From: Candidatus Pacearchaeota archaeon
GTDB taxonomy: Archaea > Nanobdellota > Nanobdellia > Pacearchaeales > GW2011-AR1
Reading direction: 5' to 3'
Length of the DNA: 39,834 bases
NCBI GenBank assembly: GCA_009694725.1
Contig: SICV01000007.1
Coordinates: 1-39,834, forward strand
The position numbers were made by a program, and so were the translations under genes. The notes beneath the pieces were generated by a model that saw nothing but the letters and a program-made list of their open reading frames with translations, was not told the origin of the DNA and did no database searches. Numbering within the stretch: the first letter of the stretch is position 1; each line of letters begins with the position of its first letter. Shown here piece after piece: positions 1-39,834 of the stretch.

Positions 1-147
1 GACCATGGGGTCGAGGGTACCGAAGTGTGATGGTTTGGCGATGCCTAGCTTTTGCCAGATGAGACTGGAGACTTGGAAGCTGGTCGGGCCGGATGGCTTG
101 TCTATGTTAATGATGCTGAAGTTGAGGAGTTCTTTGAGGGGAATCAT
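1..147 (-). CDS. tRNA/rRNA pseudouridine synthase TruB/Cbf5 family, N-terminal fragment (runs off window)
   Basis: Minus-strand translation from ATG at 147: MIPLKELLNFSIINIDKPSGPTSFQVSSLIWQKLGIAKPSHFGTLDPMV; NIDKPSGPTS and GTLDP motifs of the TruB family. Confidence 0.85.
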   Translation of the reverse strand, partial: MIPLKELLNFSIINIDKPSGPTSFQVSSLIWQKLGIAKPSHFGTLDPMV

Positions 148-171
148 AGATGGAAGATTAGATAGCTCCTT

Positions 172-429
172 TTAAGCATTGTTTCTTGATGATTGATGTA
201 ATCCTCTTTCACGAATATAGGCTCCAATGAGTGGTGGGGAGGCAAGATAATGTAACCCTATACTTCCAAATACTTTTGTATGTAATAATCCGAGAGATAC
301 GATACGTTCACAATCTACTCGCGTTACTTCTGGAAACGCGGATGCGGGAGCAGAACCTAAGTGTTGTCTCATAATGGTGTCAATAACCGAATACTCTCCT
401 TCAGACACCTCTTGCTCTAAGAAACGCAC
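172..429 (-). CDS. hypothetical protein, 85 aa (GTG start abutting the eL31 stop)
   Basis: ORF immediately downstream of eL31 and upstream of TruB/Cbf5; no family recognised. Confidence 0.5.
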   Translation of the reverse strand: MRFLEQEVSEGEYSVIDTIMRQHLGSAPASAFPEVTRVDCERIVSLGLLHTKVFGSIGLHYLASPPLIGAYIRERGLHQSSRNNA

Positions 430-954
430 TTACTTCTTCAACGCCATGCGTTGAGGGTGTTGGGCTTTGTCTACTTTTGTTGCTTTTTGTTGTGACTTGT
501 TATCCTGTTTAATGGTTGCTTGTTTTGCTTGAGCAGTTGCTTGTTCTTTTTCCTGTTCATCTTTCTTTTGCTCAGGTGTTTGTTCAGTCTTTGGGACTTC
601 CTTTGTTTCAGATTTTTGGGATGCTGCTTTGTGCACTTTTGCATGACGTGCTTTGGCAAACGTGATATGCTGAGGTTCCTTCACGAAGGATACTTTGACA
701 ATGTCCCCCTCTTTGGTTGCTTTGACTGTAATTTTTGCAGGAGGATTTGCTCGGCCACGGAACCAGAGTTCATTGTTAAAGTAGATATCTAGCTTTACCT
801 TATCTACATCTCGGTCTGCAACTTTCATGTGTTTTGCGACATATTTCTTAATGGTCTTCACTGCCTTTGCAGTTCGATTGTACTGTTGTACGTTCATCCA
901 AAATCGACGTAAGGGGATTGTATATTCTCGTGTTGTAGGGGATGTTTCAGCCAT
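430..954 (-). CDS. rpl31e: ribosomal protein eL31 with long K/Q/E-rich C-terminal tail
   Basis: EYTIPLRRFWMNVQQYNRTAKAVKTIKKYVAKHMKV...VKLDIYFNNELWFRG is eL31-like; about 80 aa low-complexity tail. Confidence 0.9.
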   Translation of the reverse strand: MAETSPTTREYTIPLRRFWMNVQQYNRTAKAVKTIKKYVAKHMKVADRDVDKVKLDIYFNNELWFRGRANPPAKITVKATKEGDIVKVSFVKEPQHITFAKARHAKVHKAASQKSETKEVPKTEQTPEQKKDEQEKEQATAQAKQATIKQDNKSQQKATKVDKAQHPQRMALKK

Positions 955-955
955 G

Positions 956-1159
956 TTATCCTAAGTGCGACTTTGGGGTACGACGAGGCGTTACCTTCAA
1001 TTTAGTTCTGCGCCAGTGTCGGCGATGTACCGTTAATTCTGAGGGATGTTTTCTCTTCCCTTTTCCAAATGCACGAATCACTGCCCAAAACGGGGCCCAT
1101 TTGGTATGGCGTGTGTGTACGGCTAATTGTACTTTCTTGTGATATTTTGCGCGTGTCAT
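956..1159 (-). CDS. rpl39e: ribosomal protein eL39
   Basis: HTKWAPFWAVIRAFGK...HPSELTVHRRHWRRTKLKV matches the eL39 core (RRHWRRTKL); adjacent to eL31. Confidence 0.85.
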   Translation of the reverse strand: MTRAKYHKKVQLAVHTRHTKWAPFWAVIRAFGKGKRKHPSELTVHRRHWRRTKLKVTPRRTPKSHLG

Positions 1160-1160
1160 G

Positions 1161-1379
1161 TTACTTTAACCCTCTTGGAAGCAAGCTATATCTATCCATC
1201 GCTTCTTCAAAAGCACCTCTTCCCACAGGTGGTCCCCCAGTATATACTAACCGATACTCTCTTGATTCAACGCCCGGTCTTGGACTTTCTTCTGCTTGTT
1301 GTATAGCTCGTTCAGCGAGTGTATGTGCTGCGTCAGCTAATTCAAGTCTTCCGGGGGCAGCAACACAGATTGTGATCAT
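1161..1379 (-). CDS. hypothetical protein, 72 aa, overlapping the eS19 stop
   Basis: ORF with ATGA-type overlap with eS19 in the eS19-eL39-eL31 string; no family recognised. Confidence 0.55.
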   Translation of the reverse strand: MITICVAAPGRLELADAAHTLAERAIQQAEESPRPGVESREYRLVYTGGPPVGRGAFEEAMDRYSLLPRGLK

Positions 1380-1789
1380 TAGTTCATCACTCCTGCAAGG
1401 AATTCTTTTCCTTGTTCAGTCAGTTGTCTCCCTGCTTTCTTGCCCTTTGCTTTTTCGGTAAATCCTGCTGCTTCGGTTTGTTGAAGAAGAAGACGAATGA
1501 TTTTTCCGCCTGCCTTTCTGAATGTTGCTGGTTTCATACCGCGATTCTTTTTACCGCCGTATCGACTACGGAGACGATTGACACCGATAATGCCATGAAT
1601 AGAGATTTGACGAAGAATAGACGCTGCGCGTTTGTGCCAGAAGTGTTCTTCAAAGGTAGGGCGTTCTTTATGGGGAGACGTTTTGACAAATGCTACCCAT
1701 TCAGGTTGCTGAAATGCAGGGACTTTGATAAGTGCTTCGGCTAATGCAGCATTATACTTACCTGGTTCATAGGAACGAATATCGGGCAT
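1379..1789 (-). CDS. rps19e: ribosomal protein eS19
   Basis: FVKTSPHKERPTFEEHFWHKRAASILRQISIHGIIGVNRLRSRYGGKKNRGMKPATFRKAGGKIIRLLLQQTEAAG matches eS19. Confidence 0.95.
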   Translation of the reverse strand: MPDIRSYEPGKYNAALAEALIKVPAFQQPEWVAFVKTSPHKERPTFEEHFWHKRAASILRQISIHGIIGVNRLRSRYGGKKNRGMKPATFRKAGGKIIRLLLQQTEAAGFTEKAKGKKAGRQLTEQGKEFLAGVMN

Positions 1790-1842
1790 GCGAGGGCTGG
1801 GAAAGGGCGGTTTATAAAGGTTATCCCCTAGAATGATACGAT

Positions 1843-2097
1843 TTATCGTCGGTGTTTTGTTGGTTCAGTGCGTTTTCGGAGGATAATGGTGAAGCCAATA
1901 ACTGTATACGTACAAGGGATCGGTAACTGATTGATAAGAGAATCAGCCATTGTTTTAATTGATTCACGATTTCTCCCCGAGGATTGGAGGGCAGCAATAC
2001 GAATGAATTTATGTGATTCAAGCATGCGAGTGAGAGTTTGCAAGACAGTCGTAGTAATACCGTTTTTTCCGATTTGAAATGTTGCGACTTTATTCAT
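1843..2097 (-). CDS. CRM/YhbY-type RNA-binding protein
   Basis: FQIGKNGITTTVLQTLTRMLESHKFIRIAAL...YTVIGFTIILRKR, YhbY-like architecture. Confidence 0.75.
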   Translation of the reverse strand: MNKVATFQIGKNGITTTVLQTLTRMLESHKFIRIAALQSSGRNRESIKTMADSLINQLPIPCTYTVIGFTIILRKRTEPTKHRR

Positions 2098-2671
2098 GAC
2101 TTACTTTACATCCTCCGGTTGGTAATGCTTGGAGGATTTCTTCCTTGTTAAATGATTGGTTGAGCTCTAATTCTAATTTAGGGAGCATATCTTCTTTCTG
2201 AATAGCCCCTGGTGTGAGAATAAGTTGTGTTTTTATAACTGAGGCTGGAGGAACTGCCCGAAGGATTCCTCGTTGTTTGGTGAGCGTGAGTTTGAGATTA
2301 ACGATTTGTTCTTGGACTGCTCCCTTGACTCCCCAGGTTCCTTGTTTCATTGCAGGCGATTTGTGTAGTTGTGTTGAAGAAAAGAGGTGGATATGTGCAC
2401 GTCGTTGACCTGCTTTCCAGGCGCGACTAAAACAACCGGTGAAAATAGCTGCCTCTTCGATATCCTGTGGTGTAAGACGGTCAATGGGAGCACAGAGTAT
2501 TGAAAAGGGGCTCCCGGGTGCAACGGTATGCATCATGAGGCGCGTTTCTGTGTCCGTTGTTGCTTCTTTGACTAATGTATCATTCTGAATAGCTGATTTG
2601 CCCCCAATAACGAGGACTCCTGACTGTGTTATGAACCAGCGATATCGTTTGTAGTTCTGTATGAATGACAT
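2090..2671 (-). CDS. standalone NFACT-R (DUF814) RNA-binding domain protein
   Basis: YRWFITQSGVLVIGGKSAIQNDTLVKE...MMHTVAPGSPFSIL is the NFACT-R core of RqcH/NEMF; no NFACT-N part present. Confidence 0.8.
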   Translation of the reverse strand: MSFIQNYKRYRWFITQSGVLVIGGKSAIQNDTLVKEATTDTETRLMMHTVAPGSPFSILCAPIDRLTPQDIEEAAIFTGCFSRAWKAGQRRAHIHLFSSTQLHKSPAMKQGTWGVKGAVQEQIVNLKLTLTKQRGILRAVPPASVIKTQLILTPGAIQKEDMLPKLELELNQSFNKEEILQALPTGGCKVSHE

Positions 2672-2709
2672 AGTATTTTCGCGTAGGGGCGGTATATAAG
2701 CTTAGGGGT

Positions 2710-3297
2710 TTAGAACAAGCCCGGCTTCACGACGTTGATAATGAAGGAGTTTCTGCCCAATGGCTGACCAGTGGTGGTGTCTTTGATATCTACTAACACC
2801 TTTTGAGAACATTCAATGGTGCCATCTGGAACTTGTAATTGAATTTTAAAGAAGGCGTTTGCAGCATCGAATTCATCGAATTCAAGGTCTTTTCCAAATT
2901 GAGGGGTAAAGAGTGCTTCAGTCTTTGTTTTACCTAATTTTACAAGGCAGTATTTTGTCGAAGAATCGTCAAGTGTAAGTTGTAACTTTAATCGCCCGGC
3001 TGTTGCGGATGCGCCATCAGGTGTTCGTGCACCGATGACAATGCCAAAGGGTTTATCATTTGCTTTTACTGAGGCAGTTTTATCTTTTCCCAATAAGATA
3101 ACCACGTCTTGCTGATCATCTGAGAATAGTTGAGCAATTTCACTTTTTACTTTTTGGTCAATTTGATCGACTGAATCAGTAGCTGTGCCGAAAATACCTC
3201 GCACTAATCCCAAACCAAGAATAAGCATCGTCATACCCAAGACCAAGACAACCACTGTTGTAATAGACATCTCAATTGCACCTCGTTGTTGCATCAT
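2710..3297 (-). CDS. class III signal-peptide (archaellin/pilin-like N-terminus) surface protein
   Basis: MMQQRGAIEMSITTVVVLVLGMTMLILGLGLV: short basic leader, RG-A cleavage-like site, E, hydrophobic helix. Confidence 0.65.
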   Translation of the reverse strand: MMQQRGAIEMSITTVVVLVLGMTMLILGLGLVRGIFGTATDSVDQIDQKVKSEIAQLFSDDQQDVVILLGKDKTASVKANDKPFGIVIGARTPDGASATAGRLKLQLTLDDSSTKYCLVKLGKTKTEALFTPQFGKDLEFDEFDAANAFFKIQLQVPDGTIECSQKVLVDIKDTTTGQPLGRNSFIINVVKPGLF

Positions 3298-3441
3298 TTG
3301 TATTCGTATTTCCGTTTTATAAAGGTTGTTGAGGCGACGGGTGGGGCAGTTTTTCTGCCCCCCTACACTCTAATCACCTAGCCAAACACACAACAAAACA
3401 AAAAAGAAGGGGTGATGTGTTTATTCAATCAAAAAAAGAGG

Positions 3442-3525
3442 TTATCTCTTTTTCTTTTTTGAAGTTTTAGAAGAGCGCTTCGCTTTTGTTGGGCGAGACG
3501 TGCTCTTTCTTGACGTCTTTTTCAT
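3442..3525 (-). CDS. 27-aa highly basic mini-protein MKKTSRKSTSRPTKAKRSSKTSKKKKR
   Basis: Read by eye; absent from ORF track. TATA-like gtatataag (3548-3556, + strand) lies about 27 nt upstream of the ATG, consistent with a leaderless transcript. Confidence 0.55.
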   Translation of the reverse strand: MKKTSRKSTSRPTKAKRSSKTSKKKKR

Positions 3526-3603
3526 TATGATAATACACTTTGTTTGTATATAAGTGTATGTCTTTTTTTTCACAATTTTTTATTTTTATTCTTTGGGTAT
3601 TTA

Positions 3604-3623
3604 TTTTTGTCGACGAGGAATTA
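3604..3623. repeat. 20-nt dispersed repeat copy 1 (tttttgtcgacgaggaatta)
   Basis: Exact 20-nt match, same orientation, with 12019-12038. Confidence 0.85.
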
Positions 3624-3829
3624 TTTTAGGAAACTAGGGAAATAAAAGTAATCTTTATTTTATTTAAAATTGAAAGATAAAAATTTTATAAACTTATTTT
3701 TATTTATTTATTTCTAGGTACTATTTTGTCTGATATTCTCTTTTTATTTGATTAAAGTGAAGAAATTTATTTTTTGTAATTAGGTTATTTTTAGTTAGGA
3801 GGTCTTTTTTCTAAGCTATTTTTGATAAA

Positions 3830-3900
3830 TGGCCTCGCGGAGAATCGAACTCCGTTAGCACGAGCTTCAGTCGTGTACATTCCCATTATGCTACGAGGCC
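3830..3900 (-). tRNA. tRNA-Phe (GAA)
   Basis: GGCCTCG TA GCAT..ATGT A CACGA CTGAAGC TCGTG CTAA CGGAG TTCGATT CTCCG CGAGGCC; anticodon GAA; all four stems pair. Confidence 0.95.
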
Positions 3901-3949
3901 TTAACTGTTCGTATTATTAAGGGGTTTTAAAGATGGCGGTTTATGAAAC

Positions 3950-4135
3950 TTAGTTCTTCTGAATGAGACTCCAAATTGCATAGACTATGGATCCAGTAAT
4001 AAGCCCAGATAAAGTAATAAGGATAATCTCCGAAATTGTAGGACTTACAGAATGAGAAAGAGAGGAGATAACTACTGCAATATATCCAATTATAATCGTG
4101 AGCATTATCTTTAAAATTGTTGGTTTGAAATTCAT
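3950..4135 (-). CDS. small predicted membrane protein (61 aa, two hydrophobic segments)
   Basis: Two hydrophobic stretches; TATA-like TTTTATAAAG about 25 nt upstream of ATG. Confidence 0.6.
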   Translation of the reverse strand: MNFKPTILKIMLTIIIGYIAVVISSLSHSVSPTISEIILITLSGLITGSIVYAIWSLIQKN

Positions 4136-4199
4136 GAAGAAAGTTACCGGGGGAACTTTATAAAATGTGAGTCGCGAAGGAAGACTGATTCATCTTCCC

Positions 4200-4590
4200 C
4201 CGCGTATCCTTGCGGATAGGGGTTAGGCCAGATTCTGTCGAAGGTCGTCCTTTCGAACAAACCCTTCGTGCTACCATCTGTCTCTGCGTGCGGCTAGGGC
4301 ACTTGCACCAATACAGGTAATCGTTTCATCCTATCTCTCTCGTCGTTGCTCCGTGCATACTTCATTGCTCGGAGAGAGCGGTGGCGTTTCTGTGCTAGAG
4401 CTTGACCTCGCGGCCATCCGTCTTTCAACGGAGTACTGTGTTTCCTCGATTGCTCAAGGGGTGTCCGGACCTTCCTCAGGAAGAGAATTCATTACTCCTC
4501 ACAGAACTTTGTTCCGTGGGAACTTCAACACTTACGTGATTGAAGTAATTCTTGCCAATCGAATGGCACTCCCCGTCGGTAGCTCCCCGA
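4200..4590 (-). ncRNA. rnpB: RNase P RNA (boundaries approximate)
   Basis: CR-I-like TGAGGAAGGTCCGGAC (about 4466-4483) and CR-V-like CGACAGAATCTGGCCTAAC (about 4220-4240); 5' GGGGAGTGCC (4565-4574) can pair with GGCCTAACCCC at the 3' end as P1/P2. Confidence 0.85.
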
Positions 4591-4629
4591 CTCACAAGAT
4601 ACAAGATTTGAGATGGTTTTTAAGGGTAT

Positions 4630-5055
4630 CTATTCGCGGTCGGCTCTTCGTTTTACTTGATCCCTTTGCGTATATGTTTCCAAGAGTTCGGAAAAATGGC
4701 GATACGTTCTACTCCATTCATTAACTGCTTCCTCGCCTGCTCGCTGTTCAAAATGAGTATGATTTGTGAGTATTTCTCGATTAAAAGTACTGTATCGATT
4801 ATTAGCTGCAATACGATAGTGAGGATCATTAAAACGATTATCTGCTTCGCCTGAAAATGCTGCAAGCGCTTCAATCCCATAGGGATTATCCTCAAGAAGA
4901 TTTTCGAGTTCTGCACAATCCCCTGCGAGAGATGTGCTCTGTGTCTCGAGTAACTTTCTTGTGTATTCTCGTGCTTCTCGTTCCATTTGAACGTTATGTT
5001 CCCGATACCATTTCAAAGGATTTCTTACTATACAAAGTATCTTTTTTATATTCAT
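4630..5055 (-). CDS. hypothetical protein, 141 aa
   Basis: ORF upstream of RNase P RNA; charged helical protein, no family recognised. Confidence 0.55.
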   Translation of the reverse strand: MNIKKILCIVRNPLKWYREHNVQMEREAREYTRKLLETQSTSLAGDCAELENLLEDNPYGIEALAAFSGEADNRFNDPHYRIAANNRYSTFNREILTNHTHFEQRAGEEAVNEWSRTYRHFSELLETYTQRDQVKRRADRE

Positions 5056-5056
5056 T

Positions 5057-5335
5057 TTATTTTCCCAAGATTGAGGCCACTAATTCTTTCATTGATTCTT
5101 TTTTCTGTACTGGTTGCACAAGTTCTGCTGCATGGACTTTCTGTGTGATATGAGTAAGGAGACAGGAGGAAGAGCAAAATTGTTTCATGCTCGTTGCGTG
5201 TTTCTTGGTTTCTGAGAGCGTGAATGAGCAATCCTCCAATTGGCACCAGCCTTGATTGAACGGAAACTCGTCAATCTGCGTCGGATTACTTGTTACGTTA
5301 CACTGATCACAGGCGTAGACTTGATGGGCGACCAT
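5057..5335 (-). CDS. small Cys-rich, putative zinc-binding protein (92 aa)
   Basis: YACDQCN plus GWCQLEDC and FCSSSC; TATA-like CCTTATAAC about 26 nt upstream of ATG. Confidence 0.65.
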   Translation of the reverse strand: MVAHQVYACDQCNVTSNPTQIDEFPFNQGWCQLEDCSFTLSETKKHATSMKQFCSSSCLLTHITQKVHAAELVQPVQKKESMKELVASILGK

Positions 5336-5381
5336 GCCTCATGTGATTTAAAGTGTGTTATAAGGATTATGGTGGGAGAAT

Positions 5382-5678
5382 CTATCGTTTCAATTCCCAG
5401 TCTATCGTACACGTTTCATAAAGAGGTTTGTTAGTATGTATGTCATATCTGACTTCGACCCCTCGATAACCAGTATTCTTGGTGATTTGATAGCGTAGAG
5501 TTACTTTTCCTTCGTTTTGTTTGAATGATCCAAATGCAAGTGTTTGTTAATGTGGTAATCCTTCACGCGGGAATTCATGCCTAAGTAGGCGATGTGCTTT
5601 GTTGAGGACGATATCTGCGATGAGCCGTTGACATACGATTTCGTCTTCTTCATTCCTGAAAGTTAAAGGTTCTAACAT
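5382..5678 (-). pseudogene. small gene interrupted by one in-frame TAA (43 aa + 54 aa in the same frame)
   Basis: MLEPLTFRNEEDEIVCQRLIADIVLNKAHRLLRHEFPREGLPH*QTLAFGSFKQNEGKVTLRYQITKNTGYRGVEVRYDIHTNKPLYETCTIDWELKR*; TATA-like CTTTAAAAAC about 27 nt upstream of ATG. Confidence 0.6.
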
Positions 5679-5750
5679 GCAGGAGAAGGTTTATTGAGAG
5701 TTTTTAAAGAAAGAGGAAGGCACCTACTGATTAGAAATCAGATCATGCAA

Positions 5751-5772
5751 GAAGCACGGAGGAAGGCAAGAA
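5751..5772. repeat. pre-23S processing stem, 3' arm (22 nt)
   Basis: gaagcacggaggaaggcaagaa is the exact reverse complement of 9391-9412, flanking the 23S gene. Confidence 0.9.
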
Positions 5773-5776
5773 AAGC

Positions 5777-5791
5777 GGTTACATCTGAACA
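5777..5791. repeat. pre-23S inner processing stem, 3' arm
   Basis: ggttacatctgaaca is reverse-complementary to 9340-9354 with one mismatch. Confidence 0.8.
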
Positions 5792-6078
5792 TTACTTATT
5801 TTTGTGGCTATTAGTGGTCGCGCGCTCACTCCTCGAAATTCTTGGAATTTACACGCCGACTCTATCAACGTCATCTTCTTTGACGGCCTATGTTGTCTCG
5901 TCTTACGGATGGCTTCGTTCTTAGATGCTTTCAGAACTTATCCACACAATGCGTAGCTGCTGGGCCTACTTCATAATAACCCATACACCAGAGGCATCCG
6001 ACTACCGTTCCTCTCGTACTAGATAGTCGTTCCATTCAGACAACTGCGCGCCTAATAGATATCATACAAACTGTCTCG

Positions 6079-6438
6079 CGTATATTAGTCAACGATTATG
6101 TTTTTTCGTTGTATGGACTATACCTTCATCTTCACACTTCTTAGATAGTTATGTGAAGAGATCAGCGTCTTACCTGTTTATTCCAGGTCTAGATTTTCAT
6201 TGGAACTGACGGTTCCTCATCTAAGTCTCTACGGGGTCAATTACGACTTCCCTCGGGGTTGCCATCTTATCTTTTGGATACAAAGGGTCCACCGATACAG
6301 ACATGCATCAACATGTCTGTCCTCCCACTCTTGCGAATGAGAGGTATGAGCTGATTATATTTTTCATGCAATCACTTGCATGCAACGCCGCTGTTTTTGA
6401 TAGTTGCGATTCGATACGGGTTTTCGTTGCTTTCTTTA
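6079..6438 (-). other. group I intron in 23S rRNA at E. coli site 2593 (IA-like; 3' end +/-2 nt)
   Basis: 5' exon AACGT pairs with IGS GCGUU (U-G wobble at splice site); P3 AUCAGC/GCUGAU; P7 GAGACUUAG / GGUAUAGUCC; P7.1 GGAAC/GUUCC; P7.2 ACCUG/CAGGU; P8 UCUUCACA/UGUGAAGA; exon context GGGTTAAGAACGT ... CGCGAGACAG. Confidence 0.88.
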
Positions 6439-7061
6439 ACGTTCTTAACCCAGCTAACGATCCCTTTTAATGCGTGAACTCCGACACCCTTGGTTGCTTA
6501 TGCACAACCAGGATAGGAAGAGCCGACAGCGATGTACCAAACCGCGCCGTCAATATGAACTATCGGGCGCGACAAGCCTGTTATCCTTGAGGTACCTTTT
6601 CTGTCACACACAGGTCCTAGTAAAAAACCATGTGGGGTCGCTAAGCCCGACTTTCGTCTCTGCACCCCGTGCTGTGGGGAGTACAGTCAGGTAAGCTTTT
6701 GCCTTCGCACTCAACGCTAGATTTCCAACCTAGCTGAGCTTACCATATAGGCCCTGCCGATATCTTTTCGGCAGGGTGCCGCCCCAGCCAAACTGCCCGC
6801 CTGATGGTGTCCCCTCCCGGGTGAGCAACGGTATTCGATATGGGTAGTGTTACATTGGTGCCGAAGCTCCTACCTACGCTATGCATATCAAGTACAGTTA
6901 CAACAACAAGTTGCAGTAAAGGTCTACAAGGTCTCCGCTTCCCATTAGGCGTCACCGGCATTTTCACCGGTCAGTGAGTTCAGAAGGTTCTGGTTGGGGA
7001 CAGTGAACACCACGTTAAACCATTCATGCACGTCACCATTCAGATGACAAGGCATTACGCT

Positions 7062-7443
7062 CAACATTGTTACTGTCATTAGTATTTTACCAATGATGGA
7101 ATATCATTTCTGATATTCTCTCCATATCACTATGAAGTTCGGAACATATCTTATTACAAATATATTTTGTAATTCGAGCGTATGTTCTCTGAGGATTGTT
7201 CTTACAAAAAATAAGAACTCTTTCCTGCTGATTATCTCTCCATTTCGATTTTTAGATTTTTATTCTCTCACGAAAATAAAATACTACGAAACTTCCTCAA
7301 GACGTTCCAGCATATAGCTCAATTTATTCAATTTGTTTAACTCGCATATTTTAATTCTGCTCTACTGAATATCATTTTTCTCTACGAAGCCTTGATCGTC
7401 TTTCATTTCTGAAATCCGTAAGGCAGTTTGAATGTTTCATTCA
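7062..7443 (-). other. group I intron in 23S rRNA at E. coli site 1931, 382 nt, ORF-less
   Basis: Exon junction CTCTTAAGGT|AGCGTAATGCC; 5' exon UAAGGU pairs with IGS GCCUUA (U-G at splice site); P3 CGAG/CUCG; P6 GUUCUUA/UAAGAAC; P7 AGAGAACAUACG / AAGAUAUGUUCC; P8 AUUACAAA/UUUGUAAU; terminal G. Confidence 0.92.
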
Positions 7444-9242
7444 ACCTTAAGAGCCTCATAGATAGGCCCGCCGTTTGATGGGTCTTAGCTCCCTTGAAAA
7501 GGAGTTTGAAACACCACCACTGGGCAGGTCTCACCGATTATACTAGTCCTTTCGGATTTGCAATCGGCTACGTTTTTGATAAACAGTCGGGCGTTCCTTG
7601 TTATTGCAATCTACAAATGCCTTCTACATATCAAAGACAATCATAGACACCCCTTCTACCGAAGCTACGGGGCCAAATATGCCGAGTTCCCTCAACCAGG
7701 TTACACCTTTCACGTCTTAGCCTTCTCAGCTAGAGCACCAGTGTTAGTTCTCGGTACAGCTATCCAACACAAAGGTATTCTCTTTTCATGGACTCTAGGA
7801 GTCCGTGGGTCGCCTGACATTCATTCACTGCGATCGTAGCATTACGCTCCCGCAGTTTCAAATGGCACATACCTTCCGGTATGCCACATATCCCTAAGCA
7901 AAAAATACCATATAAGCGTTGTTAGTTCCGGAATATTAACCGGATGTCCATCGTCGTACGCAGTTAAGATACAACTTAGGGGCTGACTAACCCTTGGTTA
8001 AACGATAGTGCCAAGGAAACCTTGCTCTTTCGACGCTTTCCGTTCTCAGGAAAATCAGATCTTACTTCCGCCAAGATTCTTATTTCGCATCGCTCCATCG
8101 TGTCTCTCGACAGGACTTCTGCGCAATGCGAACACCTGTATACCAGAATAGTCTTACGACTACCTCCGGAGTATCGGTGACATGCTTAGCCCCGTCCATC
8201 TTCGACGCCTCGAACCTCAATAGGTGAGCTGTTACGCTTTCTTTAAATGATGGCTGCTTCTAAGCCTACATCCCTAGTGTCTCAGGGTCAAGACAATCTT
8301 TGTTACACTTAGCATGCACTGAGGGACCTTAACTCCGGTCTCCCTTGTTCGGGTCTTCGAACGGTACCTTACGCACCGCCCGCCACTCCTCCAGTATGCA
8401 GCACGCACGTTCTGAGTTGGAAGAAAACCCCGTACCGAAACCGGTCTGCAGGTTTTATCCGTACTGTACCACGCATGCGAAGCACTGGAAGGCTATACTG
8501 AGGCATATTTCTACAGGAACAAGCCATCGCCAGATTAGATTGGCTTTTCACCCCTACTCGCAAATCATCCAAGTGCATGTACACAACACTAGTTCGAACG
8601 TCCATTCTCCTTTCGAAGAACTTCCTTCTGCTCACGAGTAAATCATCTGGCTTCGTGTCTCCCGCCGGTGACTCACGCCCTTTCGGACTCGCTTTCGCTT
8701 CGACTTCATTCATTAATCTTGCCACGAGCGTGAACTCCTTGGCTCATTTTTCAACACGCACGTTACGACATCGTAATGCCGTAACCAGCTGTAACTACGA
8801 GATTTCAAGTCTTTTAACCCTCGATTAAGAGTACTTTTCAGCTTTCCCTTACGGTACTGTTCGCTATCGGACTTGGATCAATATTTAGGGTTGGCGATTA
8901 CTCTCGCCGTATTCGGACCTCCAATCTAGGGGGCCCTACTCTTTTAGAGCTCGACATACCGATTTCGTTTACGAGACTTTCACTCTCTGCAGTGCTTCAT
9001 TCCAGAAGACTTCAACTCATCGGCGCAGTCTCCTGCTCCACCACATCTCTGCCGTCGTTTCCAACGGAGATTCAGTTTGCCCTCTTCCCTGTTCGCTCGC
9101 TGCTACTAAGGGAATCACGTTATGTTTTCTTTTCCTACCGGTACTAAGATGTTTCAATTCCCGGCGTGCGCATGCTTCTCAGCATGTATGCGTTTTCGCA
9201 TTCGGAGATCTTGGGTTCAATGCCTGCATGCGGCTCCCCCAA

Positions 9243-9273
<31 letters not shown>

Positions 9274-9339
9274 AATCCAAACCAAGCTATCCTTCTCAAT
9301 AGTGTATAGTAAGTGATACATAAAAATTATGTATCTATC

Positions 9340-9354
9340 TGTTCTGATGTAACC
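9340..9354. repeat. pre-23S inner processing stem, 5' arm
   Basis: Reverse complement of 5777-5791 with one mismatch. Confidence 0.8.
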
Positions 9355-9390
9355 TTCTTCTCTTCTCACAATATAAATTATGGGAACAGA

Positions 9391-9412
9391 TTCTTGCCTT
9401 CCTCCGTGCTTC
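9391..9412. repeat. pre-23S processing stem, 5' arm (22 nt)
   Basis: Exact reverse complement of 5751-5772. Confidence 0.9.
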
Positions 9413-9579
9413 ATTGACTATGCTCTGCCAGATACGCCACCAAAGGTAGCGCACCCTTCAGGCTTTTTACAGCCCTAATGTTTAGCGTCATCCCTGACGT
9501 TGTGATGTTAGGGTCTTTTCTTGACCTCGTGTTTTAATTCCCGACGGAATTTCACTTGTGGTGAATATGATGTGTGAAG

Positions 9580-9777
9580 TTACTCGTAGCGAATCTGGTA
9601 ATTACCTCTGTCCCAGATACTTCCAGTAACATGAATAATACGTTCCCTTACTTCAGAAAGTGTTTGATGTGCGACGCGTAATGCGTCACGCATCACCCAT
9701 TCATTGAGATGTCCCTCTTCGGAAACTTCTCGTGTGGTTCCTTTCTGCTGTATGGTGACGGTGTATTGTTCTGTCAT
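9580..9777 (-). CDS. small protein in the tRNA-Ala/23S spacer (65 aa from internal ATG; 75 aa if start is at 9807)
   Basis: MTEQYTVTIQQKGTTREVSEEGHLNEWVMRDALRVAHQTLSEVRERIIHVTGSIWDRGNYQIRYE; protein-like composition; lies outside mature rRNA/tRNA. Confidence 0.55.
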   Translation of the reverse strand: MTEQYTVTIQQKGTTREVSEEGHLNEWVMRDALRVAHQTLSEVRERIIHVTGSIWDRGNYQIRYE

Positions 9778-9858
9778 AGTGTTGTGTGATTTCGAATCCA
9801 CTTTCAAAGTGGATCCGCCTTGTTACGATTCTCGAGAAGTCTGTTCCCGTTAAGGAAC

Positions 9859-9929
9859 TGGACCCACCGAGAATCGAACTCGGAGCCTCTGATTGCAAAT
9901 CAGATGTTTTACCATTAGACTATGGGCCC
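9859..9929 (-). tRNA. tRNA-Ala (TGC)
   Basis: GGGCCCATAGTCTAATGGTAAAACATCTGATTTGCAATCAGAGGCTCCGAGTTCGATTCTCGGTGGGTCCA; anticodon loop TTTGCAA; typical 16S-23S spacer tRNA of archaea. Confidence 0.95.
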
Positions 9930-10155
9930 GCGTAGAGAACCGAGGTTCCCTGACGCTTCACCCTCCTTGACGGAGAATGTTACGTCGATAAACACGCCTC
10001 TTTACCAGAAGCTGTTTGTCTTAACGGACTTTTGTCTGAACGGTATTTAAGATTGCCGGTGACGGCAATCATTTACGTTGATACCATTCACGTCAAGGAA
10101 CGTGAGTTCCTTGAGCGTGCAAAACACGAGTTGTTACACATCGTGTTTTTCATGT

Positions 10156-10175
10156 TGTAGATGAGCGATCTATAC
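10156..10175. repeat. pre-16S processing stem, 3' arm (20 nt)
   Basis: tgtagatgagcgatctatac is the exact reverse complement of 11867-11886. Confidence 0.92.
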
Positions 10176-10231
10176 GTCGCAAAGATCGTGACCAAAAACT
10201 TCTGCCATCACTAGTGTTAAATTTTAAATTT

Positions 10232-11683
<1,452 letters not shown>

Positions 11684-11866
11684 CATGTGATGATTTGTTA
11701 CAATGCAATTTAATGCATGGAGAAAAGTTGTAACGTTCACTCGTCCTCCATTCTGGACGGCTTTGGTTTTTGATAAGGAATATTTAAAGTTCCTCAGACC
11801 ACTTAATTACACAATAAATTATGTAATTAATTGTTAGATCATTTGTTATATTTTATATTATAAGAA

Positions 11867-11886
11867 GTATAGATCGCTCATCTACA
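11867..11886. repeat. pre-16S processing stem, 5' arm (20 nt)
   Basis: Exact reverse complement of 10156-10175. Confidence 0.92.
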
Positions 11887-11988
11887 TCATACCATTACCG
11901 AGCGTACAATGCGTTGGTAAAAACCGCACTGTTATTGGTAAGGCACTCATGAATGTTACCATTGTAAGTAGAGTGAGGCTGTGAGAGG

Positions 11989-12005
11989 GCTATATAAAGG
12001 TTTCG
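11989..12005 (-). promoter_or_regulatory. rRNA operon promoter (BRE/TATA)
   Basis: Minus strand CGAAACCTTTATATAGC upstream of the 16S leader. Confidence 0.7.
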
Positions 12006-12018
12006 TCGGTGAAGTGTG

Positions 12019-12038
12019 TTTTTGTCGACGAGGAATTA
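12019..12038. repeat. 20-nt dispersed repeat copy 2
   Basis: Exact match to 3604-3623; overlaps the stop codon of the GDYXXLXY-like gene. Confidence 0.85.
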
Positions 12039-12551
12039 ACTTTTATATGAAATGTTTCTATAACTCATTTCTATCGGTTTTCCATCACGCACTAATTCTT
12101 TGATCCGTGCTTGTCCGGAAGAGTCTATTTTCACTTTTACCTGCACATTTTGTGTTGAAAATTGCGCACCCCGTTCAAAGAAATATTGTTCAATGCCATA
12201 TTGTAATGTTGCTTGATTGCCTGAGACTCGCTCAACGGTTCCTTTGATGAATAAGCCAGACTTTGGTTTTTCCGTCGATACTTTTGTCAGACGAGCAATT
12301 CCTTCTGCATCATCTTTAAGTGAAACATAGAGTATGTTTCCGATTGAAACATTTTCTTTTTCGAGAGTGCCAATTTCATATCTAATGATAATATATTGTC
12401 CACGTAGAGGGTCGAAGGGATCAATCGGTTGTGTTGCAAGCGTTGCTTCTGCTCCGGTGAGTAAGGGCATTCCGAGATAGAGCCCGAACCCTGCAAGTAT
12501 TCCCAATAACACTACTAACCCTATAATCAATTTCGTATATGCTGGATTCAT
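12036..12551 (-). CDS. GDYXXLXY-like membrane-anchored protein
   Basis: N-terminal TM plus DPFDPLRGQYIIIRYEIG, degenerate GDYxxLxY motif; adjacent to DUF2157 gene. Confidence 0.75.
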   Translation of the reverse strand: MNPAYTKLIIGLVVLLGILAGFGLYLGMPLLTGAEATLATQPIDPFDPLRGQYIIIRYEIGTLEKENVSIGNILYVSLKDDAEGIARLTKVSTEKPKSGLFIKGTVERVSGNQATLQYGIEQYFFERGAQFSTQNVQVKVKIDSSGQARIKELVRDGKPIEMSYRNISYKS

Positions 12552-14020
12552 TACTTCTTTCCTGCTTTTTCTAATAACGAGTTACGCCATTTTTCCAAAA
12601 GCCATCCACCCACAAGTAACAGAACTCCACCCGATATGAACATTAAAGAAAGACTCAAATAACCCTCAAGATCCATAATGAATCCAATGTATCGTGTAAT
12701 AATATCAAGCGCGAAGAAGCTAATTCCTAAATTGACCAACGCAGGATTATTGAAGCGTGTTCCATGCCCGAGGGTAAGTAAAATCATTCCCAGTAGCACG
12801 AGATTTCCAACTATCCAGACAAACCATTCTGTTCCTGAAAGAGACCGATTACTTCCATAACCCCAATAACCCCCATTATCTGGAGACCAACTACATTCTT
12901 CTCGTACTGTACACGAAGTACGATCATTAACATACTTTTCACAGGGGTTTACTCTTGGAAGAAGGTCAAATGGAGTCTCTGGATAACAATGGCCATTAGT
13001 ATCGCTTGTCACGCCATCTAGGTTACTATCGCTTTGCCAGCTACACGAAAGTTTTGTTGGAGCAGTAGCGCATTCTGTTTTGTTAAGGCCAAAACAAGAA
13101 AGTTCTTGACATTGAGCATCTTTGAGAAGACATCGATCTGAAGCTGCAGTACATTGTGCTGAATTGAACTGATAACAGCTTTTTTCATAACATTGTCCTG
13201 ATGTGCCAGTTAGTATGGCAGTAAGGAGAATAAAAATACTAAGCGCTATGAAAATGCCTAATGCGCTGAGTAATTCGCGAGCGTCGATAGCATTTTTCTT
13301 CGTCGTGCCGATAATGCCTGCTGCAACAGTTGCAAGCATACCGAGTGAAAGAATGATGAGAAGTATGCCCTGTCCTGTCCCGAGGGAAAATCCAAATGCC
13401 CAGAGCATAGGTTGGAGCGTTTGGAAGCTAAGAATATAGGAGAATGCAAGTAAGTATGCAAATGTCCACCATTTGTAGATATTCGCAAAGGCATGATCTT
13501 GTGTTCGATGCACTAATGAAAGCCCGTAGAGTAATCCCCCCATAAGAAGATAGAGTAATGCCAGATACCCTGGCGAGAAATCAAATGACTCTTCAAATGC
13601 AATAAATTGATTGAAGAGCCAGGTACCTACTTCAACCAAGCCTAAAATGAGACTTGCGGGTGAAGCAAACATGTATGCAGCAATGAGGACTCCGATGAAA
13701 GAGATAAGTTGTAAGTTTGCCATCCCTTGAACCGAAGCGTCAGTTGCAAAAATTTGTGCGATCAGGAAGACGCTGAGTGTAAAGAGTGCACTTCCTAACA
13801 AAATGATTGCGCCACCTACTTTTGGATACTCATGTTCACGCAAAACTACGCCTCCAACGTAGGTTCCAGTAGTGAGGCCCACCAAGATAAGAATCTTAAG
13901 AAAAGCGGGGATCGTTGCCCAGTTCCATGCAAGCAGCCAGGCAATTCCGACTGCAATAAGTATCGCACCAATCACGGCAATTAATTGGCCGAATGATGTT
14001 TCACCTCGTTGAGAACGCAT
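12551..14020 (-). CDS. DUF2157 multi-TM membrane protein with Cys-rich ectodomain insert
   Basis: LLAWNWATIPAFLKILILVGLTTGTYVGGVVLREHEYPKVGGAIILLGSALF..., multiple TMs; Cys-rich segment GQCYEKSCYQF...CSWSPDNGG between TM blocks. Confidence 0.75.
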   Translation of the reverse strand: MRSQRGETSFGQLIAVIGAILIAVGIAWLLAWNWATIPAFLKILILVGLTTGTYVGGVVLREHEYPKVGGAIILLGSALFTLSVFLIAQIFATDASVQGMANLQLISFIGVLIAAYMFASPASLILGLVEVGTWLFNQFIAFEESFDFSPGYLALLYLLMGGLLYGLSLVHRTQDHAFANIYKWWTFAYLLAFSYILSFQTLQPMLWAFGFSLGTGQGILLIILSLGMLATVAAGIIGTTKKNAIDARELLSALGIFIALSIFILLTAILTGTSGQCYEKSCYQFNSAQCTAASDRCLLKDAQCQELSCFGLNKTECATAPTKLSCSWQSDSNLDGVTSDTNGHCYPETPFDLLPRVNPCEKYVNDRTSCTVREECSWSPDNGGYWGYGSNRSLSGTEWFVWIVGNLVLLGMILLTLGHGTRFNNPALVNLGISFFALDIITRYIGFIMDLEGYLSLSLMFISGGVLLLVGGWLLEKWRNSLLEKAGKK

Positions 14021-14051
14021 ACTATGTTGAGATAGAGAGTGTATTTAAGGG

Positions 14052-14843
14052 TTACTTCGGAGGTGTAAGAGAATCCCAGTTTTCAATAAAGTCCTGGACT
14101 TTGACTTCGGTTGTGATACCGTTGGTTTCACAATATTGTTTTGTCATTAAGTAAAGCATGATTCCGAGCGATTTTGCGGATTTGTTGTTACCCGGTAAGA
14201 TCTTGGCGATACCCTGAGTGAAATTGTTGGTGTCACAGATGGAGAGGACAGGGACGTGTACTCTTCGTGCGTCTTGGAGCGCATTTTTATCTAACCAAGG
14301 ATCGGCAATCACCACTAATTTTGTTTCGAAGAAATTTTCAAGGTTTGTGTTTGTCAGAATGCCTGCAGGATATTTCTTCGTAAAGATACGAACACCTGTA
14401 ATTTCAGCAAATTTTACCGCAGCTTTCCACCCTGCTTCTCGTTTACAGACAAAAATCATGTCTTCAGCTTTGAATTGTACAAAATAGGCAAGTGCTTCAC
14501 GGATTTTTTGATCGAGCATTGCAGTATTAAAGACTGCAAGCCCATCTGCACGTCGACGATACACATATTTACGCATATCGGGTGTGATGACACGAGTGCC
14601 TAGATGAATGGATGCTTTCAAATAATCGTCCATTGGAACTAGTGTGTTTTCTGCAACTTCCTCTTCGTCCTTTACTTTCTTTTTGAGGTCAATATTTTTA
14701 ACATCTTCAACTGCCCCTTCGAGTTTTTTTGCCTTTTCGAGAAGTTTTGCAAGTTTTGCTTTCTTCTCTGCAGGAGAGAGTGTTGGAACTGGCTGTTGCT
14801 CAGTAGGTATTTCTTGCACGTCGGTCTTTGTGGTTTTTGCCAT
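14052..14843 (-). CDS. rps2: ribosomal protein uS2 with charged N-terminal extension
   Basis: LKASIHLGTRVITPDMRKYVYRRRADGLAVFNTAMLDQKIREALAYF... matches uS2. Confidence 0.95.
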   Translation of the reverse strand: MAKTTKTDVQEIPTEQQPVPTLSPAEKKAKLAKLLEKAKKLEGAVEDVKNIDLKKKVKDEEEVAENTLVPMDDYLKASIHLGTRVITPDMRKYVYRRRADGLAVFNTAMLDQKIREALAYFVQFKAEDMIFVCKREAGWKAAVKFAEITGVRIFTKKYPAGILTNTNLENFFETKLVVIADPWLDKNALQDARRVHVPVLSICDTNNFTQGIAKILPGNNKSAKSLGIMLYLMTKQYCETNGITTEVKVQDFIENWDSLTPPK

Positions 14844-14939
14844 TGTAAATGTTATATAAGTAGGGCAGGAGTTGTTCCCAATTATTGCAGTGGGTACCTG
14901 CTAAATATATACTTCTTGTATGAAAGTGGTATATAAAGC

Positions 14940-17330
14940 TTATTGTGCAGCTGGACAGGTTACTTCAATTGTTTTTCCCTGGAGTGAAAAGGCATCAGGA
15001 ATGAGTGCATTTCCTTCTTGGGTAACTAATTCTTGAACGGCCTCGCCCCCTGCACGAATAGTAATGGGGATAGAGGATAGTGACTCTCCTGCTTCATTCA
15101 CCACCTTGATTACGAAGGGCTGGGCGGTAATTCGAGGAGCAGCTGAAAGATACAGTTCTTGCACTGATCCAAATGGACGAGCACTTGCATGTTCAATGAT
15201 GCGCACATACCGTCCTATTGCAGTTGTAGGGAATTGAACACCCACATATCTATCGCCCTCGAGTTGATAATTCTTTACTAACGTATCCCAGATTTTCCCA
15301 TCGCTTGACACTTGTATCTCGATAAGTAAAGGGGCATCTGCTTGTGCAACATAGAGATCAAGACGATTCAAACATACCTCCTGATTAAGATCTGCAGTAA
15401 ATGTTTTGGGGAAAGGAGCATCTGGATCTCCAAACCAGCCCGATGAAAGATTGTTATCGATTGCAAGTTGAGCAGTATAGGGACGCCGAGTATCTGAAGC
15501 GTACACTTCAGGAGGTGAGATCAATTGAAATTCCCCACATGCTTGAGGAAGGGCGATTTCCTTATTTGCTAATTTCTGTAATGTTTCTTGTACTTCGATT
15601 ATTTCAAATTGTAATTCTGGAATAACTTCTTCTTCAAAGGTAGGGCCTGGAGCAACTTCACTGACTGGTGGGGCAACAACCGGGGGAGTTTCTTTTTCTT
15701 TTGGAGGTTGGGCAGGGGGTTGAGCTGGAGGTTGGGCAGGGGGTTGAGCTGGATCTGCTTCACCACAAATGATTTTAGTATTGCGAATCATATTTTTACC
15801 CCGATCAGTCCATCCCCCAAACGTTAATTGTAGTTTATCAAATCCCCATTCTGGAAGTTCATAGGATATTTCTTTTCCATTTACGTCCCAAAATACCTGA
15901 TCATAATTTCTTCTAAAATGGAAGGGAACCCATGTTTCAGCAGGATAATCAGTAAAACCATATACCTCTCCAGATAATATTGGATACCCATGGGCAAATC
16001 CACCATTTGCGAGTGTTGCAGTTTTTTTTGAAATTGCATTGTGCGGAGTATCTGAGTATTGATTCGACGTGCGTATTCTATACCCCTCTCCCCCGTTCAC
16101 TAAAAAGATAAAGAGATCCATATAATTTCCCCCTAATTGTACTGCTTTATATTCCCCGATTACTTCAATTACTTCATCTGCACAGGAACAGGAAGGGGTA
16201 TAACTGTAGCCCCCGGGGACTTCTAACTCTTCATTTTGTGCCCCACTCACCGAACATTCAGTTTGACTTAATTTTTGAAACTGTATTTGAGGATCTCCGA
16301 ATATGGCGTTTCCGGTGATTGTAAGGAGCTCCTGTAAGAAAGCAAGACGAGGATAGCCAAATGTATTTTTTGTTTCATCTTGTGTGCGTTCCATTTTTGT
16401 TGTATCAATGCTTGGCTCCGTTCCTTGAAAAAAAGAGCCTGCAGTGTTTGGACAGGTAATCTGCAATGAAGCCATTTCTTCTTTAGGTGCAATTAACGTT
16501 GCCTTTCCAGAAGCGTCTGTTTCATACGTTGTTTCTCCGTCATTAAATAGAAAGGAGGTAGAAGGCACGCTTTCTTTTTGTTCGGTAATAATTGCAAGTT
16601 GGGTAATTAACAAGTCTGGAACTTCAGCAGTACTTACAACGATTTCTGAAAGTTGCCCATACTCTCTAGGAGTTTGAGATTGAGAGAGACGTAAATACCG
16701 AGCATAGATTGGAGAAAAGGAAATATCTTTTTTCTGTTCGGTAATTACTGTCGAAGGGAGTATTTCTTTCCAACTAGCTCCATCAATTGACGCTTCCAAG
16801 GAAGCAGTAAGCGGGATATCTTTGATGAAGAAAAAGAGCGTTGCAAAATCAATACATTTACCTTCCCCGATATCGATCATTAATTGGGGCGAAGGAGTGT
16901 TCGGTTCACTAAACCAATGTGTTTCCCTTTGTTGATCCACTGCTTGAGTTGCGGGATATGCTGCCAAAGAGGGGGCAGAGGCAGTAAGTGGCGTTTCAAA
17001 CCCATATTCTCCACAGTATGAAAGTGCGATGGTGCTCTGTAATTGAGTGCGTTTTCCTTCCTCTTGAATACATGCGCCTTCAGAACATATTCCTTGACAG
17101 ATACTTTCTGTTGCCACGGGTTCTGTACCTTCGCAGGTATATTCTTTTAAGAGTGTGGCATTGATACAAATATCTGCATAAAATTCCCGGCCCATTACTC
17201 CTGGTTGTTTTACTTCAAGGGCCCCTCGAATAGCGGGAAGTGCTGCAGGTTCATTGTCAGTACAGGAAAGATATGAAGAAACAAAGGGCAACATACATAA
17301 AAAAATACAGAACATAAGTTTCTTGAACAT
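14940..17330 (-). CDS. secreted/surface protein with two F5/8 type C (discoidin)-like domains and Pro-rich linker
   Basis: Likely start MFKKLMFCIFLCMLPFVSSYLSC at 17330 (TATA-like TTTATATAG just upstream) rather than 17405; paired regions ATQAVDQQRETHWFSEP... and AQLAIDNNLSSGWFGDP...; PAQPPAQPPAQPPAQPP linker. Confidence 0.75.
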   Translation of the reverse strand: MFKKLMFCIFLCMLPFVSSYLSCTDNEPAALPAIRGALEVKQPGVMGREFYADICINATLLKEYTCEGTEPVATESICQGICSEGACIQEEGKRTQLQSTIALSYCGEYGFETPLTASAPSLAAYPATQAVDQQRETHWFSEPNTPSPQLMIDIGEGKCIDFATLFFFIKDIPLTASLEASIDGASWKEILPSTVITEQKKDISFSPIYARYLRLSQSQTPREYGQLSEIVVSTAEVPDLLITQLAIITEQKESVPSTSFLFNDGETTYETDASGKATLIAPKEEMASLQITCPNTAGSFFQGTEPSIDTTKMERTQDETKNTFGYPRLAFLQELLTITGNAIFGDPQIQFQKLSQTECSVSGAQNEELEVPGGYSYTPSCSCADEVIEVIGEYKAVQLGGNYMDLFIFLVNGGEGYRIRTSNQYSDTPHNAISKKTATLANGGFAHGYPILSGEVYGFTDYPAETWVPFHFRRNYDQVFWDVNGKEISYELPEWGFDKLQLTFGGWTDRGKNMIRNTKIICGEADPAQPPAQPPAQPPAQPPKEKETPPVVAPPVSEVAPGPTFEEEVIPELQFEIIEVQETLQKLANKEIALPQACGEFQLISPPEVYASDTRRPYTAQLAIDNNLSSGWFGDPDAPFPKTFTADLNQEVCLNRLDLYVAQADAPLLIEIQVSSDGKIWDTLVKNYQLEGDRYVGVQFPTTAIGRYVRIIEHASARPFGSVQELYLSAAPRITAQPFVIKVVNEAGESLSSIPITIRAGGEAVQELVTQEGNALIPDAFSLQGKTIEVTCPAAQ
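15706..15753. repeat. two tandem 24-nt units encoding the PAQP linker
   Basis: ggttgggcagggggttgagctgga x2. Confidence 0.85.
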
Positions 17331-17370
17331 ATTTCTTGAGAAGAAAAGAACTATATAAAGATACGGAATA

Positions 17371-17739
17371 TCATTGTTCTTCAGATGTGCTTGGCTCAGT
17401 TTCACTCACTTCATCTGATGCTACAAACCCGAGTACTTCTGCATCTTCTACAATTTCTTTTTCAACTTCTTGTTCTTTTGCGACAATTTCTTCATCTGAA
17501 ACACGCTCTTCTTTAACAGAGGTAAGCTTTTCTTTATGTTTTCGAGGCATAGGGCGACTAATTGCGATCGGTAAAATGCCAGAGTTTAATTCTTTTTCAG
17601 CAATACGTAATGAATCATATTTCATTGCTTTCAAGTCTTCATCGGATATTTTTAAGAGAAGGGGGGCATCCATGGCAATCTGTAATGCACGGGCACCAAG
17701 AATACGGGCAGTTTCAAATTTGGTAAAGTGTTCTTGCAT
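17371..17739 (-). CDS. rpoK: RNA polymerase subunit Rpo6 (RpoK) with acidic C-terminal tail
   Basis: KFETARILGARALQIAMDAPLLLKI...LNSGILPIAISRPMP, RpoK/omega motif. Confidence 0.85.
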   Translation of the reverse strand: MQEHFTKFETARILGARALQIAMDAPLLLKISDEDLKAMKYDSLRIAEKELNSGILPIAISRPMPRKHKEKLTSVKEERVSDEEIVAKEQEVEKEIVEDAEVLGFVASDEVSETEPSTSEEQ

Positions 17740-17750
17740 GGATAGTCTTT

Positions 17751-18566
17751 TTACAGTACCTTTTTAAGTTTATCGTACAACTCATCATACTTCTCACCGA
17801 TAAGTACTGCAGAGGTTTCAAGCTCTTTTTGAGTGAATGGTTTTGCCCCTGTTTTCTGAGTGCTATGCACCATATACTTCTTACCCTGTTTGGTAAGGCC
17901 AAAATTACATTTAACTTCTGCGGCTTCTGCTTCTTCACGAGTTGGATCAACAAATAATGCATTTCCAAGTTTGAAAATAGTGACTGAAAGTGGTATGACC
18001 TCTTTTGCAAGCGGTAAGCCTTGCTTAGTACGATTTTTATAATCGGGAAAACCGGCCTCGGTAATGCCTGGCATTTTTGCTTGTCTAAGGGCAGCAATAG
18101 CTGCACAAACTGCCGCATCAACTAAGTTACCATCATCATTAATCGGATAGATGTCAATAATAACTGTCCATACTTTTTCTCCTGCTTTGACAACCAGTTT
18201 GTCTAATTCAATCACGTGCGATTCACGAATAGATCGATCAACTAAACGAGGAAGTTCAATTGCATCAAATTTTGGAGGACCCACTTCATATCGTGGAGAA
18301 GCCAAGGGCAATAAATCGCCAGAAACCATTAAATTCCCTTTATCGGGAGAATCAGGATAGGGTTTGTCCAACGTTAATTTTACACCGGCAATAACTTCGG
18401 TTTTACCCATCATAACGCGTGCTGATCCTTCTGCCGCATTGGAAACGTTATAGGTTACTGAAATATCTCGGTAGTCTACACATTTTCTTCCGTCGAATCG
18501 TTTACCTTGCTCGAGCAATGTTTTCATGGCTTCTTGCGTATTTTTGGAAATGCCCATACCCATCAT
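17751..18566 (-). CDS. rrp42: exosome complex subunit Rrp42
   Basis: RNase PH fold without catalytic residues of Rrp41; GKRFDGRKCVDYRDISV; next to Rrp41. Confidence 0.92.
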   Translation of the reverse strand: MMGMGISKNTQEAMKTLLEQGKRFDGRKCVDYRDISVTYNVSNAAEGSARVMMGKTEVIAGVKLTLDKPYPDSPDKGNLMVSGDLLPLASPRYEVGPPKFDAIELPRLVDRSIRESHVIELDKLVVKAGEKVWTVIIDIYPINDDGNLVDAAVCAAIAALRQAKMPGITEAGFPDYKNRTKQGLPLAKEVIPLSVTIFKLGNALFVDPTREEAEAAEVKCNFGLTKQGKKYMVHSTQKTGAKPFTQKELETSAVLIGEKYDELYDKLKKVL

Positions 18567-19264
18567 TGTAGTGCTCCTTCTTTCAATGCTTTCTTTTGCA
18601 CTTCATAAATTTCTGCACAAGCATCATTTGCTAATTGTATGGCTGCAGGAATTAGGTCAGTTGAAATATTCCCATCCAATTGGACAAGAGTGAATTGGTC
18701 AGAATTTGCAATTTTTGCAAGTGGAAAATCGGTTGCCCCTTCCCCTTCGTGAAAGTCTTCTTCTTCTTTCGTTAAGTCGACAACAACCGTTGTGTCTTGT
18801 TTACCGATTGCAACTGAACATACCAGGTCTTTCATAGGTAATCCTGCATGTGCTAAGGCCATGGATGCGGCATTGATACCTGCTGTTCGGGTACCTGCAT
18901 CTGCTTGGAGAATATAAATTTGCACATCAATAACGGTATTTGGAAACTCTTTCAAATCAAGAACAGGAGAAAGAGCATATTCAGTCATTTTAGAAATTTC
19001 TTGAGAACGGCGAGAGGGCCCTGGTTTTTTTCGCTCATAGACTGAAAAGGAAAGCAAGTCGTAATTGACGCGAAGGACTGCTTGTTTTGGATCTTGCATG
19101 TGTTGCGGATGGAGTAATCGAGGGCCGTAGACTGCTGCGATGGCGATGGTATCTCCGAATGCAAATAATGCCGAACCATCAGCATTTGGCACAACGCCCA
19201 CTTTTGCAGTCATTGGGCGAAGATCAGTTATTTTTCTGCCGTCTGGGCGTTTAAAAGCAACCAT
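18563..19264 (-). CDS. rrp41: exosome complex exonuclease Rrp41 (start probably MVAFKRPDGRK)
   Basis: RPDGRKITDLRPMTAKVGVVPNADGSALFAFGDT...GTRTAGINAASMALAHAGLPMKDLVCS. Confidence 0.93.
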   Translation of the reverse strand: MVAFKRPDGRKITDLRPMTAKVGVVPNADGSALFAFGDTIAIAAVYGPRLLHPQHMQDPKQAVLRVNYDLLSFSVYERKKPGPSRRSQEISKMTEYALSPVLDLKEFPNTVIDVQIYILQADAGTRTAGINAASMALAHAGLPMKDLVCSVAIGKQDTTVVVDLTKEEEDFHEGEGATDFPLAKIANSDQFTLVQLDGNISTDLIPAAIQLANDACAEIYEVQKKALKEGALQ

Positions 19265-19968
19265 TATTTTGTCTCCTGGAACCACTGTTCCATTTTCTCA
19301 GTAAGTCCTTCCACGAATGGTTTCTCGGTAATCATTTCAACTGCTTTTCGTGCTTTCAACATGTCATCCATGTTTTCGCTATATACCCAAATCCAGCCAT
19401 TTTGGCCTACCGCAACATCACACTTTGTGTTTTCTTTAATGAGATTAATCATGCTTCCTTCTCGACCAATCACGCGAGGAGTACGATTTGAACTTACTTT
19501 AAATGCAAATCCCCCTTCAAGTTTTCCTAATCCTGGACCATCAAAACCTAGATCAATACCTCGTGCTGTAATGCCCATTATTTTTGCAACAATCATATCT
19601 CCAATGGCTAGAAATTGATCCATTTCATTTTTATTAATAAAATGGGGGGATTCATCAATAGGTAAAAACCCATTACTTGCCCAGTCAATGTCAATAACCC
19701 ATCCATTCAAGGTAATATTACTTACTCGACCAATCACTTGATTACCTCGACGAGGAACAAATGCCCCTGTTAAAGAAATCACGCGAATGACCATTCCGGC
19801 TTCTTCTGCAAGACCATAGCGTGCTGCAACAATGTCAACCCCTTGACGACGAGTACCATCACTTGGTAAATAATCTTCGCCTGAAACAATTGTTTCACCA
19901 GGCACTACTACATAGCGCTTCTTGTGTGGTTCTTCTGAACCTGCTACTGAGATTTTTTTGATAGCCAT
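19264..19968 (-). CDS. rrp4: exosome cap subunit Rrp4
   Basis: YVVVPGETIV...S1 and KH-like segments GRVSNITLNGWVIDI, VIGREGSMINLIKENTKCDVAVGQNGWIWV. Confidence 0.93.
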   Translation of the reverse strand: MAIKKISVAGSEEPHKKRYVVVPGETIVSGEDYLPSDGTRRQGVDIVAARYGLAEEAGMVIRVISLTGAFVPRRGNQVIGRVSNITLNGWVIDIDWASNGFLPIDESPHFINKNEMDQFLAIGDMIVAKIMGITARGIDLGFDGPGLGKLEGGFAFKVSSNRTPRVIGREGSMINLIKENTKCDVAVGQNGWIWVYSENMDDMLKARKAVEMITEKPFVEGLTEKMEQWFQETK

Positions 19969-20118
19969 AAAGTAAAAAACAAACTAACGATAATTCGTGT
20001 TCGTATGTATCAAATCGTTCTTTTGGGGATTTAAAAAGATTGCCCTTTGGTGTTGTCGTTACTTATTTAGACAACAGATGCTAAGCTTTATATACCCTCA
20101 ACCGAGAGCATTACTCCC

Positions 20119-20595
20119 ATGTCGGCACATTTGCAACACTATGAACCAGGTATATCTGCGGACGAAATAGCTGCGCTTGTGCATGATCATGAACGCACTG
20201 CAGATTCTCGAGTTCATGCTCTCTGGTCCACTCATCTTCGTAAAACCCCTGCCTGTGCACATGTAACTTGGAAATCTCTTCCAGGTACAACTATGTATGA
20301 TCATGTTACCTCTTCTTTACGTATGGGCGCACGATTATATCTTTCTTCTTTCAGACGTGCCCCTCTCTTTGAAGAAGCAACAATTCCTTTAGAATATGCT
20401 CGTATTTCTCTGGCTTCTCTCTTTGCATATGAACATTTAGTTCGAGCGCAACCTGAAGCCGCACTTTTAGAATTGCGTCGGGGTGAATTAGGGATAATTG
20501 GCCATACTGATGTGTTTCATCATTTAATGAGTAAACCGCGATCTACAATGCCCGAGTATGTTAGTTTGATTCATCAAAAATATCAAGGAAAGTAG
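20119..20595 (+). CDS. hypothetical protein, 158 aa
   Basis: Plus-strand ORF with TATA-like CTTTATATACCC (20088-20099) upstream; no family recognised. Confidence 0.6.
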   Translation: MSAHLQHYEPGISADEIAALVHDHERTADSRVHALWSTHLRKTPACAHVTWKSLPGTTMYDHVTSSLRMGARLYLSSFRRAPLFEEATIPLEYARISLASLFAYEHLVRAQPEAALLELRRGELGIIGHTDVFHHLMSKPRSTMPEYVSLIHQKYQGK

Positions 20596-20599
20596 CGTT

Positions 20600-21274
20600 T
20601 TATCCGTTTAGATCTTCAGATTGTACAGCGCCGTGCGTAATGCCGTTTAATTTATCGTAAAAGTCTAATTGCATACCTGCTGGAATGTTCAGAACTGCTT
20701 GCAGGCTCCCATTTGCAAGCCACTCTTCGCTTTCTTTGAAATCTTTGATAAGTCCATACACTTGTCCAGAATATTGTGCAGGAATCGTGAGTTTTATTTT
20801 CTTCGTATCGAGTTTAATTGGAATAATTGTCTTCAGTTTATCCAAGATGCCTGTTAATTGTTGTTCTGCTGGTTTGTTATCAATATGCGCCTTCGCTTCA
20901 TCTAACGCTCGTTTAATGCGATCCTCAGTATACGGGCGGCCATGTTGATCTACTGCATTTCGAATAATTAATTGAATAACCTGCTTTACTTTCGCTTCTC
21001 GTTCTGCATCTCTGAAATCTTGGTTCTTTTGTACTTCACCCTTTTGAATGATAATTGTTGCAATTTGATAGATATCGGTAGTACTGAAGGCGTTTGTTAA
21101 TTGATCTTGACTCGCAACTTGCCCTTTTTTCAAATCTGAGTAAATCTGAGGCATGTCCAGTGCTGCCATGATATTTCCCTTCCCTGTTTGTACCTTCAGG
21201 GCTTCGTCTAAATCAACTTGAATTTCATACATCGTCGATTTGACTCTGTAGCGTGCGAGTACTTTTGCTCCCAT
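20600..21274 (-). CDS. sbds: SBDS/SDO1 ribosome maturation protein
   Basis: ARYRVKSTMYEIQVDLDEALKVQTGK...FSTTDIYQIATIIIQKGEVQ matches SBDS. Confidence 0.93.
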   Translation of the reverse strand: MGAKVLARYRVKSTMYEIQVDLDEALKVQTGKGNIMAALDMPQIYSDLKKGQVASQDQLTNAFSTTDIYQIATIIIQKGEVQKNQDFRDAEREAKVKQVIQLIIRNAVDQHGRPYTEDRIKRALDEAKAHIDNKPAEQQLTGILDKLKTIIPIKLDTKKIKLTIPAQYSGQVYGLIKDFKESEEWLANGSLQAVLNIPAGMQLDFYDKLNGITHGAVQSEDLNG

Positions 21275-21373
21275 AGCTTAGGGTCTTTCTTTTGTTATTT
21301 AAAGATTTGTGCAGAGTCGATAATTCCATAAACCTTAAATACGGTCAGAGAAAGAGAGATTTAGGACTATTTT

Positions 21374-22099
21374 ATGGATTTACCAACAGAAATGCAACAT
21401 CAAGCAATGGGATATGATCGTGCGGCAACGATGTTCTCCCCCGATGGTCATCTCTTACAAGTAGAATATGCTGAAAAAACAGTTAAATTAGGGAGTAGTA
21501 GTATCGGTATTGTATGTACGGACGGAGTCGTTATTGTGGCAGATCGTCGGATTCGGGATAAACTTGTTGCTCCTGAAAGTATGAATAAAGTGTTTGAGAT
21601 TGATTCCCATTTGATGGCTTCTGCTTCTGGCCTTTTGTCAGATGCACGTGTGTTAGTTGAAGAAGGACAAGTTATCGCACAACAGAATAGAGTTACGTAT
21701 GGTGGGCCAATTGAACCTATCTTGATTATCAAACGTATTGCAGATCGTAAACAAATGTATACGCAATATGGGGGAGCTCGTCCCTACGGAGTTGCTTTCT
21801 TAATTGCGGGTGTGCATAACCAAAAACCTCAACTGTATACTTCCGATATGACTGGACATTACCTTGCGTATCGCGCAAATGCAATCGGAGAACATGATGA
21901 GAAAATAAAGGAAATTCTTCGAAGAGATTTGAATGAAGATTTAACAATGCAGGAAGCAATCTCTTTTGCACTTAAACTATTTAAAGAAGTTCTCGATAAA
22001 AACTTTGATATTCAACGATTTGACGTCGGAATGATTAGTTCACGTGATCCTCAACTTACTCGCATACACGGCGAGGCATTGAAAAAATATGTTAAATAA
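21374..22099 (+). CDS. psmA: proteasome subunit alpha
   Basis: GYDRAATMFSPDGHLLQVEYAEKTVKLGSSSIGIVCTDGVVIVADRR...ARPYGVAFLIAGV. Confidence 0.96.
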   Translation: MDLPTEMQHQAMGYDRAATMFSPDGHLLQVEYAEKTVKLGSSSIGIVCTDGVVIVADRRIRDKLVAPESMNKVFEIDSHLMASASGLLSDARVLVEEGQVIAQQNRVTYGGPIEPILIIKRIADRKQMYTQYGGARPYGVAFLIAGVHNQKPQLYTSDMTGHYLAYRANAIGEHDEKIKEILRRDLNEDLTMQEAISFALKLFKEVLDKNFDIQRFDVGMISSRDPQLTRIHGEALKKYVK

Positions 22100-22101
22100 T
22101 T

Positions 22102-23649
22102 TTAGTTTATTTTATTAATAGTGTAGAGTGGGATTTCTTGAACTCGTTTGGTTATGTTCATACTTCTAAATGAAGCCTTATTGCACATATTTTTCTTTTC
22201 ATAGTAGTTGGTCACATAATAGTCTGCTTGTTTTGAGGAGTTAACTAACCTTATTCTTGTTCGTTCTTCTATGGGCAGGCTTGAAAGGAAATGCGCTGCT
22301 TGAATATTTGCTGAGTAGATTTTCAGTACTGAACGATTGTCTCGTGTAAGAACGTGTTCGAAGATTTCTTTATAGGATAACCCCCAATAATCCGTATCGT
22401 ATTCCTGACAAGGGGTAGACATTTGAGGAGCAAGGGCATTGAAATAGAGATTTTCGTAGGGATGATAGGTTATATCTATAATGACAAGATGAATGACTGA
22501 TCCAATGAGGAGACACGTACCTATCTTTTTCAGTAGTTGGTTATTTTTTATCTTTTCATGAAGGAAAAGTATCCCCTTGAGTGCAAGCAAAATAAACGCA
22601 GGATAGATGAAAAAGAAATGTCTCCATCCAGAATACAAAGTTGGATTGTATAGAAACACGAGGAGAAGCGGAAGCGTAAGCCAGAGTAAGGGAAGGAGCA
22701 GATGTATTCTTTGAGCATCGCCCCCTGATCGTATCTTTCCGAGGGAGTAGACATACCCCAGGATACCTACCCCTAGAATACTCAACGGAAGGGTAATGCT
22801 CATCCAGACCGGAAGATAGTTCCACGGTGCCCCGGGGCCGGTGAGTAGCGTTCCTCCGAAAAGAGTAGAGACAAACATATCGAATTGTGCTACTTCACGA
22901 ATTGCGGGAACAAGCAGTAATGGATTTTGCCAGAGGAGTGGCCAGCAGAGAATGAGGGTACCGAGGAATGTTCCGAGATAGAGAAGGGATCGTTTGAGAA
23001 CAAGAAGTTGAGAGAGCCTCGTATGGTAGCGATACCAAAGCAGACCAATGGTAATAGGCACCCATATCCCTGCAACGATACGAATATCGCATGCAAGCCC
23101 TGTTACTATCCCGTGTACGCATGTTTTTTGCCAGGAAGGCTTTTCGAGAAGACAGAGTAACGTATACGCTGTTGCTATGTTCAAAACTAAAAAAGGAATA
23201 TCGACTGAATTATAGAAGGCATCTGCAAAAATACGAGGAGTGAGGGCAAGCCAGGCAACGCCCAGGATACTGAGGGACACTCGATGTGTGAGGAGAAAAC
23301 AAAGATGATAAAATAGGAATAATCCAAAGCAAAAGAAAAGCCAGACTGTATAATGACGAAGAAGATAGATATCATGGAGGTCGATGATCTGAAATACTTT
23401 TTCAATGAGAATGAGAGGAAGTTCAAACATCGGGCCATGAATGAGGCCATGATATTTACTGATAACACAATATTCATTGACACATCTATACGGTTCCCCT
23501 GTTAGTTTTGCAGTAATAAATTCATAGGTTGCAAGACCAAATTCTCGATTGTGCTGGTCGTCATAGGACATTCCGTAGTCGGAAACAAAAAAAAGCCCCA
23601 GAAGAGCAAAGAGCATAATGCCAACGGTTACTTTGGTATGTATGTTCAT
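22102..23649 (-). CDS. multi-TM glycosyltransferase (GT39/ArnT-like)
   Basis: N-terminal SYDDQHNREFG acidic loop, multiple TMs, C-terminal soluble part; overlaps GT2 gene. Confidence 0.7.
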   Translation of the reverse strand: MNIHTKVTVGIMLFALLGLFFVSDYGMSYDDQHNREFGLATYEFITAKLTGEPYRCVNEYCVISKYHGLIHGPMFELPLILIEKVFQIIDLHDIYLLRHYTVWLFFCFGLFLFYHLCFLLTHRVSLSILGVAWLALTPRIFADAFYNSVDIPFLVLNIATAYTLLCLLEKPSWQKTCVHGIVTGLACDIRIVAGIWVPITIGLLWYRYHTRLSQLLVLKRSLLYLGTFLGTLILCWPLLWQNPLLLVPAIREVAQFDMFVSTLFGGTLLTGPGAPWNYLPVWMSITLPLSILGVGILGYVYSLGKIRSGGDAQRIHLLLPLLWLTLPLLLVFLYNPTLYSGWRHFFFIYPAFILLALKGILFLHEKIKNNQLLKKIGTCLLIGSVIHLVIIDITYHPYENLYFNALAPQMSTPCQEYDTDYWGLSYKEIFEHVLTRDNRSVLKIYSANIQAAHFLSSLPIEERTRIRLVNSSKQADYYVTNYYEKKNMCNKASFRSMNITKRVQEIPLYTINKIN

Positions 23650-24350
23650 TTTTTATCCTCTTGCAGTATCAATTCGCTCCAGAGACATTTGAGGTGTGTG
23701 ATGCCCAATATCCAGGAGCCTGCCGTTTCTTTACGAATTCCTCCTGCACGGGGGAGTTCTCGCGTCGGAATTTCAACTATCTTGCCCTTATGTTTGAGTG
23801 CACGAATGGTACTTTGTAATTCGAACGTATGATTCTGCGCTGTCAACTTGAGTTTCTTGAGGAATACCACGCGCCCTGCGCGGAGCCCATTAATCGGATC
23901 ACGAACATCTCCGCCCCAGATGAATGTAATCGTTATACCGAATAGGATGGTTACTAATTTTCTAAGGAGGAGTGAGTCGTCGCTATTGTCGCTTCCTGCT
24001 CCCTTTCGGAGATGTCTTCCGGCAATGACGAGATCTGCACCCTTTCTGAGTTCTCTGATCATTGCAGTAAACATCTGGGGATCTTCATTCCCATCTCCTG
24101 AGAAAAAGAGAATGAATGGTTGGGTGGCGTGAGCGAGTCCTTCGAGCATGGCTGCTCCGCGTCCAGGATTTTTTTGTTGTATGACTTTAATTTTCTTTCT
24201 CTTGAAGAATTCATGAGTGCCATCGGTTGAGCCCCCGTCAATGGCATATACTTCAGTGAACGCGGTGAGCGGAATCGTATGCCAGATATTTTCTAATGCT
24301 TCTCGCTCATTGAGGGCGATAATGCAGAGTGTGACACCTGTTTTATTCAT
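23646..24350 (-). CDS. family 2 glycosyltransferase (dolichyl-phosphate sugar synthase-like)
   Basis: VTLCIIALNEREALENIWHTIP...VYAIDGGSTDGTHEFFK...GRGAAMLEG...FFSGDGNEDP. Confidence 0.9.
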   Translation of the reverse strand: MNKTGVTLCIIALNEREALENIWHTIPLTAFTEVYAIDGGSTDGTHEFFKRKKIKVIQQKNPGRGAAMLEGLAHATQPFILFFSGDGNEDPQMFTAMIRELRKGADLVIAGRHLRKGAGSDNSDDSLLLRKLVTILFGITITFIWGGDVRDPINGLRAGRVVFLKKLKLTAQNHTFELQSTIRALKHKGKIVEIPTRELPRAGGIRKETAGSWILGITHLKCLWSELILQEDKK

Positions 24351-24385
24351 AAGACAGGATTACATACAAAAAGAGAGCTATAAAG

Positions 24386-24841
24386 TTATTCAATCTTGAC
24401 AACAGTTATCGTAAAGGTCAAGGTCTTCCCTGCGAGTGGGTGGTTCATGTCAAGTGTAATGGAGTCTTTGTCTACGGCGGTGATAGCGACAGGGATAGTA
24501 TGGCCGTCAGGTGTTTTCATGCCTAACTGCATCCCTACTCCAAGTTCTTTCCCTTCTGGATGTGGAGGTAATTGAGACTTTGGAATCGTATGGGTAAGTT
24601 CTCCCTTTGTATCACCATATGCTTCTGCTGGAGGAATTGAGAAGGTCTTTGTTTCATCAACTTTCATACCAATCACTGCTTTTTCAAAGCCTGGAATAAC
24701 GTTGCCTGCTCCCACCACAAACTCAAGTGGGTGCGAATGATCGCCATGCGTACTCGAGTCAAAGACGGTGCCATCGTCTAATCGACCTTCGTAATGTAAC
24801 GATACTTTTGATTTGTCTTGTGCTGTTAACGGTGTTGCCAT
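24386..24841 (-). CDS. FKBP-type peptidyl-prolyl isomerase
   Basis: VSLHYEGRLDDGTVFDSS...PLEFVVGAGNVIPGFEKAVIGMKVDETKTFSIPPAEAYG. Confidence 0.95.
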   Translation of the reverse strand: MATPLTAQDKSKVSLHYEGRLDDGTVFDSSTHGDHSHPLEFVVGAGNVIPGFEKAVIGMKVDETKTFSIPPAEAYGDTKGELTHTIPKSQLPPHPEGKELGVGMQLGMKTPDGHTIPVAITAVDKDSITLDMNHPLAGKTLTFTITVVKIE

Positions 24842-24948
24842 ATGCGAAATGATGTGGAAAAACGGTATATAAAGATTTGCTCAAACAAATCTTTAGCCCA
24901 TTCAGCGCACGCTGAAGGTTTAAAACTACTGTTTAGAGTGATGAAGGG

Positions 24949-26289
24949 TTAATTAAACATATTTGCGAAAAAGGCGAGGATTTTTTGAATAAATCCTTGA
25001 TCTGCACACTTGTTATCTAAACAGAGATTTGAAGAGCATTCAAAGCTATTGTTACAACTCACTTCGGCTTCTTTTTGTGTAGTAAAGTTTCCTTCAGGAA
25101 CACAATAGGTTGTTGCAGTGCGATAACCAATTGGATAACAAATATCTGCTGAGAGACAACCTGAAAAACAGGATTGGGCGAAGGAAGGAATTGGTTTTTG
25201 TGTTTGTGTGTTGGTTATGGGGGTAGTAGGGGCTGTGCCCGTTGTTTCTTGAGCGTTTTCTCCTTGAGTGATGGTGAAATCAGATGCACAGAACATATTG
25301 ATACTCTCAGTTACCATCACTACATCGGGTGCAGGATCCACACACAGTAGTTCGCCACATCCAAAACAGCCGTAGCTCCCGTCAGTTAATCGTCCTAGAC
25401 TAATACCGTCAGTGAGAAACGGATAGCCATCATCAATAATGACTCTACCGCCTTTCGGTTGAATTTCTGTCCCTATGGACGTATTATCTTCGAAATAGAA
25501 TATGAGTTTACCCCCTTCAAATGGTGCACCTACTTGTGCATAGAGTGTAAAGGTCAGTGTCCCTGGCGTTGTTTGCCCTGTTGTCTGTATATCATTTCGG
25601 GGGTAAAAGATGACATTGTTATATCCCTTTGTCATTGATCGACTTTCGTGATAATTATAATCACTGTAGACTACCAGAGGATAAAGAAGCTTACCTAAAT
25701 CATGTATATCATCACTTGTGGACCAGGCTTCCCCCGGAACGTTATGTACTAATGTAGCCGCGATTATTTTTTGGTTTGGAATAGGAGAGAGAGTCACATT
25801 AAAACTAAAATCGGGTGAGTAGCCCTCACCGTGCTCTGCACTTGAACCAAACTGGTACCATTTACCTGCTTGGTCATCACCTGTGTTGAGATAACGCCCT
25901 TGAAAATCATACCCTATTGATGAAGTGTAGCCACCGAGGTATTCTTTTGAACAAAGTGAAAATTGATAGCCTAAGTCGCTCACTGTTTCCTGCGTAATAA
26001 CCCTTTCATTGCCTTCTTTTCCTGTAACATAACTCGTAAGGTAGTTCTTGTACGCCTGATTGGGGATGATATTCCAGAAATTAATGTACTCTTGTGTAAT
26101 TATTTGTTTATCTTTCCAGAGTGTGACAAGTCCAGTCATATCTGCTGGACTTACTCGTCCATCGCCATTGAAATCATATCGATTGTCATCGAGACAGGGT
26201 TCGTAAGGTGACGATTCGGCATACACTCCGCCCAGCATACTGAGCGTTATGACTAGGGCTGATAAGAGATAGGTGAGCTGTTTCTTCAT
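24949..26289 (-). CDS. secreted protein with N-terminal dockerin-like repeat and Cys-rich C-terminus
   Basis: Signal peptide; YDFNGDGRVSPADMTGLVTLWK dockerin-like calcium loop; C-terminal CFSGCLSADICYP...CSSNLCLDNKC. Confidence 0.7.
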   Translation of the reverse strand: MKKQLTYLLSALVITLSMLGGVYAESSPYEPCLDDNRYDFNGDGRVSPADMTGLVTLWKDKQIITQEYINFWNIIPNQAYKNYLTSYVTGKEGNERVITQETVSDLGYQFSLCSKEYLGGYTSSIGYDFQGRYLNTGDDQAGKWYQFGSSAEHGEGYSPDFSFNVTLSPIPNQKIIAATLVHNVPGEAWSTSDDIHDLGKLLYPLVVYSDYNYHESRSMTKGYNNVIFYPRNDIQTTGQTTPGTLTFTLYAQVGAPFEGGKLIFYFEDNTSIGTEIQPKGGRVIIDDGYPFLTDGISLGRLTDGSYGCFGCGELLCVDPAPDVVMVTESINMFCASDFTITQGENAQETTGTAPTTPITNTQTQKPIPSFAQSCFSGCLSADICYPIGYRTATTYCVPEGNFTTQKEAEVSCNNSFECSSNLCLDNKCADQGFIQKILAFFANMFN

Positions 26290-26387
26290 ACGTTTATTAT
26301 AAAAAAGAGCTATATAAATGGTTTCTTGACTCCCATCTTAGTTGGAATATGAAAGAAGCAAAGAGAAAGAAAAGAACCGGATGCTCC

Positions 26388-26411
26388 TACAAGCACCCGG
26401 CCATTTTGTAG
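26388..26411 (-). terminator. intrinsic terminator downstream of DUF106/EMC3 gene
   Basis: Minus strand hairpin CCGGGTGCT..AGCATCCGG followed by TTCTTTTCTTTCTCTTT. Confidence 0.55.
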
Positions 26412-26446
26412 TAATATCATGGAAAAGGAGCTTATAAGGGTTACGT

Positions 26447-26971
26447 TTAGTACACTTTCCCGATTTTACGAAAGATGCTGGAGAAGATAATCGCCAATAA
26501 GAGGTAGGCCCAGATCCAGCCCATGCCTAAGATTTTTGCAGGATTCGTGGTGAAATAATCGCCAAACCATCGGAAGAAGAGGATGAAGGGGAGGGACGTA
26601 TAGAGCACGGGACGCATGGTGAGGGGCATGGATTCCATGGCCAGTTCCATCGATTTCTTGGAGAGTTCCATTTGTTTTGCTGGATCCGCTTTGTGTTCTT
26701 TCACTTGTTGTTGAATGAGTTTTTGTTCTTCGCGTAAGGCCTTCAGTGCGTTCTGATCGGTACCATATTTTTGGACAATCGTGGTAATGAGTGTCAAGAG
26801 GGCAACGAACAAGATGAATCCGAACGTGAGGTGCCAGTCTAAGAGTGCTCCAGCCGTTGGATCAAGAAGGGCGTGGACAGTTGTTTTTATACTTGGAATC
26901 GCATCCCAGAGCCCTGCGGCTACGAGACCAACCACCATAATACCAAACATAAGAAGCAGCGGGTTTTTCAT
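26447..26971 (-). CDS. EMC3/TMCO1 family (DUF106) membrane insertase-like protein
   Basis: Three TMs with KALREEQKLIQQQVKEHKADPAKQMELSKKSMELAMESMPLTMRPVLYTSLPFILFFRWF; downstream of secY. Confidence 0.85.
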   Translation of the reverse strand: MKNPLLLMFGIMVVGLVAAGLWDAIPSIKTTVHALLDPTAGALLDWHLTFGFILFVALLTLITTIVQKYGTDQNALKALREEQKLIQQQVKEHKADPAKQMELSKKSMELAMESMPLTMRPVLYTSLPFILFFRWFGDYFTTNPAKILGMGWIWAYLLLAIIFSSIFRKIGKVY

Positions 26972-27112
26972 AGGAACAGGGGGAGAAATTGTTATTTAAA
27001 TGATTGGAATGAGTTAATACTTATCCGTATATTGTTGTCTGATATCTGATGTACGCTTGGAGTATCTTGTTCAGAAGATAAAGGGGGTGGAAAGTTACAA
27101 AATGATGGTTTC

Positions 27113-28510
27113 TTAATTACCCATCATCTTTTTCATCGCAGGATGCATATCTGTCGCGTGTTGTTGAGCAATGTTTTGGTAGAATTGGTAACTGATGGTA
27201 ATGGCGAGGAGGATGGATGTCCCTGAGGTGAGGGCACCCAGACTATCGGTGATTGCTGCAAGGAGACCGATGGCAATACCACCCATGACGGTGAGGGGCA
27301 TGATATATCGCTTGAGGATAGATTCCAAGATACGTTCATCTTTTCTGAACCCTGGAATTTGGAGACCCGAGGCAATTATTTTCTTTGCTTGACTTGCTTC
27401 ATCCATTCCAGCAGTTTTTACCCAGAAGACGGAGAAGATTGCAGAACAGAGTACGAAGAAGAGAATGTGCGTGCCCATCTGAATAAACATAGCGGTCGAT
27501 TGGGTATTATTGATGAGCGCTTCTACTACATTCGAATATCCGAGCCAATAGGCAAGACCAGACGTTGCTTGGCCATTACTGAAGCTCCCGAGCCAGGTAG
27601 CATATTCTAATTTTTTCTCTAATAATCCCCCAAAGAGTTGAATATTGGCTAAGAGCGCGGCAGTAAGAATTACGGGCATGTTTGATGCATAGAAGAAGGA
27701 AAGTGGCCATTTGACATTATATCCGCGCAGACGATCATAGCTTAACGGAATTTCAATTTTAAGTGATTGGACCCAGATAACGGCAAGGAAAATGAGTATG
27801 GTAACTGCAATAGTAGCGAACGCGATTAACGCTTCTCGAGGAGCCCCCGTGATGAGGGCTTGGACGAACACCAATAATTTTCCTGCACAGGGAGTATCAT
27901 TGAAACTCAGGAGACAGTTTTCACCTGTTGGGCCAATGAACTGGAAGAGTCCGGTGAATAAGACACGTGCCACTCCTGCAAGGATGAACAGCGAAACTCC
28001 TGAACCAAAGCCCCATTTACTGGAGACTTCATCCATGAACATAATTGCCAGTCCCCCAATCATTAATTGGAAGATGACGATACCGGCGAGGGCAGGTGTT
28101 GCGGGTTGAAATCCACCCATGAGTACATAGACTAACGCTTCAAAGACGATGAAGACTAAGACGCCTAACTTTTGGAGCCCTTGAAAATACTTTCTGCCCT
28201 CTGGTGTGTTTGTGTTGATATTAAGAATACCTGCACCAACGAGTAATTGTAAGATAATGGATGCCATCACAATCGGACCGATACCTAAACTGATGATACT
28301 TCCAAAGTCTGTGCCTAAAATAACTTGAAGATATTCAAATTGTGCAAGCGAATTACCTTTCAAACCGTATAATGGAACGTTCACTAAGATGAAAAAGGCG
28401 GCAAGAATGATAATGGTCCACTTCAGTTTGGTGTTAAAGTCTACTTTTTTCTCGGTCGGTTTGGTAACTTCCGGTAGGTTATAGAGTAACGGTTTGATGT
28501 TAAATGCCAT
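27113..28510 (-). CDS. secY: preprotein translocase subunit SecY
   Basis: VPLYGLKGNSLAQFEYLQVILGTDFGSIISLGIGPIVMASIILQLLVG...; multi-TM; end of r-protein cluster. Confidence 0.96.
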   Translation of the reverse strand: MAFNIKPLLYNLPEVTKPTEKKVDFNTKLKWTIIILAAFFILVNVPLYGLKGNSLAQFEYLQVILGTDFGSIISLGIGPIVMASIILQLLVGAGILNINTNTPEGRKYFQGLQKLGVLVFIVFEALVYVLMGGFQPATPALAGIVIFQLMIGGLAIMFMDEVSSKWGFGSGVSLFILAGVARVLFTGLFQFIGPTGENCLLSFNDTPCAGKLLVFVQALITGAPREALIAFATIAVTILIFLAVIWVQSLKIEIPLSYDRLRGYNVKWPLSFFYASNMPVILTAALLANIQLFGGLLEKKLEYATWLGSFSNGQATSGLAYWLGYSNVVEALINNTQSTAMFIQMGTHILFFVLCSAIFSVFWVKTAGMDEASQAKKIIASGLQIPGFRKDERILESILKRYIMPLTVMGGIAIGLLAAITDSLGALTSGTSILLAITISYQFYQNIAQQHATDMHPAMKKMMGN

Positions 28511-28550
28511 TAGAAAAGAATGTGTAGAGGGCTATTTAAAGATTAGTGAC

Positions 28551-29006
28551 TTATTTCTTTACGACAGCGACGGTTTTTCCTTTCAAACTTTTCTTCTCTT
28601 TGAGAATTAACGTACTTCCTGCTTTCTCCACCTTTGCCTGTACGGATGTAGATGCTTTGTCTGCATAGATCGTCGTTTTAATGGTAAGCTCTCCGTCACC
28701 TAGGATTTTGTAGCCGTTAAGCTTGACTTCTTTTTGTCCTGCGTAGAGGCGAGAGAGATCGTTCAAATTGATAACCTCTAACTTGGGAGCAGTAGCGCCA
28801 CGTCTCAAGGTTTTATCTTTCCCGAAATAATTATTTCCGCCCAGTAAATTGATGAAGAATGTTTTCTTCTGGTCTCCGCGTTTTCCTGTTCCGGCTAATC
28901 CTTTTCCGCCCCGGTTTCCTGATCCTCGTGTTCGCTCTTTTGCTCCTCGCCCATGTGTTTGCGATCCTCGCATTCTTCCTGATTTCTTACGACGTTTGAA
29001 TCCCAT
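28551..29006 (-). CDS. rpl15: ribosomal protein uL15
   Basis: Gly/Arg-rich N-terminus KKSGRMRGSQTHGRGAKERTRGSGNRGGKGLAGTGKRGDQ; position in cluster. Confidence 0.93.
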   Translation of the reverse strand: MGFKRRKKSGRMRGSQTHGRGAKERTRGSGNRGGKGLAGTGKRGDQKKTFFINLLGGNNYFGKDKTLRRGATAPKLEVINLNDLSRLYAGQKEVKLNGYKILGDGELTIKTTIYADKASTSVQAKVEKAGSTLILKEKKSLKGKTVAVVKK

Positions 29007-29422
29007 TATAACATCCTCCGGACTAAGACATTGATGTCTGCTTTATTATCGCCTAAGACACCACCGGTTAAAGGATAATGCAACTTGGATTTAATACCGC
29101 CACGCGGAGGATGGAGTCTGAAGAAGGGTTTGAGGCCGAGATCAGGTAATGATTTCTTTTCAACTTCAGCAGCAACTTTTGCAGCATCAATCTTTTTGCC
29201 TTTCATAACCTGGCCGCGTTTTGCAATTAATTCAATGAGTGTTGCGTTGTCGATTGTACCAAATGCAACGAAGTTACGTACATGGCTCAATAATTTATAA
29301 TTGTCCTCTGTTTCTTTCATCAGTACTGCAGCATATTTTCGACGTAAGCGAATGCGGCTTAAGGTGTCGTTTACGGTTGTAGGTACTTCTACCATGCCCG
29401 AAATGCGAATGACGAGTATCAT
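29006..29422 (-). CDS. rpl30: ribosomal protein uL30
   Basis: VIRISGMVEVPTTVNDTLSRIRLRRKYAAVLM. Confidence 0.93.
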   Translation of the reverse strand: MILVIRISGMVEVPTTVNDTLSRIRLRRKYAAVLMKETEDNYKLLSHVRNFVAFGTIDNATLIELIAKRGQVMKGKKIDAAKVAAEVEKKSLPDLGLKPFFRLHPPRGGIKSKLHYPLTGGVLGDNKADINVLVRRML

Positions 29423-30198
29423 AATCTCATCCTATTTGTTTGTAGTAATGCATCAATGACTGCTTTGCCTAAGTTAAAGGTGGTACGTGTTTGGCCTTCA
29501 ATATAGGAATAGACATCTTCAATCCCTGCAAGGCGAAGAATCTTCTTCCCTTCATTACCAATCACTAATCCCGTTCCTCGAGGAGCAGGAATAAGTGTTA
29601 CTCGAACTGAACCGCATTTACCTTTTACTTTGTACGGAACGGTATGAGGTTGGGTGTTTACTTCCTTTGATTCCCACCCGCGTGTGATACGTACGATGTT
29701 CAATTTTGCTGCACGTTGTGCTTTTGCACGAGCAGGTAATGTTTCCTTTGCTTTGCCTAATCCAACACCCACATGTCCTGCGCGATCTCCAACCACAGCC
29801 ATTGCTGAGAACGTCACTACGTTTCCTTCCATCGTTTTCTTTTGCGTTTGTCTCCAGGCTCTTCGTTTACCGCCACCAAATTTACCCTTTGCTTGACCAA
29901 TCAATAATAAATCATGTTCGGTTTTGAGTAATAAATCAACAATTGGGGATTCAAGCACTTTCAAGTTTTGATCAATAATGTCGTCATAATTCGTTACTTT
30001 CTTTTCGCGTACTGCACGACCAAGGGCTGTTTTAGGTATCCAGGCAGCAAGAGCAGCCGCTTGTGATTCGCGATCTTGTTCTTCACGCGATTTTCGACGA
30101 TAGACGGTTGGTTCTACAACTACATCTAACTTCTGTACTTCTTCAGGTGTTGCTTCTATGAGCGCCTTTGGTTGATTACTATTTTCTTTTTCTGCCAT
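29419..30198 (-). CDS. rps5: ribosomal protein uS5
   Basis: FSAMAVVGDRAGHVGVGLGKAKETLPARAKAQRAAKLNIVRITRGWES; likely start MAEKENSN. Confidence 0.95.
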   Translation of the reverse strand: MAEKENSNQPKALIEATPEEVQKLDVVVEPTVYRRKSREEQDRESQAAALAAWIPKTALGRAVREKKVTNYDDIIDQNLKVLESPIVDLLLKTEHDLLLIGQAKGKFGGGKRRAWRQTQKKTMEGNVVTFSAMAVVGDRAGHVGVGLGKAKETLPARAKAQRAAKLNIVRITRGWESKEVNTQPHTVPYKVKGKCGSVRVTLIPAPRGTGLVIGNEGKKILRLAGIEDVYSYIEGQTRTTFNLGKAVIDALLQTNRMRL

Positions 30199-30199
30199 G

Positions 30200-30664
30200 T
30201 TATAGTTTCTCCTTGAGCTTGAGTGTTGCCGCAAGCGGATGAGTTTTCACTTCTTCTGTTGGAAGAACATCAGGACTATGTGCAATTTTCAGTCCGCCTT
30301 CGACTGCGCCAAGAACTACCGCATACAGACGCGACTTATGAATGTTTCGTTGCATACCAAAATCAACAATGACGTCGGCATGGGTACTTGCTACTCGCTT
30401 TGCAAGCATAAATCCTGTTAGATAACCTGCCGGTAAGGATTTGAGGCTTCCCGCTTTATCTTGTGGCCAGCCTTTGGCAAGAAGATCTTTCGAGATAACT
30501 GAAGCAACTACCGTGTCCTGTGCATTGACACTCGTTACCAATTGAGCAATCAAAAACTTATTTGTTTTACGAATTACTAATCGCGGTTTTCCTGACTTTA
30601 AGAAATTGAAACGCGCTTTGTAATCTGTGCGTGCTTGTAATCTACGTTGACGAACGGATCTCAT
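30200..30664 (-). CDS. rpl18: ribosomal protein uL18
   Basis: RRRLQARTDYKARFNFLKSGKPRLVIRKTNKFLIAQLV. Confidence 0.95.
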   Translation of the reverse strand: MRSVRQRRLQARTDYKARFNFLKSGKPRLVIRKTNKFLIAQLVTSVNAQDTVVASVISKDLLAKGWPQDKAGSLKSLPAGYLTGFMLAKRVASTHADVIVDFGMQRNIHKSRLYAVVLGAVEGGLKIAHSPDVLPTEEVKTHPLAATLKLKEKL

Positions 30665-31065
30665 TTTTTCATCACCATTCGTTCTTTCAAGTGGGCTTTA
30701 CTCTTATATCGATGTGCGCGAATTTCGTTACGGAAGAAATGGTATTGTTCCTTCGTAATTGTTTCATGAGAAAGTAATTCTGCAAGATAGGCGCGAAGTT
30801 TACGAGTAATGATAATGTATTGTCTCTTCCCATTCTTAACTTTCTTCTTGATACTTCCTGCGCGTCGACGACTTTTACTACGTACAATCTTCTTTCGTCC
30901 ACGAATATCATGAATAGTAATTGCCCCATCTGCGTGGAGATCGCGCATGTCTTGTTTAGTCAAGGCTTCAGAGATATCCGTAAGGCGAGCAGTGTTAAAA
31001 ACAATGCGGGCTTTACCAACTCCAAAGGTTGCAACTGCAAGTGCTTTTTTAGTGTCTAATTTCAT
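30661..31065 (-). CDS. rpl19e: ribosomal protein eL19
   Basis: IRGRKKIVRSKSRRRAGSIKKKVKNGKRQYIIITRKLRAYL. Confidence 0.94.
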   Translation of the reverse strand: MKLDTKKALAVATFGVGKARIVFNTARLTDISEALTKQDMRDLHADGAITIHDIRGRKKIVRSKSRRRAGSIKKKVKNGKRQYIIITRKLRAYLAELLSHETITKEQYHFFRNEIRAHRYKSKAHLKERMVMKK

Positions 31066-31409
31066 TGTGCGCCTCGTGCTGATGTCCAGAGGGATAACTT
31101 ACGTTCTTCTACAATTTTCATAAAGTCTGCTCGTTTCTTTGCACCAAGTGTGCGCGCGAAGACAACCATATTTTTTGACGTTGCTTGTGCAAGATCTTGT
31201 ATATTTTTGACCACAAGCGGTATTTTACCATCCACTAATCCAGCTGTTGCACGAGGGGAGCTATATCCGATTTCAACACGAAGTGGATACCCGAATCTCT
31301 TACGACGGATTTTATTATGTCTCCCACGTGGACGTCTCCATTTTTGTAACTTTGGACGATGACTCCCTAATCGCTTATGTCTATTTGTATCTGATCTCAA
31401 GAATCTCAT
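31062..31409 (-). CDS. rpl32e: ribosomal protein eL32
   Basis: FLRSDTNRHKRLGSHRPKLQKWRRPRGRHNKIRRKRFGYP. Confidence 0.94.
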   Translation of the reverse strand: MRFLRSDTNRHKRLGSHRPKLQKWRRPRGRHNKIRRKRFGYPLRVEIGYSSPRATAGLVDGKIPLVVKNIQDLAQATSKNMVVFARTLGAKKRADFMKIVEERKLSLWTSARGAQ

Positions 31410-31948
31410 GCTACTCTCCCTGGACGTTCAGTTAAAAAGATACCGTCTTGAAAGACACGGCGATCGCGATTACGTACATTGGTTGCACGTTCAATTAAAG
31501 AAACCGTTCTTCCTGCTGCTTCAATATCGTGTGAACTTACCGTTACTTTTGGGCCCTTTACTTCAACATCAACATTTTCTTCAATGCGAGCAAATCGAGG
31601 AGTTTTTTCTCCAAGAAAATTATTAATAACTAATTTTTTGCCATCTACCTTTAGAGTCATCGGAAAGTGGACGTTACATGCTTCTAATTGATAGATAAAT
31701 TTATTTTCTAATCCTCTGACAAGATTTTTTACATGTGCTAGTAATGAACGAACTTCTTTTAATTGTATTTTTCTTCCCTTTGGTGCAGCAATAGTAAGTT
31801 CATTTCCTTTCAAAGCAGACGTGATTAATGGACGAGTTAGGAGACGAGTAAGGGAGTTACCAGCCTTAGTGACGGTAAGAGTGCCATTGTTCAATTGCGC
31901 TGAGAATCCGTCAGGGAATGCATAGGATTCAGTAATTGCTTGTTTCAT
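31406..31948 (-). CDS. rpl6: ribosomal protein uL6
   Basis: KFIYQLEACNVHFPMTLKVDGKKLVINNFLGEKTPRFARI; likely start MKQAITESY. Confidence 0.94.
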   Translation of the reverse strand: MKQAITESYAFPDGFSAQLNNGTLTVTKAGNSLTRLLTRPLITSALKGNELTIAAPKGRKIQLKEVRSLLAHVKNLVRGLENKFIYQLEACNVHFPMTLKVDGKKLVINNFLGEKTPRFARIEENVDVEVKGPKVTVSSHDIEAAGRTVSLIERATNVRNRDRRVFQDGIFLTERPGRVA

Positions 31949-32322
31949 TAGAAGAAATATGCGAGTAAGCATCCTCCTTGTCTCTTGTCAATAGCCGTGT
32001 GGTGCGTCATAATCCCTGAAGGTGTGGAAACAATGATAATTCCCAGGTCTTTTGCAGGAAGATAACGAGGGACATATTTTTCAATTTCGTCTGATTTGAC
32101 GACAAATCGAGGTTTAATTGCATTACAGCCATTTAACTTATCAAAGATGATTGTAATTTTATTATCCTTGAGCTCATAGGAGGTAATATACTTCTTGAGC
32201 TTAGCAATTGCAAGTACCGAGATAAGTAATTGTGAATGTCTGCGTATTACGACCTGGTCCAAACCAGCCTTACGGGCGTTCATCATTTGGTTTAGCGCAT
32301 CGGCAACAACGTCGTGACTCAT
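31948..32322 (-). CDS. rps8: ribosomal protein uS8
   Basis: MSHDVVADALNQMMNARKAG...LGIIIVSTPSGIMTHHTAIDKRQGGCLLAYFF. Confidence 0.95.
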   Translation of the reverse strand: MSHDVVADALNQMMNARKAGLDQVVIRRHSQLLISVLAIAKLKKYITSYELKDNKITIIFDKLNGCNAIKPRFVVKSDEIEKYVPRYLPAKDLGIIIVSTPSGIMTHHTAIDKRQGGCLLAYFF

Positions 32323-32323
32323 G

Positions 32324-32554
32324 TTAGTTATATTTTTTGAAGCCGATTTCTGTTGCAATGTCCCTGAAACATTGTCGGCATAAATTTAGATTGTATTGGC
32401 TCAGGTGTGCACCAAATCGTCCACATTGTTCACACTTGTATCGTGCGACACCAGTGGTGCGATCTTTTGGTTTACAATGACGGATAAACTTTGCGAGTTT
32501 CGCAGGTTTTCCCTTTAATTGTTTGGCAATTTTATTCCAGTCGCTTGCGGTCAT
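32324..32554 (-). CDS. rps14: ribosomal protein uS14 (zinc-binding, with N-terminal extension)
   Basis: YKCEQCGRFGAHLSQYNLNLCRQCFRDIATEIGFKKYN. Confidence 0.94.
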   Translation of the reverse strand: MTASDWNKIAKQLKGKPAKLAKFIRHCKPKDRTTGVARYKCEQCGRFGAHLSQYNLNLCRQCFRDIATEIGFKKYN

Positions 32555-32555
32555 C

Positions 32556-33065
32556 TTATGCTATTGCTGTTTTAAAGCCCTCCGTCATGAATTGTATAAT
32601 TTCGTCTTGAGTTACATATTGTACCTTTGCTACTTTGCTTCCTTTTATTTTCTTTAGTTGGACACGGAGACCAGGACGAGCAAACGTAACAGTCGCATTT
32701 AACCCACGAATTCCGATGTCTCGTTGATATTCCATACCTGGAATTTCAATATATTCTTTAATACCGAATGAAAAATGATTGTCTGAAATGGACTTTTTTT
32801 TCAATTTGTTATCAATTGCGCTCAATAAACGCTTTAACAATACGACTGCATCTTCATTACGAATCGTAACCCGTGTACCTACTTCAAGTCCTGGACGAAC
32901 ATCGAAATCAGGAATACGTTTTGATGATTTGATAATTTGTGCTTTCTTGCCTGAAATAATTTCAAGTAATTTATGGGCTTTTGTTAATGAATCTCCTGTT
33001 GCTCCTGCTGAGATAACTACTTTTTCAACAGAGATTTTTCTCATCGGATTCAATGTTACACTCAT
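32556..33065 (-). CDS. rpl5: ribosomal protein uL5
   Basis: MSVTLNPMRKISVEKVVISAGATGDSLTKAHKLLEIISGKKAQIIKSSKR. Confidence 0.95.
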   Translation of the reverse strand: MSVTLNPMRKISVEKVVISAGATGDSLTKAHKLLEIISGKKAQIIKSSKRIPDFDVRPGLEVGTRVTIRNEDAVVLLKRLLSAIDNKLKKKSISDNHFSFGIKEYIEIPGMEYQRDIGIRGLNATVTFARPGLRVQLKKIKGSKVAKVQYVTQDEIIQFMTEGFKTAIA

Positions 33066-33679
33066 TGTGCAACCACCATACGCGCAGGGATTGTTGCTTT
33101 TATTTCGGGGAATTGTACAGTGCAAACGCCTGCTTCATACGAGACGATTTTTCCTTCTTGGCCAATATATTTACCTGCAGTTGCAAAAACCTTGCTACCT
33201 TTTCCAAATGCGACATGTTTAACAGGTTTATTTGATATGTCTAAATAAAGAGAATCTTGCACTGCATGTTCTTTTTTACCAATAATGTTGGTACCATCAT
33301 GAAGATGAATTTGTATTTTTCCACCAGAGATTAAGCTTCTGCCGAGTATTTTTGCAAGGCGATCCTTTGCTTTTGTTTCGACGAATATGAATCTCCCGGC
33401 AGGAGAAAGAGATAATTGATAGGCCTTATCTGCTTCAAGAATATGAAATAATTGGATACTTTCATTCAATTCGACAACCATGCGTCCATTTACCTTTAAT
33501 TTTTTTTGTTTAATCATTTCACGTACTTCTTTTGCAGTTTTTGCAAGATTCAACATATCTCGAATAGCAATAACTACTGGTACCGCTTCACGAAGATGTG
33601 AGCGAGCCATTGCTACATACTTGCTGCCTTTTCGTACAATTGGGATTTTTCTGGTTACGTTTTCTCGTGATCTGTGCAT
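33062..33679 (-). CDS. rps4e: ribosomal protein eS4
   Basis: MHRSRENVTRKIPIVRKGSKYVAMARSHLREAVPVVIAIRDMLNLAKTAKEV. Confidence 0.93.
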   Translation of the reverse strand: MHRSRENVTRKIPIVRKGSKYVAMARSHLREAVPVVIAIRDMLNLAKTAKEVREMIKQKKLKVNGRMVVELNESIQLFHILEADKAYQLSLSPAGRFIFVETKAKDRLAKILGRSLISGGKIQIHLHDGTNIIGKKEHAVQDSLYLDISNKPVKHVAFGKGSKVFATAGKYIGQEGKIVSYEAGVCTVQFPEIKATIPARMVVAQ

Positions 33680-33680
33680 G

Positions 33681-34079
33681 TTAGTTCGCTCCTTTCGTAG
33701 GTTGAGAAGTCTGAGGGAGAGGTAGTCTGCGCTTGTCAGTCTCATCGAGTTTAACAAGCATCAGAGCGCGTGGATTAAAGGGAACATTGTATTTACTGCC
33801 ATCTTTCTTAGAACGTTGCATACCTTCAAGATATACAACACTTGAAGAAAGAGTAACAGAGAGTACTTTGGCCTGCTTCTTTGCGAAGCTTCCACGCATG
33901 ACAAGCACCTCATCCCCTTTCTTGAGGGGAAGACTTCTCTTGCCATACTTTGTGCGTAATTCTTTTGACAAGTGGGCGTTTAAAAAGGTATGCTTGAGAT
34001 GTAAGGGGGCATTATATCTATATTTACGTTGCTTTGCAGGACGCTTACTTGATAGCCAAGCAGAAGTGAAGAATTTCAT
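33681..34079 (-). CDS. rpl24: ribosomal protein uL24
   Basis: HLSKELRTKYGKRSLPLKKGDEVLVMRGSFAKKQAKVLSVTL. Confidence 0.94.
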   Translation of the reverse strand: MKFFTSAWLSSKRPAKQRKYRYNAPLHLKHTFLNAHLSKELRTKYGKRSLPLKKGDEVLVMRGSFAKKQAKVLSVTLSSSVVYLEGMQRSKKDGSKYNVPFNPRALMLVKLDETDKRRLPLPQTSQPTKGAN

Positions 34080-34477
34080 AATACGAATGGTGCTAATTTA
34101 GCAACCTCTTTCCAGCGTTCATGAATTTCTCTGGCAACCGGGCCTTTAATCATGGTGCCCTTCGGGTTTCCCTTTTCATCTTTCAAGAGGGCAACCGCAT
34201 TATCTTCGAACATAACTCGTTCTCCAGTTAATCTGCGATAGGCCATACGTTGACGAATAATAACCGCATCAAACAAGATTCCCTTCATTTCAGGTTTTCC
34301 TGCACGAACTGATATTTTTACCCAATCTCCTACTTTTGCATATTGTTGTCTTCCTTTCTTTGTTTTTCCATGAACAACACCAGTGATACGCGCGATACGT
34401 GCCCCGGAGTTATCTGCTACGACACATTGACTCCCCAGGTTTAATCCTCGTGTGACCATTGCTGAGACTGCTTTCAT
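34076..34477 (-). CDS. rpl14: ribosomal protein uL14
   Basis: RGLNLGSQCVVADNSGARIARITGVVHGKTKKGRQQYAKVGDWVKISV. Confidence 0.95.
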   Translation of the reverse strand: MKAVSAMVTRGLNLGSQCVVADNSGARIARITGVVHGKTKKGRQQYAKVGDWVKISVRAGKPEMKGILFDAVIIRQRMAYRRLTGERVMFEDNAVALLKDEKGNPKGTMIKGPVAREIHERWKEVAKLAPFVL

Positions 34478-34794
34478 TTTTTCTGCTCTCCTGCTGAACG
34501 GATTTTTTCAACAACGACTGCGTGAATAATTTTGCTTAAGGGTCTACATTCCTGTACTTTAATGTAATCGCCAACCACTAGGTCCATACCTGCAGGGATA
34601 CGTGCATGTACTTTGGAATGTTTCTTGTAGAATCGTTCATACTTTCTCAAATAGACTGTTCGTTCAAATTCAATGACGACGCGTGTTGAGAATTTCTTAA
34701 TAATCGTACCTTCGAAGAAACGTCCTCGTGTTGCAGTTGGAGCTTTCACTAGGACTTGTGTACTTGCTGTTTTGGTTTGTTTTTGTTCTTTCAT
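34474..34794 (-). CDS. rps17: ribosomal protein uS17
   Basis: GRFFEGTIIKKFSTRVVIEFERTVYLRKYERFYKKHSKVHARIP. Confidence 0.94.
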   Translation of the reverse strand: MKEQKQTKTASTQVLVKAPTATRGRFFEGTIIKKFSTRVVIEFERTVYLRKYERFYKKHSKVHARIPAGMDLVVGDYIKVQECRPLSKIIHAVVVEKIRSAGEQKK

Positions 34795-34796
34795 GG

Positions 34797-35093
34797 TTAG
34801 TCACTTATTGCTGTTTGTGGGAATCCGAGTTTTATCAAGGTTGGCTTGATCTGTTTCACGTGATTTCCCTGAAGTTCGATAATACCATCTTTAATGGTAC
34901 CCCCACACGCGAGTTTTTCCTTCAAGGATTTGGCGATCTCCTTGAGATCGACATTCTTGTCGAAACCACTCACCAATGTTGTGAGTTTTCCGAACCGACG
35001 AGCTACCGTCGAAACGGTTATCTTCTGATCGCCTTTAGCGATCTCTTCAAACACACCAGCTTGGCTGGGAAGAAAACGTGGATCAATGTCCAT
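34797..35093 (-). CDS. translation initiation factor aIF1 (SUI1)
   Basis: ITVSTVARRFGKLTTLVSGFDKN-VDLKEIAKSLKEKLACGGTIKDGIIELQGNHVKQIKPTLIKLGF. Confidence 0.93.
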   Translation of the reverse strand: MDIDPRFLPSQAGVFEEIAKGDQKITVSTVARRFGKLTTLVSGFDKNVDLKEIAKSLKEKLACGGTIKDGIIELQGNHVKQIKPTLIKLGFPQTAISD

Positions 35094-35288
35094 TTATGCT
35101 TTCTTCGCCTCCTCGTGCTGTGCGAGTGTTAACAACCGTGCGCGAGCCCTTTTAAGCTCTTTTGTTTTGGCGGTTGCCTTGTGAGCGGTTACTTGTCCCT
35201 TTAATAACGCTAAAGAAATTTCATGGAGTTTTTCTTGGCGTTCTTTAACAGATAATTTTCGAGCATCAGCCATACGTATAATTGCCAT
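35094..35288 (-). CDS. rpl29: ribosomal protein uL29
   Basis: ADARKLSVKERQEKLHEISLALLKGQV...KRARARLLTLA. Confidence 0.92.
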   Translation of the reverse strand: MAIIRMADARKLSVKERQEKLHEISLALLKGQVTAHKATAKTKELKRARARLLTLAQHEEAKKA

Positions 35289-35971
35289 TATTTCTTAGCC
35301 TCCTTCTTCTTTGCAGGTTTCTTTGCTACTTTCTTGACCACAATTTCTTCAACAGGCATAAAGAACTTTGCTTTTAATGCATCATCGACGACGATTTTAT
35401 CATGAATATGTGCGTTTGGAGGAAGAATACGGACTTTAATTCCTGAAACGCCCATATTACTTCCTGCTTGTGCCATTGCGCAGTCAACTACTTTTGCAGG
35501 TTCTCCTGTTTTCTTCAAATACCCTTGCGAAAATCTCCAGGATTTTGCACGTTCTGAAGGTAATCGTCCAGAGAGTACAATTTCAGCCCCGAGTGCACCT
35601 GCACGCATAATATCTTGTAACATACGATAGGCAATAACTTTGAACTTTAATGAGCCCTGGCGTTCCATCTGTGTTGCAATTTCATCTGCTACTAATTGTG
35701 CATCAAGACGAGCATCGGCAATTTCACGAATGTCAATATGTGGGTTGTCAAGCTTATATCCTTTCTTGAGAACTTTCGTAAGTTCTTCAATTTTTTCTCC
35801 ACGTTTTCCAATGACTTGACCAGGACGGGAAGTAGCAATCACAATTTTTTCACCAACAGGAGTATATTCAATATTTACTGCGCTGATTTTTCCTTTTCCT
35901 AAATCTGATTTAATGTAATTCTTAACGGCAAGTTCATTTTTCTTAAAGTTTACAAATTTCTTTTCGTCCAT
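35288..35971 (-). CDS. rps3: ribosomal protein uS3
   Basis: KH domain GQVIGKRGEKIEELTKVLKK...GALGAEIVLSGRLPSERAKSWRF. Confidence 0.95.
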   Translation of the reverse strand: MDEKKFVNFKKNELAVKNYIKSDLGKGKISAVNIEYTPVGEKIVIATSRPGQVIGKRGEKIEELTKVLKKGYKLDNPHIDIREIADARLDAQLVADEIATQMERQGSLKFKVIAYRMLQDIMRAGALGAEIVLSGRLPSERAKSWRFSQGYLKKTGEPAKVVDCAMAQAGSNMGVSGIKVRILPPNAHIHDKIVVDDALKAKFFMPVEEIVVKKVAKKPAKKKEAKK

Positions 35972-36609
35972 TATTTCTTTTCCTCTACACGTAGTGTAAC
36001 ATTTGTTCTTTTAAACCTCATCCCGCCACGCTTTGCTGGACGAACGCCCCAACTTGCGGAACCCATGGTGATAATCGTCTTGTGAATGTCCATACCATTG
36101 ACAATTGCATTTCCCCGTAGGCCTTTCAACATGGTGATAAATTGAGCTGTTACCTTAAGAGGGTATCGTCCGGACATCATTCCCGGTTCAGAACGATGGG
36201 GGATTTCACCACGCATTGGGATTGCGCGTTTGAAGAGTAAGACTTCGTTCAATTCTTTGAGTGCTTGGTCAATGGTCTTGAACTTGATGAATTCACAAAT
36301 ATACATACAGTATTTCTTTGAACCTGCAAGGCCGATTACCTTAGCCATTGCGAAGTCTTTCTTAGTTATTTTTACCGATGATTTCCTTGGTTCTTCTTTC
36401 TTAGGGGTATCTGATGTCTTACGTGGTGTTTCGGTAGGTGATGGGCTGGAAGTTGCTTTGGTATCTCCTGCTGGTGTCTGTGTCTGAGTAGTGCTGGAAG
36501 CTGAAGCGGTTGGTTTGGTTTCCTTCTTCGAGGCTTGCGTAGGAGCATGTGCCTGTGCAGGAGCTTTCTTCTCTACAGGATTATGTTTTGGAACGTAGTC
36601 TTTTTCCAT
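35971..36609 (-). CDS. rpl22: ribosomal protein uL22 with about 85-90 aa P/T/S/K-rich N-terminal extension
   Basis: Core IPHRSEPGMMSGRYPLKVTAQFITMLKGLRGNAIVNGMD; low-complexity N-terminus. Confidence 0.93.
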   Translation of the reverse strand: MEKDYVPKHNPVEKKAPAQAHAPTQASKKETKPTASASSTTQTQTPAGDTKATSSPSPTETPRKTSDTPKKEEPRKSSVKITKKDFAMAKVIGLAGSKKYCMYICEFIKFKTIDQALKELNEVLLFKRAIPMRGEIPHRSEPGMMSGRYPLKVTAQFITMLKGLRGNAIVNGMDIHKTIITMGSASWGVRPAKRGGMRFKRTNVTLRVEEKK

Positions 36610-36610
36610 G

Positions 36611-37018
36611 TTACTTCTTTTCCACTCCTGAGGACTTGGTTGAACCTAATCCAGGATTACCATGTTGTACTTTTGTACGCGTAAGTGCAAATTCTCCTAA
36701 TCGATGTCCAATCATACGATGTGTAATCGCAAGATCTGTGAATGATTTTCCCGCATGAATACCAATGGTCATGCCGACTAACCGCGGAAGAATCACAATA
36801 TCACGTAAATGTGTTTTAATTTTTTTCTTTGCATTAAACTGTGTCTCACAGCGCTTGATAAATGATTCATGATTTTGGAAATTGCGTAAAACTGAACGTC
36901 GAGATCGTGACGGGATGAATTTTGCAACTTCGCGTGCATCTAGTTTCTTGAGATCTTCCACATTCTGTCCTCGGTAGAAGACTTCTTTTGATCTCATGAT
37001 AACACCTTCGTCAGCCAT
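36611..37018 (-). CDS. rps19: ribosomal protein uS19
   Basis: THLRDIVILPRLVGMTIGIHAGKSFTDLAITHRMIGHRLGEFALTR. Confidence 0.95.
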   Translation of the reverse strand: MADEGVIMRSKEVFYRGQNVEDLKKLDAREVAKFIPSRSRRSVLRNFQNHESFIKRCETQFNAKKKIKTHLRDIVILPRLVGMTIGIHAGKSFTDLAITHRMIGHRLGEFALTRTKVQHGNPGLGSTKSSGVEKK

Positions 37019-37713
37019 TACTTGCGCCTCCCTGTTCGACTTGGACGGATATGACCAACACGTGCCCCTGGGGGTGCGTTTCTCTTTGCAATCTTTGGTT
37101 TGATACGCTTACCACGACCAGATCCGAATGGATGGTCGATTGCGTTCATCTTGACTGCAGAGGTTCGAGGCCAGAGTTTGTTTCGTGCCTTCATCTTGTA
37201 GAACATATTACCTGCTTTGACAAATGGTTTGTTAATTCTGCCATCGCCTGCAATAACACCGAGGGTTGCACGGCAATCACCTGAAACAATAACTTCTTTC
37301 TTGTTTGGCATCAAAATTGCAATTTTGTTATGATCTAATTTCTTGTTCACAATTGCAGATGAACCTGCTGTACGAATCATTTTCCCCCCATCTCCTGGGT
37401 TAAGTTCAATATTGTAGACTTGTTGTGTAGTGACTGCATCACGTAAGTAAATAATAGAACCTGGCGTGATGCCCGAACCTATGGTAATTTCTTGACCTAC
37501 AAAAATGCCATTTGTTGCAGGGATATAAAAGATTTCATTTCCGCCCTTTATTTTCATTAAGGGGGCAGAATGCGCTGTTGAGTGAATGATATTAATGACT
37601 GTTGCTGCGCCGACATGTTGCGGGTATTTGATTTTATAGATGAATGCTTGTTTTGGTACTCGGTATGCTGGGCCTCCGTGACCTCGTGCTTGGGAAATGA
37701 TGCGCTTACCCAT
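37018..37713 (-). CDS. rpl2: ribosomal protein uL2
   Basis: MGKRIISQARGHGGPAYRVP...AMNAIDHPFGSGRGKR-type C-terminus; RTAGSSAIV. Confidence 0.96.
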   Translation of the reverse strand: MGKRIISQARGHGGPAYRVPKQAFIYKIKYPQHVGAATVINIIHSTAHSAPLMKIKGGNEIFYIPATNGIFVGQEITIGSGITPGSIIYLRDAVTTQQVYNIELNPGDGGKMIRTAGSSAIVNKKLDHNKIAILMPNKKEVIVSGDCRATLGVIAGDGRINKPFVKAGNMFYKMKARNKLWPRTSAVKMNAIDHPFGSGRGKRIKPKIAKRNAPPGARVGHIRPSRTGRRK

Positions 37714-37714
37714 G

Positions 37715-37957
37715 TTAGATTACCCCCAGTTTAGCCGCAACGTCCATTGCTGGATTGGCTGGTGCGAGACGCACGTAGGCATATTTAATGTTATGTTGGA
37801 TTGATGTTCTGACTTTGACTACTTTAACCGCAAATAATGTTTCAATTTCTTTTCTGATCTCTGTTTTTGTTGCTCTTCGTTCGGTTTCAAATAAAAGTGT
37901 GTTTTCAGTATCAATTAATTTGACTGCCTTTTCAGAGGTTACTGGTTTGAAGTTCAT
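37715..37957 (-). CDS. rpl23: ribosomal protein uL23
   Basis: VTSEKAVKLIDTENTLLFETERRATKTEIRKEIETLFAVKVVKVRT. Confidence 0.95.
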   Translation of the reverse strand: MNFKPVTSEKAVKLIDTENTLLFETERRATKTEIRKEIETLFAVKVVKVRTSIQHNIKYAYVRLAPANPAMDVAAKLGVI

Positions 37958-38715
37958 TTCAATTCCTCCAATGCTGCTTGTGTATAGACTGCCATTCTGC
38001 CAAGGGGATAGATATGGTGGATCATCAGTTCTTTGGCTGAGATCACTTCAAGACCGGCGAATGATTGTTGTTCTTTACTTCCCACGACGACTAATGCGCC
38101 TGCAGTTGATTTATGTCTTCGTCCGCGTAGTTTTCCTTTTCCATGACGAACTGAGCGTACTCTAAATGCTGTTTCGGTTGCATCTCCGAGGATTGCCTGA
38201 AATGCCCCTTTGAGTTCTTGTACTTTCTTCGGTAATGCTTCAAGGATAACGGGCGAGATGACCTTTGTGAGTGAAGGATAGTGTGCTGCAAGGAAGGTCG
38301 GTTGGGCAGTTGCGGCGATACCTATCTGTAATGCACGAACGCGTTCTTTCTGGTTAATTTTTCTGAATGCTTTGACACGAGATGCTGCGTGAACCGAACG
38401 ACCACCACGAGTATTCGAGACTTCTGCACCCACCCATAAGAATTGGGAACCACGTCGCCACATTGCTTTACGTGGAATTCTCGAAATACCTTTTCCGTAA
38501 TGTCCTTTCCATTTATGACGGGCATGACTAATGGTACCCGAAGCGGAATGTTTTCTGCCTGCACGTGGATCAGGACCATAGGATTGCATTAAGGAGAATT
38601 TTTCAGCTTCGTATGCTTTCTTCACCAAGTCTTCACGAACAGGAGTGTTAAACACGGCAGGGAGCATTACCTGCGCTTTTTCTTTACCTTTTGTATCGAA
38701 GAGTGCGACTTTCAT
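37954..38715 (-). CDS. rpl4: ribosomal protein uL4
   Basis: LPAVFNTPVREDLVKKAYEAEKFSLMQSYGPDPRAGRKHSASGTISHARH. Confidence 0.95.
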   Translation of the reverse strand: MKVALFDTKGKEKAQVMLPAVFNTPVREDLVKKAYEAEKFSLMQSYGPDPRAGRKHSASGTISHARHKWKGHYGKGISRIPRKAMWRRGSQFLWVGAEVSNTRGGRSVHAASRVKAFRKINQKERVRALQIGIAATAQPTFLAAHYPSLTKVISPVILEALPKKVQELKGAFQAILGDATETAFRVRSVRHGKGKLRGRRHKSTAGALVVVGSKEQQSFAGLEVISAKELMIHHIYPLGRMAVYTQAALEELK

Positions 38716-39662
38716 TATTGTGAGACCTCTTGGAATTCATATTTACGCTTTGCGGTGTGTTTGGTTGGGCGAAGGGCAGGGGTGAGTACAATTTGTCGCT
38801 TGACCGGGCCCTGAACGCTTCCTGAGACTAACATATAGGGTGCTTTGATTAAGCCAAAGTTCGGGAAACCGGACGACGGATTGATATTCTTTTCAGCGAT
38901 GGTATTCGTGGTAATGACATTCAGATTGTAATGGACACGGGTGAACATACCGAATTGACCTGCATAGGGTGTTCTGAACGTAACACGGGCTGGATGCCAA
39001 GGACCAAGCGAACCAGGGCGTCTTCGTCCTTTCTCTGATTTGTGTTGTTTGAGCGAGATACCATAACGCTTGACTGCGCCCGAGAACCCTCGACCGGTGG
39101 TCAATCCACGAGCATCAACCAATTTCATCGGGTAGATGTCTTTCAAGGTCAATTCACGATTCAAGAGTGTTGTCACGAATGCTAATTTGTCAGCGGCGTG
39201 AACGGCAAATTCAGTCACGTCAGGGGTTTTTTTGATGTTGGTTTGAGAAGGAAGGGAATAGACCAAAACCCGGATATCTTCATACTGAGCAGGAGGAGTT
39301 ATGGTTTGTGGTTGTTTTGGAAGATGGAGGATTTTCTTGAGGATTGCTTCGTTTGTAACAATGCATTCCTTTGCGACGATGTTGTTATGGTAGAAACGGA
39401 CTGAGGCAACTTTCATAGCGGGAATTTCAAGGACGGTTGCAGGGACAATAATCTTTTTACCGGTTGTCATCGATTTATCAGTAAGGTCTTTGACGGATGC
39501 AGATACCATGCCCACCTTATAGGCAATAACGCCGAGAATGCCTTGTGCTTTCGCATCAAGATGTTTTTTGACTGGTTTCCAATTCACTCGGGGTAGCAAC
39601 TTTGATGCACGGCCTCGTGGCCAGAATTGTAAGCTTCCTTCGCGTGTTTTGTGTGGTGGCAT
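38715..39662 (-). CDS. rpl3: ribosomal protein uL3
   Basis: GSLQFWPRGRASKLLPRVNWKP...GRRRPGSLGPWHPARVTFRTPYAGQFGMFTRVHYN. Confidence 0.96.
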   Translation of the reverse strand: MPPHKTREGSLQFWPRGRASKLLPRVNWKPVKKHLDAKAQGILGVIAYKVGMVSASVKDLTDKSMTTGKKIIVPATVLEIPAMKVASVRFYHNNIVAKECIVTNEAILKKILHLPKQPQTITPPAQYEDIRVLVYSLPSQTNIKKTPDVTEFAVHAADKLAFVTTLLNRELTLKDIYPMKLVDARGLTTGRGFSGAVKRYGISLKQHKSEKGRRRPGSLGPWHPARVTFRTPYAGQFGMFTRVHYNLNVITTNTIAEKNINPSSGFPNFGLIKAPYMLVSGSVQGPVKRQIVLTPALRPTKHTAKRKYEFQEVSQ

Positions 39663-39752
39663 TGTTCGTTGAGTTTAGTTTTGTATTTATTTGTGTAAAA
39701 AACTGATGTAAGGTATACACCAATTACCGTAAAACGAGACAACTCACTCGAT

Positions 39753-39794
39753 GGTGTTCCGAAGATCTAGCAGGATCTTGTGTGTGGAACAACC
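39753..39794 (-). promoter_or_regulatory. candidate structured 5' leader hairpin of the r-protein operon
   Basis: GGTTGTTCC...GGAACACC outer stem and AAGATC...GATCTT inner stem, between TATA-like CTTTAAATACC (39825-39834) and the uL3 ATG (39662). Confidence 0.45.
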
Positions 39795-39834
39795 ACTTAG
39801 ATTCAAAATGTCTTACGGAGAGGGGTATTTAAAG

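Follow-up and report, generated by a model that had tools for sequence, protein, structure and literature searches.

The DNA analysed here, referred to throughout as the window, is a stretch of 39,834 nucleotides from a Candidatus Pacearchaeota archaeon (contig SICV01000007.1) that carries an rRNA operon on its minus strand. Read in the direction of the operon, its features are as follows.

10232-11677, minus strand: 16S rRNA gene
9859-9929, minus strand: tRNA-Ala (TGC) gene
9843-9858, minus strand: 6-bp hairpin, immediately 3' of tRNA-Ala
9793-9817, minus strand: 11-bp hairpin, close upstream of the spacer ORF
9580-9777, minus strand: spacer ORF of 65 aa, ATG to TAA
9430-9579, minus strand: structured spacer from the ORF to the 23S stem, with a fold z of about -6 for the 150 nt past the ORF
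9389-9412, minus strand: 5' arm of the long 23S processing stem, its partner lying at about 5751-5772
5789-9319, minus strand: 23S rRNA gene, with a probable intron inside it at 7062-7443

The tRNA-Ala gene and both hairpins precede the ORF, and the 23S processing stem comes after it. The window shares with the standard archaeal operon (16S - tRNA-Ala - 23S) its gene order, the spacer tRNA-Ala and the long stems round both rRNAs; what sets it apart is a small ORF that adds length to the spacer, placed after tRNA-Ala and ahead of the 23S stem. A first-pass annotation, made from the letters alone, had placed this ORF in DNA belonging to neither rRNA nor tRNA, and there it indeed lies, between tRNA-Ala (9859-9929) and the 5' end of 23S at 9319. 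Since it sits outside the stems and the tRNA, it falls within the part of the spacer expected to be excised by processing. As to the rest of the operon, the insertion inside 23S (7062-7443, 382 nt, minus strand) is missing in a sister genome, and part of it resembles an Rfam group I intron family (28.4 bits, E = 2.4e-5, a sub-gathering score); it is a probable group I intron. Downstream of 23S, on the same strand, are an archaeal RNase P RNA (4212-4595) and tRNA-Phe (3830-3900).

The ORF had been drawn at first from a TTG at 9807, spanning 9580-9807 on the minus strand. The frame is open as described, but the ATG at 9777, giving a protein of 65 aa, is the better start, because both this ATG and the stop are kept in the sister. 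By shuffling, an ORF of 65 aa in a 934-nt spacer is unremarkable in length (P about 0.15). ACT precedes the ATG, with no SD or A-rich context, and no TATA-like box was seen by eye between the tRNA and the ORF. On codon usage, frame 0 scores highest of all six frames in both species, and the score of the window ORF falls under that of every reference gene. For the protein, which the first-pass annotation envisaged as compact alpha/beta, a strand-strand-helix-strand-strand arrangement was predicted in a poor model (pLDDT 53), so that the lack of any PDB fold match to it (Foldseek, E <= 0.001) carries little weight. Pfam gave no match at E values up to 10, LAGLIDADG and other endonuclease domains included, and no second copy of the ORF is present in the window's genome (636 kb, 10 contigs). 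What does stand above chance, unlike length alone, is that the ORF is conserved and that relatives repeatedly carry spacer ORFs.

An orthologue occupies the same place in the spacer of one other genome of the genus, G002 (L005:5344-5541, minus strand); the contig belongs to a Candidatus Pacearchaeota MAG, in agreement with the DPANN placement suggested at first pass. The two proteins are 69% identical, with the same start, the same stop and no indels between them; the rest of the spacer does have indels relative to the sister, among them a 24-nt indel some 30 nt past the stop. The ORFs differ by 41 substitutions, 19 of them at third positions, corresponding to dN 0.17 and dS 0.61; the dN/dS test proposed for this ORF thus returned about 0.28, a value from a single species pair that indicates purifying selection. 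When the same substitutions were placed at random, a mean of 6.3 synonymous codon changes was expected, as against the 14 seen (P = 0.0019), and the observed amino-acid similarity score lay above the random ones (P = 0.0003); the tests for conservative substitution give P values of about 0.0003-0.004 overall. The predicted pI differs widely between the two orthologues, 5.9 and 9.8. The search for homologues called for at first pass was productive only in part, yielding this one orthologue and no other convincing relative among 378 class genomes: with a two-sequence profile, family and class gave, beyond the two genomes themselves, weak chance-like matches in long frames or with stops, the sister was the sole match to the ORF in GTDB contigs, and there was no match in viral contigs. 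In G001, the third genome from this genus, the sequence ends 37 nt past tRNA-Ala, and a different ORF, of 68 aa, lies upstream of the tRNA.

At the level of the family, we took 66 complete 16S-23S spacers of at most 1500 nt, located through a DNA search with the 16S 3' end, and measured the longest ATG ORF clear of tRNA, applying a cut-off of 60 aa and dinucleotide-preserving shuffles. ORFs of at least 60 aa are present in the sense direction in 28 of the 66 spacers and in the antisense direction in 4, the shuffle expectation being 2.65, and sense ORFs are the longer (Wilcoxon P = 3.6e-6, with genomes counted as independent though related). Most are placed, like the window ORF, between tRNA-Ala and 23S. 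Of the 46 sense ORFs that reach 60 aa, 31 have RAA or AAG immediately 5' of the ATG; among short sense ORFs this context is seen in 57 of 368 cases (P = 5e-13) and, by the same mechanical criterion, among antisense ORFs in 2 of 34. SD-like motifs accompany 14 of 41 spacer ORFs, these 41 having been chosen by eye, compared with 16% of control ATGs (P = 0.006). The encoded proteins range from acidic to basic (pI 4.3-10), some being hydrophobic, and have no common charge or hydropathy. Spacer content also changes quickly, the spacers of one genus carrying unrelated ORFs or none. We conclude that many spacers of this Pacearchaeota family very probably carry translated small genes. The recurrence in relatives means that the window ORF is not an isolated oddity.

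Other features of the family's operons were noted in passing. In the leaders of L041, L047, L048, L083, L086, L087, L089 and L110, an ATGG lies upstream of the ORF start by 13 or 16 nt. In every one of the eight it is out of frame by +1 and begins a short, overlapping frame of 21-43 codons; it may reflect a leader common to these ORFs, or may serve translational control. Spacer ORFs of 59-80 aa in L053, L088, L094, L103 and L106 resemble, by eye, small two-helix membrane proteins. The 16S-23S interval of L070 (genome G029) is 7.9 kb long, with two tRNA-Ala genes, a DNA methyltransferase-like ORF and, antisense, a transposase-like ORF, both named by eye. In genomes G171, G205, G212 and G221 the 3' end of 16S matches in two pieces, and the common break at query position 349 suggests a putative shared intron site.

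Several spacer proteins are homologous to one another. LExxVDG proteins are encoded in L041, L086, L089 and L110, which represent four genera (phmmer values of 2e-8 to 9e-5 where L110 is one of the pair), and L079 and L115, from two genera, encode a further homologous pair; within single genera, L078 is homologous with L088 and L087 with L092. Run against 170 family genomes, a profile of the four LExxVDG members matched four loci, every one of them a spacer, and the L078/L088 profile found both spacer genes and one weak match elsewhere (G050, E = 8e-4). The model obtained for L110 from a six-member alignment is fair (pLDDT 79, pTM 0.63), with strands, a helix and a strand; Foldseek found no significant PDB match to it, and ten further spacer proteins gave nothing at the Pfam cut-off. 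The proteins of L044, L047, L083, L096 and L100 look by eye like LExxVDG members, with an N-terminal LE-x-x-x-DG motif. The four-member profile has no match in the window genome. The window protein itself scored 8.2 bits against the LExxVDG family, in the first profile round only, and the link between them that appeared on iterating the profile was dropped as profile drift.

One alternative is that ordinary orphan small genes fill any transcribed gap of a compact genome, the spacer merely supplying transcription. The fast turnover within a genus, the lack of a common charge or hydropathy and the lack of a known family all fit this explanation, but where homologues are shared between genera they remain spacer-borne, and the profile from four genera finds none elsewhere in 170 genomes. 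We regard it as a serious contender that stops a little short of being probable; it is compatible with a real ORF, and bears on the meaning of the ORF rather than its existence.

RNA structure raises a different alternative, in which the spacer is a non-coding structured RNA that aids folding of pre-rRNA, the open frame is coincidental, and two close species simply share the fold. The upstream hairpin picked out at first pass is real, an 11-bp stem at 9793-9817 that the sister keeps with two compensatory pair changes, and the hairpin at 9843-9858 has a counterpart of equal size in the sister leader, although the sequence there has changed. The ORF RNA is itself strongly structured, with a fold z of -5.9 (-2.9 in the sister), compared with a mean of 0.02 (sd 1.1, minimum -2.7) for 48 gene segments of the window. 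The consensus fold of the ORF pair is better in energy than 199 of 200 column shuffles, and three base pairs inside the ORF are changed on both sides relative to the sister. Furthermore, the length of the ORF is ordinary, and 18% of random placements of the substitutions leave the frame free of stops by chance alone. On the other hand, covariation in the pair is not above that of column shuffles, and of the six bases that make up these three compensatory pairs, five fall at third codon positions, which fits a joint constraint on RNA and protein, small as the numbers are, and is expected where a protein constraint also acts. The excess of synonymous and conservative changes also speaks against a purely structural RNA, which leaves unexplained the excess of sense ORFs in relatives. 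In those relatives the spacer ORF stretches mostly have z values of about 1 to -2, near those of the window's protein genes, and the 150 nt past the ORF mostly have z values of -2 to -7; the exceptions with structured ORF RNA are L047, L048 and L102, together with the window and its sister. The first-pass annotation had named stops and indels in relatives, with RNA structure conserved instead, as the result that would count against a gene: the sister has neither stops nor indels, in favour of coding, but the ORF RNA is strongly structured, which weighs the other way. Because the window ORF combines this structure with the lack of a start signal, a non-coding, structured spacer in which the frame is open by accident keeps some standing, though we consider it unlikely.

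Introns with homing endonuclease ORFs are already known, and common, in DPANN rRNA genes (PMC6125680), and the window's own 23S has a probable group I intron, but that the ORF is a remnant of a mobile element or homing endonuclease within the spacer is highly improbable, given that it lies outside the rRNA genes, matches neither LAGLIDADG nor any other Pfam family and has no second copy in the genome. The homing endonuclease ORFs of archaeal rRNA introns (group I, BHB; PMC6125680) are likewise protein genes on a DPANN rRNA precursor; they are found within 16S or 23S and are of LAGLIDADG type, whereas the window ORF is in the spacer, encodes 65 aa and has no family match. Searching two papers on archaeal rRNA operons (PMC8997704, PMC12918454) by term turned up no mention of protein-coding spacer genes. 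More broadly, the open-access literature searched yielded no description of spacer protein genes in DPANN rRNA operons, which is weak evidence that small genes in these spacers are new.

Some bacterial 16S-23S spacers, for example in Borrelia, hold protein genes; such spacers are long and contain known enzymes, effectively as separate genes. The Pacearchaeota spacers differ from these in being short, with intact tRNA-Ala and processing stems and orphan sense ORFs of 60-130 aa.

We take the window ORF to be, probably, a genuine small protein gene of the rRNA operon, lineage-specific and fast-evolving, and one case of the recurring spacer-resident small genes of this Pacearchaeota family. The first-pass proposal of a protein gene in an archaeal spacer gains from the sister orthologue, from purifying selection and from the sense genes of relatives, and loses from the structured RNA. 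Such a gene would be transcribed within pre-rRNA; cuts at the tRNA-Ala 3' end and at the 23S processing stem would then release a spacer fragment of about 450 nt, in which both hairpins precede the ORF, and translation would take place on this fragment or on the nascent precursor. Release of the mRNA by pre-rRNA processing is plausible, as it fits the anatomy, with a tRNA 3' end upstream and the 23S stem downstream. As to role, our preferred guess is a small, soluble protein supplied in step with rRNA synthesis. The wide spread of charge and hydropathy makes a single molecular role for all spacer proteins unlikely. The link to ribosome biogenesis raised at first pass found no direct support: neither families nor folds gave a match, and spacer proteins range from acidic to basic, with some hydrophobic. 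Such a role for the window ORF is possible, but, drawn from location alone, it is conjecture. A more far-reaching idea, that in Pacearchaeota the 16S-23S spacer is a dedicated site for small genes, their expression locked to rRNA synthesis, with the excised spacer serving as mRNA and some products forming spacer-exclusive families that act on or near the new ribosome, is speculative and we hold it doubtful.

Archaeal rRNA spacers are commonly viewed as processing waste plus tRNA. The present results make it a testable question whether RNA from rRNA promoters is translated in these archaea, and what the binding partners of the products are. If about 40% of the family's spacers do carry translated small genes, pre-rRNA would double as a source of mRNA, the supply of these proteins would be coupled to the making of ribosomes, and annotation would have overlooked a set of protein families.
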